Shown in pieces: positions 1-64,000 of a stretch of DNA of 64,000 nucleotides. Source of the stretch: Deltaproteobacteria bacterium (lineage in GTDB: Bacteria > CG2-30-53-67); assembly GCA_013151235.1 (NCBI GenBank), contig JAADIO010000046.1:4455-68454 (forward strand), in the 5' to 3' direction. The stretch's first letter is position 1; every line of letters starts with the position of its first letter. The notes under the pieces were generated by a model. The model searched no databases and had not been told where the DNA came from. It saw only the letters and a list, made by a program, of their open reading frames with translations. Made by a program: the position numbers and the translations under genes.

Positions 1-46
1 CTGTGCCGGGGCGACGAATCGTTGAATTTTCGCAGGGAGTATGATG

Positions 47-1063
47 ATGATTGTCAATGCGATCAAGAAGATCGTCGAGAGGGAAGACCTGGATCGGGAG
101 GCCTGTTACGGCGCCATGGACGATATCATGGGCGGGCGGGCGACGCCGGCCCAGATTGCATCGTTTATCACGGCCCTTAGGATGAAGGGGGAGACGGTGG
201 AAGAGATCGCCGCCTGCGCCCGGGTGATGCGGGACCGGCTGATCCGGGTCGAGGTGGACCGTGAAGGGCTGGTCGACACCTGCGGGACCGGCGGAGACGG
301 CGCCCGGACCTTCAACATCTCCACCACGGCGGCCTTCGTTGTCGCCGGGGCCGGGATCCCCGTGGCCAAACACGGGAACCGTTCCGTTTCGAGTAAGAGC
401 GGGAGCGCCGATCTTTTTGCCGCCCTGGGAGTGAATATCGAAGCGGGTATCGATGTGGTGAAACGGTGTATCGCCGAGGCGGGGATCGGTTTTCTCTTTG
501 CGCCCCTTCTCCACGGTGCGATGAAGCATGCCATCGGCCCCCGGAGGGAGATCGGGATCCGGACGGTCTTCAATATCCTGGGACCCCTGACCAATCCGGC
601 GGGAGCGAAGCGGCAGGTGGTCGGGGTCTTCTCCGGTGAGCTGACGGAACCGATCTGTGAGGTCTTAAATGAACTCGGTTGTGAGCGGGCCTATGTGGTT
701 CACGGTCATGACGGTCTGGACGAGATTACCGCGACCGGCGGAACACGAATTTCGGAGCTTAAAAACGGCAGGGTGTTGACCTTCGACCTCGATCCCGCCG
801 ACTACGGTTTTCCCTGCTGTCGTTCCGGGGATCTTAGGGGCGGGGATGCAAAGCTCAATGCCGGGATCACCCTGGCGATCCTGAACGGGGAGACCGGGCC
901 GAAGCGGGATGTTACCCTGCTCAATGCTGCGGCGGCGATACACGTCGGGGGTGTTGGGAAGGATTTCGGCGAGGCCCTCGATGCCGCCCGGGAATCGATC
1001 GATTCGGGACGGGCCCTCAAATGCCTGGAGGAGATGAAACGGATCAGCAATGAGCCGGTCTGA
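47..1063 (+). CDS. trpD: Anthranilate phosphoribosyltransferase
   Basis: Transfers phosphoribosyl from PRPP to anthranilate, the second committed step of tryptophan synthesis, in the cytoplasm. The 338-residue product has the family length and the PRPP-binding GTGGDG loop at residues 80-85, followed by NIST (90-93) and KHGNR (108-112). Three ATG codons lie in tandem at 41, 44 and 47; the third sits 7 nt after AGGGAG (34-39) and is the best-spaced start. It is the first complete gene of a trpD-C-F-B-A cluster; trpE and trpG would be expected just outside the window. Confidence 0.96.
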
Positions 1064-1154
1064 CTTTCCCTTCGTATATCCTGACTTATTTTTCTCCGGT
1101 ATTTCCATGATCCGGCTGCACGAGGGAAGGAAAAACAAAAAGGGTTTGTAAGCC

Positions 1155-1949
1155 TTGATTCTGGATGATATAGTGGCGAAGGTTCGCGGGCGTCTTGCCG
1201 AAAGGAAGACGTTGACGCCGCTGCCGGTACTGCAGAGACAGGCGGAGGCGCAGCCGGGGTGTCTCGATTTTGCCGGGGCGATCGCGGGGAGAGAGAAGAA
1301 GACAATCCGGGTGATCGCGGAAGTGAAGAAGGCTTCTCCCTCCAAGGGAGTCATCCGGGAGAATTTCGATCCGGTTGGAATCGCCCGGGACTATGAACAG
1401 TCCGGTGCCGCGGCGGTCTCCGTCCTGACGGAAGAGGATTTTTTCCAGGGTCGTCCTGATTTTCTTTCTTCAATCCGGAAGGCCGTCTCCGTTCCGTTGC
1501 TGCGGAAGGATTTTATAATCGACCCCTACCAGGTCCGGGAGGCGCGGGCATTGGGGGCCGATGCCTTTCTCTTGATCGTGGCGCTTCTCGATAAGCAAAA
1601 ACTTGAGGAGCTGATCCTGTTGGGACGAGAGATCGGTATGCAGGCGTTGGTGGAGGTCCACTCCGGGGAGGAACTGGACCGGGCGCTGGACACTTCTGCC
1701 GGGATCATCGGGATCAACAACCGGGACCTTGCGACCTTTGCCACCGACCTGGAAACCACCTTCCGGCTGCGTGAACGGATCGGTGCGGACCGGATCGTCG
1801 TCAGCGAAAGCGGGATCCGGGAGGCTGCGGATCTTGTCCGTCTTCAGAAGGCGGGTGTCGATGCCGTGCTGGTGGGGGAAACGCTGATGCGAGCTCCGCG
1901 TCCCGGGGAACAATTGCAGGCCCTTCTTCCGAAAGGACCGGCGGCATGA
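1155..1949 (+). CDS. trpC: Indole-3-glycerol phosphate synthase
   Basis: Closes the ring of CdRP to give indole-3-glycerol phosphate. The 264-residue TIM-barrel protein shows the signature VIAEVKKASPSKG at residues 53-65 and the catalytic RKDF segment at 117-120, followed later by LVEVH and GINNRDL. The start is TTG at 1155; no in-frame ATG lies nearby and the N-terminus matches the family length. A 91-nt gap separates it from trpD, and its stop overlaps the trpF start by 4 nt, which indicates translational coupling. Confidence 0.96.
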   Translation: MILDDIVAKVRGRLAERKTLTPLPVLQRQAEAQPGCLDFAGAIAGREKKTIRVIAEVKKASPSKGVIRENFDPVGIARDYEQSGAAAVSVLTEEDFFQGRPDFLSSIRKAVSVPLLRKDFIIDPYQVREARALGADAFLLIVALLDKQKLEELILLGREIGMQALVEVHSGEELDRALDTSAGIIGINNRDLATFATDLETTFRLRERIGADRIVVSESGIREAADLVRLQKAGVDAVLVGETLMRAPRPGEQLQALLPKGPAA

Positions 1950-2593
1950 GGACCCGGATCAAGATCTGCGGGATTACGAATCTCGACGACGCTCTTTTTG
2001 CCGTGGAGGCCGGCGCCGATGCCCTGGGATTTGTCTTTCATTCCGGAAGTCCGCGGCGGATCGATGCGGAGAGCGTCCGGGCGATTGTTCGTCATCTTCC
2101 TCCCTTTGCGACGGTGGTCGGGGTTTTCGTGGACGAGAAGATCGAGACCGTCCGGGAGATCGCAAGGTATTGTGATCTCGATCTCTGCCAGTTACATGGG
2201 GATGAATCGCCGGAGTTCTGCGAATGGTGTGAGCGACGCGTGATCAAGGCCTTCCGGATCCGGGACCGCTCGTTTCTGGAGGAGATGAAACGTTACGACG
2301 TGTCGGGGTTTCTTCTGGATGCCTGGCATCCGGACCGGTACGGGGGGACGGGAGAGGCCGCCGACCGGACCCTGGCGCAGGAAGCCGCCGGGAAGGAGAG
2401 GGTGATCCTGGCCGGGGGCTTGACGCCGGAGAACGTGGGCGAGGCGATTGCCCGGGTCCGCCCCTACGGGGTGGATGTCAGCTCCGGCGTGGAGGTGTCA
2501 CCGGGACAAAAGGATCGGGACAAGGTACGCCGTTTTATCGAAGCGGTGAATGAGATTGATGCCCGTATCTACGGGCCGGAGAATGCAGTATGA
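1946..2593 (+). CDS. trpF: Phosphoribosylanthranilate isomerase
   Basis: Catalyses the Amadori rearrangement of PRA to CdRP, the step before TrpC. The product is 215 residues, a normal monofunctional TrpF, with the catalytic cysteine in KICGIT (Cys8) and the aspartate/phosphate-binding VDVSSGVE motif near the C-terminus. It overlaps trpC at the start (ATGA) and trpB at the end, so trpC, trpF and trpB are translationally coupled. TrpF following TrpC although acting before it is common in trp operons. Confidence 0.96.
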
Positions 2594-3806
2594 ATTTGCC
2601 TGATGAGCGGGGACACTTTGAGGAGTTCGGTGGGAAGTACGTCCCCGAGACGCTGATGCCGGCGCTGGATGAGCTGGAACAGGAATACTGGCGGGCCCTC
2701 AAAGACCCGGAATTCAAAAAAGAATTTCAGGGCTATCTGCGGGAATATGTCGGGCGTCCCACGCCGCTTTATCTGGCGGAACGGCTGACGGAGCGTCTGC
2801 AGGGGGCCCGGATCTATCTGAAGCGGGAGGACCTGAACCATACCGGAGCGCATAAGATCAACAATGCCATCGGCCAGGTCCTGCTGGCCCGGCGGATGGG
2901 AAAGAAACGGATCATTGCCGAGACCGGCGCCGGACAGCACGGCGTGGCCACGGCCACGGCGGCGGCCATGTTCGGCCTGGAGTGCGAAGTCTTCATGGGG
3001 CAGGAGGATATCGAGCGGCAGGCGCTCAACGTCTTCCGGATGCGGCTCTTAGGGGCCCGCGTGACGCCGGTGACCTCCGGAACCTGTACCCTGAAAGATG
3101 CATGCAATGAAGCGATCCGGGACTGGGTCACGAACGTGGAGCATACCTATTACATTATCGGTTCCGTCGTCGGTCCCCATCCCTATCCGATGATCGTCCG
3201 GGACTTTCAATCGGTCATCGGGGAAGAGGCCCGGGAACAGATTCTGCAGAAGGAAGGTCGGCCGCCCGATCTCCTGGTCGCCTGTGTGGGCGGGGGAAGC
3301 AATGCCATCGGTCTGTTTCATGCATTTGTCGATGACCGTTTGGTACGTATGATCGGTGTGGAAGCGGCGGGACTCGGTCTTGAGGTGGAAAACATGCCGC
3401 CTCGATCCTGGGAGGCCAACGGGGTGTTCTCCACGGGAACATGAGCTTTCTGCTCCAGGATGAAAACGGGCAGGTGACCCCGGCCCATTCCATTTCCGCC
3501 GGGCTCGACTATCCCGGTGTCGGTCCGGAACACGCCTGGCTGCACACCACCGGCCGGGCCGAGTATGTGGCGATCACCGATGCGGAGGCGTTGGAAGGGT
3601 TTCAGCTCCTTTCCGAGACGGAAGGGATCATTCCCGCCCTGGAAAGCGCCCACGCCATCGCCTATCTGAAGAAACTGATCCCCGAGATTCCGAAGGATCG
3701 GATCGTGATTCTCAATCTCTCCGGGCGGGGAGACAAAGACGTTACGCAGGTCGCTGAGATTCTGAAGGGCGACCGGCCCGGTCGTGAAAAGGAAGGAAAA
3801 TCGTGA
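2590..3806 (+). CDS. trpB: Tryptophan synthase beta chain (interrupted by a 1-nt frameshift)
   Basis: Condenses indole and serine to tryptophan as the PLP subunit of the TrpA-TrpB complex. The reading frame is broken. Residues 1-267 (2590-3390) are normal TrpB, with the PLP lysine in [10 protein letters not shown] (Lys89) and the phosphate-binding GGGSNA (234-239). The frame then runs into a stop at 3442-3444. The rest of TrpB continues in the next frame to 3806, including [21 protein letters not shown] and NLSGRGDKD. Adding one A to the AAAA run at 3389-3392 restores [24 protein letters not shown] without a gap. Combined length is about 405 residues, normal for the family. The lesion looks like a sequencing indel or a very recent mutation; there is no other decay. 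Confidence 0.93.
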
Positions 3807-4606
3807 GCAGGCTTGACGAAGTTTTTGAAAAAGCCGGAAGAGAAAACCGTGCGGCCCTGATGCCCTTTCTTACGGCCGGGGACCCGACCTTAGAGCATAC
3901 CGGTCGATACATCCTGGAGATGGAGAAGAACGGCGCCGACATCGTGGAGTTGGGGATTCCCTTCTCCGATCCCCTGGCGGACGGTCCCACCATTCAGCGG
4001 TCCTCTCAACGGGCGTTGGCGGGTGGGGTGACCCTTCGGGCCATCCTTGAATTTGTCGGTGACCTGCGCCGGAAGACCTCTCTTCCGATTGTTCTGATGG
4101 GCTATTACAATCCGATCTTCCATTTCGGGGTGACCTCCTTTGTGGAGGCGGCAAAAGGTGCGGGGGCCGACGGTCTCATCGTGCCGGATCTTCCGCCGGA
4201 AGAGGCCGGGGAGTTGATCCCGGCGGCGAGAAAGGCGGATCTTGATACGGTCTTTCTCCTGGCGCCGACGAGTACGCCGGAACGGATCGGAAAGATTGCC
4301 GAAGTGAGCCGGGGGTTTATCTACTATGTTTCCCTGACGGGGGTGACCGGCGCCCGGACAACCCTTTCGACCGGGATTGAAAACGCCATTGCCCGAATCC
4401 GGGAAGTGACGGCCATGCCGGTCTGTATCGGATTCGGGATTTCTTCCCCCGGGCATGTGGAACGCGTTCGTGCCTGTGCCGACGGTGTGATCGTGGGGAG
4501 CGCCGTCGTGGGGCTGATCGAGAAGGCCGGCGGGGAGACCGGGGGGGTGGCCGAGGTCGGACGGTTTATTGCAAAGCTGAAGGCCGCGACCGTAAAAGGG
4601 GGATAA
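3803..4606 (+). CDS. trpA: Tryptophan synthase alpha chain
   Basis: Cleaves indole-3-glycerol phosphate to indole and glyceraldehyde-3-phosphate and feeds indole to TrpB. The 267-residue barrel has the catalytic glutamate in [10 protein letters not shown] (Glu49) and catalytic aspartate in [10 protein letters not shown] (Asp60), the same numbers as in the E. coli enzyme. The start is GTG, overlapping the trpB stop (GTGA). It ends the trp cluster; the next gene follows after 9 nt behind a good AAGGAGG, so read-through into the regulator gene is likely. Confidence 0.96.
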
Positions 4607-4615
4607 GGAGGCGAT

Positions 4616-5308
4616 ATGGATTCGGTGGAGCGAGGCATGGGAATCCGGGTGGGCGAAGAGGCGGAGGGGGATCTCTTCAGTCGTTACGGGGAAGTCGTTT
4701 CCCGGGGGACGGTCCTTTTCTATGAGGGAGACCCCGGGCGGGAGATGTATATCATCCTCTCGGGCAAGGTCCGTATTGCCAAAGAGGCTTCGGGTATGGA
4801 GAAGGTCCTGGTTGTTCTCGGCAAAGGGGAGTTCTTCGGAGAGATGGCGATTCTGAATAACAAGCCCCGCTCCGCCACTGCGACGGTGATTGAGGATTGC
4901 CGGATACTGATTATCGACCGGGAAACCTTTGAGACGATGATTCGAAGCAACGGAGAGATCGCCGTCCGGATCATCAAGAAACTGGCCGCCCGGTTGCAGG
5001 AGGCGGACAACCAGATTGAGAATCTTCTTCTCCGGGACAACATGAGCCGTCTTGTCAATCACCTCAAGCGGAAGGCCCGGGAGGCCGGGGCGCCGGCAAC
5101 GGGGGAATACCGCATGCCCTTTCTTCCGGAGGACTTTGCCTCCGAAGCGGGGATCTCCGGTCATCATTTAGAGGATCTGCTGAAGAAACTGAGGTCGGCA
5201 AAAATTGTCCGGACCGGCAAAGAAGAGATTACCATTGTACAGATGGAAGTCCTGGAGCGGTTTTCAAGGTACCTGGAAATGAAGGATCAATTCTGCAATC
5301 TCACCTGA
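4616..5308 (+). CDS. Crp/Fnr-family cyclic-nucleotide-binding transcriptional regulator
   Basis: A 230-residue protein with an N-terminal cNMP-binding beta-barrel (about residues 20-130), a long dimerisation helix (about 130-155) and a C-terminal winged helix (about 170-205, LPEDFASEAGISGHHLEDLL). The phosphate-binding cassette is well kept: FGEMAIL at 74-80 followed by PRSATA at 84-89, including the arginine and serine that hold the cyclic phosphate in CRP. No cysteine pattern for an Fnr iron-sulfur cluster is present. This suggests real cyclic-nucleotide binding. It follows trpA closely and its stop (TGATG) touches the start region of a phosphodiesterase-like gene. Target genes are unknown. 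Confidence 0.9.
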   Translation: MDSVERGMGIRVGEEAEGDLFSRYGEVVSRGTVLFYEGDPGREMYIILSGKVRIAKEASGMEKVLVVLGKGEFFGEMAILNNKPRSATATVIEDCRILIIDRETFETMIRSNGEIAVRIIKKLAARLQEADNQIENLLLRDNMSRLVNHLKRKAREAGAPATGEYRMPFLPEDFASEAGISGHHLEDLLKKLRSAKIVRTGKEEITIVQMEVLERFSRYLEMKDQFCNLT

Positions 5309-5319
5309 TGGAGTCCCCC

Positions 5320-6084
5320 ATGAAAATTGAGGTGCTCGGCTGTCATGGATCGGAGACGCCGTCGGCCAAGACCGTCGGATTCCTGGTGGAGGATCGGATC
5401 CTGCTGGAGGCGGGGACGGTTTCCTCCGTTTTGAGCCTCGACCGGCAGTTGGCGATTCACAGTGTGATTATCAGTCATCTTCATCTGGATCATATCAAGG
5501 GGCTTCCTTTTCTGGCGGACAATCTCATCGGAGAGCCGGGATCGGCCATCACGGTCTACGGGATTGATGAAGTGCTGGCGGGGCTGAAAACGCATCTCTT
5601 CAACGATACGATCTGGCCCGACTGTACACGGATCTCCAACGGGGATGTCTCGGTTCTCCGTTTTGAATCGCTTACGAAGCGGGCGACCACCCGCATCGGA
5701 GAGGTGGAGGTGACGCCGATTCCGGTGAACCACACGATTCCCTCCATCGGCCTGTTCCTGCGGAAAGGGGACCGCACCCTTCTTTATACGGGCGACACGG
5801 CGCCGACGGAAGAGATTTGGCGGATCGGGCGGCAAATGCCGGATCTGTCGGCCCTCCTCATCGAGGTTTCTTTCCCCGATGCCATGGAAAAGATCGCCCG
5901 GGTGAGCGGGCATATGACACCGTCCATGGCTGCGCGGGAGCTGGAAAAACTCGATCGGCCGGAGGTCCCCGTGTATGTTTTTCACATGAAGCCGAAATAC
6001 GAAGCGGCCATCATTGCAGAGTTGCAGCAGCTCCTGGGGGGGGCGGTCGAGGTACTTCAGGAAGGGGCGGTGCTTCAGATCTGA
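5320..6084 (+). CDS. Metallo-beta-lactamase-fold hydrolase, class II cAMP phosphodiesterase-like
   Basis: A 254-residue metallo-beta-lactamase-fold enzyme. The metal motif HLHLDH is at residues 53-58, followed by a VNHT segment, GDT (metal-bridging aspartate) and later SGHM and VFHMK histidines. The HLHLDHIKGL form and the short N-terminal sheet resemble the class II cAMP phosphodiesterase/RNase Z branch rather than glyoxalases. ATG 5320 is preferred to ATG 5308 because GGAG lies 6 nt before it. It is coupled to the cNMP-binding regulator upstream, so hydrolysis of the nucleotide that regulator senses is a reasonable but untested inference. Another phosphodiester substrate is possible. Confidence 0.8.
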   Translation: MKIEVLGCHGSETPSAKTVGFLVEDRILLEAGTVSSVLSLDRQLAIHSVIISHLHLDHIKGLPFLADNLIGEPGSAITVYGIDEVLAGLKTHLFNDTIWPDCTRISNGDVSVLRFESLTKRATTRIGEVEVTPIPVNHTIPSIGLFLRKGDRTLLYTGDTAPTEEIWRIGRQMPDLSALLIEVSFPDAMEKIARVSGHMTPSMAARELEKLDRPEVPVYVFHMKPKYEAAIIAELQQLLGGAVEVLQEGAVLQI

Positions 6085-6143
6085 CGGGTGAGTCCCGCTT
6101 ACGTTTCCTCCTTTTTTCCGGCAAATCTGACGCAAGGGATACC

Positions 6144-6992
6144 ATGACGTGGTTCAAGAAAAAGAAGCTCAAAACGAGCATCCTGGACAAGAAGGTGGTC
6201 TCCTCCGAAGGATTGTGGGAGAAATGCCAGAATTGCCGGGAGATTATCTACAAAAAAGAGATCGAGAAGAATTTCCGCGTTTGTCCGAAATGCAACTATC
6301 ATTTCCGGATCACCGCCGAAGAACGGATCCGGATCGTGGCCGACGCCGGAAGTTTTGAGGAGATGGATGCCGACCTGTCGTCGTCCGATCCCCTCCATTT
6401 CAAGGACTCGAAGAAGTACCGTGACCGGCTGAAAGAGGGAGAGAAACGAACCGGGAAAAAAGATGCCCTCCTCTTCGGTGATGCCCGGATTGAGGGGATG
6501 CCCGTGGTCCTGACGGTTTTTGATTTTGCGTTCATGGGCGGTAGCATGGGCTCCGTCGTGGGGGAGAAAATCGTCCGGGGGATGGAGCGTGCCCTGGACC
6601 GGGAAATGCCCTTCCTCTCCTTCTCCTCCTCCGGCGGGGCACGGATGCAGGAGGGGATCGTCTCCCTCATGCAGATGGCGAAGACGAGCGCCGCCGCTTC
6701 ACGACTGGCGCAGGCCGGGATTCCTTTTATTTCCGTTCTGACCGATCCGACCTTCGGCGGCGTGACGGCGAGTTTCGCCATGTTGGGGGACATTATTATT
6801 GCCGAACCGCGGGCACTGATCGGGTTTGCCGGTCCCCGGGTGATCGAGCAGACCATCCGGGAGAAACTTCCCGCGGGGTTTCAGCGGGCCGAGTTTCTCC
6901 AGCAACATGGTATGGTCGATATGATTGTGGAACGGAAGGAATTGAAAAGGACCCTTGCCGGTCTGGTACGGATGCTCGCTCATGGACTTTGA
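6144..6992 (+). CDS. accD: Acetyl-CoA carboxylase carboxyltransferase subunit beta
   Basis: Forms with AccA the carboxyltransferase that moves carboxyl from biotin to acetyl-CoA for fatty-acid synthesis. The 282-residue product has the N-terminal zinc ribbon (Cys28, Cys31, Cys47, Cys50: CQNC and CPKC) and the crotonase-fold motifs SSSGGARMQEG and DPTFGGVTASFAMLGD. The start MTWFKKKK follows a 59-nt gap after the hydrolase gene; upstream in-frame codons lie inside that gene. The accD-folC order with an 11-nt overlap is common in many bacteria. Confidence 0.97.
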   Translation: MTWFKKKKLKTSILDKKVVSSEGLWEKCQNCREIIYKKEIEKNFRVCPKCNYHFRITAEERIRIVADAGSFEEMDADLSSSDPLHFKDSKKYRDRLKEGEKRTGKKDALLFGDARIEGMPVVLTVFDFAFMGGSMGSVVGEKIVRGMERALDREMPFLSFSSSGGARMQEGIVSLMQMAKTSAAASRLAQAGIPFISVLTDPTFGGVTASFAMLGDIIIAEPRALIGFAGPRVIEQTIREKLPAGFQRAEFLQQHGMVDMIVERKELKRTLAGLVRMLAHGL

Positions 6993-8313
6993 GCAAGCGA
7001 TGGCCGCATTGGAAGGCCTGGAACTGCATGGGATTGTCCTCGGCCTTGACCGGGTCCGGTTTCTGCTGGAGGCGTTGGGAAATCCACAGGAGACGTTTCC
7101 TTCCATCCATATCGCCGGGACCAACGGCAAAGGATCGACGGCCGTCTATCTTGATTCCGTTCTTCAACGGGCCGGTCTCCGGACCGGGCGTTATACCTCT
7201 CCCCATCTGCATCACTTCTCCGAACGGATCACGCTCTCCGGAGAGAAAGTCGCTCCCGAAGTTATTGCAGCCCGGACCGAGGAACTCCTTGAGATTGTCC
7301 GATCGGCAGGTCCCGATTTTCAACCGACCTATTTTGAAATGACGACGGCCATGGCCTTTGCCGTCTTTGCGGAGGCCGGGATCGATATCGCCGTGGTGGA
7401 AACCGGTCTGGGAGGACGGCTCGACGCGACCAATGTGATCCGCCCCGTCGTCTCCATCATTACGAATGTCGCCATGGAACATGCCGATTATCTCGGGGAC
7501 TCCCTCGAGGCGATCGCCCGGGAAAAAGGGGGGATCATCAAAGAGGGCGGCGTGACGGTTACCGGCGTTCGGAACCCGAAGGTCCGGACGATCCTTGAGA
7601 AGATCAGTGACCGTCGAAGGGGGCGTCTGATCCGGCTCGGGGAGGAGATCCGGGTGGAGGATGTCGAGGTGCACCGGGAGGACGGGTCCCGGACATTTAC
7701 CTTCCGGGGCGTCGACTCTTCCCGGGAGGGGCTGATCGTCGGGATGCGGGGGGAACATCAGGTCGTGAACGCCGCCGTGGCCCTGGGCGCTCTGGAGGTT
7801 CTGATTCGGCAGGGAGTGGACATCCCCGACAATGCCGTTCGGGAGGGGCTGCGGGAGGCATGCTGGCCGGGACGGCTGGAGACGGTCTCCGGGGATCCGT
7901 GGATCATGGTGGACGGCGCCCATAATCCCCATGCCGCCCGGGTGCTTCAGCAGGTCCTTGAAAACGATCTGGAGTATCATCGCCTGATCCTCGTGATCGG
8001 GATTCTTCAGGACAAGGATGTCCCGGCGATAGTCCTGCCCCTTCTTCCCTTGGCGGACCGGCTGGTCCTGACCCGGCCGCAGTACGACCGGGGAACGGAT
8101 CCGGTGGTTCAGTTGGAAAAGATCGGCCGGTCCGGTCTGGAAGTAATGCTGGCTCCTTCGGTTCCGGAGGCCGTCGACGCGGCCCGGGCACTCTATGCAC
8201 CGGGCGATCTGATCCTTGTTACCGGATCTCTCTATACCGTTGCGGAAGCCCGGGCCTTTCTCTTTTCGAATGCCTCCGCTTCCACAGGCCGGGATACCCA
8301 GGAGGAGGGTTAG
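6982..8313 (+). CDS. folC: Bifunctional folylpolyglutamate synthase/dihydrofolate synthase
   Basis: Adds glutamate to dihydropteroate and to folates using ATP. The 443-residue Mur-ligase-like protein has the P-loop GTNGKGST at 46-53, the YTSPHLHHF segment, the second ATP/metal signature ETGLGGRLDATNV and the C-terminal domain motif VDGAHNPHA. The start ATG 6982 overlaps the accD end by 11 nt; a further upstream start lies deeper in accD and would add residues not typical of the family. The Shine-Dalgarno is weak, consistent with coupling to accD. Confidence 0.95.
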   Translation: MDFEQAMAALEGLELHGIVLGLDRVRFLLEALGNPQETFPSIHIAGTNGKGSTAVYLDSVLQRAGLRTGRYTSPHLHHFSERITLSGEKVAPEVIAARTEELLEIVRSAGPDFQPTYFEMTTAMAFAVFAEAGIDIAVVETGLGGRLDATNVIRPVVSIITNVAMEHADYLGDSLEAIAREKGGIIKEGGVTVTGVRNPKVRTILEKISDRRRGRLIRLGEEIRVEDVEVHREDGSRTFTFRGVDSSREGLIVGMRGEHQVVNAAVALGALEVLIRQGVDIPDNAVREGLREACWPGRLETVSGDPWIMVDGAHNPHAARVLQQVLENDLEYHRLILVIGILQDKDVPAIVLPLLPLADRLVLTRPQYDRGTDPVVQLEKIGRSGLEVMLAPSVPEAVDAARALYAPGDLILVTGSLYTVAEARAFLFSNASASTGRDTQEEG

Positions 8314-8320
8314 GCGGCTT

Positions 8321-10705
8321 ATGTGGAGATCTTTCCGCCCGTTTCAAGACGGTCTTGTCCGCAGAATTTTTCTTCTCTGGATTGCCTGCGTCGTTTGCCT
8401 GGTTTCAACAGACCTCCGGGCCGAATCCCGGAAGGAAGGGGAACGGGTTGCCATCGATGCCGACAGTTTCCATTTCGACCAGGAACGGAAACTTTTCGTT
8501 GCCCTCGGGAATGTGCATTTTCAAAGTGGTTCCATGAACATGACCTGCGATTATGCCGAATACTCCGATGAGACCGGGGAGTATACCGCTGTGGGAAATG
8601 TTGTTTTCAAGGATGACGAGGGGACGGTCCTCTGTGAACGTGTGGAAGGAAATGTCCTGACCCATCAGGCGAAGTTCTACCGGGCTGTTCTCGACAATGT
8701 GGTCAAGGAATATCTCCTCAAGGGGGACCGGATCGACAAGGTGGGTGAGGAGACTTATCGGGTGACAAAAGGTTCCATCTCGGAGTGCGGGAAGACGCAT
8801 CCCCTCTGGGAGATCGGCGGGCGTCACATGCTGATTGAGAAGGGGGAGTACGTCCGGGTGAAACATATGACACTCCGGATCGGCGGGGTTCCTCTCTTTT
8901 ATTCTCCCTATTTCCTCTATCCGCTCAAGACCACCCGGCAAAGCGGTTTTCTGCCTCCCCTCATCGGCGAGGGGGGACGAAATGGTTCCTCGGTGAAACT
9001 CGATTATTTTCAGGCCATCGACACGAACCGGGATGCGACCCTGACGTATGAGTATCTTGCCGACAACGGCAACCGGTTCGGACTCGAGTATCGCTATGCC
9101 CTTTCTCAAAAGATCCGGGGGGCCTTCTTCGGCAGATATATTCACGACCGGAACGCCGACCGGGAGGGGAGCCGGATCGGGATGAACGAGGACCGCTGGG
9201 AGACGGGATGGACGCACTACCATAATCTTGATGACCGTCTGTACGGCGGGATTTTTATGGATGTTTTCAGCGATGGTTTCTACCCGAGTGATTTTTCCCC
9301 TTCCTCCGAGGCGCGGGTGCGGAACAACGGTCAGTCGGACCTGACGGTGGTGAGACGGTGGGACGGGGCGAACGCTACGGCCGATTTCCGTTACTACCAG
9401 GAGTTGGGGACCCGTCACAAAACCACCTCACTGCAGAGCCTGCCGGAACTCCGTTATGACATTCCCGCACGCCGGGCGGGCCGGTCCAACTGGTTTTATT
9501 CCCTTGATACGAGTTTTATAAACTTCTATCGAAAGGACGGCTATCATACCGTTTTGAGCGATCGGATTTCATCGGATACTGAGACCCTCCAGCCGGTGAC
9601 CTCCGATCAGAAGGCCAACCTGAAGATCCTGAAAAGTTCCGGTTTCGAAGATGCAACGGCTCTTCGGTATCAAGGGCTGAAGGGGGGGCGCCTGCACCTT
9701 GACCCAACCCTTTCGCTTCCCCTTGACCTGGCCTCTTTTGCCGTTTTGACCTCCTCCGTGGGGTATCAGGAGAATCTCTACAATCGGGGGGTGGCCAAGG
9801 ATCATGCGGTTGATGAGGGAGTTCTCCATGCCCGGTTTGATCTTGATTCCCGCTTTTATCATGATTTTTCCTGGGGACGTACCGGGACCCTGCGGCATAT
9901 CGTCGAACCGAAGATCTCCTATCTCTATCGACCGGAGAAGGGGGCGGCCGATATCCCCGTCTATGATGAACTCGATCGGATCGACCCGGTGAATGAAATT
10001 CATTTTTCTCTTTTCAATCGACTCCTGACGAGCCGGGAACCCGATCGAAAGAATGGAAAAGTTGAAGGGGACCCACCGGCCGACCGGCGGGAGATTGCGA
10101 CACTGAAACTCGATGCCCTCTATAATCGCAGGCGGAGAGCGGATCGTTTGCAGACGCTGACGGGGGAATTCAATCTCAATCTTTCCGATTTGTACTATCT
10201 GGAGATCAACTCGATCTATGACTTCCCGGAACATGAGTTTGCGAGTCTGAATCTTGACTTCAAGTTTCATCTGCGGGATCTTTTTTCGCTGCAGGTGGGG
10301 CGCCGCTTCACGCGGCGGATCCCTATTGATACGAACCGCCCCACGGGAGGGGGGAGACTTCGGACGGTCGGCGGAAACGATGTGCTGTCCGGGTTGAAGA
10401 ACGACGGGATTTCTTTCTGGACGGCGCATATGAACTGGACGCCGACGAAGGCTGTTTCCATGGGGTTGTCGGGGTATTTTAATGCACGGGAGAAGACCGG
10501 CGACGACACTTCCTTTCATCTTAGTTACGAAAAGAAGTGCTGGGGGCTCTCTCTTTCCGTCGATCGCTTTGACGATACGATCTTCAATGATCATACCGGC
10601 AAATACGAGATCAACCGTGTCAACGAGGTGTATCTTTATTTTACGATCAAGTCCGTCCGTCTGAAATTCTATGAAAATATCGCAGGAATTGGTAAAGTCC
10701 TGTGA
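8321..10705 (+). CDS. lptD: LPS-assembly outer-membrane protein LptD
   Basis: Outer-membrane barrel that inserts lipopolysaccharide into the outer leaflet with LptE. The 794-residue product starts with a signal peptide (basic FRPFQDGLVRR, then a hydrophobic stretch ending near residue 33), followed by an OstA/LptA-like jellyroll (about 40-200: IDADSFHFDQ, GNVHFQSG, GNVVFKDDEG) and a long C-terminal barrel rich in alternating aromatic residues (YFQAIDTNRDATLTYEY and similar). ATG 8321 is chosen because AGGAGG lies at 8300-8305 and the signal peptide begins there. It follows folC by 7 nt. Its presence implies an LPS-bearing outer membrane. Confidence 0.93.
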   Translation: MWRSFRPFQDGLVRRIFLLWIACVVCLVSTDLRAESRKEGERVAIDADSFHFDQERKLFVALGNVHFQSGSMNMTCDYAEYSDETGEYTAVGNVVFKDDEGTVLCERVEGNVLTHQAKFYRAVLDNVVKEYLLKGDRIDKVGEETYRVTKGSISECGKTHPLWEIGGRHMLIEKGEYVRVKHMTLRIGGVPLFYSPYFLYPLKTTRQSGFLPPLIGEGGRNGSSVKLDYFQAIDTNRDATLTYEYLADNGNRFGLEYRYALSQKIRGAFFGRYIHDRNADREGSRIGMNEDRWETGWTHYHNLDDRLYGGIFMDVFSDGFYPSDFSPSSEARVRNNGQSDLTVVRRWDGANATADFRYYQELGTRHKTTSLQSLPELRYDIPARRAGRSNWFYSLDTSFINFYRKDGYHTVLSDRISSDTETLQPVTSDQKANLKILKSSGFEDATALRYQGLKGGRLHLDPTLSLPLDLASFAVLTSSVGYQENLYNRGVAKDHAVDEGVLHARFDLDSRFYHDFSWGRTGTLRHIVEPKISYLYRPEKGAADIPVYDELDRIDPVNEIHFSLFNRLLTSREPDRKNGKVEGDPPADRREIATLKLDALYNRRRRADRLQTLTGEFNLNLSDLYYLEINSIYDFPEHEFASLNLDFKFHLRDLFSLQVGRRFTRRIPIDTNRPTGGGRLRTVGGNDVLSGLKNDGISFWTAHMNWTPTKAVSMGLSGYFNAREKTGDDTSFHLSYEKKCWGLSLSVDRFDDTIFNDHTGKYEINRVNEVYLYFTIKSVRLKFYENIAGIGKVL

Positions 10706-10731
10706 TCCCAAAGAGTTGAGTTGGTTTTCAG

Positions 10732-10760
10732 TTGATCCGGAAGGGGAAAAAGATTATGAT
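10732..10760 (+). promoter_or_regulatory. Sigma70-type promoter before the dTDP-sugar genes
   Basis: TTGATC (10732-10737), a 17-nt spacer, then TATGAT (10755-10760). It lies in the 116-nt gap between lptD and the dTDP-glucose dehydratase gene, which begins at 10822 behind GGAAGGAG. Recognised by consensus only. Confidence 0.5.
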
Positions 10761-10821
10761 AAAGTTTGATATATTTTCCCGTCATCCGGGAGGTCCTCTG
10801 AAAATACCGGAAGGAGAATGA

Positions 10822-11841
10822 ATGTCCCGAATCGTGGTGACCGGCGGGGCCGGGTTCATCGGCAGCAATTTTATCCGTTACTGTCTTGAGACCCATCCCG
10901 ACGATGAAGTGATCAATCTGGACCGGTTGACCTATGCCGGAAACCTGCTGAGTCTTGAGGATGTTGCGGGATCTGCGCGTTACCGCTTTGTCCGGGGCGA
11001 TATCGCCGATGAGAAGATCGTCGACGAAATCTTTTCGGAGGGGGTGGACGGTGTCATTAATTTTGCGGCCGAATCCCACGTGGACCGAAGTATTGAAGAC
11101 CCGACGATTTTTATCCGGAGTAATGTCCTCGGGACCCAGACCCTGCTGAACGGGATCCGGAAGTTTTCCATTCCCCGTTATCTTCAGGTCAGCACCGATG
11201 AGGTCTACGGTTCTCTCGGTCCCACGGGAAGTTTCCGGGAAGATACTCCGCTGTCACCGAACAGTCCCTATTCCGCCGGCAAGGCCGGTGCTGATCTCCT
11301 CGTCCGGGCGCATTTCGAGACCTACGGCATGCCGGTCCTCATCACTCGCTGTTCGAATAACTACGGCCCCTACCAGTTTCCGGAGAAGTTGATCCCGCTC
11401 TTCATCATGAATGCCATGGCGGACAAGCCGCTTCCCCTTTACGGGGACGGGTTGAATGTCCGGGACTGGATCCATGTCCTGGACCACTGCCGGGGAATTG
11501 ATCAGGTCTTCCGGAAAGGGAGAGAAGGGGAAATTTATAATATCGGCGGGGGATGTGAAAAGAAGAATATTGAAATCACCCGGCTTATTCTTGAACTGCT
11601 CGGGAAACCGGAAGAGTTGATTGAATATGTGTCCGATCGTTTGGGGCACGACCGCCGCTACGCCATCGACAGCACGAAGATCCGGGAGGAATTAGGATGG
11701 GAGCCCCGATATTCCTTTGAAGAGGGGATTGCTGAAACCATTTCATGGTATCGGGAGCATCGTTCGTGGTTGAAAGAGATTGAAAGCGGACGGTACCGGG
11801 AACTGTCGGAGAAGATCGCGGAAGGTGGACTGCACCGATGA
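10822..11841 (+). CDS. rfbB: dTDP-glucose 4,6-dehydratase
   Basis: Converts dTDP-glucose to dTDP-4-keto-6-deoxyglucose for rhamnose in LPS or capsule. A 339-residue extended short-chain dehydrogenase with the NAD motif GGAGFIGSN (residues 7-15), the diagnostic STDEVYG segment and the catalytic YxxxK in SPYSAGKAGAD. The end overlaps the next gene by 4 nt. The thymidylyltransferase (rfbA) and epimerase (rfbC) of this pathway are not in the window, so they must be elsewhere if the pathway is complete. Confidence 0.95.
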   Translation: MSRIVVTGGAGFIGSNFIRYCLETHPDDEVINLDRLTYAGNLLSLEDVAGSARYRFVRGDIADEKIVDEIFSEGVDGVINFAAESHVDRSIEDPTIFIRSNVLGTQTLLNGIRKFSIPRYLQVSTDEVYGSLGPTGSFREDTPLSPNSPYSAGKAGADLLVRAHFETYGMPVLITRCSNNYGPYQFPEKLIPLFIMNAMADKPLPLYGDGLNVRDWIHVLDHCRGIDQVFRKGREGEIYNIGGGCEKKNIEITRLILELLGKPEELIEYVSDRLGHDRRYAIDSTKIREELGWEPRYSFEEGIAETISWYREHRSWLKEIESGRYRELSEKIAEGGLHR

Positions 11842-12704
11842 GACGGGTCGCTCTGATCGGGGCCGGGGGAATGCTCGGACGGGACCTGCGGAACCGGCTG
11901 GAGGGAAGCTATCTTTGTCTTCCTGTCGCAGGGCGGAAAGATCTCGACATTACCCGCCGGGAAGAAGTCCTGGAGTGGATCGGGAAGGCCCGTCCCGATC
12001 TGCTGATCAATGCAGCAGCTTATACCGATGTGGACGGTTGTGAGTCCCACCGGGAACGGGCCATGGCGGTGAACGGCGAAGCGCCGGGAAACCTGGCGGC
12101 CGGATGTGCCGAAGTCGGCGCCCGAATGATCCAGATCAGCACCGATTTTGTCTTCGACGGGACGCGGGAGGGCGCCTGTCGGGAGGAGGATCCGACGGCT
12201 CCGCTCTCGGTGTACGGTCTCTCCAAACTTTCCGGTGAGGAACATGTGGCCCGGAACCTGGAAGATCATCTGATTGTCCGGACCTCCTGGCTGTACGGCG
12301 CCGGTGGACGAAATTTTGTGGAGGCGATTCTGGCGCAGGCGGAAAAAGGGGGTCCCCTGCGTGTGGTGCGGGACCAGGTCGGGTCCCCGACCTATGTGCC
12401 GGATCTCTCCGGCGCGCTGTTGCGGCTTCTCCCGCTGGATGTCCGGGGGATTGTGCATGTTTCCAACAGCGGAAGTTGTTCCTGGTACGATTTCGCCCGG
12501 AAAATTCTGGCGCTTGCCGGTTTCCGGGATGTCCCGATCGAACCGATTCCGTCTGAGAGCCTGGATCGTCCGGCACGACGGCCGGCGAACTCCCTGCTCT
12601 CCTGTGAACGCTACCGGCGGATTACGGGGGAAGATCTCCGTTCCTGGGAAGATGGGCTGAAAAACTATCTGGATGAGAGAGGGGGAGGGGATGGATCAAA
12701 ATAA
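11838..12704 (+). CDS. rfbD: dTDP-4-dehydrorhamnose reductase
   Basis: Last step of dTDP-L-rhamnose synthesis, NAD(P)H-dependent reduction of the 4-keto group. The 288-residue protein has the N-terminal GAGGMLGRDL nucleotide motif, the DLLINAAAYTDVDGCE segment typical of RmlD and the catalytic YGLSKLSGEE (YxxxK). It is coupled to rfbB by an ATGA overlap. Together the two genes indicate rhamnose in a surface glycan, in keeping with lptD next door. Confidence 0.94.
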   Translation: MRRVALIGAGGMLGRDLRNRLEGSYLCLPVAGRKDLDITRREEVLEWIGKARPDLLINAAAYTDVDGCESHRERAMAVNGEAPGNLAAGCAEVGARMIQISTDFVFDGTREGACREEDPTAPLSVYGLSKLSGEEHVARNLEDHLIVRTSWLYGAGGRNFVEAILAQAEKGGPLRVVRDQVGSPTYVPDLSGALLRLLPLDVRGIVHVSNSGSCSWYDFARKILALAGFRDVPIEPIPSESLDRPARRPANSLLSCERYRRITGEDLRSWEDGLKNYLDERGGGDGSK

Positions 12705-13452
12705 TGAAAATGAGACTGTCATCGGGCTGCTTCCCCTGGATCTGCCGCATCTTTCACAGGGCGCCCTTCGTATGCTGGCCGCCGATCCCGGGGTGGATCC
12801 GGTTCTGCTGAAGGAGATCCTGGTCCTCGGGAAGGAGGACCCGGATACGGTTCGTTGCCTGATCCGGAATCCGGCTTTGCCGGACAGTGCTTTTGAAAAA
12901 GTGATGGAAGATTTGAATGAGGAACTCCGGCAGGAGGTGGCGTTTCGCGGGAAGTCGTTGGCCCTTTATGAAGAGGGGAGTCTTCCTTCCACGGAACGGG
13001 CGAAGAAACAAAGGGGCGTGAAAGGGGCGGACGGAAAAAAGAGTATGCAGGCCCGGATCCAGCAGTTGACCATGGGGGACAAACTGGCCTACGCGCTAAA
13101 GGGGCCGAAAGAGGCCCGGACCATCCTGGTGCGGGATCCTAACCGGGAGATTGCCCTGACCGTGGTGAAAAACCCCAAGATCACCGAAGGAGAAGTGGAA
13201 CTCTTTGCCGCCTCGACCAATGTCTGCGAGGATGTGCATCGCGAAATCGGGAAGAACCGGGAATGGTGCAAGAAATATACGATTCTCCGTGCCCTGGTGT
13301 TCAATCCGAAGACCCCCGTCGGGATCTCGCTCGAAAAACTTCCTTATATCAAAGAAAAGGACTTGCAGTTTTTATGCAAGAGCAAAAACGTTCCCAACGC
13401 GATCAGCGGCGGAGCGAAACGGCTCCTGGCCCAGAAACGAAAAAAACATTGA
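12691..13452 (+). CDS. Conserved hypothetical protein with LRV/HEAT-like repeats
   Basis: I do not recognise an assigned function. The soluble 253-residue product lacks a signal peptide or membrane segment. It has several helical repeats marked by a leucine-rich LxxNPxxP-like core: RNPALP, KNPKIT and FNPKTP, spaced through the protein like leucine-rich-repeat-variant or HEAT units. A lysine-rich linker (about 110-125) separates N- and C-terminal repeat blocks. Start 12691 follows GAGGGGGAGGGG directly; ATG 12673 upstream is an alternative and would overlap rfbD by more. It sits 7 nt before a TPR gene and two genes before a J-domain/TPR gene, so a scaffold role is plausible but unproven. Confidence 0.75.
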   Translation: MDQNNENETVIGLLPLDLPHLSQGALRMLAADPGVDPVLLKEILVLGKEDPDTVRCLIRNPALPDSAFEKVMEDLNEELRQEVAFRGKSLALYEEGSLPSTERAKKQRGVKGADGKKSMQARIQQLTMGDKLAYALKGPKEARTILVRDPNREIALTVVKNPKITEGEVELFAASTNVCEDVHREIGKNREWCKKYTILRALVFNPKTPVGISLEKLPYIKEKDLQFLCKSKNVPNAISGGAKRLLAQKRKKH

Positions 13453-13459
13453 GGGGGCT

Positions 13460-14368
13460 ATGATTTTCAGCGGATGGTTGTTACAAAGCCGGCTAAAAAA
13501 GGCCCTGGATCAGCTCAATTGCGGAATGTTCGAGACGGCCTCGCAGGAACTTCGTTTGCTCTTGAGGGAGTTCGCAAAAGAGGAGCGCGAAGTACGGGAG
13601 GTTTTGTTTTATCTTGCGGAATGTTTGATGGCGATGGGAGATGAGAAGCTGGAGAAGGAGGACTTTGCCGGTGCCCTTCGGGATTTTGAAGAAGCGGTTG
13701 CTCTGCAGGTGGAATTTCCCGATCTTTATTATCGGATCGGCCGGTGTTGTCTGGCGCTCGGGAGCGAGGATCGTGCGGAGAAAAATTTTCAAAAAGCCCT
13801 CTCCATGAATGAGCATTACCGAAATGCACGTCTCGCTCTGGCCGAGGTTCACATCCGGAAACAAAAATTTGATCTTGCCTTCCAGGCATACGAGCGAGTC
13901 TATGAACAGGGAATGGAACCGGATGAAGCCTCCTTTACCGAGGTCCGGCGGATGGCGGAATCCGGCAACGTTCAAAAGGCGGTCGATCTGCTCCGGGAAA
14001 TATTCCGGGAAAAGCCCGATCGTGTGAAGGCCCTCTTTCAACAGGGCAAACGGCATTTTCATGAACAGGATTATGCCGGTGCGATTGCCTCTTTTCGGGA
14101 GTTGATCTCCGGGCATGCCGATTTCCCGGATGTGTATAATTTTCTGGGGGTTGCCTGTTGCGGTGCCGGTGATTTCAATGAAGGGGAAAAGGCCTTTCTT
14201 CAATCCATGGAATTGAACCCTGCCTACATGGATCCCCGGTTAAATCTTGCCTTTCTCTATGAAAAAATGAACAAAAAGGAAAAAGCCGGGGAGGTTCTTG
14301 AAGGAGTCCTGAGCGTTGATCCCGGAAATGTCATTGCAAAGGAAGGATTAAAAAAGCTGCAAAAGTAG
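13460..14368 (+). CDS. Tetratricopeptide repeat protein
   Basis: A 302-residue soluble protein built of TPR helices. Clear units include [87 protein letters not shown] and [21 protein letters not shown], most with the TPR A/L/Y/G pattern. There is no catalytic domain. The start at 13460 follows GAGGGGGC. It lies between the LRV-like gene and a J-domain/TPR gene, upstream of pilMNOPQ; TPR proteins often assist pilus or secretin assembly, but a link here is inference. Confidence 0.85.
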
Positions 14369-14385
14369 GGGAGAGACCGCTTTCC

Positions 14386-15048
14386 ATGGCAAAGGACTAT
14401 TATAAGATCTTGGGAGTAAACCCCGGCGCCGGTCCGGAAGAGATCAAGAAGGCTTTTTTTGCCCTGGCGAAGAAATATCATCCCGACAAACACCGGGACG
14501 CGGACGATGGGGATTATGCAGTCAAGTTTGCCGAAATCAATGAGGCCTATAAGGTCCTGAAAAATGGGCGTTCGAAAACGGAATATGACCGTTCATTCCA
14601 GACGGTTGGAACCCGGCGGGAAAAAACGGCCAAGGAACGCTATAAAGCGGATGAGCTCTACAAGGCGGCGCAGAAGGCGATTAAAATTAATGATGTCAAC
14701 AGCGCCATCGATCTTCTCAAGGCCGCGGTCCGGATGGAGCCGGACCGGGCGGAATTTTATTCGCTCCTTGGTCTGACCCTTTCCGAAAAACCGCGCAGGC
14801 TCCATGAAGCGCGGGAACATTGTGAAAAGGCCGTGGAGATAGAGCCCTATGATGTCCGGAACTATATCAACCTTGGGCTGGTTTACAAGAAGGCGGGGTT
14901 GAAAATTCGAGCACAGAAGCAATTTGAAAAGGTCCTTCAATGGGAACCGGAGAATCCAACAGCGAGAAAAGAACTGGGCTTGTCCAAAGAGAGGGGGGTT
15001 TTGGAGCGGATCAAACGGAGCTTGGGCAGGCTGAAAAAGGGGCGGTGA
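14386..15048 (+). CDS. J-domain protein with C-terminal TPR repeats
   Basis: A 220-residue protein with an N-terminal J domain (about residues 4-68; HPD at 32-34, DYYKILGV at the start) that would stimulate an Hsp70 ATPase. It lacks the G/F and zinc-finger regions of true DnaJ. Residues about 85-200 carry TPR units ([39 protein letters not shown]). It is probably a specialised co-chaperone that tethers clients through TPRs. It is 17 nt after the TPR gene and before the pilus operon; its Hsp70 partner could be the DnaK at 25.7 kb. Confidence 0.87.
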
Positions 15049-15126
15049 AGGGGGAAAGTCCATTAAAATAAATGTTAAGAATAAACCGTAACAGACCGGC
15101 AAATAAGGAATTTTCAACGTTTCTTC

Positions 15127-15155
15127 TTGACAGCTATTGAGCCCTGTGTTACTTT
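15127..15155 (+). promoter_or_regulatory. Sigma70-type promoter for the pilMNOPQ operon
   Basis: A perfect TTGACA (15127-15132), a 17-nt spacer and TACTTT (15150-15155). It lies 129 nt upstream of pilM in the 235-nt gap after the J-domain gene. The long leader between the -10 box and pilM contains no obvious gene. Confidence 0.6.
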
Positions 15156-15283
15156 GGAAACTATGGGGTTGCAAATAGTACCTCTTCCGGGAAAAGGGCT
15201 GTCGATGGTGACCATCCCAAAGCAACACCTTGTTCACAACGTCTCACCTTTGAATCAAATCTTCCGGGAAAATGGAGGATAGG

Positions 15284-16348
15284 ATGTTTTTCTCAAAACC
15301 GAAACAGTTAGTCGGGCTGGATGTGGGGACCAGTGCAGTGAAGGTCTTTCAGCTCAAGGAGTCCGGCGGCGGCTATCAACTGGTCCAGTCTGATGTCTGT
15401 CCCCTTGATCCGGATGTCATTGTGGACGGCACGGTGATGGATGCCGAACGGGTGATCTCGGCGATTCAGGAAATCTTTAGTGCCAAACGGATCAAGACGA
15501 AGAACGTAGCGCTTTCCGTGTCGGGGATCTCCGTGATTGTCAAAAAGATTACTCTTCCGGAAATGACGGAGGAGGAATTAGATGAATCGATCCAGTGGGA
15601 GGCGGAGCAGTACATTCCTTTCGACATTGAAGATGTGAACATCGACTACCAGATCCTCGGGCCTGTCGGTGAGGAGGGGGCCCACCAAATGGAAGTCCTC
15701 CTGGTGGCGGTCAAGAAAGACAAGATTAATGAATATACCTCTCTCGTGGAGGAGGCCGGGTTGACGCCGGTTGTCGTGGATGTGGATGCTTTTGCCCTGG
15801 AAAATATGTATGAGATTAATTATGAGATCGACAAGAACGAAGCCGTAGCTCTGATTGATATCGGAGCGGGCCTGATGAATATTAATGTTATCCTGAACGG
15901 GATGTCGGCTTTCACCCGGGATATTTCGATCGGAGGAAATCAATTTACCGAGGCGATTCAGAAAGAATTCGGCGTCAGCTTTGAGGATGCGGAAAAGGTA
16001 AAAAAAGGGGTGGACGTCGAAGGGGTCACGTTTCAAGAAGTTGTACCGATCCTTGAGTCCGTCTCAAACGATGTGGCTTCCGAAATTCTTCGTTCCTTCG
16101 ACTTTTTCCGTGCGACGGCTTCCCGGAACAAGACCCGGATTTCCCGTGTGATGATCAGCGGCGGCTGTGCCAGGATGAAAGGCTTGAAGGATTTCCTTTC
16201 GAAACATCTGGGGATGGAGGTCGGGATTATGAATCCTTTTCAGAATATCGAGATCCTGGAAGGGAGTTTCGATTTTGACAACATTCAGGAGATCGCACCG
16301 ACGGCGGCTGTCGGGATCGGACTCGCACTGCGAAGGGTGGATGACTGA
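15284..16348 (+). CDS. pilM: Type IV pilus assembly protein PilM
   Basis: Cytoplasmic actin-like ATPase that binds the PilN tail and links the pilus alignment complex to the motor. The 354-residue protein has the phosphate-binding LVGLDVGTSAVKV near the N-terminus, ALIDIGAGLMNINV (phosphate 2) and SGGCARMKGL (adenosine) near the end. ATG 15284 lies 4 nt after GGAGG (15275-15279); ATG 15272 is a less likely start because it precedes that site. The stop overlaps the pilN start. First gene of pilMNOPQ. Confidence 0.95.
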   Translation: MFFSKPKQLVGLDVGTSAVKVFQLKESGGGYQLVQSDVCPLDPDVIVDGTVMDAERVISAIQEIFSAKRIKTKNVALSVSGISVIVKKITLPEMTEEELDESIQWEAEQYIPFDIEDVNIDYQILGPVGEEGAHQMEVLLVAVKKDKINEYTSLVEEAGLTPVVVDVDAFALENMYEINYEIDKNEAVALIDIGAGLMNINVILNGMSAFTRDISIGGNQFTEAIQKEFGVSFEDAEKVKKGVDVEGVTFQEVVPILESVSNDVASEILRSFDFFRATASRNKTRISRVMISGGCARMKGLKDFLSKHLGMEVGIMNPFQNIEILEGSFDFDNIQEIAPTAAVGIGLALRRVDD

Positions 16349-16896
16349 TGATCAAGATTAATCTTCTGCCGACCAGAAAGATACGGAAACGTTTAGGGGT
16401 GAAGCAGGAACTGATCCTCTCCGGCCTGCTCCTTCTCCTGGTCCTGATTTGTGAGACTTTGCTGTGGAATATGCAGAGTAATCATATTGAAAGATTGACC
16501 TTGCAGAAGAACCGGCAACAGCAGGAACTCAACAATCTGAAAAAAGTCGTCGCCGAGGTTGAGCAGTTCAAAAGAGACAAGAAACTCTATGAACAGAAAA
16601 TCAATATTATCAAGGACCTGGAAGCCCAGCAGAGCGGTCCGGTGCATGTACTTGATGAACTGAGTCTGGATGTTCCGGATAAACTCTGGTTTCGTTCTTT
16701 ATCCATGAAGGGGAATCACCTGACCCTTTCCGGTTTGGCTTTTGCCAATATTTCGATTGTGGATTTCATCAACAATCTGAAAAAATCTCCTTATTTCCAG
16801 AATGTTCAACTCAAGGAGTCGAAAAGAACAAAGCAGAATAAGACGCGTGTCTATGCCTATACATTAACCGCGCGTATTTCGATTCCGAAGAAATAA
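16348..16896 (+). CDS. pilN: Type IV pilus assembly protein PilN
   Basis: Inner-membrane alignment protein. The 182-residue product begins with MIKINLLPTR, the conserved cytoplasmic peptide that docks in PilM, followed by one transmembrane helix (about 22-40), a periplasmic coiled coil (about 45-90) and a ferredoxin-like domain. It overlaps pilM by one base (TGATG) and precedes pilO by 43 nt. Confidence 0.93.
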   Translation: MIKINLLPTRKIRKRLGVKQELILSGLLLLLVLICETLLWNMQSNHIERLTLQKNRQQQELNNLKKVVAEVEQFKRDKKLYEQKINIIKDLEAQQSGPVHVLDELSLDVPDKLWFRSLSMKGNHLTLSGLAFANISIVDFINNLKKSPYFQNVQLKESKRTKQNKTRVYAYTLTARISIPKK

Positions 16897-16939
16897 TAAA
16901 TTGTCATCGGTATCTCGATAGATCAAGGGGCGGAACATT

Positions 16940-17554
16940 ATGAGTTTTGAGGCCATTGAAGGCATACCGAAACAGCAACGGGTCATTGTGATCGTGGTTC
17001 TTTTCGTGGCTGTGATCGGGCTTTTCTTCCTTTATCCTTACCGGAACAACCATAGGCATATTGAAAGCCTGAACAAAAAGATTGCGGAATTGGAACGCCA
17101 GATCGTCGTGAATAAAAGTCTGGCGGAGAAGAAGGATGAACTCCTGTCACGAAATGCGGAACTGCAGAAGCGACTTCATGAGGTCCAGCAGAAGTTCCCG
17201 ACCTCCAGTGAAGTGACGGACCTGTTACGGCAGGTTTCCATCCTGGGACAGCAATCCGGACTCGATTTTCGGTTATGGAAACCAAGGGCCAAGGTCAAGA
17301 GCCCGTCCAATCTCTATTATGAAATCCCGGTGGAAATAGAGGTCGTGGGGGGATATCATGAGGTGGGTGTCTTTTTTGACCGGGTGAGCAAACTCCCCCG
17401 TATCGTGAATATTACGGATCTCTCCATGTCTTCCAGGGGCTCCCGGAGCGGACATGCGTCAGGGGGGATTGTGACGCGCTGTATTGCAAAGACCTTCAGC
17501 GCTATGAGTGAGAAAGAGATGCAATCGGCGGCCCGGGGACACCGTAAAAAATAA
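16940..17554 (+). CDS. pilO: Type IV pilus assembly protein PilO
   Basis: Partner of PilN in the inner-membrane alignment complex. The 204-residue protein has a short cytoplasmic N-terminus, one membrane helix (about 15-33), a periplasmic coiled coil (about 40-95, HIESLNKKIAELERQIVVNKS) and a C-terminal ferredoxin-like domain containing IPVEIEVVGGYHEVGVFFDRVSKL, the usual PilO signature. AGGGG precedes the ATG. Confidence 0.93.
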   Translation: MSFEAIEGIPKQQRVIVIVVLFVAVIGLFFLYPYRNNHRHIESLNKKIAELERQIVVNKSLAEKKDELLSRNAELQKRLHEVQQKFPTSSEVTDLLRQVSILGQQSGLDFRLWKPRAKVKSPSNLYYEIPVEIEVVGGYHEVGVFFDRVSKLPRIVNITDLSMSSRGSRSGHASGGIVTRCIAKTFSAMSEKEMQSAARGHRKK

Positions 17555-17598
17555 CATGATAATTTTTCGTTAACCCCGGGCAGGAGGCAGGATCTTTT

Positions 17599-18111
17599 AT
17601 GGATCGACATCGTAACCAGTGGAAATTTGTCGGGTTGTGTTTTGCGATGATGTTCTTCACGGCGGCTGTGACTTCTGCCCGGTCCCCGAAACCGATGGAA
17701 CACATTGAATTGGGGGCGGAAGGAAAATCGATCCAGAATGCGGATAAGACCCCGGAGGAGTATACCTATATTCCGGGTGAGCGACGGGATCCCTTTGTTT
17801 CGCTTCTGCGGAGAGGGGAACAGAAAAACAACACAGAGGATGAGCTGACACCGTTGCAGCGAGTTGAGATCTCCGATCTCCATCTGGTGGGGATCGTGGA
17901 GGACCCGGAGGGGAATAAGGCCCTGGTGCAAACTCCGGATGGCAGGGGGTACACATTACGTGTGGGTCTTCGTGTCGGGAAACATGACGGCACGGTCAAA
18001 CGGATTCTGGACGACAAGGTAATTATTCAAGAGAAAAAGGCCGACATCTTAGGACAAATTACTGTCTCCAAAGAGATTCTGGAACTTAAAAAAGAGGAGG
18101 GAAATCGATGA
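17599..18111 (+). CDS. pilP: Type IV pilus assembly protein PilP
   Basis: Periplasmic connector between PilN/PilO and the secretin PilQ. The 170-residue product has an N-terminal hydrophobic signal (about 10-27), a flexible segment carrying YIPGERRDPFVSLL and a C-terminal beta-sandwich (VEISDLHLVGIVEDPEGNKALVQTPDGRGYTL). No lipobox cysteine is visible, so it is secreted or membrane-anchored rather than a lipoprotein as in some species. AGGAGG lies upstream; the stop overlaps the pilQ start (ATGA). Confidence 0.9.
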   Translation: MDRHRNQWKFVGLCFAMMFFTAAVTSARSPKPMEHIELGAEGKSIQNADKTPEEYTYIPGERRDPFVSLLRRGEQKNNTEDELTPLQRVEISDLHLVGIVEDPEGNKALVQTPDGRGYTLRVGLRVGKHDGTVKRILDDKVIIQEKKADILGQITVSKEILELKKEEGNR

Positions 18112-19604
18112 ACTCCCTGCGTCCCAAAACATTGCTTTTGTTATCATTCGCCATGCTGGCCCTCTTCTTTCCGGTACAGGGGTCCTCCGCCGAGGACAGC
18201 ATCAATCATCTGATTCAAAATCTGAAGAGTGCTCCTGCGGATGCAACCCGTGTCCAGCCTTCCCTGATGACAAAGCCGGTCGACGCCGGGACCATCTATA
18301 AGAACCTTGCAAGGCCTGTGGAGGCCCGAAAATATACCGGAAAGAAGATCTCGCTTGATCTGCAGGATGCCGATGTCGTCAATGTTCTCCGGTTGATTGC
18401 CGATATCGGCGGGGTCAATATTGTTTTCGGGTCGGATGTCTCCGGCAAGGTGACGGTGAACCTGAAAAACATCCCCTGGGATCAGGCCCTCGATATCGTT
18501 CTTATGACGAATGGTCTGGACAAGGTCCGGATGGGAAAGATTATCCGCATCGCCCGATCGGAGACGATTACGGAAGAGGCGAATAAGCGGCTGGCGGCCA
18601 TGAAGGCGAGCGACAAGGTGGAGCCGCTGGTCACGCGGATCATCCCCGTCAACTATTCCGATATCAAGACGATCAAGGATTCGGATCTTGTCAAGAATAT
18701 TCTCTCCGATCGCGGGAAGATCGATATGGATGAACGAACCAATACCCTCATTGTCTATGATATAGCGAAAAATGTCGACAAGATCGAAGCACTGGTAGAG
18801 AGACTGGACACGCGTATCCCCCAGGTCCTGATCGAGGCCAGGATCGTCGAGGTGACCAACGATTTCAGTAAGGAATTGGGGATCCAGTGGGGGTTTGCGA
18901 GGGCGCATTCCGGTACCCATACGACAACCAACCTCTTTGGAGGCAATACCGGGAGTGATGCTTTTTATGGTCTTTCGGATCCTTCCACCGGGACGGCGGC
19001 TATCTCTGGTGGAGAGACTCTTCCGGTCGGTTTCAATGTGAACCTTCCGGCCGGAGGGGAGGGCGGTAGTTTCGGTTTCAACGTAGGCCGTTTTTTCTCC
19101 AACAGTCTCTATGTCCTAGATGCAAGGCTTTCCCTGGCGCAGAGCAAGAATGAGGCCAAGGTGATCTCATCCCCCCGGATCATGACCATCGACAACCAGA
19201 AGGCCGATGTGGTTCAGGGCGAGGATATCCCCTACTCGACGGTCTCCCAGAATGGGACGCAGATACAGTTTGTCAAAGCGAACCTTGAGTTGATCGTGAC
19301 GCCGCATGTGACGGCGGAGAATACCCTTCTTCTCGATGTGGAGACGCATCGGGATTCCGCCGGTACGGTCGGTTCATCGGGGGCGCCACCGATTACCCGT
19401 AACACGGCGAGTACCACGGTCCTCCTGAACGACGGGGAGACGACGGTGATCGGCGGGATTTATATTATTGATAAAACGAAAAGTCGTGTCGGGGTCCCGT
19501 GGTTGATGGATGTTCCCTATCTCGGCAAGTTCTTCCGGCGGGACAAAGTAACGAACAGCAAGAAGGAACTCCTTGTGTTCCTAACTCCGAAGATCATCCG
19601 CTGA
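18108..19604 (+). CDS. pilQ: Type IV pilus secretin PilQ (short form)
   Basis: Outer-membrane secretin through which the pilus passes. The 498-residue product has a signal peptide (about 1-26), an STN/N0 domain (ISLDLQDADVVNVLRLIADIGGVNIVF), one N1/NolW domain (VIPVNYSD... TNTLIVYDIAKNVDKIEALVERLD) and the secretin core (PQVLIEARIVEV to ELLVFLTPKIIR) with the conserved VPWLMDVPYLGKFF. The peptidoglycan-binding AMIN domains found in 650-750-residue PilQ proteins are absent. It ends the operon at a strong terminator. Confidence 0.94.
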   Translation: MNSLRPKTLLLLSFAMLALFFPVQGSSAEDSINHLIQNLKSAPADATRVQPSLMTKPVDAGTIYKNLARPVEARKYTGKKISLDLQDADVVNVLRLIADIGGVNIVFGSDVSGKVTVNLKNIPWDQALDIVLMTNGLDKVRMGKIIRIARSETITEEANKRLAAMKASDKVEPLVTRIIPVNYSDIKTIKDSDLVKNILSDRGKIDMDERTNTLIVYDIAKNVDKIEALVERLDTRIPQVLIEARIVEVTNDFSKELGIQWGFARAHSGTHTTTNLFGGNTGSDAFYGLSDPSTGTAAISGGETLPVGFNVNLPAGGEGGSFGFNVGRFFSNSLYVLDARLSLAQSKNEAKVISSPRIMTIDNQKADVVQGEDIPYSTVSQNGTQIQFVKANLELIVTPHVTAENTLLLDVETHRDSAGTVGSSGAPPITRNTASTTVLLNDGETTVIGGIYIIDKTKSRVGVPWLMDVPYLGKFFRRDKVTNSKKELLVFLTPKIIR

Positions 19605-19606
19605 TA

Positions 19607-19637
19607 AAAAAACGCCCCCAAAGGGGGCGTTTTTTTA
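19607..19637 (+). terminator. Rho-independent terminator after pilQ
   Basis: Seven A, CGCCCCC, a 3-nt AAA loop, GGGGGCG and seven T make a perfect palindrome 2 nt after the pilQ stop. It would work in both directions, but the next gene, aroC, is on the same strand and has its own promoter downstream. Confidence 0.93.
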
Positions 19638-19671
19638 TGCCATAAACCCTTTCATATCGTGAAACTTCTAT

Positions 19672-19699
19672 TTACATCTTTCCGGTTTTCGATTATTCT
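19672..19699 (+). promoter_or_regulatory. Sigma70-type promoter for aroC-aroB
   Basis: TTTACA (19672-19677), a 16-nt spacer and TATTCT (19694-19699), located after the pilQ terminator and 57 nt before aroC. Consensus match only. Confidence 0.45.
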
Positions 19700-19755
19700 G
19701 TGCGACGATCCCTTCCGGGGGACTTTTCTCGGTAACGAAGACAGGAGAGTTCGGG

Positions 19756-20922
19756 ATGACTCTGCATTACATAACCGCCGGTGAGTCTCATGGAAAGGGC
19801 TTAACGGCCATTCTGGAAGGGATGCCGGCGGGTCTGCCGATCCGGACCGAAGAGATTGACCATGACCTCGCCCGACGTCAGCTGGGATACGGCCGGGGAG
19901 GGCGGATGAAAATTGAGCGGGACCGGGTGGAGATCCGGGGGGGGGTCCGTAAAGGTGAAACGCTCGGCAGCCCGGTTGCGCTCTTTATTGAGAACAAGGA
20001 CTGGACGAACTGGAAAGAGGTGATGTCGGAGACGCCCGGACCGTATGATCTTTCAAAAAGGGTGACCCGTCCCCGTCCCGGACATGCGGACCTTCCGGGA
20101 GGGATCAAGTACGGTCACCGGGATCTGCGCAATATCCTGGAACGATCCTCTGCGCGGGAGACCGCCGCCCGGGTGGCGGTCGGCGCTGTGGCGCGGAAAC
20201 TTCTGTCGGAATTCGGGATGATTGTCTTCAGTCATGTCGTATCGATCGGAGGTGTCGAGGCGGACCGGGAAGAGAAGGTCTTTCAGAAGAAACTGCTGAA
20301 CCGTATTGAGAAGTCCGATCTGAGGTGTGCGGATCCCGCTGCGGCGGAAAGGATGCGCAAGAGGATCGATGAGGCCGTTCGGGAGGGGGATTCTCTGGGA
20401 GGGATCTTTGAGGTGCGGGTCACAAACGTTCCCATCGGTCTGGGGAGTCACGTCCATTATGAACGAAAACTGAATGCCCGTCTGGCGGCTGCCGTGATGT
20501 CGATCCAGGCCGTCAAGGGAGTGGAGATCGGCATCGGTTTCGCTGCTGCCCGTCGTCCCGGGTCTGAAGTACACGATGAAATTTATTATTCCAGGGCAAA
20601 AGGTTTTTATCATCGAACGAACCGGGCCGGTGGAATTGAAGGCGGAATGAGCAATGGTGAGGAGATCGTTCTTCGGGCGGTCATGAAACCGATCCCGACC
20701 CTGATGCGTCCCCTCCGTTCCGTCGATATAGAGAACAAACGTTCTTTCAAGGCCGGGGTAGAGCGCTCCGACGTCTGTGCCGTTCCGGCCGCGGGCGTAA
20801 TTGCCGAAGCGGCGGTCTCCTTTGAGATTGCCCGGGCCATGATGGAGAAATTCGGTGGAGACTCTCTCTCCGAAATGCAACGAAATTTCAGGCATTACCT
20901 GGAAGCGGTCGGAAGATATTGA
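19756..20922 (+). CDS. aroC: Chorismate synthase
   Basis: Last step of the shikimate pathway, EPSP to chorismate, using reduced FMN. The 388-residue product has the N-terminal [13 protein letters not shown] signature, the [33 protein letters not shown]-type core (about 115-150) and the GGMSNGEEI motif. GACAGGAG precedes the ATG. It is followed directly by aroB. In many proteobacteria pilMNOPQ is followed by aroK-aroB; here aroC takes the place of aroK. Confidence 0.96.
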
Positions 20923-20924
20923 TC

Positions 20925-22001
20925 ATGGAAAAGATTGACGTCAACCTTGGAACGCGAAGCTATGTCATTCGAATCGGTTCGGGACTGCTCGACCGGGTGG
21001 GTGACGATCTGGAGGCCTTCAACCTCGGCTCACGCGTGGCCGTGATTACAAACTCCGTGGTTCGTCCCCTTTATGGAAAGCAGGTTCGGAACGCCCTGGA
21101 ACGTGCCGGTTTTCAGGTCCGGACGGTGGAGATCTCCGATGGAGAAACTTATAAAACCCTGGCCACGGCGGAACGGCTCTATGACGAATTCGTTGATTTC
21201 CGGATGGACCGGACTTCCACCATCGTGGCCCTGGGCGGAGGGGTCATCGGAGACCTGGCCGGGTTTGCCGCGGCCACATACATGCGCGGGATCCATTTTA
21301 TCAATATTCCCACCACCCTGCTGGCGCAGGTGGATTCCGCAATCGGCGGAAAGACCGGCGTCGATCATCCCCGGGGAAAGAACCTGATCGGCGCCTTTTA
21401 TCAACCGGAAGCGGTCTTCTGCGATCTGGATGTTTTGAAGACGCTGCCCCGGAAGGAACAGGTCGCGGGGATGGCCGAGGTGGTCAAGTATGGCGTGATC
21501 CTTGATGCCGATTTTTTCTCCTATCTGGAATCCCATGTGATGCAAATACGGGAGCAGGACGACTCCGCCCTGTTTGAAGTCGTTCGCTCTTCCTGTGAAT
21601 CCAAAGCCCATGTAGTGGAAGAAGATGAACGGGAGGCGGGATTGCGGGCCATTCTCAATTACGGTCATACCCTGGGCCATGCGATCGAGTCCCTGACCGG
21701 ATATTCACGTTATATTCACGGTGAGGCGGTTTCGATGGGGATGGTTGCCGCGGCGAAAATCGCCCGGGGAATGGGGCTCTGCGATGCAAGAGTGGTGGAG
21801 CGTATTGTGAACCTTTTGCAGAAGATCGGGTTGCCCGTCGAGATTCCGGAAATCAATGCAGACGCAGTTCTTGAGATTCTTTCCCATGACAAAAAAGTCA
21901 GCGACGGCAGGGTCCGTTTTGTTCTGCCGGAACGGATCGGGAAGGTTGTTATCCGGGATGATGTGCCGCCGGATCTGATTCGGAGCGTCTTGAACGGCTG
22001 A
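20925..22001 (+). CDS. aroB: 3-dehydroquinate synthase
   Basis: Second shikimate-pathway step, DAHP to 3-dehydroquinate, NAD- and metal-dependent. The 358-residue enzyme has DGETYK (72-77), the NAD-binding GGGVIGDLAGFAA from residue 104, the GGKTGVDHPRGKN segment and the metal-binding NYGHTLGHAIE and HGEAVSMGM histidines. ATG 20925 is 9 nt after GGAAG and is preferred to TTG 20919, which has almost no spacing. It follows aroC by 2 nt and faces der tail to tail. Confidence 0.96.
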   Translation: MEKIDVNLGTRSYVIRIGSGLLDRVGDDLEAFNLGSRVAVITNSVVRPLYGKQVRNALERAGFQVRTVEISDGETYKTLATAERLYDEFVDFRMDRTSTIVALGGGVIGDLAGFAAATYMRGIHFINIPTTLLAQVDSAIGGKTGVDHPRGKNLIGAFYQPEAVFCDLDVLKTLPRKEQVAGMAEVVKYGVILDADFFSYLESHVMQIREQDDSALFEVVRSSCESKAHVVEEDEREAGLRAILNYGHTLGHAIESLTGYSRYIHGEAVSMGMVAAAKIARGMGLCDARVVERIVNLLQKIGLPVEIPEINADAVLEILSHDKKVSDGRVRFVLPERIGKVVIRDDVPPDLIRSVLNG

Positions 22002-22052
22002 GGATGAAAGAGTCCAAGGGGTCGGCCGTCCTTCTGTTTATCTCCATTTTGG

Positions 22053-23360
22053 TCATTTTCTCTTCTTTAAATAAATCCGGATCGGTACATCCGTAAATCC
22101 GAGGGATTTCCGGAAATGATTTGTCAGGAAACGACGATAGGAGAAGTGCACCGATGCGGGCATGTTCGCAAAGAGGACAAAGGTGGGGGGGGCGACCTCC
22201 GTTTGCGTTCCGTAAAAAAACTTGATTCTTCTATGCTTATGCAAAGAAGGTTCATGGCGTTTCACGGCATCCTGCAAGGTCTTGTTCACTTCCGCAGTTG
22301 AAACACGACGGTAGTAGGAGGTCTTCAACTTTTCCACAAGGGGAAAGATTGTCTGCAACTTTTCGCCGGTGAGTGCCGAAACAAAAAGGATCGGTGCATA
22401 TTCCATGAACTTCAGTTGCTGCCGGATTGTGTCGGCAAAGGTCCGCTGGTTTGTGTGATGTTTTGCCTGATCCCACTTGTTGACGAGCAGAATGGATGCG
22501 ACACCGGCATTGTGTGCCAGGCCTGCGATCTTGGCCTCCTGTTCCGTGATTCCCTCCACGGCGTCGATGAGGATCAGGCAAAGATCGGAATCCTGGATGC
22601 TTTTCATGACCATGAATACACTATAGAGCTCAATCCCATGGGTAACTTTCGACCTTCTCCGAATCCCCGCCGTATCGACCAGGAGGTAGGGGTGTCCATT
22701 GAACTGGAAGGGCGTATCGATAGTATCCCGTGTCGTCCCCGGAATATCGCTGGCGATGAGGCGGTCTTTCCCGATCAAGGCATTGATCAGCGTGGACTTT
22801 CCCGTATTGGGCCTTCCGATAACGCTGATCCTGAAAATTCCTTCTTCGAGGGCAGGGGGTTCTTCCGGAAGGGATTGGATCACCTCCGCCATCAGTTCAT
22901 AGATCCCCAGATCGTGTTCCGCAGAGATCGTGTAGATTTGTTCCATTCCGAACTCGTAGAAGAGCAGGGCGTTATTTTCCAGGCGCTCTCCCTCCACCTT
23001 GTTGATGACCGGATAGACCGGTTTGCGTTGTTTTCGCAGGAAATCATGGATGTCTCGATCGATGGCCGTGGGACCCTCCCTCCCGTCCATAACGAAAAGG
23101 ATACAATCCGCCTCTTCAATGGCCATCTGTACCTGTATCATCATCTGGTGCATGAGCGGTTCCGCCGTTCCCGGCTCAAACCCTCCCGTGTCGACCAGGA
23201 GAAAGGAGCGGTCATCAAACTCAGCGACGGCCATGTTGCGGTCCCGGGTGACGCCGGGCATGTTGTCGACGAGGGCTTTCCGTCTTCCGATCAACCGGTT
23301 AAAAAGGGTCGACTTCCCGACGTTCGGTCTTCCTACAATGGCGATGACGGCAGTAGACAT
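22053..23360 (-). CDS. der: Ribosome-associated GTPase Der (EngA)
   Basis: Double-GTPase needed for 50S ribosome maturation. The 435-residue product has two G domains, with P-loops GRPNVGKST (10-18) and GRPNTGKST (182-190), DTGG and DTAG switch motifs, NKWD in the second domain and a C-terminal KH-like domain. The first domain's G4 motif reads NKVE rather than NKxD, a variant. ATG 23360 is chosen because the family starts at this MSTAVIAIVGRPN and GGAGAG lies just upstream. Its promoter region contains a MITE-like element. Confidence 0.95.
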   Translation of the reverse strand: MSTAVIAIVGRPNVGKSTLFNRLIGRRKALVDNMPGVTRDRNMAVAEFDDRSFLLVDTGGFEPGTAEPLMHQMMIQVQMAIEEADCILFVMDGREGPTAIDRDIHDFLRKQRKPVYPVINKVEGERLENNALLFYEFGMEQIYTISAEHDLGIYELMAEVIQSLPEEPPALEEGIFRISVIGRPNTGKSTLINALIGKDRLIASDIPGTTRDTIDTPFQFNGHPYLLVDTAGIRRRSKVTHGIELYSVFMVMKSIQDSDLCLILIDAVEGITEQEAKIAGLAHNAGVASILLVNKWDQAKHHTNQRTFADTIRQQLKFMEYAPILFVSALTGEKLQTIFPLVEKLKTSYYRRVSTAEVNKTLQDAVKRHEPSLHKHRRIKFFYGTQTEVAPPTFVLFANMPASVHFSYRRFLTNHFRKSLGFTDVPIRIYLKKRK

Positions 23361-23443
23361 CTTGGTTCTCTCCACGAAAAGTTCAGAATTCGTGAACCAT
23401 AACACAAACCGTTCCATTTCGCATTATGAAGGTACACATTTTT

Positions 23444-23621
23444 GATGAAGTCGTAAAAAGTCATTTTCCGGATTCCGTTCATGGTTCGACAAGCTTCCGA
23501 GCATGGTGAGCTTGCCGAACCACACGAACGGAATATCAATGACTTACACCGTTCGCCCTGAGCACGCCTGTCCTGAGCTGGTCGAAGGGTCGAAGGGTCG
23601 AACGGATTTTACGAGACCATC
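23444..23621. repeat. MITE-like element, copy A (178 bp)
   Basis: Starts with GATGAAGTCGTAAAAAGTC (23444-23462) and ends with a degenerate inverted copy (about 23604-23621). It is flanked by perfect 6-bp direct repeats ATTTTT (23438-23443 and 23622-23627). Inside are two imperfect hairpins, one formed by TTCCGTTC/GAACGGAA arms and one by GTTCGCCC/GGGTCGAAC arms. It aligns along most of its length with the reverse complement of the element at 47182-47336. It has no coding capacity. It lies in the 531-nt der-hrcA gap; the remainder of that gap holds only the hrcA promoter. Confidence 0.85.
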
Positions 23622-23825
23622 ATTTTTGCGTGCATACGTAAGAAATATTCAATATCAAGAGGTTATGGCCGTTGTTCACGAAAGGCGGAATCCTTTTCCC
23701 TTGACAGTAAACCGGTGGTATTGGTAGTTTATGGCCTGTTCCCGACTTCGGGATGGAGACCGTTTGCAAAGGATGATCCTTCCCCGAAAGACAGGTATGG
23801 CTTTGCCGGTCTTTCCGATGAAAGA

Positions 23826-23855
23826 TTGACTTGCCGGGTCCTCCAAGTGTAGAAT
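23826..23855 (+). promoter_or_regulatory. Sigma70-type promoter for the hrcA-grpE-dnaK-dnaJ operon
   Basis: TTGACT (23826-23831), an 18-nt spacer, TAGAAT (23850-23855), 36 nt before hrcA. No CIRCE inverted repeat (TTAGCACTC-N9-GAGTGCTAA) is visible around it. Confidence 0.5.
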
Positions 23856-23891
23856 AAATAAAAGTTAATCCGATTATTGCAGAGTCTGATT

Positions 23892-24923
23892 ATGGCACTT
23901 AATCCGAGGACGGAGGAAGTTCTTTTTACATTGGTACGGCACTATATTGAATCGGGCGGGCCTGTTTCATCCGGAACGGTTGTGCAACAATCCGGCCTGA
24001 ACCTTAGTCCGGCAACGATCCGGAACATCCTGGCGCTGCTCAATGAGCAGGGGTACCTGATGCAGCCCCATACCTCGGCCGGGCGGGTCCCGACGGATGT
24101 GGGATACCGGGCCTACGTGGACCACCTGATGGGCTGTTCGGGCCTTTCTGCGGAGGACGCATCCAGGATTGATCATCGCTATGGTCCTTCCGGAGAAGGA
24201 AAGGTGCTGGGGATGTTGCTGCAGGAAACTTCACAGATTCTTTCCGAATTCTCGCACTCCATCGGCTTGGTCCTGGCTCCGAAAATGACAGATGTCCGAT
24301 ACAACCATATGAAGTTCATCCGAATGGGAGACTGTGAAATTCTTGCCGTCCTGGTTTCTCAATCGGGGATTCTGCAAAGTCGGGTGATCCGTTCCGATGC
24401 AGGGTTGTCGCAGGAGGAACTGGACGAGATGACCCAGGTCCTCAACCGGGAACTTCGCGGCCTGACTTTGCTGGAGGCGCGCCGCAGGATTATTCGGAAG
24501 ATGGAAAAGGATATGCATGTTTATCGGACGCTCCTGAAAAAGGTTTTTCTGATGTCCGAGATCAGCGAACCGGAATCATTGCAGAATCAGCTTTATCTTG
24601 AAGGAGCGCCCAGGCTTCTGGAACACCCTGAATTCGCAGAAAACATTGAGAAAATGAAAATTGTTTTTCAGGCCTTCACAAAGAAAACGAACCTGATCAA
24701 ACTGCTTGACCGGAGTATGGATGCCGAGGGTGTCCTGGTCTATATCGGTTCGGAAAACCGTCATCGGATGTTGGAGGATTGTACGGTGGTGACGGCAACT
24801 TATAAATGTAATGGCCGTCCGATGGGAACACTCGGTGTCATTGGTCCCAAACGAATGGATTATTCCAGGGTCATTCCGGTGGTGGACTATACATCGAAAC
24901 TTCTCAGCCGCTTTATCCATTGA
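23892..24923 (+). CDS. hrcA: Heat-inducible transcription repressor HrcA
   Basis: Repressor of chaperone operons in many bacteria. The 343-residue product has the N-terminal winged helix (about 1-75: LNPRTEEVLFTLVRHYIESGGPVSSGTVV, ATIRNILALLNEQGYLMQPHTSAGRVPTD), then the GAF-like core and C-terminal GVIGPKRMDYSRVIPVVDYTSKLLS signature. ATG 23892 gives the normal N-terminus; TTG 23877 upstream is a weaker option. It heads a run of grpE, dnaK and dnaJ in the usual order. Confidence 0.95.
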   Translation: MALNPRTEEVLFTLVRHYIESGGPVSSGTVVQQSGLNLSPATIRNILALLNEQGYLMQPHTSAGRVPTDVGYRAYVDHLMGCSGLSAEDASRIDHRYGPSGEGKVLGMLLQETSQILSEFSHSIGLVLAPKMTDVRYNHMKFIRMGDCEILAVLVSQSGILQSRVIRSDAGLSQEELDEMTQVLNRELRGLTLLEARRRIIRKMEKDMHVYRTLLKKVFLMSEISEPESLQNQLYLEGAPRLLEHPEFAENIEKMKIVFQAFTKKTNLIKLLDRSMDAEGVLVYIGSENRHRMLEDCTVVTATYKCNGRPMGTLGVIGPKRMDYSRVIPVVDYTSKLLSRFIH

Positions 24924-25007
24924 CAGGATCGCAAAGGAGCATACAGTAATATCCGTTCGGACGCGTCCCTCAAAAAGCGGATGCGATTCAAGGGAGAATG
25001 CAAAAAG

Positions 25008-25628
25008 ATGTCGAAGCACAAGAGAAAGGATCAGAAAAACCGGACTCCGGGGCAGGATGTGGTCGACGAATCGAAGGTCGCATCCCCGGAAGAATCAGGA
25101 GGAGCGAAAGGGACGAAAATGCCGGAATTATCGGAAGAGAGCCCCGAACTCACTCAGGCAAGGCGGGAAGTCCGTGAAAACTATGACCGGTTCCTCCGTG
25201 TTGCCGCGGAATTTGAGAATTATAAAAAACGGGTGGAGAAAGAAAAGTCGGATCTGGTCAAGTACGCTAACGAAGGTCTGATCAAGGATCTTTTGGGGGT
25301 GATAGACAACCTGGAGCGGGCACTGGAGCAGGCGGAACAGAACGTTCAGGCGGAAAGCCTTGTGGAAGGGATCGGGATGATCCTGAAGCTGATGAAGGAT
25401 ACCCTCGGGAAACACGGCGTGACGGAGATTCATGCATTAGGGGAAACGTTTAATCCGAATCTTCACGAAGCCATGATGCACGAAGCGACGGATGAACATG
25501 CCGAGAATACGGTAATTGACGAATTTCAGAAAGGTTATGTCTTGAAGGATCGTCTCTTGCGGCCGTCCCTGGTAAAGGTGTCGAAGAAAAGTCCCGATAA
25601 GGCGGACGTGGGCGCTGCGGAAGAATAG
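25008..25628 (+). CDS. grpE: Nucleotide exchange factor GrpE
   Basis: Releases ADP from DnaK. The 206-residue product has a charged, disordered N-terminus (about 1-40), the long dimerisation helix with RFLRVAAEFENYKKR (about 60-75) and a C-terminal beta domain with the signature HEAMMHEATDEHAENTVIDEFQKGYVLKDRLLRPSLVKVS. Start 25008 follows AGGGAG; ATG 24981 upstream is possible but adds residues outside the family. It lies 84 nt after hrcA and 54 nt before dnaK. Confidence 0.95.
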   Translation: MSKHKRKDQKNRTPGQDVVDESKVASPEESGGAKGTKMPELSEESPELTQARREVRENYDRFLRVAAEFENYKKRVEKEKSDLVKYANEGLIKDLLGVIDNLERALEQAEQNVQAESLVEGIGMILKLMKDTLGKHGVTEIHALGETFNPNLHEAMMHEATDEHAENTVIDEFQKGYVLKDRLLRPSLVKVSKKSPDKADVGAAEE

Positions 25629-25682
25629 AGATGGGCTGAAAAGCGGATGTCCGCGCGCAACTCCTATAAGGAGAAAATCACT

Positions 25683-27545
25683 ATGGGTAAAGTCATCGGT
25701 GTGGATTTGGGGACCACGAATTCCTGTGTCGCTGTTCTGGAGGGGAGAGAACCGAAGGTGATTGAGAGCGCGGAGGGGAACCGTACCACACCTTCCATGG
25801 TTGCCTTTACGGAAAGCGGAGAACGACTGGTCGGACAGGTGGCCAAACGGCAGGCGGTGACCAATCCGGAAAACACCGTCTTTTCGGTCAAGCGGTTTAT
25901 CGGGCGGAAGCATCTTTCCATGGAGGTTCAGAAGGCGGCCGAGGATCTTCCCTTTCAGCTCAAAGAGGCGCCCAATGGCGATGTCCAGGTCAGCATCCGG
26001 GGGAAGGAGTACAGCCCCCCCGAAATTTCCGCCATGGTTTTGCAGAAGCTGAAACAGACGGCTGAGGACTATTTCGGTGAACCGATCTCCGAAGCGGTGA
26101 TTACCGTTCCGGCCTATTTTAATGACAGTCAACGTCAGGCCACCAAAGATGCCGGCCGGATTGCGGGTCTCGATGTCCTGCGGATTATTAATGAACCGAC
26201 GGCGGCCTCCCTGGCCTACGGCCTGGAGAAAAAACGGGATGAATTAGTTGCCGTCTATGATCTTGGCGGGGGCACTTTTGATATCTCCATCCTGGAGATC
26301 GGGGAGGGGGTCATCGAGGTCAAGGCGACCAATGGGGATACCTATCTCGGAGGAGAGGATTTTGATCTGCGTGTGATTGATTATCTCGCTGCGGAATTCA
26401 AGAAAGATCAGGGAATTGACCTTCGACGTGACAAAATGGCGTTACAACGCCTGAAGGAGGGAGCGGAAAAGGCCAAGATCGAACTCTCCGCAACCACAGA
26501 GACGGAAATCAATCTTCCTTTTATTACGGCCGACGCAACCGGTCCGAAACATCTGAATATCAAGCTCACCCGGGCGAAATTGGAAGACCTGGTTCGGGAT
26601 TTTGTGGAGCGCACCGTTGCACCCTGCAAGCAGGCCATGGAAGATGCGGGGGTTGAGCCTGAGGAGATTGATGAGGTCATTCTGGTGGGGGGACAGATCC
26701 GGATGCCTTTGGTGCAGGTAACGGTCGAAAGAATTTTTGGGAAGAAGCCGTTGAAAGGGGTGAATCCCGATGAGGTTGTCGCCGCCGGTGCGGCGATCCA
26801 GGGCGGTGTCTTAAAGGGCGATGTGGAAGACATGCTCCTGCTGGATGTGACTCCGCTCTCCCTGGGAATCGAAACCGTTGGTGGTGTGTTTACGAAACTG
26901 ATCGGCCGGAATACGACGATTCCCACGAAAAAAAGTCAGGTCTTTTCAACGGCTTCCGACAATCAGCCTGCCGTCAGTGTCCATGTGTTGCAGGGAGAAC
27001 GGGACATGGCCGAGGACAATAAATCCCTCGGCCGATTTGAACTGGTGGGGATTCCTCCGGCGCCGCGCGGGGTTCCGCAGATTGAAGTCACCTTTGATAT
27101 TGATGCAAACGGGATTGTCCATGTTTCGGCGAAGGACAAGGGGACCGGCAAGGAACAATCGATCAAACTGACGGCCTCCAGCGGACTGTCGGAAGAAGAA
27201 ATCCGGAAATTGATCCGGGATGCCGAAGCCCACCAGCAGGAAGATGCCCGCCGCAAAGAGTTAGCGGATACACGGCATGCCTGTGAATCTCTGATTTACA
27301 ATACGGAGCGTTCTTTGAGGGAATACTATGACAAAATCGATCCGGATGATCGTTCGTCGATTGAAGAGTCTCTGGCGAAGGCAAAAGAAGTTGTGCAGGG
27401 GGATGATGCCGTGCTGATTCGTAAGGCGACGGACGGGTTAAGTAAAAGCTCTTATAAGTTTGTCGAACAGATTTATCGGAATCCTTCCGTGTCCGAAGGA
27501 CCGGACCTGCAGGACCATCCCTCGGATGAAACCGTGACCTCTTAA
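25683..27545 (+). CDS. dnaK: Molecular chaperone DnaK (Hsp70)
   Basis: ATP-driven folding chaperone. The 620-residue protein has the N-terminal [13 protein letters not shown] phosphate loop, [13 protein letters not shown], the substrate domain [19 protein letters not shown] and a C-terminal helical lid. Start 25683 follows AAGGAG. In the adenosine motif, normally GGQTRMP or GGSTRIP, the threonine is isoleucine (VGGQIRMP, about residue 340). This is unusual beside the nucleotide pocket and could be a real variant or a base error (ATC for ACC). Confidence 0.96.
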
Positions 27546-27599
27546 TATTATCTATCAAAATCCGTATACGATCTGATGTAGCGGGTAAAAGAGAAGTGA

Positions 27600-28724
27600 A
27601 TGTCTATGGCTGCAAAAAAAGATTATTATGAAGTTCTGGACGTGAATTCGAATGCGACCGATGCGGAAATCAAGAAGGCCTATCGGCGCCTTGCATTAAA
27701 GTATCATCCCGACAAGAATCCGGACAACCGGGAGGCGGAGGAACGTTTCAAAGAACTGAGCGAGGCCTATGAGGTTCTTTCCGATCCGCAAAAACGGGCG
27801 ACCTACGACCAGTTTGGTCACACCATGAATGCGGAAGGCTTCGGAGGGTTCCGCACGGAGGGGTTTGGCGGTTTTGGAGATGTTTTTGGAGACATCTTTA
27901 GTGATTTTTTCGGAGGGGCGGGGGCTTCGGCCTCCCGTACACGGCGTCCGCAGCGGGGCGCAGACCTCCGGTATACTCTGGAAATTGATTTTGAACAGGC
28001 CATGACCGGTCTGGAAACGCGTATTGAAATTCCCCGGATGGAAGTCTGCGGGGAGTGCCGGGGGACGCGGAGTGAGGGAGGGCGCCCTCCTGATCCTTGC
28101 TCCACCTGTCACGGCAGTGGGCAGGTTCGTTATCAGCAGGGGTTCTTCAGTATCAGCCGAACCTGCAGTCAATGCGGCGGAGAGGGCGTGATCATTACGC
28201 GTCCCTGCCGGAAATGCCGTGGCACAGGGCAGGTTCGTGCGACACGGGAAACGACCGTCAAAATTCCCGCGGGAGTTGAGACCGGGACCCGCCTACGACT
28301 AAGTGGGGAGGGAGAGGCGGGCATCCACAACGGCCCCCGGGGGGACCTCTATGTCGTGATCCGTGTGCGGGATCATCCCTTCTTCACCCGGGAAGAATAC
28401 GATCTCCTCTGTGAGGTTCCGATCAGTTTTGTCCAGGCGGCACTGGGGGCCGAGATTGAAGTTCCCATGCTCTCCGGGAAGGAGCGGATTGAGATTGCCC
28501 CCGGCACGCAGAGCGGGACGGTGCATGTGATGAAGGGGAAGGGATTCCCGTATCTGCATGGCCGAGGCGTGGGAGATCAGCGCATTACCATTCAGGTAGA
28601 GACACCGACACATCTGAACACGAAACAGCGTGAGCTTCTGGAAGAATTTGCACGAATCAGCGGAGAGGATGTACACCCCATCAGCCGGAGTTTTTTGGAA
28701 AAGGTGAAGTCTCTTTTCGGGTAA
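27600..28724 (+). CDS. dnaJ: Co-chaperone DnaJ (Hsp40)
   Basis: Delivers clients to DnaK and stimulates its ATPase. The 374-residue product is a full type I J-protein: J domain with HPD at 36-38, a G/F-rich linker (about 75-125, [15 protein letters not shown]), four CxxCxG zinc-finger repeats ([32 protein letters not shown], about 145-210), and the C-terminal beta domains. ATG 27600 or 27606 could both start it. It is separated from dnaK by 54 nt. Confidence 0.96.
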
Positions 28725-28853
28725 TCTCTTCTGCTGGACTCTTCTCCCGTTCCCTTGTCTTCCGGGTTACTGTTCATGATTCCAGAGCGGTCATCCCTCT
28801 CCGGGGGTGGGGTGCGGAGAGCCGGTGCGAGGTGTGAGATCGGACATCCGTCT

Positions 28854-29615
28854 GTGCGATATTTTTTTGTAAAACCGGATGATGTGACGGCATCAGGGTT
28901 GGTGTTGCAGCAGGAGGTCGCTCACTATCTTCGTCATGTTCTGCGTAAGCGTCCGGGAGATCTCCTTCACGTTTCGGATGGTGTTGTCGCAGTCTACCGT
29001 GTCGTCATCGAGGGGTTCACAAAAGAGGAAGTCCGCTGCCGAATCAAGGAGCAATCCCCTCTTCCTGATCCGCCGTCCCCCCGAATACAGCTTCTCACGT
29101 CGTTGCCCAAGGGGAATCGAATGGACTGGCTGGTGCAGAAATCAACCGAGGTCGGCGTTGCGGAGATCAAGCCGGTGTCCATGAAGCGTTCGGTCCGGGA
29201 AATCACTTCGAAAAAGTTGGATCACTGGATGCGCCGATGGGCAAAGATCGCCGGAGCGGCCGCCGGTCAATCTGGTCGTGCGGAAGTTCCGGTATTGCAT
29301 GCCCCGCGGCCCTTTTCGGAGGTTTTGTCTTCTCTGAAAGATGTTTCCCTGAAGTTCTTTGCGGATCCGGAAGAGGGGAGGACCTTCTATGACCGGTTCA
29401 CCCGTATGCCGTTGCCCCGAAGGATCGCCATTGTTGTGGGCCCGGAAGGGGGGATGACGAATGAGGAAAAGGAACTCCTTCAGCAAAATGGTTTTGCATC
29501 CCTTACGCTCGGTCATACAATCCTCCGGGTCGAAACGGCAGGTATCCTGGCCGTCGCCCTGGCCCGATACGAGTGGCAGCGGAGAGAGCCGTCCCGGGGA
29601 AAATTGTCATTATGA
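28854..29615 (+). CDS. rsmE: 16S rRNA (uracil1498-N3)-methyltransferase
   Basis: Methylates U1498 of 16S rRNA using SAM. The 253-residue SPOUT-fold product has an N-terminal PUA-like domain (VRYFFVKPDD... HYLRHVLRKRPGD) and the knot motifs VVGPEGGMTNEEKELL and LGHTILRVETAGILAVAL. GTG 28854 gives the normal RsmE N-terminus; ATG 28776 would add 26 low-complexity residues. The gene overlaps the next by 4 nt. It lies behind dnaJ, a frequent neighbour. Confidence 0.92.
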   Translation: MRYFFVKPDDVTASGLVLQQEVAHYLRHVLRKRPGDLLHVSDGVVAVYRVVIEGFTKEEVRCRIKEQSPLPDPPSPRIQLLTSLPKGNRMDWLVQKSTEVGVAEIKPVSMKRSVREITSKKLDHWMRRWAKIAGAAAGQSGRAEVPVLHAPRPFSEVLSSLKDVSLKFFADPEEGRTFYDRFTRMPLPRRIAIVVGPEGGMTNEEKELLQQNGFASLTLGHTILRVETAGILAVALARYEWQRREPSRGKLSL

Positions 29616-30790
29616 AATATTTTTCTTTCAAGGTCCTCTACATCAGTGTTTTTGCTCCGTCGATTCTCTATCTCCTGACCTTGCCTTATCTTGAGCACTT
29701 CCTTCAGCAGGCCCTGACCCGGGAGATCCGGAAGAACATGATCCGTCATGAACTTACTCTTATGGAAGGGAAAACCAGTCTTTACGAGGAAGTGAACCGC
29801 AACGTTTCCGAGACGCTGAAGAAGAGCTATGCAATCCGTGCCGGGCTGGAGGTTCGGGTACGGATCGTGGATGAAAATGATAACGTAATTTATCCTTATT
29901 ATGAGTATCTCCTGTTTACGTTACATGTGCAGAAGGAAAAGGGTGTTGGTACGGCCGGTGCCCTGTTTGATGCCAAAGGTTTTGCCCGGCGCAGGGAGCC
30001 GTCCGAGGTGGAAGATTTTCTCCAGGCTTTCTCTGATTATTTCCGGGGGATGACGGTAACGGTCTCCGCGAAGATCCCCGTGACTTCCTGGATCGGGAGC
30101 GGAACGCTGCTCCTTTACATTGCCTTGACATTGTTCCTTCTCTCTCTTTATTATCGGCGTACCTCCGCCCGGGAAGAAAAGCGGCTTCGGGAAATTACCG
30201 AGAGCCTGGAAGCGGAGAAACGAACGGCATCGCAGATCGAGTCGGAACTGCATGTCGCCCGGAATCGCTTACAGGAGATCCAGTCGCAGGAAGAGGAATG
30301 GCTGAAAGAGGTCGAACGTCTCGAAGGAGAAAAACATTCCCTGGAGGATGAACTTCTGGATACACTTGAGCAGACGGAAGAGCAGAAAGAGATCATTGGG
30401 GAACTGAAGAATCAGGTAATTAAGAAGGCAGGGAAAAAGTCCAAAGGCGTTAAAGAGGAAGAGGCGCTTTCCAGCCGGTTTTCGAAACTCTATAGAAATC
30501 TGGAGTTTGATCGGAAAGCGTTGGAAGACCTGGTGCGGCTTGGAAGCAAAGACCGGCAGTTACAGGCCGAGGAGATTTTGAAACGGCTCAATGACAAGGA
30601 TCCGAGTCTGAAAGTTCGCAGAAAAATTGCCGGGATAGAGAAGTGTGACGCCTATGAACTCGGGTTTGGTTCTTCCGGACGGATCTATTATCTTGCCGCC
30701 CGGAACGGAAAATACCGTATCCTCCGTATCGGGACCAAGACCAGTCAGAGCAAGGATCTGGCCTATCTCCAGGGAATGCGGAAATCGTAA
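29612..30790 (+). CDS. Membrane coiled-coil protein of unknown function
   Basis: Not recognised as a named family. The 392-residue product has a membrane helix at about 5-25, an extracytoplasmic domain (about 30-150), a second membrane helix (about 155-175, TLLLYIALTLFLLSLYY), a long charged coiled coil (about 180-285, cytoplasmic) and a compact C-terminal domain (about 330-392: GFGSSGRIYYLAARNGKYRILRIGT). The tail pattern GRIYY...YRILRIG resembles the beta-hairpin of RelE/ParE-like folds, but catalytic residues cannot be judged. Two membrane helices around a sensor-size domain suggest a signalling or tethering role. It is coupled to rsmE by an ATGA overlap. Confidence 0.7.
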   Translation: MKYFSFKVLYISVFAPSILYLLTLPYLEHFLQQALTREIRKNMIRHELTLMEGKTSLYEEVNRNVSETLKKSYAIRAGLEVRVRIVDENDNVIYPYYEYLLFTLHVQKEKGVGTAGALFDAKGFARRREPSEVEDFLQAFSDYFRGMTVTVSAKIPVTSWIGSGTLLLYIALTLFLLSLYYRRTSAREEKRLREITESLEAEKRTASQIESELHVARNRLQEIQSQEEEWLKEVERLEGEKHSLEDELLDTLEQTEEQKEIIGELKNQVIKKAGKKSKGVKEEEALSSRFSKLYRNLEFDRKALEDLVRLGSKDRQLQAEEILKRLNDKDPSLKVRRKIAGIEKCDAYELGFGSSGRIYYLAARNGKYRILRIGTKTSQSKDLAYLQGMRKS

Positions 30791-30794
30791 CCGA

Positions 30795-32179
30795 TCAGGG
30801 CCGCTCAGTCGATGATTCGGTCACCTCCCGGATGGCCGATTTGGTGACGGCCACGGTTTCCATGATCTCGTCCGGGGTGATGCAGAGCGGCGGCATGAGG
30901 ACGATCACATCTCCCAGCGGACGGATCATCAATCCCCTCTTTCGGGCGGCCAGGATCACCCGGTGTCCGATCCTCTCTCCGGGAGGATAGGGTGCCTTCG
31001 TGGCCCGGTCCCGCACCAGTTCGATTCCAACCATGAACCCTTTTCTTCGAATCTCACCCACGTGAAGACAGGTCGTTAACTTTTCCAGTTCTTCCGCCAG
31101 TAAACGGATCTTTCCCTGAAGTTTTTCCAGGATTTTTTCCGTATTGAAAATGTCAAGATTCGCCAAGGCGGCGGCACAGGCCAGCGGGTTTCCGGTATAG
31201 GTGTGTCCGTGAAAAAAGGTCTTGAATTCTTCGTAGCGGCCGAGAAAGGCATCGTAGATCTCTTGGGAGCCAGGGTGGCAGCGAGAGGAAGTACCCCGCC
31301 GGTAATCCCCTTGGCCATGCAGAGAAGGTCCGGTTCGACCTCCTCCTGTTCACAGGCGAAGAGGGTCCCGGTCCTTCCGAAGCCGGTGGCCACTTCGTCG
31401 GTGATCATCAGGATGTTGAAACGATCACAGATTTCCCGGACACGTTTCAGATAACCCGTCGGTGCCGTGATCATCCCTGCGGCGCCCTGCACCAGCGGTT
31501 CGATGATCAACGCTGCGATTTTCTCCTGCTCCCGTGAGACCTGTTCTTCAAGTTGGTCGGCGCAGGCCAGTCGACAGGAAGGAAACTCCCGTTCTAGTGG
31601 GCAGCGGTAGCAGTACGGAGAGGGAGCGAAGGAGCAGGAAAAAAGGAGAGGACGAAAAATCTCATGAAAGAGCGAGATCCCTCCGACACTGACCGAACCG
31701 AGGGTGTCTCCATGATAGGAGTTGGTGAGCGCCATGAATCGTGTTTTTCGGTTTTCCTTCCCTTCCGTATGCCGGAAATACTGGAAGGCCATCTTCAGGG
31801 CGATCTCCACGGCGGTGGAACCGCTGTCTGAATAAAAAACCTTCTTCAGGGAGCTTGGCGTGATGGCCACCAGTCGTTCCGCCAGCTCGATGGCGGGGAC
31901 ATTGGACAGACCGAGCAAGGTGGAGTGAGAGACCCGGTCGATCTGTGCCTTGACGGCTTCATCAATCTCTTTTTTACGGTGTCCATGCACATTGACCCAG
32001 AGGGAGGAAACCCCGTCGATATATCGGTGCCCTTCGATATCGATCAGGACGGCCCCCTCTGCGCGGTCGATAATGACCGGTTCCTCCTCGGCATATTCCT
32101 GCATCTGGGTAAACGGATGCCAGAGAAATTTCCGGTCCTTGTCTTTTAATTGTGCGAAGGTGTCTTGTTGCGGATTCAT
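30795..32179 (-). CDS. bioA: Adenosylmethionine-8-amino-7-oxononanoate aminotransferase (interrupted by a 1-nt frameshift)
   Basis: PLP enzyme making 7,8-diaminopelargonate in biotin synthesis, with SAM as amino donor. The N-terminal part (32179 down to about 31266) is standard BioA: LWHPFTQM, SDSGSTAVEIALKMA, NSYHGDTLGSVSVGG, DEVATGFGRTG and MAKGITGG with the PLP lysine. Just after LPLAATLAPK the frame breaks at about 31262-31265. In the next frame the expected sequence continues: EIYDAFLGRYEEFKTFFHGHTYTGNPLA and then LDIFNTEKILEKLQGK to the stop near 30795. One extra base in the coding-strand CCCAAGAG run (CCCAAxGAG) rejoins them, giving about 461 residues. As with trpB, the rest is undamaged. 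Confidence 0.9.
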
Positions 32180-32322
32180 TCAGTTTCTCCCGGTGCGGAA
32201 AGATGCCGGTGAGGGAAAGGGCATCCGTCGATGATGATCATATTGATGATACAAGATCTCTATGATAAAATGAAACAAGCAGAAGAGCAATAGTGAAGTG
32301 ATCAACTTCCGGAGCAAAGGTG

Positions 32323-32877
32323 ATGGCAAAGACGAATCCGGTACCCGGGATGAAGAGGTTCTTTCGGAAACTAACCCTCCGCTGTTTTAATGAACTGCTG
32401 ATTAAAAACCGGATTGCCGTCGACTATCTTTCGAGTCTCCTCGCCCGTTTCGCCGGGACCGACGAGCTCTACAAGATCCGGAATGTTGCGGGCAAGAAAC
32501 TGGAATATCTGATCGACTTCATGATGGAAATACAGGACACCCGGGACTTGTCGACGGAGCGGTTCAGTCCCTTCCGGGAAAGAGAGATCAAGCAGCATAT
32601 CGGAGACTACACCCTTTTCATGACGGGAATCTTCCGGGATTTTGTGACCCACCGTTCCGCCATGACGTATTTTACCAGTCAGGGGAAACTCTCCTACGCC
32701 TCCGTTTCCGATTTCGACCGGATTGCGGACCGGGAGGAGTCGGACATCTTTAAAGATCTTTCCATGAGTTTTGAAGATTACGCCTTTGTCCTCGACTACA
32801 TGAAAAAGGTTCACTTCAAGGATGCACAGGTTCTGGGTCCTTACCGGGCTGGTCTCCAACGGCTGGATGAGTGGTAG
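32323..32877 (+). CDS. Conserved hypothetical protein
   Basis: A 184-residue soluble, largely helical protein that I cannot assign. It is basic at the N-terminus (VPGMKRFFRKLTLRCFNELLIKNRIAVDYLSSLLARF) and has a conserved-looking middle (LSTERFSPFREREIKQHIGDYTLFMTGIFRDFVTH) that may form helical hairpins. No membrane segments or metal motif are present. ATG 32323 follows GGAG (32311-32314); GTG 32320 is an alternative. It is divergent from bioA and ends at a bidirectional terminator. Confidence 0.75.
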   Translation: MAKTNPVPGMKRFFRKLTLRCFNELLIKNRIAVDYLSSLLARFAGTDELYKIRNVAGKKLEYLIDFMMEIQDTRDLSTERFSPFREREIKQHIGDYTLFMTGIFRDFVTHRSAMTYFTSQGKLSYASVSDFDRIADREESDIFKDLSMSFEDYAFVLDYMKKVHFKDAQVLGPYRAGLQRLDEW

Positions 32878-32894
32878 GAAAAATCGGAAAAATT

Positions 32895-32928
32895 AAAAAG
32901 CCCCGCCTTCAAGGCGGGGCTTTTTTTT
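32895..32928. terminator. Bidirectional rho-independent terminator
   Basis: AAAAAGCCCCGCC, a 5-nt TTCAA loop, then GGCGGGGCTTTTTTTT. It lies between two convergent genes (the hypothetical ending at 32877 and the lipoprotein gene ending at 32941) and has A/T tracts on both sides, so it can stop transcription from either. Confidence 0.93.
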
Positions 32929-32940
32929 GTGGAATGGGCG

Positions 32941-34029
32941 CTATTGCAGACAGGTATCCGGTACATCATCACAAGTAGCGTAGTGCTTGGTTTCGTCCTT
33001 GAAAGTGATGTTCACCCCGGGGTTCAAAGCGGTGATTGTGACTGTTGTATTGCTGCCTTGTACGGAAAACTCCCCTCCAAAAGGGCAAGTGCTGAAGGTC
33101 TCCGGCATTGCGATCGGCTTGATGGTCGTGATTTTTACCCATCCATCCATGCAGGTGGTGCGTACCAGTCCATCCAGGGTTGTGGAACAATAATATCCGT
33201 AATGCGCATCATATTTTTTGTCAATGTGCAGCGAGAAATTGTTAAAGGCAATGCTTGCATTCTCACCGTCAATTGTGCCGGATATGCTTCCGTTCAGGAG
33301 CGCGTCCATCTGGGGAATGTCAACTTCAGAAGAACCGGCATTCACAACGAGATTTGAAATGTCGATGGTGAAATGATCGAACTCTGCCGTCAGTGTTTCC
33401 GCTGGGTCGTCAATGGTCCCATTCATGGTGATGCTCATGGAGGAGGGCGTCCCTGCCAGAAGATCGCAGGATCTACCGGGGAAGGAGACACTCATTGTCC
33501 CGTCAATGGTTACACCCATCTCCGTGCAATTGTTGGATGTGATCTCCATCGTAACATCGCTCATCTGACTGCATTCCGTCACCGAGCCCATGGGAGGTCC
33601 AATCCATTGCATGGAAATACTTTCTTTTCCTCCTGAAGCACAAGGGCTGTTTTCCTCGGAATATGAACTCAGTGCCGATACGCTGCCTTGTTCCATTTTA
33701 TTTGCAACTCGATGGATCAGGGTTTGGAGATTCCCCAACAGATCCTGCCGACGATCCGTAGAAAGTGACCCGGCTGTACTGGATGAAGTCGAGTCCCCCG
33801 CGTTGACTACCTCTCCGATCAAGGGAAGTGCAGACAGGACCTCTGCCGGTTCGGCCGAGTTATTCTGAGTTAACGTTGCATTTGCCTGCGGTGAGGTATT
33901 CTCTGTAAATGTGGTGCCACTACTTCCTCCCCCTCCACCACCTCCTCCACAACCACCCTGAATAAAAGGTAAAAAAGCGAAAACGATCAGTAAGATAAGA
34001 CATGACGAAAAAAATCTTTGCTTCATCAT
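32941..34029 (-). CDS. Predicted lipoprotein with poly-glycine tether
   Basis: Unknown function. The 362-residue product has a signal peptide (about 1-26) ending in QGGC, a weak lipobox, and an unbroken run of eight glycines after the cysteine, followed by a Ser/Thr/Asn-rich linker and a beta-rich body. Cysteines occur in scattered pairs (NSPCASGG, TECSQM, NNCTEM, SCDLL, YCSTT, TTCMD, STCPF, ATCDD, DTCLQ), suggesting disulfides in an extracytoplasmic protein. AGGAGGGATGA precedes the ATG pair. The base composition is visibly AT-richer than the neighbouring genes. Probably surface or periplasmic. Confidence 0.75.
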   Translation of the reverse strand: MMKQRFFSSCLILLIVFAFLPFIQGGCGGGGGGGGSSGTTFTENTSPQANATLTQNNSAEPAEVLSALPLIGEVVNAGDSTSSSTAGSLSTDRRQDLLGNLQTLIHRVANKMEQGSVSALSSYSEENSPCASGGKESISMQWIGPPMGSVTECSQMSDVTMEITSNNCTEMGVTIDGTMSVSFPGRSCDLLAGTPSSMSITMNGTIDDPAETLTAEFDHFTIDISNLVVNAGSSEVDIPQMDALLNGSISGTIDGENASIAFNNFSLHIDKKYDAHYGYYCSTTLDGLVRTTCMDGWVKITTIKPIAMPETFSTCPFGGEFSVQGSNTTVTITALNPGVNITFKDETKHYATCDDVPDTCLQ

Positions 34030-34068
34030 TCATCCCTCCTAAATTAGCATAGAATAAATATGGGGTTG

Positions 34069-34096
34069 ATTATATCCAATAAATGCGATTTGTCAA
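34069..34096 (-). promoter_or_regulatory. Near-consensus sigma70 promoter of the lipoprotein gene
   Basis: On the minus strand TTGACA (34096-34091), a 16-nt spacer and TATAAT (34074-34069): both hexamers match the consensus exactly. It is 39 nt upstream of the lipoprotein start and is the strongest promoter match in the window. Confidence 0.75.
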
Positions 34097-34217
34097 ATGT
34101 TGACATTTTGGAGTTGTATTTGTGGCATTATGAGGTGATTGCTCTTGGATCAAATTACGGAAAGCCGAATAAGAATTCTTTGAAAAATCCTTCGTACGAT
34201 CCGGTTTCTTTTTTCCG

Positions 34218-34260
34218 AACCATGAACGGAATCCGGAAAACGACTTTTTACGACACCATC
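34218..34260. repeat. Truncated MITE-like copy C (43 bp)
   Basis: AACCATGAACGG through ACGACACCATC matches one end of the 47182-47336 element, with the terminal GACTTTTTACGACACCATC differing from the terminal repeat at 2 of 19 positions. The other end of the element is missing. It lies in the 424-nt gap between the lipoprotein gene and pckA; apart from the two promoters nothing else is recognisable there. Confidence 0.7.
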
Positions 34261-34285
34261 AAAAGTGGGGTTCTGACTTTTCATA

Positions 34286-34315
34286 TAGACAGGAAGAATC
34301 TGAATATGGTATAAA
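34286..34315 (+). promoter_or_regulatory. Candidate pckA promoter
   Basis: TAGACA (34286-34291, 5 of 6 to consensus), an 18-nt spacer, TATAAA (34310-34315), about 140 nt upstream of pckA. Recognised by consensus only. Confidence 0.4.
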
Positions 34316-34453
34316 ACAAATCTTACACTAATTTATGCAGGAATGCAGCGACCTGATTCATCCTTGCCGTTCGGTACAAATCGCGGGCTTGTATCTTTCC
34401 GGGAGACTCCGAAACAACCGGAAACCAGGAACCATACACTGGAAGGAGTTGCT

Positions 34454-36067
34454 ATGCAGATTCAACAGACAATCAATAAAAAGGTTGGTCTCGACCACCA
34501 CGGGATCAAGAATGTCGGGAATGTCTACTGGAACCTGACAACGGGCGCCCTCTATGAGGAGGTGGTGCGCCGACGGGAAGGAGTGATTCTTCATCGCGGG
34601 CCGATTGCCGTCAAAACGGGCCATTTTACCGGACGTGCGGCGGATGAAAAATTCATCGTCCGGGAACCCTCCAGTGAGAATCACGTCTGGTGGGGGAAGG
34701 TGAACCGCCCGATTGAAGAGGATAAGGTGGATGCACTGTTTCATCGTCTTCTGGCCTATATGCAGGGGAAGGACCTCTATGTGCAGGATTGTTTCGCCGG
34801 CGCGGACCCGAAGTACAAGGTTCCGATCCGGATCATTACGGAGACGGCCTGGCACAATCTCTTTGCCCGGAATATGTTCATCCAGATCAACGAGAAAGAA
34901 GACCTCGAAAATCATGTGCCGGAGTGTACCATTCTGAATGTTCCTCATTTCCATGCCAACCCGGAACTGGACGGCACAAACTCCGAGGCCTTCATCATTG
35001 TCAATTTCGGAAAGAAGCTGATTCTCATCGGCGGAACCAGCTACGCCGGGGAGATCAAGAAGTCGGTCTTTACGATCCTGAATTATTTTCTTCCGAGAGA
35101 AGAGAAGGTCCTTCCGATGCACTGCTCGGCCAACGTGGGAAAGGATGAAGATGTGGCCATCTTTTTCGGATTGTCCGGAACGGGCAAAACCACACTTTCC
35201 GCCGATCCGGAACGGCGCCTGATCGGTGATGACGAGCATGGCTGGAGCGACCGGGGGGTCTTTAATTTCGAGGGGGGCTGCTACGCCAAGGTGATCCGGC
35301 TCTCCGAGGAGGCGGAACCGCAGATCTACCGCTGTACCCGGCGGTTCGGAACGATCCTGGAGAACGTTGCCGTCGATTCGGAGACGCGGCGGGTCGACCT
35401 TGATGACGCGACCTTTACCGAGAATACCCGGGCGGCTTATCATATCTCGGCCATTAAGGATTCCGTCCTTTCCGGTGTTGGAGATCATCCGAAAAATATT
35501 CTCATGCTGACCTGTGATGCCTTCGGGGTCATGCCGCCCGTGGCACGCCTGACACCGGAACAGGCTATGTATCATTTTCTGTCCGGTTATACCGCCAAGG
35601 TCGGCGGTACCGAGAAGGGGATGGGGAACGAACCGCAGGCAACCTTCAGTACCTGTTTCGGTGCTCCCTTCATGGCGCTTCCCCCCAGTGTCTATGCAAT
35701 CATGCTGGGAGAAAAGGTCCGGAAGTACAACGTTGATTGCTGGCTGGTGAATACCGGCTGGACCGGAGGACCCTACGGGGTGGGAAAACGGATGAATATC
35801 GGCCACACCCGTGCCATTGTCCGGGCGATCATTAACGGACGGCTCAGGGAAGCGGAAACGGAGAAAGATCTTCATTTCGGGCTCCATGTTCCTCTCGCCT
35901 GTCCGGACGTCCCGCAGGAAATTCTTCATGCAAGAAATACCTGGGAAGACCCTTCCGCCTATGACAAAAAAGCCGCCGAACTGGCCGGCCTTTTTCGGAA
36001 GAACTTTGAAAAATATGCAGAGGATGTCTCGGAGGACGTTCTCCGTTCCGGACCGAAAGCGGGTTAG
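34454..36067 (+). CDS. pckA: Phosphoenolpyruvate carboxykinase (ATP-dependent)
   Basis: Interconverts oxaloacetate and PEP with ATP/ADP, for gluconeogenesis or anaplerosis. The 537-residue product has the kinase P-loop GLSGTGKTT near residue 240, the metal/nucleotide segment GDDEHGWSDRGVFNFEGGCYAK and the conserved MHCSANVG, typical of ATP-type PEPCK. ATG 34454 lies behind GGAAGGAG (34441-34448); an in-frame ATG at 34343 would add 37 atypical residues. It is monocistronic or lightly linked to the next gene 122 nt away. Confidence 0.96.
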   Translation: MQIQQTINKKVGLDHHGIKNVGNVYWNLTTGALYEEVVRRREGVILHRGPIAVKTGHFTGRAADEKFIVREPSSENHVWWGKVNRPIEEDKVDALFHRLLAYMQGKDLYVQDCFAGADPKYKVPIRIITETAWHNLFARNMFIQINEKEDLENHVPECTILNVPHFHANPELDGTNSEAFIIVNFGKKLILIGGTSYAGEIKKSVFTILNYFLPREEKVLPMHCSANVGKDEDVAIFFGLSGTGKTTLSADPERRLIGDDEHGWSDRGVFNFEGGCYAKVIRLSEEAEPQIYRCTRRFGTILENVAVDSETRRVDLDDATFTENTRAAYHISAIKDSVLSGVGDHPKNILMLTCDAFGVMPPVARLTPEQAMYHFLSGYTAKVGGTEKGMGNEPQATFSTCFGAPFMALPPSVYAIMLGEKVRKYNVDCWLVNTGWTGGPYGVGKRMNIGHTRAIVRAIINGRLREAETEKDLHFGLHVPLACPDVPQEILHARNTWEDPSAYDKKAAELAGLFRKNFEKYAEDVSEDVLRSGPKAG

Positions 36068-36189
36068 CGGCCTTCCCTGTGCCTGAAGGATTGCCCCGGT
36101 AGCTGAGCGTTATCTGCAACGAGTTATGCGGCATCGCTGGGAAATCACCCGGCGGTACTGTGCCGCCTCTTACGGAATCGATTCCGTCC

Positions 36190-37362
36190 ATGGTGAGAAC
36201 CGGCCTTGACGAGATCCGGAGTGGACTTCCCTCCTTCCTGAAAGAAGACCGTATCGGTCTCCTGGCCCACCCGGCCTCGGTGGACTCCCGACTCGTCCAT
36301 GCCCGGGAGATCTGTTCGAAAATCTTTTCAAACCGGCTGACGGTCCTCTTTTCCCCCCAACACGGCATCTTCGGCGAACAACAGGACAACATGGTCGAAT
36401 CCGCACACGGGATCGATCCGGACCTGGGGATCCCGGTTTACAGCCTCTATTCCGAAGTCCGGAAACCGACGCCGGAGATGTTCAGCGAAATCGATACGTT
36501 GGTGGTGGATCTCCAGGATGTGGGGACCCGGGTCTATACCTTCATCTACACACTGGCCAACTGTATGGATGCGGCACGGGAGGCCGGGATCCGGATCGTG
36601 GTCCTTGACCGGCCCAATCCGATCGGCGGAATTGCCGTGGAAGGGAATCTTCTTCGGGAAGATCATTCCTCCTTCGTCGGACGATTCCCCATTCCCATGC
36701 GCCACGGCATGACGATCGGTGAACTGGCCGGGATGTTCAATAACGCCTTCGGGATCGGTTGCGATCTGGAGGTGATTTCCATGCGGGGATGGCGGCGGGG
36801 GATGTATTTTGCAGAGACCGGTCTTCCCTGGGTTTTGCCGTCGCCCAACCTTCCCACACCGGAGACGGCCCTGGTCTATCCCGGTCAGGTTCTTCTGGAG
36901 GGGACCAACCTCTCCGAAGGGCGGGGGACGACCCGTCCTTTTGAACTTTTCGGGGCGCCCTACCTCGATACGAAAAGGGCGGCGGAACGTCTGGCGGCAT
37001 ACGATCTTCCCGGCGTCATTTTCCGGGAGCACCATTTTCTTCCCACCTTCCAGAAGTGGGAGGGAACCCTCTGTCATGGGTTCCAACTCCATGTGACCGA
37101 CCGGAAGGCCTTCCGGCCTTATCGCTCGACCCTGGCCGTTCTCCAGTCGGTTTTATCCTCCTGCCCGGGGAAATTTGAATGGCGGAAGCCCCCTTATGAA
37201 TATGAGACGAAGAAGCTTCCCATTGATATCCTGACAGGCGACCCTGCCGTCCGTGAAGCCCTGGAAGGGAGGATCGATCCCGTGCGGATGGAAAGGGGAT
37301 GGGAAGAGGACCTCTCAGCCTTCCGAAAAGATCGGCGGAAGTATCTCCTCTATCCGGATTGA
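36190..37362 (+). CDS. DUF1343 protein, NamZ-like exo-beta-N-acetylmuramidase
   Basis: DUF1343 family; characterised relatives (NamZ) remove terminal MurNAc from peptidoglycan fragments. The 390-residue product shows the family motifs GLLAHPASVD, LFSPQHGIFGEQQ, VYSLY, DLQDVGTRVYTFIYTL, VLDRPNPIGG, MRHGMTIGELA, NLPTPETALVYPGQVLLEGTNLSEGRGTTRPFE and HFLPTFQKWEG. I see no convincing signal peptide, so it may act in the cytoplasm on recycled muropeptides. The start is uncertain: ATG 36190 has no strong Shine-Dalgarno, and GTG 36160 is in frame. Confidence 0.88.
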   Translation: MVRTGLDEIRSGLPSFLKEDRIGLLAHPASVDSRLVHAREICSKIFSNRLTVLFSPQHGIFGEQQDNMVESAHGIDPDLGIPVYSLYSEVRKPTPEMFSEIDTLVVDLQDVGTRVYTFIYTLANCMDAAREAGIRIVVLDRPNPIGGIAVEGNLLREDHSSFVGRFPIPMRHGMTIGELAGMFNNAFGIGCDLEVISMRGWRRGMYFAETGLPWVLPSPNLPTPETALVYPGQVLLEGTNLSEGRGTTRPFELFGAPYLDTKRAAERLAAYDLPGVIFREHHFLPTFQKWEGTLCHGFQLHVTDRKAFRPYRSTLAVLQSVLSSCPGKFEWRKPPYEYETKKLPIDILTGDPAVREALEGRIDPVRMERGWEEDLSAFRKDRRKYLLYPD

Positions 37363-37417
37363 CAACCACCCTTCTCTCTCCTTATACTGTGAACTTAATC
37401 TTCAGACCGGAGGTGCC

Positions 37418-38806
37418 ATGAAAGCATACGATGTCCTGGTGATCGGTTCGGGACCGGCGGGCCAAAAGGGTGCTATCCAGGCGGCGAAGCTGGGAAAGCG
37501 TGTTGCCGTCTTCGAAAAAGAGGCCTTTATCGGAGGAGCGGGTCTGCAGACCGGGACGATCCCGAGCAAGACCCTGCGGGAGACGGCCCTTTATTTGTCC
37601 GGTCTGAAACAGCGGTCCGTCTATGGTTTCCAGTGTATCTTGGGAAAAAACGTCCAGTTCCAGGAGCTGATGCACCGGAAGGAGACGGTTGTTCAGCGTC
37701 AGATGGAGGTCATCATCGACCAGTTTGCCCGGAACAACGTGGAGATTATCTACGGAACAGCCGTCTTTGAGGAGCCTCATATACTCCGGGTGAAAAATCG
37801 TCAGGGGGAAACGGAACGCTTCCGGGGGGAGGTGATCCTTGTTACCGTCGGCTCCCGTCCGAACCGTCCCCCGGAAGTCCCCTTCGATGGTCATTCCGTT
37901 TATGACAGTGACGGCATCCTCAAAATCGATACCATCCCCGATTCCCTGACCATCATCGGCGGCGGTGTCATCGGTTGTGAGTATGCCTCGGTCTTTGCCT
38001 GTCTCGGAACGAGGGTAACGATCGTGGAGAAGAAGGATCGCCTTCTCGGTTTTGCCGATGAGGAGATCGTGAACTCTCTTGTCTACTGGATGCGTCATGC
38101 CGGTATCGCCATGCGTCTTGGCGAGGGGGTGGACCGGATTGATGTTGAACACCCCGGACGGGTCGTGGCGCAACTGGCCGGCGGGAAACAGGTCGTCTCG
38201 GAAAAGCTCCTCTTTACCCTGGGCCGGAACGCCAACACCAAGGGGCTCGGACTGGAGGAGGTGGGAGTGAAACTCGGCAAGCGGGGACGGATCGAGGTCG
38301 ATTCGGATTACCGGACGAATATTTCCGGGATCTTTGCCGCAGGCGACGTGATCGGCGGACCCAGCCTGGCCTCCACTTCCATGGAGCAGGGACGGCAGGC
38401 CATGTGCGCCGCCCTGATGCAGGAGTGTCCGGTCACCGGAGTGGCGAACCAACTTCCCTACGGGATCTACACGATTCCCGAGATCTCCATGTTCGGCGAG
38501 ACCGAAGCCGGCCTGACGGAACAGGGTATTCCCTATGAAATCGGTCAGGCCTTTTTCAGTGAGGTCGCCCGGGGGCAGATCATCGGCGACAGTTACGGGA
38601 TGCTCAAACTCCTTTTCCATCGGGAGACGCGGAAACTTTTAGGTATCCATATCATTGGGGAACGGGCCACGGAGATCATCCATATCGGTCAGGCCGTGAT
38701 GAGCAACGAGGGGACCATTGATTATTTCGTTAATACGGTTTTTAATTATCCAACCCTCTCCGACGCCTACAAGGTGGCGGCATTGAACGGGATCAACCGG
38801 CTGTAA
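37418..38806 (+). CDS. sthA: SthA-like soluble pyridine nucleotide transhydrogenase (flavoprotein)
   Basis: Flavoprotein of the pyridine nucleotide-disulfide oxidoreductase fold; relatives of SthA move hydride between NADPH and NAD. The 462-residue product has FAD motif [15 protein letters not shown] motif [26 protein letters not shown], and a C-terminal dimerisation domain. The active-site loop reads [14 protein letters not shown], so both positions of the CxxxxC redox pair are non-cysteine (SthA usually keeps the first). A dithiol mechanism is therefore excluded, in keeping with a transhydrogenase. GGAGG (37409-37413) precedes the ATG. It follows the DUF1343 gene by 55 nt. Confidence 0.85.
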
Positions 38807-38883
38807 AGAATGGCTTAACCCGTTCAGGCCGTTTCAACCGAAAAGCCCATGTGAATTTGAGGCGGCACATGAAAGGAAAGAAC

Positions 38884-39828
38884 ATGCCGGATAAAAAAGG
38901 AGAAACCGTAGAGCGGCAAGGTGTAACCCTCCATCTGAGCCGTCCCGTGGAAGAGTCTGTCCGCTGGATCGGCCAGAAAGAGATTTTGCAGCAGCTTCTG
39001 GCCTGCTGGCTGGTGGTTGACGAAAAGGATCTTCCCCTCTCCCCCCGGATCACCGGTTTCCCGGGGATCGGCAAAACCACCCTCGCCATGGCGGCTGCCG
39101 CCCTGCGGGAGCAGCCGTTATTCGTTTACCAGTGTACCAGCGATACCCGGCCCGAGGATCTTCTCGTAACGCCGGTCCTTTCTGAAGCGGGGAGGATCAC
39201 CTACCATGCCTCCCCCCTGGTCAGTGCCATGCTGACGGGTGGGATCTGTGTTCTCGACGAAGGCAACCGGATGAACGAGAAGAGCTGGGCCTCGCTCGCC
39301 TCTCTCCTTGATTATCGTCGAACGGTGGAATCGATCGTGGCGGGGATTACCCTCTCCGCCGATCCGGCCTTTCGATGCTGTGTCACGATGAACGAGGACG
39401 AGTCGACATTTGAAATCCCCGACTATATCCTCTCTCGGCTCCATCCGACCCTGGCCCTCGGGTTCCCGGAGAAGGAGGAAGAGATGGCGATTCTCCGGTA
39501 TCATCTTCCGTTTGCCGATCAGGAGATCCTCGCCATGACTGTTGATTTTCTTCATCGCTCTCACGACCTGAATCTCGATTTTTCCCCTCGCGACGGGATC
39601 CAGATCGTGCGTTATGCCATTAAACGGCTGAGCCAGGATCCCGATCACCCCCTTTCTCGGGATCGTTTCTGGCGGGAGTCCGTCGAAAAGGTTCTGGGTG
39701 AGGACGCCCTGAATATGGAAAAACTGGCGGAACGGAAAAAAGCCGCCTTTGGAGATGAACCCTCCGCCTTCGGCCTGGGGGACTTCTTCTTCGGTGAAGG
39801 GGATCCCCTGAATCCGGACAGGGATTAG
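38884..39828 (+). CDS. AAA+ ATPase (MoxR/AAA_5 type)
   Basis: A 314-residue AAA+ protein: Walker [10 protein letters not shown] (58-66), Walker B ICVLDE (121-126), sensor 1 in CCVTMNED (Asn170), an arginine in YILSRLHP, and a C-terminal helical lid. The arrangement, including the [31 protein letters not shown] segment, resembles MoxR/AAA_5 ATPases that remodel partner proteins. GGAAAG precedes the ATG. The next gene begins 3 nt after its stop. No VWA-domain partner, usual for MoxR operons, is present nearby. Its substrate is unknown. Confidence 0.85.
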
Positions 39829-39831
39829 AAA

Positions 39832-41658
39832 ATGTTTCGTCTCAGCCCCTCCCTGACCCTCCTGCCCGTCATTCATGAGAGTGGGGACTACGCTCTTACG
39901 GTTCGTGAGATGATTCTTGACGGCGATTACGACTGTCTGGCCGTGGCCCTTCCTCCTTCCTTCGCAGAGGGGGTCCTCCGGGGGATTGATCACTTGCCGG
40001 AGATCTCGGTCGTTGTACAAAGGGAACCGGGCGCGCAGGGTTCCATGAACTATGTTCCCATTGACCCCTGTCAGGGGATGATCATGGGGATCCGGATTGC
40101 CATGCAGGAGCGTATTCCCTGTGAGTTTATCGACCGGGAACTCGACCTCTACGAAGTTTATGAGGGCGCTTTTCCCGACCCCTACGCATTGAAAAGGGTT
40201 CCCCCCGGTCGATTCCTTGCAGCCCTTCTCCCGGCGATTGAACGACCGGCACCGGAGAGCCGGCGGACGCAGCGGATTGCCGCCATGGCCTATCGGCTCC
40301 ATCTTTTAGAGGAGCACTATCATCATGTTCTTTTCCTCTGCTCCGTTCTCGACTGGCCCTGGATCCGGGAAGCCTGGCGGGAGGGAAGGCCCTTCTCTCC
40401 GGATGAGCCGGTTCTCCCCGATGCCCGGCTTCATCGGGTCTCCGCGCGCACCCTCTTTTTCATGTTGGGCGAACTCCCCTATATCACCTACCTCTACGAA
40501 AAGAGCCGGAAAACCCTCACCTCCGATGCCAACCTCTCCATCGACGGCGTCAAGGAACTGCTCTTAGAGACGCGGCGGCGATGGGAGAGCCGATACGATC
40601 TGCAGGAGCACCATCTCAATCCTCAGGTCTTGAACCTCTACATGAAATATGTCCGGAACCTGACCCTCATGGAGCGCCGTTTTACGCCCGATCTTTATAC
40701 CCTTGCCGTGGCGGCGAAACAGATCGGGGGGGACAGCTTCGCCGTCTCTCTTGTGGAGACGTCCCGGGATTACCCCTATCAGTCTCAGGACGAGGAAGGA
40801 TACGACGTCATCCGTTTCGGGATGGAGGAGGGGGAGATGGCCGATGGCGAAGTGGTGACCCTGAAAAACAGACTGGCCGGGGAACCGAAAACCTGGCGGA
40901 CGCTTCCTCTGAAACCACAGCCGGAGGTACGAAAGCGGACGATCTGGAAACAACGCTGGAATCCCTTCGGACAGTGTTCCTGGACCCCTGAGGACAACCG
41001 GATCGAAAGCTTCAATCTCCATGTCCGGGAACAGTCGAAGGCTCTCATCGGAGAAGATCTGGCCCGGACGGAGAAGTTCGTCACCTCCGTCAAGGACGGG
41101 ATCGATATCCGGGAGACCTTGCGCCACTGGTATGCGCAGGAGATCTATGTCAAGGAGATCCCCCCCTCCCGGGGGCACATCGAGGTGGTGGTCCTGCTTT
41201 TTGAGAAGGAGGCCGATTCCGATCGTTACGCCTGGCGGCAGACCTGGTACGCCGAGCATCATGAGGAGTCGACCCTCTGTTTCTATGCCACCCCTTACCT
41301 GGGCAACCTCATCGGTCCCGGAATCGGTCAGTCAACCTATGGCGGTTGTTTCCTCCTCTTCCCTCCCCGGCCGATCCCCAACGTCTGGGAGGATTCCCGC
41401 TTCGACTTTGCCCGGACGCTGGAAGAGCGTCTGGTCGCTGGCGCACTTTTTCACTCCTCGCAGAAACTGATCACACTCGTCTCCCCCGGACCGCCTTCGG
41501 TTCGGATGCGCCGGATCGCCCGGCAGTACCGAAAAAAGATTCTTCACATCCCGCTGAGCCGTTTTTCCCTCCAGACCCTCCAGCGGCTGCGGCGGTTTCA
41601 TGTCTTGAACGGGAAGCATGTCCGGAGCTTTGCGTCGCAGTTTATAAGGGATTTTTGA
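39832..41658 (+). CDS. Unknown 608-residue protein paired with the AAA+ ATPase
   Basis: I do not recognise this family. It has no signal peptide or membrane helix. An N-terminal region (about 1-150: LTVREMILDGDYDCLAVALP, MGIRIAMQERIPCEFIDREL) resembles in layout the TraB/ChaN-like fold, as seen in DUF5682 proteins that also sit beside MoxR-type ATPases. The middle (about 150-300) is helical and contains HLLEEHYHHVLFL and FFMLGELPYITYLYEKS. The C-terminal part (about 370-608) has mixed beta/alpha sequence with many tryptophans. The 3-nt spacing to the ATPase strongly suggests one functional unit. The DUF5682 resemblance is my inference and weak. Confidence 0.6.
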   Translation: MFRLSPSLTLLPVIHESGDYALTVREMILDGDYDCLAVALPPSFAEGVLRGIDHLPEISVVVQREPGAQGSMNYVPIDPCQGMIMGIRIAMQERIPCEFIDRELDLYEVYEGAFPDPYALKRVPPGRFLAALLPAIERPAPESRRTQRIAAMAYRLHLLEEHYHHVLFLCSVLDWPWIREAWREGRPFSPDEPVLPDARLHRVSARTLFFMLGELPYITYLYEKSRKTLTSDANLSIDGVKELLLETRRRWESRYDLQEHHLNPQVLNLYMKYVRNLTLMERRFTPDLYTLAVAAKQIGGDSFAVSLVETSRDYPYQSQDEEGYDVIRFGMEEGEMADGEVVTLKNRLAGEPKTWRTLPLKPQPEVRKRTIWKQRWNPFGQCSWTPEDNRIESFNLHVREQSKALIGEDLARTEKFVTSVKDGIDIRETLRHWYAQEIYVKEIPPSRGHIEVVVLLFEKEADSDRYAWRQTWYAEHHEESTLCFYATPYLGNLIGPGIGQSTYGGCFLLFPPRPIPNVWEDSRFDFARTLEERLVAGALFHSSQKLITLVSPGPPSVRMRRIARQYRKKILHIPLSRFSLQTLQRLRRFHVLNGKHVRSFASQFIRDF

Positions 41659-41679
41659 GCGATACAGGATTAAGGGCGG

Positions 41680-41850
41680 AGGGACAAAGGCACAGACGCC
41701 AAGGGCGCGGAGAAGAACCAAAATCAAAGGCAAAAGCAATCAACCACGGGGAACACGGGGGACACGGGGAAAGGCAAAACCGGGAAAGCAATTTACCATG
41801 AAGACATGAAGGCCATGAAGAGAGGAAGGGCAAATCCCCCTCAGTTCTCC
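41680..41850. repeat. Degenerate intergenic repeat, uninterrupted copy
   Basis: A low-complexity run of purine-rich near-repeats, such as GGGACAAAGGCACAGACGCC, CACGGGGAACACGGGGG and CCATGAAGACATGAAGGCC, ending in GAGGAAGGGCAAAT. The same series (CAAAGGCACAG, CACCATGAAG, ATGAAGGG, AGGGCAAAT) occurs at about 47090-47376, where a MITE-like element interrupts it. No coding signal. It lies in the 237-nt gap between the 608-residue gene and the LysR gene. Confidence 0.6.
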
Positions 41851-41895
41851 TTCCGGAAAGAGGAGGTTGTGGTGCCCCTTATGATCAGAAAGCTC

Positions 41896-42801
41896 TCACG
41901 GCATCGGCGGTGGCGGGGATTCCTGCAGAAAGTTCAGGAAGGTCTGGGCCACGTGGGTGTGGAGCTCCTGGTCAAGCCGGATAAAGAGGAAGTTCCGGGA
42001 GAGGGGTTCATCACAGATTTCCACGGTTTTTAACGTGCCCTGCCTGATCTTCTCCCGGATCGCCCATTTCGAGACGCAGGCGGTGCCGATCCCCTTTTCC
42101 ACGGCGCTGATGATGAGGTCCGTGCTTGCCGAGGTCATCACGATGTTGAGATCCGTCGGTTTGATCTTCATTTCCCGAAGTCTGCGCTCCATCATGTGGC
42201 GGGTTCCCGATCCTTTCTCCCGCCGGATGAAGGGCTCCTTCATCAGGTCTTCCCGGGCGATACTCTTTCTCGTTGTCCAGGGGTGGTCTTTTCCCACAAT
42301 AAGGACCAGTTCATCTTCGCAGAGTTTTTCCGTGAGTACGCCGGGATAGAAGACCTGGTCTTCCACCATCCCGACTTCGATCTCTCCTTCGATCAGCGCC
42401 TTCAGGATCCCCCGGGTATTTGTGACCCGGTGATTGACATGGATCCGGGGATATTTCCTCCGAAAGGTGAAGAGGATGTCGGGGAAGACGTAACGGGCCA
42501 GGGTCGTGCTGGTCCCCACCGACAAGGTTCCCTTGACCGAGTTGGCCAGTTCGTCAACCTCTTTACGGGCGGCAGCATGGATATCGAGGATCTCCAGGGC
42601 GCGTTTTTCAAACTCCCGTCCGATCAAGGTAAGAGAAACAGCCCCCCGCTGCCGGTTGACGAGCTGGACCCCTAATTCCTCTTCGAGATTCTTGATGATC
42701 CGGCTCACGGCCGATTGGGTGATAAAGTTTTCTTCAGCGGCTCTGGAAAAATTCAACGTCTTTGCCACGCTGCAGAAGACCTTCAGACGATGATCGTCCA
42801 T
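41896..42801 (-). CDS. LysR-family transcriptional regulator
   Basis: A 301-residue LysR regulator: N-terminal winged helix (about 1-60: MDDHRLKVFCSVAKTLNFSRAAEENFITQSAVSRIIKNLEEEL form) and a periplasmic-binding-like effector domain (about 90-300) with GMVEDQVFYPG and SGTRHMMERRL. The CysB/CbbR branch is the closest in appearance, but no ligand can be inferred. GGAAAG precedes ATG 42801. It is divergent from nuoA, 187 nt apart, and could control the complex I operon, which is inference from position. Confidence 0.88.
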   Translation of the reverse strand: MDDHRLKVFCSVAKTLNFSRAAEENFITQSAVSRIIKNLEEELGVQLVNRQRGAVSLTLIGREFEKRALEILDIHAAARKEVDELANSVKGTLSVGTSTTLARYVFPDILFTFRRKYPRIHVNHRVTNTRGILKALIEGEIEVGMVEDQVFYPGVLTEKLCEDELVLIVGKDHPWTTRKSIAREDLMKEPFIRREKGSGTRHMMERRLREMKIKPTDLNIVMTSASTDLIISAVEKGIGTACVSKWAIREKIRQGTLKTVEICDEPLSRNFLFIRLDQELHTHVAQTFLNFLQESPPPPMP

Positions 42802-42839
42802 CGTATTCTTTCCGATCAAATTGAAAAAAGCCTGTCAAC

Positions 42840-42868
42840 ATACTAAAGATCAGGACTTCCGAAGTCAA
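42840..42868 (-). promoter_or_regulatory. Sigma70-type promoter of the LysR gene
   Basis: On the minus strand TTGACT (42868-42863), a 17-nt spacer, TAGTAT (42845-42840), 38 nt upstream of the start. A lone TATAAT facing nuoA lies at 42949-42954 in the same intergenic region, without a clear -35 box, which would fit an activator-dependent promoter. Confidence 0.5.
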
Positions 42869-42988
42869 TCCGAATCTGTTTGCTTATGATCTTTTCGCAT
42901 GGACGGGATCAGTTTTATGAATTTCCCTTCATCTTCCTAATATGCTTTTATAATAAATCAGGAAATAAAACAGTGTTTGAGGTGAACC

Positions 42989-43378
42989 GTGCTGTACGCA
43001 TTTGCCGGCGTTTTGGTTTTTATTCTTTTTTCCTTACTTTTTGTGCGGGGGAGTCTGTTCCTCTCTTCTCTGTTGCGGCCGAAGAGACCTACGGAGCAAA
43101 AGGAGATGATCTATGAATGCGGCGAGGATCCCGTCGGGGGCGGCTGGGTGCAGTACAACGTCCGCTTCTACATCATTGCGGTGATTTTTATCATTTTCGA
43201 CGTGGAGGTGATCTTCATCTATCCCGTCGCGATGGTTTTCCGGGAGATGATCGGGAGAGGAACGGGGCCTTACGTCCTGGGGGAACTCATCGTCTTCGTT
43301 CTGATCCTTCTGGCGGGGCTGGTCTATGTCTGGAAGAAGGACGATCTGAGCTGGGTGAAGACGATCCGCGAAGAGTAA
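42989..43378 (+). CDS. nuoA: NADH-quinone oxidoreductase subunit A
   Basis: Membrane subunit near the quinone site of complex I. The 129-residue protein has three membrane helices and the family loop YECGEDPVGGGWVQYNVRFYIIAVIFIIFDVEVIFIYP. The start is GTG 42989 behind GAGGTG. It opens the nuo operon 187 nt from the divergent LysR gene. Confidence 0.95.
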   Translation: MLYAFAGVLVFILFSLLFVRGSLFLSSLLRPKRPTEQKEMIYECGEDPVGGGWVQYNVRFYIIAVIFIIFDVEVIFIYPVAMVFREMIGRGTGPYVLGELIVFVLILLAGLVYVWKKDDLSWVKTIREE

Positions 43379-43434
43379 GGATGCCGTGAAACGGCATCCT
43401 CAACGTCTGATGGAAATTGCTGCCGGAGTGTTTC

Positions 43435-43926
43435 ATGGGATTGCTGGAAAACAAACTGCCGGAAAATGTTTTTTTTACCAAAATTGATCAGTTGACGCTG
43501 CGCTGGGGATTGCGCAACTCGCTTTGGTACATGCTCTTTGCCACGGCCTGCTGTGCGATTGAACTGATGCAGACCGGCATGTCCAGGTACGACTTCGACC
43601 GGTTCGGAATGATCCCCAGGGCTACGCCCCGGCAGTCGGATTTGATGATCGTAGCCGGGACGGTGACCTACAAGATGGCCCTGCGGATTCGCCGCCTCTA
43701 CGAGCAGATGCCGGAGCCGAAGTACGTGATCTCCATGGGAAGCTGTGCCAACTGCGGCGGCGGCTTCGTCCACAGCTACAATGTTTTGAACGGGGTGGAC
43801 AAGATTATTCCCGTGGATGTCTATGTGCCGGGCTGTCCGCCGCGGCCCGAGGCGCTGATCGAGGGCTGCCTGAAGTTGATGGACAAGATTGATCGGGAAC
43901 CGCGGCTGGTGAGGAGTGCGAAATGA
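43435..43926 (+). CDS. nuoB: NADH-quinone oxidoreductase subunit B
   Basis: Carries the terminal iron-sulfur cluster N2 that reduces quinone. The 163-residue product keeps all four N2 ligands: Cys39 and Cys40 (ATACCAIE), Cys104 (GSCANCGG) and Cys134 (VPGCPP). It starts at ATG 43435 ([11 protein letters not shown]) after CCGGAG; an upstream TTG in frame adds six residues. It overlaps nuoC by 4 nt. Confidence 0.96.
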
Positions 43927-44393
43927 TCCGTATCGCGGAAATCGAAAAGACGATTGAGCAGGAACAGGCCGGCGGGTTGCTTCGATGTGAGAAGGAAGGA
44001 GAGTTTCCCCTCCTGTGGGTTGAAAAGGAACAGCTCGTGGCGGTTCTTCGACTCCTTCGTGACCGTTTCGATTTCGAGTCCCTCATGTGCGAGACGGCGG
44101 CCGACAAGGGGAATCATTTTGATCTGATCTATCACCTTTTCTGTACGGTCCGCAGGGAGACCCTGGTGATCAAGACGGAGGTTCCCCGCGGGAATCCGCA
44201 GGTGGAGACGGCGGAAGAGGTATGGAGCTCGGCCAACTGGTACGAACGGGAGATCTTCGATCTGTTCGGTGTGGAGTTCATCGGCCACAGTGACCTGTCA
44301 AGGATCCTGCTCCCGCCGGACTGGGTCGGCCATCCCCTCCGGAAGGACTACAGCCCGGCCGCGGAGTATCACGGCATGAAAATCGAGTTTTGA
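43923..44393 (+). CDS. nuoC: NADH-quinone oxidoreductase subunit C
   Basis: Hydrophilic arm subunit contacting NuoD. The 156-residue protein carries the family signature [49 protein letters not shown]. It is separate from NuoD here, not fused as in E. coli. It is coupled to nuoB by an ATGA overlap and lies 34 nt before nuoD. Confidence 0.95.
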
Positions 44394-44427
44394 TGAAACG
44401 GTTTAAGACGAAACCCCGAGGTTGAAA

Positions 44428-45558
44428 ATGGCAACCGTACGATCCACGTTACGGACACAGGAAATGCTCCTCAACATGGGGCCGCATCATCCGAGTACTC
44501 ACGGGGTACTGAGGCTGATTCTCCGTCTCGACGGGGAGGTGGTGGAAGATGTTTTCCCGGATATCGGCTATCTCCACCGGGGGATCGAGAAAATCGGAGA
44601 GTCCCTGACCTACAGGCAGTTCATCCCCTACACCGACCGGGTGGAGTACCTCTCATCGATGAACGTCAATCACCTGTACTGCATGGCCGTGGAAAAACTG
44701 GCCGGGATCGAGGTGCCGGAACGGGCGGAATACATCCGGGTGATCATGGCGGAGTTGAACCGGATCATCAGCCACATCATCGGCTGCGGGGCGCTTGCCA
44801 TGGACCTCGGCGCCTTCACCCCATTTCTCTACGGCGTGGTGGAACGGGAAAAGGTGAACGATCTTTTCGAGATGACCTGCGGCCAGCGGCTGACCTACAA
44901 TTACATGAGAATCGGCGGGGTCTCGCAGGACCTGCCCGAAGGATTTGTCGGGAAGTGCAATCTCTTTCTCGACGAGATGAAGTCCCGGTGGGACGAGATC
45001 AACCGGCTCATCACCGGAAATGAAATCTTCGTGCGGCGGCTGGCGGACGTGGCCGTCCTGACCGTGGAGGACGCCTTCGGTTACAACATCACCGGTCCCA
45101 ACCTTCGTGCTTCCGGTGTGGACTGGGACCTTCGGCGGGACATGCCCTACTCGGTCTATGACCGCTTCGGTTTTGATGTTCCCGTGGGCTACGGAGAGCG
45201 GGGAACCGTCGGGGACAGCTACGACCGTTATCTCATGCGGGTCCGGGAGATCTACGAATCCCTCCGGATCGTCCGGCAGGCACTGGACGGACTGCCGGAG
45301 GGGGAGGTGCAGGCGAGGGTCCCGAAGATCTTCAAACCGCCCGCAGGTGAGGTCTATATGAGGGCGGAGAGCCCCAGGGGGGAGATGGCCGTATATATCG
45401 AAAGTGACGGTTCGGCCAGGCCTGCACGAATCAAGTTCAAGACCCCTTCGTTTAATTCTCTGGGGGTGTTCAATAAGATCTGCCGGGGACATATGCTTTC
45501 CGACCTCGTGGCCGTGATCGGAAGTTTTGACATCGTCCTCCCGGAAGTGGACAGGTGA
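44428..45558 (+). CDS. nuoD: NADH-quinone oxidoreductase subunit D
   Basis: 49-kDa-type subunit that forms the quinone pocket with NuoB. The 376-residue product begins near GPHHPSTHGVLRL and includes DIGYLHRGIEK, the conserved quinone-pocket tyrosine and histidine regions, and the C-terminal ESPRGEMAVYIESDG and RGHMLSDLVAVIGSFDIVLPEVDR. ATG 44428 follows GAGG. Only 5 nt separate its stop from nuoH, leaving no place for nuoE, nuoF or nuoG. Confidence 0.96.
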   Translation: MATVRSTLRTQEMLLNMGPHHPSTHGVLRLILRLDGEVVEDVFPDIGYLHRGIEKIGESLTYRQFIPYTDRVEYLSSMNVNHLYCMAVEKLAGIEVPERAEYIRVIMAELNRIISHIIGCGALAMDLGAFTPFLYGVVEREKVNDLFEMTCGQRLTYNYMRIGGVSQDLPEGFVGKCNLFLDEMKSRWDEINRLITGNEIFVRRLADVAVLTVEDAFGYNITGPNLRASGVDWDLRRDMPYSVYDRFGFDVPVGYGERGTVGDSYDRYLMRVREIYESLRIVRQALDGLPEGEVQARVPKIFKPPAGEVYMRAESPRGEMAVYIESDGSARPARIKFKTPSFNSLGVFNKICRGHMLSDLVAVIGSFDIVLPEVDR

Positions 45559-45563
45559 CGGAG

Positions 45564-46652
45564 ATGGAATCGAGCAGCAGACTCTTCTCGGAATTTCTGC
45601 AGCGGAGCCTACACATCAGTCCGGCTCTTGCCGCCGTCTTGTCGCTGATCGTTGGTGTCGGACTTGGCGTGGCGGCGATTCCCCTGATCCCCGGTTTCGG
45701 GAGTTACCTGGAGCGGAAGGTCGCGGCCGACATCCAGCAGCGGATCGGACCGAACCGGGCGGGGTTCCTTCCCTTCGGGATCATGCAGGTCCTGGCCGAC
45801 GGGATCAAGACATTGCAGAAGGAAGATCTGATCCCGGCCAAGGCGGACCGCTTTCTCTTCCGTGCGGCGCCCTATGTCTGTATCGTCGGGGTTTTCTCCT
45901 GCTTTGCTGCGATCCCGTTTTCGGAGTACTGGTACCCGGCGGACCTGAACATAGGGGTCTATTATATCCTCTGCGTTTCGTCGCTCATGGCGGTCGGGAT
46001 CGTCCTGGCGGGGTGGGCGTCGAACAACAAATGGACCCTCCTCGGCGGGATCCGTTCGGCCGGGCAGATGGTGAGCTACGAGATTCCCATCGCCGTGTCG
46101 GTGGTGACCGTGGCCATGCACTTCGGTTCCCTCGATCTTGCCGAGATTACGGCGGCGCAGAAGAACGGATGGGCCGTCGCTTTCTGGAATACCAATCCTT
46201 TTATTACGCTCTCTTTCGTTGTTTACTGGATCGCGGCCCTGGCCGAATGCAACCGGACCCCGTTCGATCTTCCGGAGGCAGAGTCGGAATTGGTGGCGGG
46301 CTACTTCACGGAGTACAGCGGCCTTCGCTTTTCCTTCTTTGCCATTGCCGAATATGCCGAAATGTTCGTTGTTTCGGCCATGGCCGTGATCCTCTACTTC
46401 GGCGGGTTCACTCTCCCCTTCGAGGGCTCTCTTTCCGTACTGAAGGGGTTGCCCGGAGGCGGGCTCGCGACGCTTCATTTTGCCGTCTTCCTGGTCAAGG
46501 TCTGGTTCATGATCTTTCTCATGATCTGGATCCGCTGGACCCTGCCCCGCTACCGGATCGACCAGTTGATGGATCTCTGCTGGAAGGGGCTTTTGCCCCT
46601 TGCCTTTTTAAACTTCTTAGGGTCGGCCTGTTGGATGGCCCTGATCGGTTAA
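45564..46652 (+). CDS. nuoH: NADH-quinone oxidoreductase subunit H
   Basis: Membrane subunit at the interface with the peripheral arm. The 362-residue protein has about eight helices, the N-terminal RKVAADIQQRIGPNRAGFLPFGIMQVLADGIKTLQKEDLIPAKAD loop and the AECNRTPFDLPEAESELVAGYFTEYSG loop, both signatures of the family. ATG 45564 is preferred to GTG 45555, which overlaps the nuoD stop. nuoI follows after 3 nt. Confidence 0.95.
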   Translation: MESSSRLFSEFLQRSLHISPALAAVLSLIVGVGLGVAAIPLIPGFGSYLERKVAADIQQRIGPNRAGFLPFGIMQVLADGIKTLQKEDLIPAKADRFLFRAAPYVCIVGVFSCFAAIPFSEYWYPADLNIGVYYILCVSSLMAVGIVLAGWASNNKWTLLGGIRSAGQMVSYEIPIAVSVVTVAMHFGSLDLAEITAAQKNGWAVAFWNTNPFITLSFVVYWIAALAECNRTPFDLPEAESELVAGYFTEYSGLRFSFFAIAEYAEMFVVSAMAVILYFGGFTLPFEGSLSVLKGLPGGGLATLHFAVFLVKVWFMIFLMIWIRWTLPRYRIDQLMDLCWKGLLPLAFLNFLGSACWMALIG

Positions 46653-46655
46653 GAC

Positions 46656-47135
46656 ATGTTGAAAATGTTCAGGCAGACCGTGAAGACCCTTCGCACCTCC
46701 CTCACCGGGATGCGGATTACGGCGCGTTATTTCAAACCGGGCACGGAGGTAACCCGGGAGTATCCCGAGGTTCCGCCCTTATCCTTTGAGCGAACCCGGG
46801 GGCGGATGGATGTGGCCATGGATCGGTGTACCGCCTGCACCTTGTGTGCGAAGGCCTGTCCCGTGGAGTGCATCACCATCGAGACGGAAAAGAAGCGGGA
46901 AGGGAAGGGGAGGCGGGCGGCCCGGTTTGTCATCGATTTTTCCCGGTGCATGTTCTGCGGGCTCTGTGTGGAGGCCTGTCCTACGAAGGCGATCCGGCAT
47001 ACGGGCAAGTGCGATTTCTCCTCTTATCTGCGGGAAGACCTGGTGGAGGATTTCGGCATGGGATTCTACACGGAGGAGGAGAAGACAATAAAAACCAAGG
47101 CACTAAGGATCAAAGGCACAGAGGGGCAAAGTTGA
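46656..47135 (+). CDS. nuoI: NADH-quinone oxidoreductase subunit I
   Basis: Carries clusters N6a and N6b on the electron path to N2. The 159-residue protein has two full [4Fe-4S] motifs: Cys58, 61, 64, 68 (CTACTLCAKAC) and Cys98, 101, 104, 108 (CMFCGLCVEAC). It may receive electrons directly from a non-NADH donor, since no NuoEFG is encoded here. A 375-nt gap containing repeats and a MITE-like element separates it from nuoJ. Confidence 0.95.
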   Translation: MLKMFRQTVKTLRTSLTGMRITARYFKPGTEVTREYPEVPPLSFERTRGRMDVAMDRCTACTLCAKACPVECITIETEKKREGKGRRAARFVIDFSRCMFCGLCVEACPTKAIRHTGKCDFSSYLREDLVEDFGMGFYTEEEKTIKTKALRIKGTEGQS

Positions 47136-47181
47136 AAGTAAAAAGCAAAGTCTAAACCAAAAGGCATTCACCATGAAGGAT

Positions 47182-47336
47182 GATGAAGTCGTAAAAAGTC
47201 ACGAAGCCCTTCGACCCTTCGACCAGCTCAGGACAGGCGTGCTCAGGGCGAACGGTGTAAGTTATTGATATTCCGTTCGTGGTGAGCCTGTCGAACCATG
47301 AACGGAATCCGGAAAACGATTTTTTACGACTTCATC
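47182..47336. mobile_element. MITE-like element, copy B (155 bp), between nuoI and nuoJ
   Basis: Ends in GATGAAGTCGTAAAAAGTC (47182-47200) and its inverted copy GATTTTTTACGACTTCATC (47318-47336), 18 of 19 matched. Flanked by perfect 6-bp direct repeats AAGGAT (47176-47181 and 47337-47342). Inside are hairpin-forming segments similar to copy A in the opposite orientation. Removing the element and one 6-bp repeat leaves CACCATGAAGGATATGAAGGG..., which continues into AGAAAGAAAGGGCAAAT as in the uninterrupted repeat at about 41796-41842. The remainder of the gap is this repeat plus a GAGAGG-containing segment; nothing else is recognisable. Confidence 0.9.
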
Positions 47337-47510
47337 AAGGATATGAAGGGTATGAAGAAAGAAAGGGCAAATTCACCGCAGTCTCCCTGCCGGGAGAGGG
47401 GAAGTTGTTTTGCCTTGAGGATGTCACTTCCTCTCCCCTTAGGGAGAGGATGGAGGTGAGGGGGGACGTTGGCTTCCGTCTGACCGTTGACTCTTACAAA
47501 CCGAGGGATC

Positions 47511-48035
47511 ATGGAACTCAAAGAGATCATCTTCATCCTGCTGGTTGTTGTAACGATCGTGTCTGCTTGGCTTGTGGTCTCGCTGAAGCACATCATCCAC
47601 GCGGCCTTTGCTCTGCTGATCACTTTCTTCGGTGTCGCCGGGCTCTTTGTCTATATCAGCGCCGATTTCCTGGCCGCGACACAGATTCTGATCTATGTGG
47701 GCGGGGTCATGATTCTCGTATTGTTTGCCATCATGCTCTCCGAGAAGGTTTATAACGTCAGCATATTCAACCGGTCGAAGATCCTGCCGGCTCTGCTCGT
47801 CTTCGGCGGGGTACAGTTTGTTCTTGTGCGGGTGATGTTGGAGTCGGCCTGGAGGATAAGGCCGGGAACGGCTTCGGTGATGCGCCCCACGACGAAGATC
47901 CTGGGGCGGCTTCTATTGAATGATTACCTGCTTCCGTTTGAGCTGGTCTCCGTTCTGCTCCTTGCCGCGCTGATCGGTTCGGTGGTGCTGATCCGAAAAG
48001 AGGTCCGGCGGGGACAACGCGGGGGGGAGGGGTGA
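47511..48035 (+). CDS. nuoJ: NADH-quinone oxidoreductase subunit J
   Basis: Membrane subunit next to NuoK. The 174-residue product has five membrane helices, with the AAFALLITFFGVAGLFVYISADFLAATQILIYVGGVMILVLFAIML core containing the conserved glutamine and glycine-rich helix. Start 47511 follows GAGGG; a further upstream ATG adds eight poor residues. The end overlaps nuoK (TGATG). Confidence 0.95.
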   Translation: MELKEIIFILLVVVTIVSAWLVVSLKHIIHAAFALLITFFGVAGLFVYISADFLAATQILIYVGGVMILVLFAIMLSEKVYNVSIFNRSKILPALLVFGGVQFVLVRVMLESAWRIRPGTASVMRPTTKILGRLLLNDYLLPFELVSVLLLAALIGSVVLIRKEVRRGQRGGEG

Positions 48036-48340
48036 TGATCTCCCTGGAAAGCTATCTTTTTGTCGGAATGATGCTCTTTGTTTTCGGCATGTTCGGGATC
48101 ATCACCCGGAAGAATGCCATCAGCGTTCTTCTCGGATTTGAACTGGTGATGAATGCCGCGGGGCTCAATTTTGCGGCCTTCTCCCATTTTACGGACAAGA
48201 CCATCCATGGGCAGGTCTTTACCCTCTTTATTATCGCCCTGGCTGCGGCGGAGTCGGTGGTCATCCTGGCCCTGATCATTGCGGTCTACCAGAAGATGGA
48301 TACGATTCAGATCGATGAGATTGATTCCTTAAAAGGGTAA
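48035..48340 (+). CDS. nuoK: NADH-quinone oxidoreductase subunit K
   Basis: Small antiporter-like subunit in proton transfer. The 101-residue length is canonical; it has three helices and two conserved glutamates, one in GFELVMNAAGLNF and one in AAAESVVILALII. GTG 48032 or ATG 48035 could start it; ATG overlaps the nuoJ stop. Confidence 0.95.
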   Translation: MISLESYLFVGMMLFVFGMFGIITRKNAISVLLGFELVMNAAGLNFAAFSHFTDKTIHGQVFTLFIIALAAAESVVILALIIAVYQKMDTIQIDEIDSLKG

Positions 48341-48431
48341 AGGGGGCCTGTTTGCAGATACTGTGACGCACCGGGAGTGCCGCCGTATTTACGAACAGGG
48401 CCGCTCAGCCCGGCATGAAGGGAAGGCATTT

Positions 48432-50537
48432 ATGATGACATACGATTTAGCGCATCCATCTTTTCCCGTGATTGTGCTGCTCCTTCCCCTTTCGGCCTTC
48501 GTGGTGCAGCTCTTCTTCGGCAAAAGGCTTCCCCGGGGCGGGGACTGGATTTCCACGACGGCGATCCTCGGCGGGTTCGTGCTTTCTCTCCTCACTGCGG
48601 TTGATGTCCTTTCTTACGGTGACCCGAACTTTCATTATGAGGTTTCCGTCCCCTGGATTGCCTTCGGTCATGTCACGCTGACCATGGGGATGCTCGTCGA
48701 TAACCTTACGGCGATCATGCTCGTCCTCGTAACGGGGATTGCCTCGTGCGTTCACTTCTTTTCCATGTACTATATGGACGGTGATGCCGGGTATCATCGC
48801 TATTTCGGTTATCTCTCCTTCTTTTGTTTTTCCATGCTGGGGATCGTGATTTCCGATAATCTCCTGATGACCTTCATGTTCTGGGAACTGGTCGGGTTTG
48901 CCTCCTATTCCCTGATCGGATTCTGGTTTCACAGGGACTCCGCCGCGGAGGCGCAGAAGAAGGCTTTCGTGGTCAACCGTGTCGGCGATGTCGGGTTCAT
49001 TGTCGGTCTGATGATCGTCTTCTCCCGGGTCGGGGACTTCCGTTTCAGCCGGGTTTTTGATGCCGTCGGCGCCGGCTCCTTCAACGGCGCAGTCCTCTTC
49101 GGGATTCCTCTTTTGACTGTTGCCGGAATCGGGATCTTTCTCGGGGCCATGGGGAAGTCGGCCCAGTTCCCCCTCCACGTCTGGCTCCCCGATGCCATGG
49201 AGGGGCCGACCACGGCGAGTTCCCTGATTCATGCCGCAACGATGGTGGCGGCAGGGGTCTTTCTTACGGCCCGGATCTTTCCGGTTCTGACGCCGGAGGC
49301 GTTGGTCTTCGTGACCTGGATCGGTGCGATCACGGCGATGATGGCGGCGACGATCGCCCTGGTCCAGCGGGATATCAAAAAGGTTCTCGCCTACTCCACG
49401 ATCAGCCAGCTCGGTTATATGATGTTGGGGCTCGGCGCCGGCGGTTACGCTGCGGGGTTGTCTCATCTCTTTACCCACGCCTTCTTCAAGTGCCTTCTCT
49501 TCCTCTGTGCCGGGAGCGTGATCCATTCCCTCCACACGCAGGACATGTTCGAGATGGGGGGGCTCAGAAAAAAAATGCCCGTGACTTTTATCACGATGCT
49601 GTCGGGGGCGCTTGCAATCTCCGGTGTCCCCTTTTTCTCCGGCTTCGTCAGTAAAGATGCCATCCTGACCCAGGTTTATCTGAAGACGCTGGAACAGCCC
49701 GACCTGCTCCATCGCATTCCCTTCCTCCTTGGGATGGGGGCGGCGGTGCTGACGGCCTTCTACATGTTTCGTTTGATCTTTCTGACCTTCTTCGGTACAC
49801 CGAGGGATCGGGGCAGATTTGATCACGCCCATGAATCGCCGCCTCTGGCGACGGTTCCTCTGGTGATCCTCGCGCTCTTTACCTTCGGGTTCTTCTGGAG
49901 CGGAAGTGTCGATCTGCCTGTGCCGGGCCATGCGGTTCGGATTCCCGTGGGGTTTGTTGAGGAAGGATGGATCTCTCATCTTCTCGTGCCGCCTGCCCTC
50001 AAAGGTCTTTCCGTCTCCACAGCGGAAGGAGATTACAGCGAAGCGAAGGAAGTCGAAGAAGGATATGCGGATCCGCACTCTGCAGCCCACCGCCGGGTGG
50101 GTCTCCTTTCCATGGCGGCGGCCGCCGCCGGGATTCTACTGGCCTGGATGATCTATCTGAAAGAATGGATCTCCGCCGGGGCGGTCCGGCGCCGGATGAT
50201 TGTTGCGGCCTTGTTCCTGGAAAACCTCTGGTATTTCGATTATCTCTATGACCGGGGAATCGTCCGGGGTCTGCATCGATGGAATCGTGCCGTCTTCCGG
50301 TTTGACCGGAAGGTGATTGACGGGCTGGTAAATGCCGTTGGTTGCGGCGGAGCCTGGACGGGACGTCTTGCCGGGGCTTTCGACCGGAACGTGATCGACG
50401 GATTGGTGACCCTGACAGCGGACTCCGCTCAACGTCTGGGGCGGGAGTTCAGCCGGTTTCAGACCGGCCGGATACAGGGGTATGTTTTTTTGGGCCTGCT
50501 GGCCCTCTGTCTCTATGTGATCGTCGGGGTAATGTAA
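48432..50537 (+). CDS. nuoL: NADH-quinone oxidoreductase subunit L
   Basis: Largest antiporter-like proton-pumping subunit, including the long lateral helix. The 701-residue protein has the quinone-oxidoreductase core FWELVGFASYSLIGFWFHR, HVWLPDAMEGPTTASSLIHAATMVAAGVFL and KKVLAYSTISQLGYMMLGLG. ATG 48432 follows AGGG. The C-terminal region carries a near-repeat, FDRKVIDGLVNAVG (about 642-655) and FDRNVIDGLVTLTA (about 675-688), before the final helix. It lies 91 nt after nuoK. Confidence 0.95.
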   Translation: MMTYDLAHPSFPVIVLLLPLSAFVVQLFFGKRLPRGGDWISTTAILGGFVLSLLTAVDVLSYGDPNFHYEVSVPWIAFGHVTLTMGMLVDNLTAIMLVLVTGIASCVHFFSMYYMDGDAGYHRYFGYLSFFCFSMLGIVISDNLLMTFMFWELVGFASYSLIGFWFHRDSAAEAQKKAFVVNRVGDVGFIVGLMIVFSRVGDFRFSRVFDAVGAGSFNGAVLFGIPLLTVAGIGIFLGAMGKSAQFPLHVWLPDAMEGPTTASSLIHAATMVAAGVFLTARIFPVLTPEALVFVTWIGAITAMMAATIALVQRDIKKVLAYSTISQLGYMMLGLGAGGYAAGLSHLFTHAFFKCLLFLCAGSVIHSLHTQDMFEMGGLRKKMPVTFITMLSGALAISGVPFFSGFVSKDAILTQVYLKTLEQPDLLHRIPFLLGMGAAVLTAFYMFRLIFLTFFGTPRDRGRFDHAHESPPLATVPLVILALFTFGFFWSGSVDLPVPGHAVRIPVGFVEEGWISHLLVPPALKGLSVSTAEGDYSEAKEVEEGYADPHSAAHRRVGLLSMAAAAAGILLAWMIYLKEWISAGAVRRRMIVAALFLENLWYFDYLYDRGIVRGLHRWNRAVFRFDRKVIDGLVNAVGCGGAWTGRLAGAFDRNVIDGLVTLTADSAQRLGREFSRFQTGRIQGYVFLGLLALCLYVIVGVM

Positions 50538-50561
50538 TGAATCGAAGGGAGCGGACCTGAA

Positions 50562-52109
50562 ATGCTGATGAATCATATCCTGTCGTGGATGACCTTCTTT
50601 CCCCTTTCGGTCATGGTGGTGATTCTCTTTCTTCCCGGATCAAAGAAAAACCTGATCCGATGGACCGGTGTTCTCGGTTCTCTGGTTCCCTTCCTCCTTT
50701 CCTGCTGGATCTTTTTCGTCTATCAGGACAACGGCTCCCTGGCCTTCGTGGAGAGAAGCGCATGGATTCCCCTCTTTCATATCGAATACTACATGGCCAT
50801 CGACGGGCTTTCCGCCTCCCTTCTGATCCTGACGGCGCTGATCTCCTTTATCGCCGTGGTGGCCTCGTGGGGGATCGAAAAGCAGTTGAAAGGGTACTTC
50901 GCCCTGATGATGCTCCTGGAGACGGGGATGATCGGGGTCTTCTGTGCCCTCGACTTTTTCCTCTTTTACATCTTCTGGGAGCTGATGCTCCTGCCGATGT
51001 ATTTCCTCATCGGGATCTGGGGGGGGCCGCGGAAGGAGTATGCTGCGATCAAGTTCTTTCTCTACACCCTTGCGGGTTCGGTTCTGATGCTCCTCGCCAT
51101 GCTGGCGATCTATTTTTATTCGAATATCGACGGTCACCACTCCTTCGATCTTATCGCCCTGGCGGCGCACTACAAACAGTTCGAGGCGGCTCCTCCCATA
51201 TTCGGTTTCCGCTTTCCCCTGATCGTCTTTGCAGCGCTCTTCATCGGTTTTGCCATCAAGATACCCGTCTGGCCCTTCCACACCTGGCTGCCCGACGCCC
51301 ATGTGGAGGCGCCCACGGCGGTCAGTGTGATCCTGGCGGGGGTTCTTCTCAAGATGGGGGGATACGGTCTGCTCAGGATCTGTTATGCCGTCTTCCCCCG
51401 GGCGGCGATCTACTTCGCCGTGCCCATCGGGATTCTCGGGGTGACCAGTATTCTCTACGGCGCCTTCTGCGCCATGGCCCAGAAAGATCTGAAAAAACTG
51501 GTGGCCTACTCCTCCGTTTCCCATATGGGGTATGTCATGTTGGGGATTGCCGCCCTGCGGGAGACCAGTATGTTAGGCGCCGTCATGCAGATGTTCAACC
51601 ACGGCACGGCCACGGCCATGATGTTCCTTCTCGTCGGGGTGATCTATGACCGGGCACATCACAGGGACATGGAAAGGTTCGGCGGGATCGGGGCGGTGGT
51701 CCCCCGCTACATGGGGGTGATGATCCTGGCGACCTTCGCTTCGATGGGTCTGCCGGGGCTCTCCGGGTTCATCTCGGAGATCTTCGTCTTCCTGGGCTCC
51801 TTCCGGTCGGGGATTGCCTCCCATGCCGGGTCGGTCTGGAACTTTGTGAACTTTCAGTCCCTGACGATTATCGCCGCATTCGGTGTCGTGATTACGGCGG
51901 CCTATCTCCTCCGGATGCTGCAGAAGGTTTTTTTGGGTCCCCTGAATCCGGAATATGAGAACCTGGCCGAGATCAACGGCCGGGAAATCTTTACCCTCGT
52001 GCCTCTGGGGATTGCCGTGATCGTCTTCGGCGTTTACCCTATGCCGTTGATCCGGTTGATGAACTCATCCGTGACGCATCTTGTCGGGTTCATCCTGGGG
52101 AGTCAGTAG
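50562..52109 (+). CDS. nuoM: NADH-quinone oxidoreductase subunit M
   Basis: Second antiporter-like pumping subunit. The 515-residue protein includes FWELMLLPMYFLIGIWGG, WPFHTWLPDAHVEAPTAVSVILAGVLLKMGGYGL and KKLVAYSSVSHMGYVMLGIAALRE, with the channel lysines and glutamates of the family. It starts at ATG 50562 behind GAAGGGAGCGG and is 24 nt after nuoL. Confidence 0.95.
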   Translation: MLMNHILSWMTFFPLSVMVVILFLPGSKKNLIRWTGVLGSLVPFLLSCWIFFVYQDNGSLAFVERSAWIPLFHIEYYMAIDGLSASLLILTALISFIAVVASWGIEKQLKGYFALMMLLETGMIGVFCALDFFLFYIFWELMLLPMYFLIGIWGGPRKEYAAIKFFLYTLAGSVLMLLAMLAIYFYSNIDGHHSFDLIALAAHYKQFEAAPPIFGFRFPLIVFAALFIGFAIKIPVWPFHTWLPDAHVEAPTAVSVILAGVLLKMGGYGLLRICYAVFPRAAIYFAVPIGILGVTSILYGAFCAMAQKDLKKLVAYSSVSHMGYVMLGIAALRETSMLGAVMQMFNHGTATAMMFLLVGVIYDRAHHRDMERFGGIGAVVPRYMGVMILATFASMGLPGLSGFISEIFVFLGSFRSGIASHAGSVWNFVNFQSLTIIAAFGVVITAAYLLRMLQKVFLGPLNPEYENLAEINGREIFTLVPLGIAVIVFGVYPMPLIRLMNSSVTHLVGFILGSQ

Positions 52110-52184
52110 GGCAGAGATGGGGAATAGAAATTGGAAATTGGGAAAGATTAAAAGCATTCACCTGAATTAAACCAGGGTGACTCT

Positions 52185-53651
52185 ATGTCTTTACTGCAAC
52201 AGAATATTCTCGATGTGCAGCGCCTCCTTCCGGAGATCCTTCTCTTCGGTGTCTTTGGGGTGATGCTGACGGCCGACCAGTTTCTGCCGAGACGGCGGAA
52301 AAAGTGGATCGTTACTTTGGGGATTGCGGGGCTGGCTGTTGTCGGTTGTCGTCTGGTCATGGAAGGAATGACGGTGGCCCGATCGGGGCCGGTTTCCCTC
52401 TTCGGAGGAATGATGGTTGTCGATCATTTCGCGATCTTTTTCCAGTGGATCTTCCTGGTCACGACCGTTGTTGCCCTGCTGATGGCTGTCCGCTCGGACG
52501 AGATTGAGAAACAGAACGAAGGGGAATACTACATTCTGACCGTGGCGGTCTGCTTCGGGATGTTCTTTCTTGCCGCCTCGACTCACCTGTTGATGATCCT
52601 CCTCTCCTTCGAGATGATCAGCATCGTCTCCTACGTGCTGGCCGGCTACCTGCGGGGGGATCCCCGGTCGAGCGAATCCGGGATCAAGTACGTGATCTAC
52701 GGCGCTTTTACGACGGGGATCATGATCTACGGGATGTCTCTTCTCTACGGCCTGACCGGGTCATTGCAGATTGAGCGGATTCACGATTTCCTGATGACCG
52801 CCCGGACAGGGGTGGTTCCCGTGACGGTGATTCTCCTGATGATCTCGGCGGGGATGCTCTACAAGATCGCCGCCGTTCCCTTTCATATGTGGTCGCCCGA
52901 TGTCTATGAAGGGGCACCGACGGCGGCGACCGCTTTCTTCTCCGTCGGTCCGAAGGCGGCGGGGTTCGCCATCCTGATCCGGTTCTTCCTGGTGACCTTC
53001 GGCAAGGATTTTCAGGTTGACTGGCGGCAGATCATGGCGATCCTCTCGATGGCGACGATGACGATCGGGAATTATACGGCGCTCAGGCAGGAGAACGTGA
53101 AACGGATGCTGGCCTACTCCAGTATCAGCCATGCCGGATATCTCCTTATGGGAATGGCCGTGGCCTCGCCCGCGGGACGCAGTGCCATCCTTTTCTATCT
53201 CCTTGTTTACATGGTGATGAATTCGGGCGCCTTTATCGTGGTCCTCGCACTGGAGAACATTCTGCACGATTCGGACCTTGCGATTTACAGAGGGATCGGG
53301 ACCCGGCTGCCGCTGCCGGCGGTGACGATGGTCATCTTTCTTGTCTCTCTCGCCGGTCTTCCCCCCACGGCCGGTTTTGTGGGAAAATTCTTCCTCTTCA
53401 AGGCGGTGATCGCCGAGAAGCTCTATCTTCTGGCCCTGGTGGGCATTGTCAACAGCCTGGTTGCTCTCTATTACTATATGCGGGTGGTCAAAGCGATGTA
53501 TATGGAACAGCCGGAGCAGGCGTTGCCGCAGGAGATGTCGGTAACGCCGCTCTATCGTTTTCTGCTGGTCTTGTCGGCGGTGCCGATACTTTATCTTGGG
53601 ATTTTCTTCGAAACGGTTTATCATATATCGGCCCAAGTCGTGTTCGGGTAG
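52185..53651 (+). CDS. nuoN: NADH-quinone oxidoreductase subunit N
   Basis: Third antiporter-like pumping subunit. The 488-residue protein has the STHLLMILLSFEMISIVSYVLAGYLRGDPRSSESGIKYVIYG segment, PFHMWSPDVYEGAPTAATAFF, and KRMLAYSSISHAGYLLMGMAV. It closes the complex I block, making it A-B-C-D-H-I-J-K-L-M-N. A 75-nt gap after nuoM precedes it. Confidence 0.95.
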   Translation: MSLLQQNILDVQRLLPEILLFGVFGVMLTADQFLPRRRKKWIVTLGIAGLAVVGCRLVMEGMTVARSGPVSLFGGMMVVDHFAIFFQWIFLVTTVVALLMAVRSDEIEKQNEGEYYILTVAVCFGMFFLAASTHLLMILLSFEMISIVSYVLAGYLRGDPRSSESGIKYVIYGAFTTGIMIYGMSLLYGLTGSLQIERIHDFLMTARTGVVPVTVILLMISAGMLYKIAAVPFHMWSPDVYEGAPTAATAFFSVGPKAAGFAILIRFFLVTFGKDFQVDWRQIMAILSMATMTIGNYTALRQENVKRMLAYSSISHAGYLLMGMAVASPAGRSAILFYLLVYMVMNSGAFIVVLALENILHDSDLAIYRGIGTRLPLPAVTMVIFLVSLAGLPPTAGFVGKFFLFKAVIAEKLYLLALVGIVNSLVALYYYMRVVKAMYMEQPEQALPQEMSVTPLYRFLLVLSAVPILYLGIFFETVYHISAQVVFG

Positions 53652-53687
53652 GGGGACACAGGGACGGATTTATTGGAGAGCCTTGTA

Positions 53688-54305
53688 ATGCCGGGTGACA
53701 GCGGAAATTTCAGGTTTCCTTTTCGGGGAATCTCGCGGGAGAAGTTCTATACCGAGTCGGACCCGAAATTCTATGAGAAGGTAGAAGAGATTTCATCCTG
53801 CTGGCAGGAGGAGTTCGATGCCGGGAATCTGCATGCCGTGGCTGCCCTGCTGAAGGAAGGGGGGCCGGCGTTTTTGCATGTTCCCTGGATCCGGGAACAG
53901 ATAAGGGTCTGGGAGGAGGAGGCGAGCGAGTCCTCGTTGAAACTTCTTCAGGAGATTGAAGCGATCGTGACCGGCAAGTCCCATGAGACCGGAAGTCAAA
54001 AGCCTTTCGGTGAAAAACAGTTGATGCTCAAGGAGTATGATACCTATCTCCACCGTTTCATCGAGCTCTGTGAGAAACGGCGACTGATCTGCGGAGATTG
54101 CCCCAATTTTCAGCAGGACCCCTATATCGTCTCCTGCTTTGCCGACTGTGATTTCCCGGCACGGCGTGAGAAACTTCGGGAGGTTGCCGGGGGTGTCAGG
54201 CGGATGGAGACGATCTTTCAACATCCTCCCTACCTGAAAGCCCTTCGCATGGTGGTGCTCGATGGTGAGATCTTTCGGAAACGGAAGAATCCCGGAAGGG
54301 GTTAA
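53688..54305 (+). CDS. Unknown protein with a C-terminal cysteine cluster
   Basis: Unassigned 205-residue soluble protein 36 nt after nuoN. Residues 1-110 are mainly helical and charged. Residues 128-154 contain five cysteines, Cys128, 135, 138, 150 and 154 (C-x6-C-x2-C-x11-C-x3-C), which could bind zinc or an iron-sulfur cluster. ATG 53688 lies after GGAGAG; TTG 53673 is an alternative. Its position behind the complex I genes suggests an accessory or assembly role, but this is inference. Confidence 0.7.
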   Translation: MPGDSGNFRFPFRGISREKFYTESDPKFYEKVEEISSCWQEEFDAGNLHAVAALLKEGGPAFLHVPWIREQIRVWEEEASESSLKLLQEIEAIVTGKSHETGSQKPFGEKQLMLKEYDTYLHRFIELCEKRRLICGDCPNFQQDPYIVSCFADCDFPARREKLREVAGGVRRMETIFQHPPYLKALRMVVLDGEIFRKRKNPGRG

Positions 54306-54949
54306 CAACAGCGGGCCATGACCTGCTTTCTCCCGTTCCGTTTTGCCTCGTAGAGCGCCTGGTCGGCCACTTCAAGAATCTCTCCGTTTTGCATAAAGGA
54401 TTGACAGTTTGAGACGATTCCGCAACTGAAGCTCACCGCTACAGGGGAATGAGAAGGGATCGTCAGGGGCTTTTGTATCAGCCGTTGCAGGATTCTCTCC
54501 ATGATCGTAAGGCCGGCCGTGATATCCGTGTCGGGCATGATGACGGCAAACTCCTCACCGCCGATCCGGCAGACCACATCCACCCGCCTCAGATTTTTCT
54601 TCAGGAATTGTGCAAACTTGCGGAGGACCTGGTCCCCGACCTGATGGCCATGGCTGTCGTTGATTTTTTTGAAATGGTCGAGGTCGACAATCGCGACGCA
54701 GAAAGGAAAACCTTGCCGGGACATGCGGGCGATCTCTTCTCCCAGGCGGTTGTCGAAGTAGCGCCGGTTGAAGATATGGGTCAGATGATCGATGACGGCC
54801 ATTTTCTTGTAGGAGCGAAGTGCCCGGACCTCTCTTTCCAGTTTTGCGATCTTTTCCTCATAGTATCCGGGATCGTAGGGGATGGGATTGGTTTTACGGG
54901 CGAGGTCGGGTGAAACGATCTTCTTCTCAATGGCTATGCCTTGACTCAT
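54302..54949 (-). CDS. Diguanylate cyclase (GGDEF domain)
   Basis: Makes cyclic di-GMP from two GTP. The 215-residue protein has an N-terminal coiled coil (about 28-48) and one GGDEF domain (about 50-212). The active-site motif is GGEEF (130-134), preceded by the inhibitory-site RxxD as RRVD (121-124), so it is likely active and product-inhibited. IVDLDHFKKINDSHGH (87-102) holds the metal and guanine contacts. There is no sensor or membrane domain. CAGGAG precedes ATG 54949. It overlaps the end of the convergent gene by 4 nt. Confidence 0.93.
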   Translation of the reverse strand: MSQGIAIEKKIVSPDLARKTNPIPYDPGYYEEKIAKLEREVRALRSYKKMAVIDHLTHIFNRRYFDNRLGEEIARMSRQGFPFCVAIVDLDHFKKINDSHGHQVGDQVLRKFAQFLKKNLRRVDVVCRIGGEEFAVIMPDTDITAGLTIMERILQRLIQKPLTIPSHSPVAVSFSCGIVSNCQSFMQNGEILEVADQALYEAKRNGRKQVMARCC

Positions 54950-55206
54950 GGTTCACTCCTGTTTCAGGTCCGCAGTTTTGACACAAATGGTATGTAAGCA
55001 AAGACTGTGCCAACCAGGTTTTTGTCTGTAACTGTATGATTTTAATGAATTTCAGAAAAAATCATCCGGCTCCGGGGAGGACATTTCTTTGTCGGTGTCG
55101 TATCTTTTGACGGGGGGGAGCGGGGATTATCATGAAGAACCGGCGGGGGATTATGATATACTTCCTCTTTGTTTGATCGTGGTAAAACGTTCCTCAGGGA
55201 GGTTCC

Positions 55207-56352
55207 ATGCGGGTTGCAATCATTGGAGCAGGGATTGCAGGGTGCCATGCCGCCGCTCTGCTTGCAGGGGAAGGGCATGAGGTCCTCCTTTACGATCCGA
55301 TGTCGCCCTGGGAGAAACCCTGCGGTGGTGGGATCACTCCCCGAAACTTCAGAGATTTTCCTTTCCTTAATGAGTTCCGGTCCGGCTGTTTTCCCGTCCA
55401 CCGGATGCTGATGGAGGCGCCCGACGGCACAAGATGCGTCATTCCGTTTCCCGAACCGGTATGGATTGCCTCCCGGCATGCACTCGGAGAGTTCCTCCTG
55501 AAACGGGCGGAGGCGGCTGGCGCCCGGCATCTGAGGCAACAGGTCATCAGGGTTGAGGGAAAAGGGGAAGGGTGGAGGGTTGTCACCGGGGGAGGAAAAA
55601 CCGGAGCCGATTTCCTTGTCGGCGCCGACGGGGTCAACAGTATGGTCCGCTCCCGGTTGTCCGCCCGGTTGCCCCGAAAAGACGAAACGTTGGCCGTCGG
55701 CTACTGGATCGAAGGGGCGATGGAAGATGAACTTGTGATCGCCTTTCTGAAGGGGATTTCCGGTTATCTTTGGATCTTCCCGCGGAAAGAGCACCTCTCC
55801 GCCGGGATCGGGGCCCGGGTGGGAGAGGCCTCGGGCCGGGAACTGTTCGGACACCTCGACCGGTACCTTGAACGGTTTGATGCACGCCTCATGGAACGGC
55901 CCAAAAAACCTTATGGGGCCTTGATCCCGGCGCTGACCCGGGAGGGGTTGAAGGTGAACCGCATCTGCGGGGGAAACTGGGCGCTGATCGGTGATGCCTC
56001 CGGGCTTGTTGATCCGGTGACGGGCGAGGGGATCTATTACGCCTTCCGGTCCGCCGAATTTCTTGTTGAGGCCTTCCGGTGGTGTAAGGTGGAAATGTAT
56101 GAAGAGATCTGCCGGAAACGGATCGTACCCGAACTTCGTCAGGCGGCGGCCTATGTGCGGACCTTTTTCGATCCCGGCGTCTCCTGCCGTCTGGTGCAAC
56201 TTGCCGGAGACAAGGCGGGCGTCCGGCGACTTCTGGCAAGGCTGATTGCCGGGGAGCAGGGGTATCGCACTTTGAAGAGGGAACTGCTGAAGGTCATTCC
56301 CTCACTTTTTTGGGATTTCCTGGGAAATATGTTTCCGGGCGAATTGAAATGA
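55207..56352 (+). CDS. Geranylgeranyl reductase-family FAD-dependent oxidoreductase
   Basis: A 381-residue flavoprotein of the geranylgeranyl reductase/PHBH superfamily. FAD motif GAGIAG (7-12), the CGGGITPR segment after the first strand, FLVGADGVNSMVRSRL and GDASGLVDPVTGEGIYYA (FAD O3P region) are clear. Family members reduce isoprenoid chains or act as oxygenase-like reductases in lipid metabolism; the substrate here is not evident. GGGAGG precedes the ATG. It is preceded by a 257-nt gap with no recognised feature. Confidence 0.88.
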   Translation: MRVAIIGAGIAGCHAAALLAGEGHEVLLYDPMSPWEKPCGGGITPRNFRDFPFLNEFRSGCFPVHRMLMEAPDGTRCVIPFPEPVWIASRHALGEFLLKRAEAAGARHLRQQVIRVEGKGEGWRVVTGGGKTGADFLVGADGVNSMVRSRLSARLPRKDETLAVGYWIEGAMEDELVIAFLKGISGYLWIFPRKEHLSAGIGARVGEASGRELFGHLDRYLERFDARLMERPKKPYGALIPALTREGLKVNRICGGNWALIGDASGLVDPVTGEGIYYAFRSAEFLVEAFRWCKVEMYEEICRKRIVPELRQAAAYVRTFFDPGVSCRLVQLAGDKAGVRRLLARLIAGEQGYRTLKRELLKVIPSLFWDFLGNMFPGELK

Positions 56353-56424
56353 TTCGGTTTACATGATATACATGTGGATAGATCTATCAATATGTTTAAT
56401 TGTTGTGCTTGAGGTTTGACCCGT

Positions 56425-57693
56425 TTGGACATTCCCTTATATTCATACATCCTGTTCACCCTCGGTTTTCTTCTGTTTTCCGCCTTTATCTCCGGTTCGA
56501 AGAAGGCCTTCTTTTTTCTGGATCGTGAGGAGATCCTCTCTCTTCCTTCCGGGAAGGGGCGGGAGGCGCTCCTCTTTCTAAGTGGGAAACCGAGACGTAC
56601 CCTGCTGACGCTTCTGATCCTGCACCTCGTTTTCCAGGCTTTGTTGGTGCTCTTTACGCTGACGGCCATTCAACAGGCGCCGGCCCGGTTGGCGGCGCTT
56701 TTCTGCCTCCTGATTCTCTATCTTGCCGTCGGAAGGATTCTTCCGCGTGCCCTGGTGCAGGGGCGGGAACTGCTCTATCTCCGGAATGCGGCCGTCTATT
56801 TGAAATTTCTTTTTCGTCTTGTTGCCCCTTTTCGGGCCATTGTTGAGAAGATCTCCTTTTTTCTGCTCCGGGGAAGCGGCGGGGAATTGCCGATGTTTCA
56901 GGATCGGGACTTCATCCACCGGGTGATGCCGGTGCCGGAGGAGGGTCCGGGACTGTATGAACGGGAGATGGTTCAGAACGTCATGGAGTTCCAGGAAACA
57001 CTGGTCAAGGAAGTGATGACGCCCCGGCCCGACATGTTTTGTGTCGAACTGGAGGAGGATGTGCAGAGCGTTATGGAGAAAATCCGCACCTCCCGTTATT
57101 CCCGTATCCCCGTGTATGAGAAGGATCTCGATCATATCGTGGGGATCCTCTATGCCAAGGATCTGCTCTCCCTCCTGATCGAAGAGAACGGTATGGAACG
57201 GCATTGTATCGGGGAACTACAGCATCCGGCATTGCATATTCCGGAAACCAAACGAGTCAGTGAACTCCTCCGTGATTTCAAGAAGCAGAATGTTCATATT
57301 GCCATGGTGGTGGATGAGTTCGGCGGGGTGGAAGGTCTGGTCTGTCTTGAGGATCTCCTGGAAGAGATCGTGGGAGAACTCCAGGACGAGGCGGATGAGG
57401 AAGAGCGGCCGGTAAAAAAGATTTCCGACCGGGTCTGCCGTGTTTCCGCGATGTTGCCGCTGGAGGATTTCAACACCCTCTTCCAGGTTTCCATTGAAAG
57501 TGAGGACTACGAGACGGTCGGGGGGTTTGTGGTGGATCAATTGGGGCATTTTCCCAAATGGGGGGAGCGGATTCGTTATGAAGGGCTGGAGATCGTGGTT
57601 TACCGGGTCCGGAAGGTCCGGGTCCTGGAACTGATGGTCACCCGGCTCGATGACGTTCCGGCAGAGGGTGAAGCTCCTGCCGGAGAGATGTAA
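56425..57693 (+). CDS. CNNM/CBS-domain membrane protein (CorC/HlyC-like), copy 1
   Basis: A membrane protein with three to four N-terminal helices (about 5-145, DUF21/CNNM), a pair of CBS domains (about 195-320: MTPRPDMFCVELEEDV, RYSRIPVYEKDLDHIVGILYAKDLL, DEFGGVEGLVCLEDLLEEIVGE) and a C-terminal CorC_HlyC domain (about 335-420). Such proteins are linked to magnesium or cobalt efflux. The start is non-ATG; TTG 56425 is well spaced from GAGG (56411-56414), TTG 56416 is possible. It is followed after 5 nt by a paralogue. Confidence 0.88.
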   Translation: MDIPLYSYILFTLGFLLFSAFISGSKKAFFFLDREEILSLPSGKGREALLFLSGKPRRTLLTLLILHLVFQALLVLFTLTAIQQAPARLAALFCLLILYLAVGRILPRALVQGRELLYLRNAAVYLKFLFRLVAPFRAIVEKISFFLLRGSGGELPMFQDRDFIHRVMPVPEEGPGLYEREMVQNVMEFQETLVKEVMTPRPDMFCVELEEDVQSVMEKIRTSRYSRIPVYEKDLDHIVGILYAKDLLSLLIEENGMERHCIGELQHPALHIPETKRVSELLRDFKKQNVHIAMVVDEFGGVEGLVCLEDLLEEIVGELQDEADEEERPVKKISDRVCRVSAMLPLEDFNTLFQVSIESEDYETVGGFVVDQLGHFPKWGERIRYEGLEIVVYRVRKVRVLELMVTRLDDVPAEGEAPAGEM

Positions 57694-57698
57694 AACGC

Positions 57699-58955
57699 AT
57701 GTGGCTGAATCTTTTCTATCTGATTGCCGGACTGGCCGGATTCGTCGGGGAGGCCTTTTTCGCCGTTGCCGAGAATGCCCTGGTGGCTTCCGATAAACTG
57801 CTTCTTCTCGATCAGAAGGAGAAAGGGCCGGGGATCCTGCCGCTGTTGCAGATGCTTTCCCATCCACAGCGGATCTCCCAGACCCTGCTCGTCGGATCGG
57901 TCTTCTCCGTGGGGGTTGGTACAACCTTTTCTTTTCTGCTCCTTTTCCGTCTCAGCGGCGGTACGCCCGGTTTGCTTCTTCTTCCGGTTTTTGCCTTTCT
58001 CCTGATCCTGATCATCGTTTTTGCGGAAGTCCTTCCCCGTGCGATTTTTTCGGATTGTCCCGAGGAAACGGCCCTTCGTATCGCCCGGCCCCTTGCGGTC
58101 TGCATGTCGTCTCTGCGTGTTGTGATCGACCCGGCCCTACGCTTTTTCGAGACCGTACGCACGATTTCCGGGTTGAAAGGGAAAGAGGAAACCCCCTTTG
58201 TTGAAGACGAGGACCTGGAGTGGATCCGCCGGTTTGTCCGGGGGAGTGAAACCCTGCGCAGAGAGGAGGTCCGGATCATCCGGAAAATCATCGATTTCAG
58301 CGAGATCCGTGTCCGCGATGTTTGTGTCCCCCTCGAACAGGTGATCGCGGTCGAGGAGAGGGAGAATATTTCCCGGGCCATTCGGAAAATTCGGGAAAGC
58401 GGATTCACGCGCCTTCCCGTCTATCGGAAGGAAGAACATGAAATTGTGGGCATACTTCATGCCCTCGATCTCTTCAGCCAGCGGGGACTCGATACTCCGG
58501 TGGACGCGTGCTGCCGTCAACCCTTCTTTGTTTCGGAGGAGACCTTGATTCGTGATCTCTTCCGGGACCTCCAGCGATTGGGGATCGTCATGGCCGTGGT
58601 CCGGAATCATACAGGCAGGGCGGTCGGCATTGTCACCATGGAAGATCTGCTGGAGGAGATCTTTGGAGAGATTGAGGATGAATTTGACCTGAAGGATCAG
58701 TTTTTCCGGAAGATCGGCCGCGGGGAGTATCTTGTGGATACCCGGGTTGACCTTGATGCTTTGCAGGAGGCTCTTCAGTTGCCGATTCCCCGAAACGGCT
58801 ATCGGACCTTGAACGGGTATATCCTTCACTATCTTCGGCGGGTCCCCCAGGAGGGGGAACGGTTCACCATCGGGGACCTGATGTTTAAGGTCGAGCTGGC
58901 CGATCAACGGAGAATTTATAAACTCTTTGTACGAAAACTGGAATTTCCCCGATAG
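57699..58955 (+). CDS. CNNM/CBS-domain membrane protein (CorC/HlyC-like), copy 2
   Basis: Paralogue of the preceding gene, 418 residues, same order: N-terminal membrane domain (about 1-140; LIAGLAGFVGEAFFAVAENALVAS), CBS pair (about 200-320: VPLEQVIAVEE, SGFTRLPVYRKEEHEIVGILHALDLF, HTGRAVGIVTMEDLLEEIFGEIEDEFD) and CorC_HlyC domain with NGYILHYLRRVPQEGERFTIGDLMFKVELAD. The two genes probably encode a heteromeric complex, as tandem CNNM pairs often do. The ATG is close to the previous stop. Confidence 0.9.
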   Translation: MWLNLFYLIAGLAGFVGEAFFAVAENALVASDKLLLLDQKEKGPGILPLLQMLSHPQRISQTLLVGSVFSVGVGTTFSFLLLFRLSGGTPGLLLLPVFAFLLILIIVFAEVLPRAIFSDCPEETALRIARPLAVCMSSLRVVIDPALRFFETVRTISGLKGKEETPFVEDEDLEWIRRFVRGSETLRREEVRIIRKIIDFSEIRVRDVCVPLEQVIAVEERENISRAIRKIRESGFTRLPVYRKEEHEIVGILHALDLFSQRGLDTPVDACCRQPFFVSEETLIRDLFRDLQRLGIVMAVVRNHTGRAVGIVTMEDLLEEIFGEIEDEFDLKDQFFRKIGRGEYLVDTRVDLDALQEALQLPIPRNGYRTLNGYILHYLRRVPQEGERFTIGDLMFKVELADQRRIYKLFVRKLEFPR

Positions 58956-58976
58956 GTCCGATATCCGGAATTGTTC

Positions 58977-59006
58977 TTGACAGTAAATATTCGGGAATGT
59001 TAATAT
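58977..59006 (+). promoter_or_regulatory. Sigma70-type promoter of the F0 ATP synthase genes
   Basis: A perfect TTGACA (58977-58982), an 18-nt spacer, TAATAT (59001-59006). Transcription would begin at about 59013, downstream of the in-frame ATG at 58997, so the first protein likely starts at ATG 59036. Confidence 0.6.
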
Positions 59007-59035
59007 CCCGAAGTTTGTATGAAGCCGATCATCCC

Positions 59036-59257
59036 ATGAAAAAAGAAGACAAGGCCTTCTACAGGAAGCTCTATTCGGTCAGTACGGCCGGCATCTACAT
59101 GGTTGTCGCGACGATGATCGGCTATTTTATAGGGAACAAACTGGACCGGTGGTTTGACACTTATCCCTGGCTGACCCTGTTCTTTCTCTTTTGCGGAATT
59201 GCGGCCGGGTTCAAGAACCTGATCGAAATCGCCATCAAGGAAAATAAAGAGGAATAG
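59036..59257 (+). CDS. atpZ: AtpZ/AtpI-family small membrane protein
   Basis: A 73-residue protein with two membrane helices joined by a short loop (VVATMIGYFIGNKLDRWFDTYPWLTLFFLFCGIAAGFKNLIE), the AtpZ/AtpR-like pattern found upstream of F0 genes, thought to help c-ring assembly or Mg transport. Start chosen from the promoter position. It precedes atpI by 6 nt. Confidence 0.75.
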   Translation: MKKEDKAFYRKLYSVSTAGIYMVVATMIGYFIGNKLDRWFDTYPWLTLFFLFCGIAAGFKNLIEIAIKENKEE

Positions 59258-59263
59258 TCCGAT

Positions 59264-59665
59264 ATGAGCGGTGAAAAGGGGCAGCATCTGACGATCAAAG
59301 GGGTTACCTGGCCGGGATTGCTCTTTCTTCTCCTTCTCCTCGGGGCGTCCGTTCCCCTCTTCGGTCGGGGCCTTGCCCTCGGCATGGGGGTCGGAATGGC
59401 CGTGGGACTGCTGAATTTCAAGGCGATTGAGTTGATCGTCAAACGGGTGATGGGACCGGACGGCGGGAGCAGGCTCCTCTACGGAATCTTCGGAATGGTG
59501 AAGTTCCTGGTCCTGGGGGGCATATTTTTTCTGCTGATTTATTATAAATTTTTTGATGTGTACGGGATTGTCGCCGGGTTTACGGCGGTACTTCTGCTGG
59601 TGATGATGGAAGGACTGCTCCGGGCGAACCGTTTTGACACCAACGAACTGACCGTGGAGGAATAG
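59264..59665 (+). CDS. atpI: ATP synthase subunit I (AtpI-like)
   Basis: A 133-residue hydrophobic protein with four membrane helices (about 15-30, 35-55, 70-95 and 98-120) and the AtpI pattern MAVGLLNFKAIELIVKRVMG. It is upstream of atpB by 5 nt and probably assists assembly of the c-ring. The assignment rests on hydropathy, size and location. Confidence 0.75.
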   Translation: MSGEKGQHLTIKGVTWPGLLFLLLLLGASVPLFGRGLALGMGVGMAVGLLNFKAIELIVKRVMGPDGGSRLLYGIFGMVKFLVLGGIFFLLIYYKFFDVYGIVAGFTAVLLLVMMEGLLRANRFDTNELTVEE

Positions 59666-59670
59666 TCGCC

Positions 59671-60336
59671 ATGCACGAACCACCGATGTTTTTGAGCTTT
59701 CTGGGACATGAATATCTGCCGTTGGGATATGCGGTTGTTTCCGTTCTGCTCCTGCTCCTTTTAGCGAAGATCGCCACCTCCAATCTGGCCCTGGTCCCCT
59801 CGGGCCTGCAGAATTTTTTTGAATCGGTCCTGGAGATGGTCCTGAATTTCATGGCCGAGATCATGGGAGAAAAAAATGCCCGCCGGTTTTTGCCGATGAT
59901 CGGGACCTTTGCGCTCTTTGTTTTTGTTTCAAACGTGATGGACGTGTTCCCCGGCATGGGGTCGGCAACCTCCAACCTCAACATCACCGTCGCCTGTGCC
60001 CTGATCGTCTTCTTTTCCGTCCATATCTTCGGGATCAAGGAGCACGGGTTCAAATACCTGAAACATTTCATGGGACCGGTCCCCTGGCTGGCCCCTCTCA
60101 TGTTTCCCATTGAAATCATCGGGCATCTGGCAAGGCCGCTCTCGCACAGTCTGCGGCTTTTCGGGAATATCTTCGGGGAAGATGTCCTGTTGGCGATTCT
60201 CGCAGGCCTGGTGCCGTTTCTGGTTCCCGTCCCGATCCTCGGCCTGATGATCTTTACCAGCACGGTGCAGACCTTTGTCTTCGTCCTTCTGGCGATTCTC
60301 TATATACAGGGGGCCGTTGAGCATGGAGAACATTAG
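59671..60336 (+). CDS. atpB: F0F1 ATP synthase subunit a
   Basis: Membrane stator subunit with the ion half-channels. The 221-residue protein has five helices, with the essential arginine in SHSLRLFGNIFGEDVLL and the C-terminal VQTFVFVLLAILYIQGAVEH. GAGG precedes the ATG by 11 nt. The next gene encodes the c subunit, 240 nt downstream, in a gap that contains a hairpin-like TCCCGGGATTTCCCCGGGA. Confidence 0.95.
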   Translation: MHEPPMFLSFLGHEYLPLGYAVVSVLLLLLLAKIATSNLALVPSGLQNFFESVLEMVLNFMAEIMGEKNARRFLPMIGTFALFVFVSNVMDVFPGMGSATSNLNITVACALIVFFSVHIFGIKEHGFKYLKHFMGPVPWLAPLMFPIEIIGHLARPLSHSLRLFGNIFGEDVLLAILAGLVPFLVPVPILGLMIFTSTVQTFVFVLLAILYIQGAVEHGEH

Positions 60337-60576
60337 GCGGTTTTGCTGAAAGTCCATCCGTTGTGAGACGATGGAGATGAATTGCTGATTTCTCCCGGGA
60401 TTTCCCCGGGATCCATTCCTGTGGTTTTTGTACAACCGGCCATGGGCCTGTAACCGCCTTCCGGGGACGGAAGCGTGGGGCACATTCCAAGGTGGGGGAA
60501 CGATACCTTGCATGTGCGGCAGGTGGCATGGAGGGTGTTTCGAAAAGCCGCACACTACAGAAGGGAGGTTTACCTT

Positions 60577-60897
60577 ATGCGTCGTATGATAACTTCTTTG
60601 TTTGTTTTTGCCGTGATGCTGCTTTCCGCCATGCCGGCCATGGCGGCGGAAGGAGCGAACGGCGGCGGTTCCAATGGGATCATCGCCATCGCCACGGCAC
60701 TGGCCGTCGCCATTGCCGCCTTCGGCGGCGGGATCGGTCAGGGGAATGCCGTCAACGGGGCCATGCAGGGGATTGCCCGGAACCCCGGGGCATCCGGAAA
60801 GATCATGACCAACATGATCATCGGTCTTGCCATGATCGAGTCTCTGGTCATCTATGGTCTGGTCATTGCTTTCATGCTCCTCGGCAAAATGGGTTGA
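60577..60897 (+). CDS. atpE: F0F1 ATP synthase subunit c with N-terminal signal-like leader
   Basis: Forms the rotating ring. The 106-residue product is longer than the usual 75-85 because of an N-terminal hydrophobic leader (about 1-23, SLFVFAVMLLSAMPAMA), likely a cleavable signal. The two-helix hairpin follows, with Gln55 in GGGIGQGNAV and the ion-binding Glu88 with Ser89 in AMIESLVIYG. Na+-type rings use Gln-Val-Glu-Ser-Thr; here Gln, Glu and Ser are present but Met and Leu replace Val and Thr. H+ coupling is the default reading. AGGGAGG precedes the ATG. Confidence 0.93.
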   Translation: MRRMITSLFVFAVMLLSAMPAMAAEGANGGGSNGIIAIATALAVAIAAFGGGIGQGNAVNGAMQGIARNPGASGKIMTNMIIGLAMIESLVIYGLVIAFMLLGKMG

Positions 60898-60985
60898 TGG
60901 ATGTTGCGGGGAGGCGGGACGTGTTGCGTCCCCTTTTGTTTGATGGTTTTGTAAGAATCGCTCTCTTTTTGTAAAGGTGAAGAGA

Positions 60986-61426
60986 ATGTCCAACGTTCGT
61001 AAAATTCTTGTTGCCGTTGATTTCAGTGAGGATTCGAAAAAGACCCTCCGATATGCCTTTGATTTTTTTAAAGGGGGGGGCGTTGAGATGCATGTCGTCC
61101 ATGTCATCTACGACCCGCTGCCTGAAGGTTCCTACATTCCCCATCGCTCCGTCGACGAAATGGAAAAGTCCGTTGTCGATTTGACCATGGAGGAACTGAA
61201 GAAGTTTATCTCCCGGAAAATCCTGAACAGTGGTGAAAACATAGAGCCGGTCGTTCTGCGTGGTACCCCCTATGCCGAACTGATCGGTTATGCCAAGAAA
61301 TATGGTGCCGAGCTGATCGTTATCGGAAGTCAGGGAATGAGCCGTCTGGAGAAGATGCTCCTCGGGAACGTGACCGACAAGGTCGTCCGCAAATCCCCCA
61401 TCCCCGTCATGGTCTATAAAGGATAG
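60986..61426 (+). CDS. Universal stress protein (UspA family)
   Basis: A single 146-residue Usp domain. It starts with KILVAVDFSEDSKKTLRYA and ends with the nucleotide loop IGSQGMSRLEKMLLGNVTDKVVRKSPIPVMV (G-x2-G-x9-G-N), where asparagine replaces the usual serine or threonine. ATP binding is plausible. The ATG at 60986 follows AAAGGTGAAGAG. It lies between the F0 genes and gltX. Confidence 0.92.
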   Translation: MSNVRKILVAVDFSEDSKKTLRYAFDFFKGGGVEMHVVHVIYDPLPEGSYIPHRSVDEMEKSVVDLTMEELKKFISRKILNSGENIEPVVLRGTPYAELIGYAKKYGAELIVIGSQGMSRLEKMLLGNVTDKVVRKSPIPVMVYKG

Positions 61427-61473
61427 ACTGTATTCCGGCAGGCCATTTCTCTCTTTCTTCTTTGAGGATATTC

Positions 61474-62907
61474 ATGAGTGACAAGATCCGTGTCCGTTTT
61501 GCCCCGAGCCCCACGGGGTATCTCCACATCGGAGGGGTCCGTACGGCTCTTTTTAACTACCTCTATGCCCGGAAAGAGGGGGGTACCTTCGTTCTCCGGA
61601 TTGAAGATACCGATGCGGAACGCTCTACGGAGGAATCGACGCAGGCGATCCTCGACGGGATGGAATGGCTCGGTCTTGACTATGACGAAGGACCGCTCCA
61701 CCAGAGTGACCGTCTCGACCTCTACCAGGAGCACATCGACCGGTTGCTCAACGAAGGGAAGGCTTATCCCTGCTACTGCTCCAAAGAGGAACTGGAGGAA
61801 CGGCGCAAACAGGCCCTGAAAGAGGGGCGGGATCCGAAGTATGACGGCCGGTGCCGGGGAGGGGCCGATCCCGTTCCCGGACGGGAGCCGGCGATCCGTT
61901 TCAAGGCGCCCCACACGGGAACGACCGTCGTCCACGACCTCATCCGGGGAGATATTGTATTCGACAACAGTCAGGTGGATGACCTCATCATCCGGCGCTC
62001 CTTTGGAATGCCGACCTATAATCTCTGTGTTGTTGTTGATGATGCCCTGATGGGGATGACCCATATCATCCGGGGCGATGACCACCTGACGAATACCCCG
62101 AAACAGATCCTCCTTTACGAGGCGCTGGGATACGAACCGCCGAAGTATGCCCACGTCCCGATGATCCTCGGCGCCGACAAGACCCGTCTTTCCAAGCGGC
62201 ACGGTGCGACCTCGATTATGGCCTACAAGGAGATGGGCTACCTTCCGGAGGCAATGCTCAACTACCTGGCGCGGTTAGGTTGGGGGCACGGCGACGAAGA
62301 GATTTTTTCCCTTGAAGAGCTGGTCGAGAAATTTTCCCTCAAGGGGATTAATAGATCACCGGCCGTTTTCAACCCGGAAAAGCTCCTCTGGCTCAACCAT
62401 CACTATATAAAGACGGGAGACCCGAAACGGCTGGCCCGGCTTTTCCATGAGATACTCGTCGAAAAGGGGATCCTGAATGTTCCTTTGGGCGACGACCGGC
62501 GGGAGTGGCTCGAGGAGATCGTTAAATGTCAGCAGGAAAAGCGGAAGACCCTCGTGGAAATGGTGGAGCAATCGACCTATTTCTTCCGGGACGATTTCGA
62601 GATCGAGGAGAAGGCCGGTAAAAAGGTTCTCAAACCGGCGGCCCGGTCCATCCTTTGGAAATTCAAGACAAAGCTTTCCGGATTGGAAGCCTTCACGGAG
62701 GAGGCCTTGGAGTCGGTCTTTAAGCAGATCATGGAGGAAGAGGATCTGAAATTGGGCAAGATCGCCCAGCCGCTTCGCGTCGCACTGACCGGTGGGACCG
62801 TGAGCCCCGGGATTTTTGAACTCGTCTCGATTCTCGGGAAAGAGAGCGTACTCGCCAGGATCGACCGTGCAATCGTCTATATGGATTCCCGCCCTGATCC
62901 AGCCTGA
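61474..62907 (+). CDS. gltX: Glutamyl-tRNA synthetase
   Basis: Charges tRNA-Glu; in bacteria lacking GlnRS it also mischarges tRNA-Gln for amidotransferase conversion. The 477-residue class I enzyme has the HIGH-type motif HIGG (18-21), FSDR-like DTDAERSTEES and the KMSKS-type loop TRLSKRHG near residue 239. ATG 61474 lies 6 nt after GAGG. A tRNA-Gln and a tRNA-Glu gene follow 46 nt downstream. Confidence 0.96.
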   Translation: MSDKIRVRFAPSPTGYLHIGGVRTALFNYLYARKEGGTFVLRIEDTDAERSTEESTQAILDGMEWLGLDYDEGPLHQSDRLDLYQEHIDRLLNEGKAYPCYCSKEELEERRKQALKEGRDPKYDGRCRGGADPVPGREPAIRFKAPHTGTTVVHDLIRGDIVFDNSQVDDLIIRRSFGMPTYNLCVVVDDALMGMTHIIRGDDHLTNTPKQILLYEALGYEPPKYAHVPMILGADKTRLSKRHGATSIMAYKEMGYLPEAMLNYLARLGWGHGDEEIFSLEELVEKFSLKGINRSPAVFNPEKLLWLNHHYIKTGDPKRLARLFHEILVEKGILNVPLGDDRREWLEEIVKCQQEKRKTLVEMVEQSTYFFRDDFEIEEKAGKKVLKPAARSILWKFKTKLSGLEAFTEEALESVFKQIMEEEDLKLGKIAQPLRVALTGGTVSPGIFELVSILGKESVLARIDRAIVYMDSRPDPA

Positions 62908-62913
62908 TTTTTC

Positions 62914-62942
62914 TTGACAGAAAAAACCGGTTTTGTTAAATT
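62914..62942 (+). promoter_or_regulatory. Promoter of the tRNA-Gln/tRNA-Glu pair
   Basis: TTGACA (62914-62919), a 17-nt spacer, TAAATT (62937-62942), 11 nt before the tRNA-Gln gene. The distance fits a tRNA 5' leader. Confidence 0.65.
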
Positions 62943-62953
62943 TCAAAACTTAT

Positions 62954-63027
62954 TCGGGTGTCGTCCAATGGTAGGACACCAGACTCTGGATCTGGCTATC
63001 GAGGTTCGAATCCTTGCACCCGAGCCA
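62954..63027 (+). tRNA. tRNA-Gln (CUG anticodon)
   Basis: Folds with a 7-bp acceptor stem (TCGGGTG/CACCCGA), a 4-bp D stem, anticodon stem CCAGA/TCTGG with loop CTCTGGA (anticodon CTG) and T-arm loop TTCGAAT. Discriminator G at 63024; CCA (63025-63027) is encoded. It is followed by tRNA-Glu after 2 nt. Confidence 0.95.
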
Positions 63028-63029
63028 GT

Positions 63030-63104
63030 GGTCCCATCGTCTAGTGGTTAGGACGCCGGCCTCTCACGCCGGTAACGCGGGTTCGAATCCCGCTGGGATC
63101 ACCA
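63030..63104 (+). tRNA. tRNA-Glu (CUC anticodon)
   Basis: Acceptor stem GGTCCCA/TGGGATC, anticodon stem CCGGC/GCCGG with loop CTCTCAC (anticodon CTC), T-arm loop TTCGAAT, encoded CCA (63102-63104). It shares a transcript with tRNA-Gln. Its 3' end is duplicated 157 nt downstream. Confidence 0.95.
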
Positions 63105-63239
63105 AAAATTCTTCTTATTCTTCTTGTCCTCCGGATCACTGCTTCTATTCCCGTCCGACGTGGTGGGATTCGGTCGTATAAGGAACGTTTCATTTATCCC
63201 CGTTCACCGGGCCTTCGGCCCTTGCTCACGGTTGCACGG

Positions 63240-63270
63240 TCGAATCCCGCTGGGATCACCAAAAATTCTT
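63240..63270. repeat. Exact 31-nt duplicate of the tRNA-Glu 3' end
   Basis: Positions 63240-63270 repeat 63083-63113 exactly, from TCGAATCCC in the T-arm through the encoded CCA into AAAAATTCTT. The rest of the tRNA is absent. A duplicate of a tRNA 3' end is the usual mark of integrase-mediated insertion, but only 126 nt lie between the copies and no integrase gene is visible. Confidence 0.85.
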
Positions 63271-63290
63271 TGTACAACAAAGAATTTTTG
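63261..63290. terminator. AT-rich hairpin after the tRNA 3' duplicate
   Basis: AAAAATTCTTTG, a 5-nt loop TACAA, then CAAAGAATTTTT: a 12-bp perfect stem with an A/T tail on each side. It is AT-rich and so only a weak candidate terminator for the tRNA transcript. Confidence 0.45.
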
Positions 63291-64000
63291 CTCTCCAATG
63301 ATCTACCGAACCCCTCAATCTTTAGAAAAATAGACGTCGGTTTTTTCGATTTCTGAAAAAGTACGGAAAAGCGGTCTGTCGCTATGCGATATCGGTACCG
63401 CACGGCATCTCTGCCGTACGATGGAGCTGAACGAACATTACGAAGAGGTCCTGACATTTACCGCGAGTCTCTAAAAGGAACAGAAACGGAAGGGGACGAA
63501 GATCCCCTATCTCTCCCCTGTCAGCCACTTGTCGATACACGGTGAAATGGTTCTTGGTTCAGTTAGACGACCGGTTTCTCCGGTTCGTTCCTTCCATTCA
63601 AGCCTTAGAAGTAGATATTGCTTGTTTTTTATCCCTTGGCTCGTTATGATCCATCCACTGAGGAATCCGGGAATTTCAATTCATTCAAATTCGCCAATCA
63701 AAGATATGCCATGAACTGAAAAATGTTTTTGGAGGGGGTGGTATCGTGAAAGCCGTTTCTGCTTCACAGAGGTGAAAAAGAAGCGGCTTTTTTGTCTTTC
63801 CCGGACATGATCTGTCCGGTATTGGATGGTAAGATCGTTGCATGATCTCTCCGAACAATGAAAGAGATTTCTTCCGGGTCCGTGAGGCGAAAAAGATCGG
63901 GATTGACTTGATCGGGGGAAAAGGGGTAATCCTGTTTGGGGTTTTACCTCCTTGATCTCCTCTAATCGGGAAGAGGTCAGGGTTTTGCCTCCTTCATCCC
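63291..64000. other. Region without recognisable genes
   Basis: No open frame here has a good start, Shine-Dalgarno and recognisable protein. Apart from the hairpin at 63749-63793, the tail from about 63930 contains two near-copies of GGGTTTTRCCTCCTTSATC-like sequence (about 63938-63957 and 63980-63998). A 46-codon frame (about 63334-63474) ending in MELNEHYEEVLTFTASL reads like a gene remnant but has no start. Rapid decay of a former gene is possible. Confidence 0.6.
63749..63793 (+). terminator. Candidate rho-independent terminator
   Basis: AAAGCCGTTTCT pairs with AGAAGCGGCTTT (one G-T pair) around an 18-nt loop that could itself pair, followed by TTTTTT. No gene ends just upstream, so its purpose is unclear. 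Confidence 0.55.

Follow-up and report, generated by a model that had tools for sequence, protein, structure and literature searches.

Two adjacent genes in a deltaproteobacterial genome, one for an ATPase and one for a large protein of an undescribed family, raise the question of whether they form a system of their own. AAA+ ATPases of the MoxR clade typically act via a dedicated VWA partner, remodelling their targets or inserting metals (PMC13036017, PMC9976466, PMC7159879), and a VWA co-chaperone nearly always accompanies them (PMC7159879). The locus studied here lies in a DNA stretch of 64,000 nucleotides (the window), and it has no VWA or SWIM gene. The original prediction, made from the DNA letters of the window, had stressed this absence and proposed the pair as a possible distinct two-gene machine.

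The gene pair and its ATPase

The ATPase ORF comes first, the partner ORF follows on the same strand, and the spacing of 3 nt that had been given for them was confirmed from the ORF coordinates (Table 1). An alternative upstream GTG at 38851 would lengthen the ATPase to 325 aa. Both are real genes, and their orthologues are full-length, 43-74% identical for the partner and about 63-81% for the ATPase, nearly always adjacent and in unchanged order.

Table 1. Coordinates of the gene pair, its domains, and the preceding gene (positions in the window).
Feature	Position	Strand	Remark
SthA-type NAD(P)+ transhydrogenase gene, 5' of the pair	37421..38806	+	
AAA_5 (MoxR-clade) ATPase, 314 aa, all catalytic motifs intact	38884..39828	+	ATG start
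ATPase C-terminal tail, conserved, DFFF-type motif then acidic residues	39772..39825	+	possible docking element
Partner, 608 aa, undescribed family	39832..41658	+	ATG start
Partner TIKI-fold domain, residues 1-187, homologous to YehM/DUF5682 N-terminus	39832..40392	+	
Partner helical middle region, residues 188-312	40393..40767	+	AlphaFold2 model
Partner C-terminal alpha/beta domain (residues 410-608), where conservation in the family is highest	41059..41655	+	

Judged by its sequence, the ATPase belongs to AAA_5 and to the MoxR clade of AAA+ proteins, as had been predicted. This clade is defined by a helix-2 insert. The protein scores 68.2 bits against Pfam AAA_5 (cut-off 22), no NCBIfam subfamily model fits it, and among solved structures Midasin, NorQ, and CbbQ come closest to it in sequence. 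The Walker A, Walker B, sensor 1, arginine-finger, and sensor 2 residues are all intact in the window ATPase, and K64, D125, E126, N170, R185, and R236 are invariant in 83/83 ATPases. The C-terminal tail is also widely kept among the orthologues.

The TIKI-fold domain of the partner and its catalytic residues

The partner had been described as unassignable, and over its whole length it is: profile, PDB, and structure comparisons gave no clear match to a known family. Searches of Pfam, NCBIfam, and PADLOC gave nothing at E<=1, and no PDB sequence matched it significantly. The PDB sequence matches to DdrC, an ankyrin design, and thrombospondin were set aside as weak and near chance level, as were the near-chance RNase T2 Pfam matches in the partner family. 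The DUF5682 threshold of Pfam is reached neither by the window partner, which matches 0 families, nor by any of 62 relatives (best E 0.081), and no Pfam match to a VWA domain was found in the window partner or among 62 family members.

The N-terminal likeness to DUF5682, which had been called loose, proved real. Residues 8-187 align with the N-terminus of YehM (DUF5682, PF18934) at an hhalign probability of 95.4% and a profile-profile E of 1.7e-8, and residues 7-105 are related to a Nitrospinota TraB protein (profile comparison, E 3e-6). In the AlphaFold2 model of the partner (pLDDT 88.6, pTM 0.73), this domain matches HopBA1, a TIKI protein (PMC6254334), with a Z of 6.8 that by itself is merely suggestive (rmsd 3.7, 139 residues). 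The TIKI fold is accepted because this fold match comes together with the sequence links to YehM and TraB, which makes residues 1-187 a TIKI-fold homologue of the N-terminal domain of YehM/DUF5682. The best structural matches of the same residues are Tetrahymena complex IV subunit chains with Z 9.5-10.4 (PDB 8b6h chain DQ, 7w5z chain E), and this mitochondrial subunit may itself be a TIKI-fold protein.

No similarity to YehM was detected beyond residue 187. Homology past the N-terminal domain had seemed possible by eye, but hhalign gave no support, with a probability of 0.2% for residues 188-608 against the rest of YehM. The approximately 420 residues that follow the TIKI domain have no confident match to anything.

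The catalytic set of TIKI proteins consists of two His and two Glu residues (PMC6254334). In the window partner, H15 is kept, whereas position 39, that of a catalytic Glu, is Ala, and position 174, that of the second His, is Asp; the original prediction held nothing on this loss. The 75 window-type proteins agree: His15 is kept in 72, the catalytic Glu is present in none (position 39 is Ala, Pro, Cys, Gly, or Ser), and position 174 is Asp in 73. In contrast, a sister group of 14 divergent planctomycete proteins keeps H-E-H, with the Glu in 14/14 and the second His in 13/14, and the partner found in Neochlamydia also retains the Glu and the second His. Since the window-type partners form one branch of the partner tree, a single loss of the catalytic residues would be the simplest reading. 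TIKI catalysis has presumably been lost in the window type, and Asp174 could still bind metal. The two subfamilies, with and without the catalytic residues, provide a natural active-site comparison. The TIKI superfamily at large (TraB/PrgY, ChaN, erythromycin esterase, RRSP, HopBA1) shares the N-terminal domain, by sequence in the case of the TraB protein and by fold in that of HopBA1, whereas the window type breaks the 2His/2Glu set and has its long further portion after the domain.

Co-inheritance of the pair and its neighbouring genes

Within the family of the window genome, the partner occurs in 4/5 other genomes, and the ATPase precedes it in all 3 whose contigs extend upstream. A public-genome scan, restricted to one genome per species, found 103 partner relatives, mainly in Nitrospinota and Planctomycetota. 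The 80 relatives kept come from Nitrospinota, Planctomycetota, Nitrospirae-labelled MAGs, and one Gemmatimonadetes MAG, and flank ORFs were called mechanically. The ATPase lies directly upstream in 62/80 loci (<=305 nt, mostly <100). Seven of the remaining loci are cut by a contig end, two have the ATPase 1.4 or 7.8 kb away, and nine, all labelled Planctomycetota, lack it in the flank despite room; eight of these nine genomes carry an ATPase orthologue elsewhere, 64-68% identical. One MAG has the partner in two pieces that lie in overlapping frames (L059:9986-11858), owing to a frameshift or an assembly error.

Co-occurrence of the two genes, which the original prediction had taken as decisive for its proposal, is strong. 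Both genes are present in 32 of 199 Planctomycetota genomes, the ATPase only in 2, the partner only in 0, and neither in 165 (Fisher 5.6e-35, a statistic that ignores phylogeny). According to the coordinates, the two genes lie next to each other, within about 1.5 kb, in 21 of the 32 genomes. In the other 11 they are unlinked, in some cases megabases apart on one complete single-contig chromosome, and therefore linkage does not explain the co-retention. Over 80 pairs, the distances between partners correlate with those between ATPases at an r of 0.94, a value inflated by shared ancestry. There is little doubt that the ATPase and the partner are functionally coupled. The ATPase orthologues found with no detected partner belong to the planctomycete genomes G307 and G453 (L154:3866-4888, L155:3888-4904).

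In Nitrospinota, the partner was found in 56/77 genomes and in 26/31 high-quality ones, and the pair is near-universal and syntenic there. The partner tree clusters largely by phylum, suggesting that inheritance has been mostly vertical. Plasmid pS13 of Neochlamydia sp. S13 carries a divergent pair with 5 nt between the genes (L156:4093-6806), where it is annotated only as an AAA family ATPase and a hypothetical protein. Nearby on the plasmid are a recombinase and also a group II intron.

When the neighbours at the 80 loci were clustered, no third gene was conserved across phyla, and neither a VWA nor a SWIM neighbour was conserved. In the source genome, SWIM gave no match, and a search for VWA_CoxE, the VWA family covered, gave a single protein, encoded on another contig next to its own MoxR gene. 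The usual co-chaperone is thus not obviously available. The SthA-type gene precedes the pair in 4/4 loci of the window's clade, and because it is kept in that clade only, it is probably outside the core system; a promoter-like site with 11/12 matches at 37359 accompanies it. A TerB-domain gene directly 3' of the partner, on the same strand, was seen in only 5 planctomycete loci (L058:6473-6847, L060:11975-12319, L077:12060-12425, L081, L089; PF05099 in the two tested). In the window, a nuo (complex I) cluster starts at 42989, about 1.3 kb downstream of the pair and behind an opposite-strand LysR gene. RavA-ViaA binds Nuo (PMC3893208); the proximity was not seen in the clade members L010-L012, and a nuo link as a general feature was dropped.

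Proposed mechanism and relation to known systems

NorQ-NorD, CbbQ-CbbO, and RavA-ViaA likewise consist of a small AAA_5 ATPase and one large co-encoded partner. The window partner differs from theirs in having a TIKI fold and no match to VWA. The best explanation, with a probability of about one half, is that the two proteins work together as a dedicated AAA+ remodelling machine of two components, the obligate partner of the ATPase being a TIKI protein of the pseudo-hydrolase type. The ATPase would most likely assemble into a ring of the MoxR-clade kind and hydrolyse ATP, and the partner would fill the place that the VWA co-chaperone has in the three systems above. A partner role is proposed for this TIKI-derived protein because it is strictly co-inherited with the ATPase. 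Its TIKI domain, descended from a YehM/TraB-like hydrolase, is missing both the catalytic Glu and the second His in the window subfamily and would therefore most likely serve in binding. On the side of the ATPase, docking might plausibly fall to the conserved FFF-acidic tail. The ATPase could instead act with an unlinked protein. As a tentative extension, with a probability of roughly one in four, a decayed TIKI hydrolase would have replaced the VWA co-chaperone, and the unmatched C-terminal domain would have a new fold that acts as an enzyme or handles clients. What is understood of the MoxR clade comes mainly from its VWA partners, and a pair cut down to an ATPase and a TIKI-type protein isolates a minimal unit.

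The near-invariant C-terminal domain of the partner probably carries an essential contact or activity. Residues 410-608 are dense in invariant residues common to both subfamilies, among them the polar residues D422, R427, R431, E475, E479, S480, and Y503, and the domain evolves very slowly. In the order of its strands and helices it bears a weak resemblance to RNase H-like folds, with weak Foldseek and VIA matches. Folded alone, the domain reached a VIA Z of 3.9 at most and a Foldseek E of 0.05 at best, with no confident match, and an RNase H-like domain is not claimed. These features bear on a rival explanation in which the partner is the enzyme: the C-terminal domain would catalyse, the ATPase would activate, load, or reset it, and the TIKI remnant would be regulatory or bind substrate. 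The invariant polar residues are probably more numerous than a pure scaffold usually needs, and they favour this explanation together with the strand-helix order. However, it has neither a confident fold match nor a recognised active-site signature among known ones to build on, and is rather unlikely. If the domain is an enzyme, the word adaptor might understate the role of the partner.

The remodelling machine also has to be weighed against a reduced system of the YehL-YehM type, for which genes elsewhere in the genome would still supply VWA and/or SWIM proteins. Escherichia coli yehL-yehM has the same order, an AAA_5 ATPase gene directly followed by the gene of a TIKI-domain protein, and the N-terminal domains are homologous. 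The near-constant company of a VWA co-chaperone in the MoxR clade (PMC7159879) also points this way. On the other hand, the ATPase has no significant BLASTP similarity to YehL, the only VWA_CoxE gene of the genome is paired with its own MoxR gene, the genome gave no SWIM match, and the 80 loci have no conserved VWA neighbour, all of which make the reduced system unlikely. Moreover, E. coli YehL-YehM is accompanied by YehP (VWA) and YehQ (SWIM). Because the window pair has no counterparts of these, its partner stays below the DUF5682 threshold, and its ATPase has no significant similarity to YehL, the pair is a variant set apart from the yehL-yehM type and not a member of it; the loss of the TIKI Glu and second His is a further difference from YehM. 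The proposal of a distinct system stands as far as a co-inherited two-gene unit is concerned, whereas the gene order of yehL-yehM and the TIKI domain place it not wholly outside known kinds. The literature searched held no functional description of DUF5682 or yehL/yehM and no paper describing the pair; most subscription journals were outside this search, and novelty is not thereby proven.

The patchy occurrence in Planctomycetota (32/199), the Neochlamydia plasmid copy near a recombinase, and the presence of MoxR-type ATPases in ternary conflict systems (PMC7159879) would suit a system of conflict or defence directed at phages or competitors. This reading is very improbable and was rejected, as there is no PADLOC, phage, or viral-contig match, the pair is near-universal and syntenic in Nitrospinota, the tree mostly follows phyla, and the C-terminal domain changes very slowly. 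The vWA-MoxR ternary systems themselves (VMAP, iSTAND, FtsH, beta-propeller; PMC7159879) also join a MoxR-clade ATPase to dedicated partners, whereas the window locus has no VWA or named third component. The partner is found in most Nitrospinota genomes, and cultured Planctomycetota have it as well, Tautonia sociabilis among them, so that its role is open to experiment.
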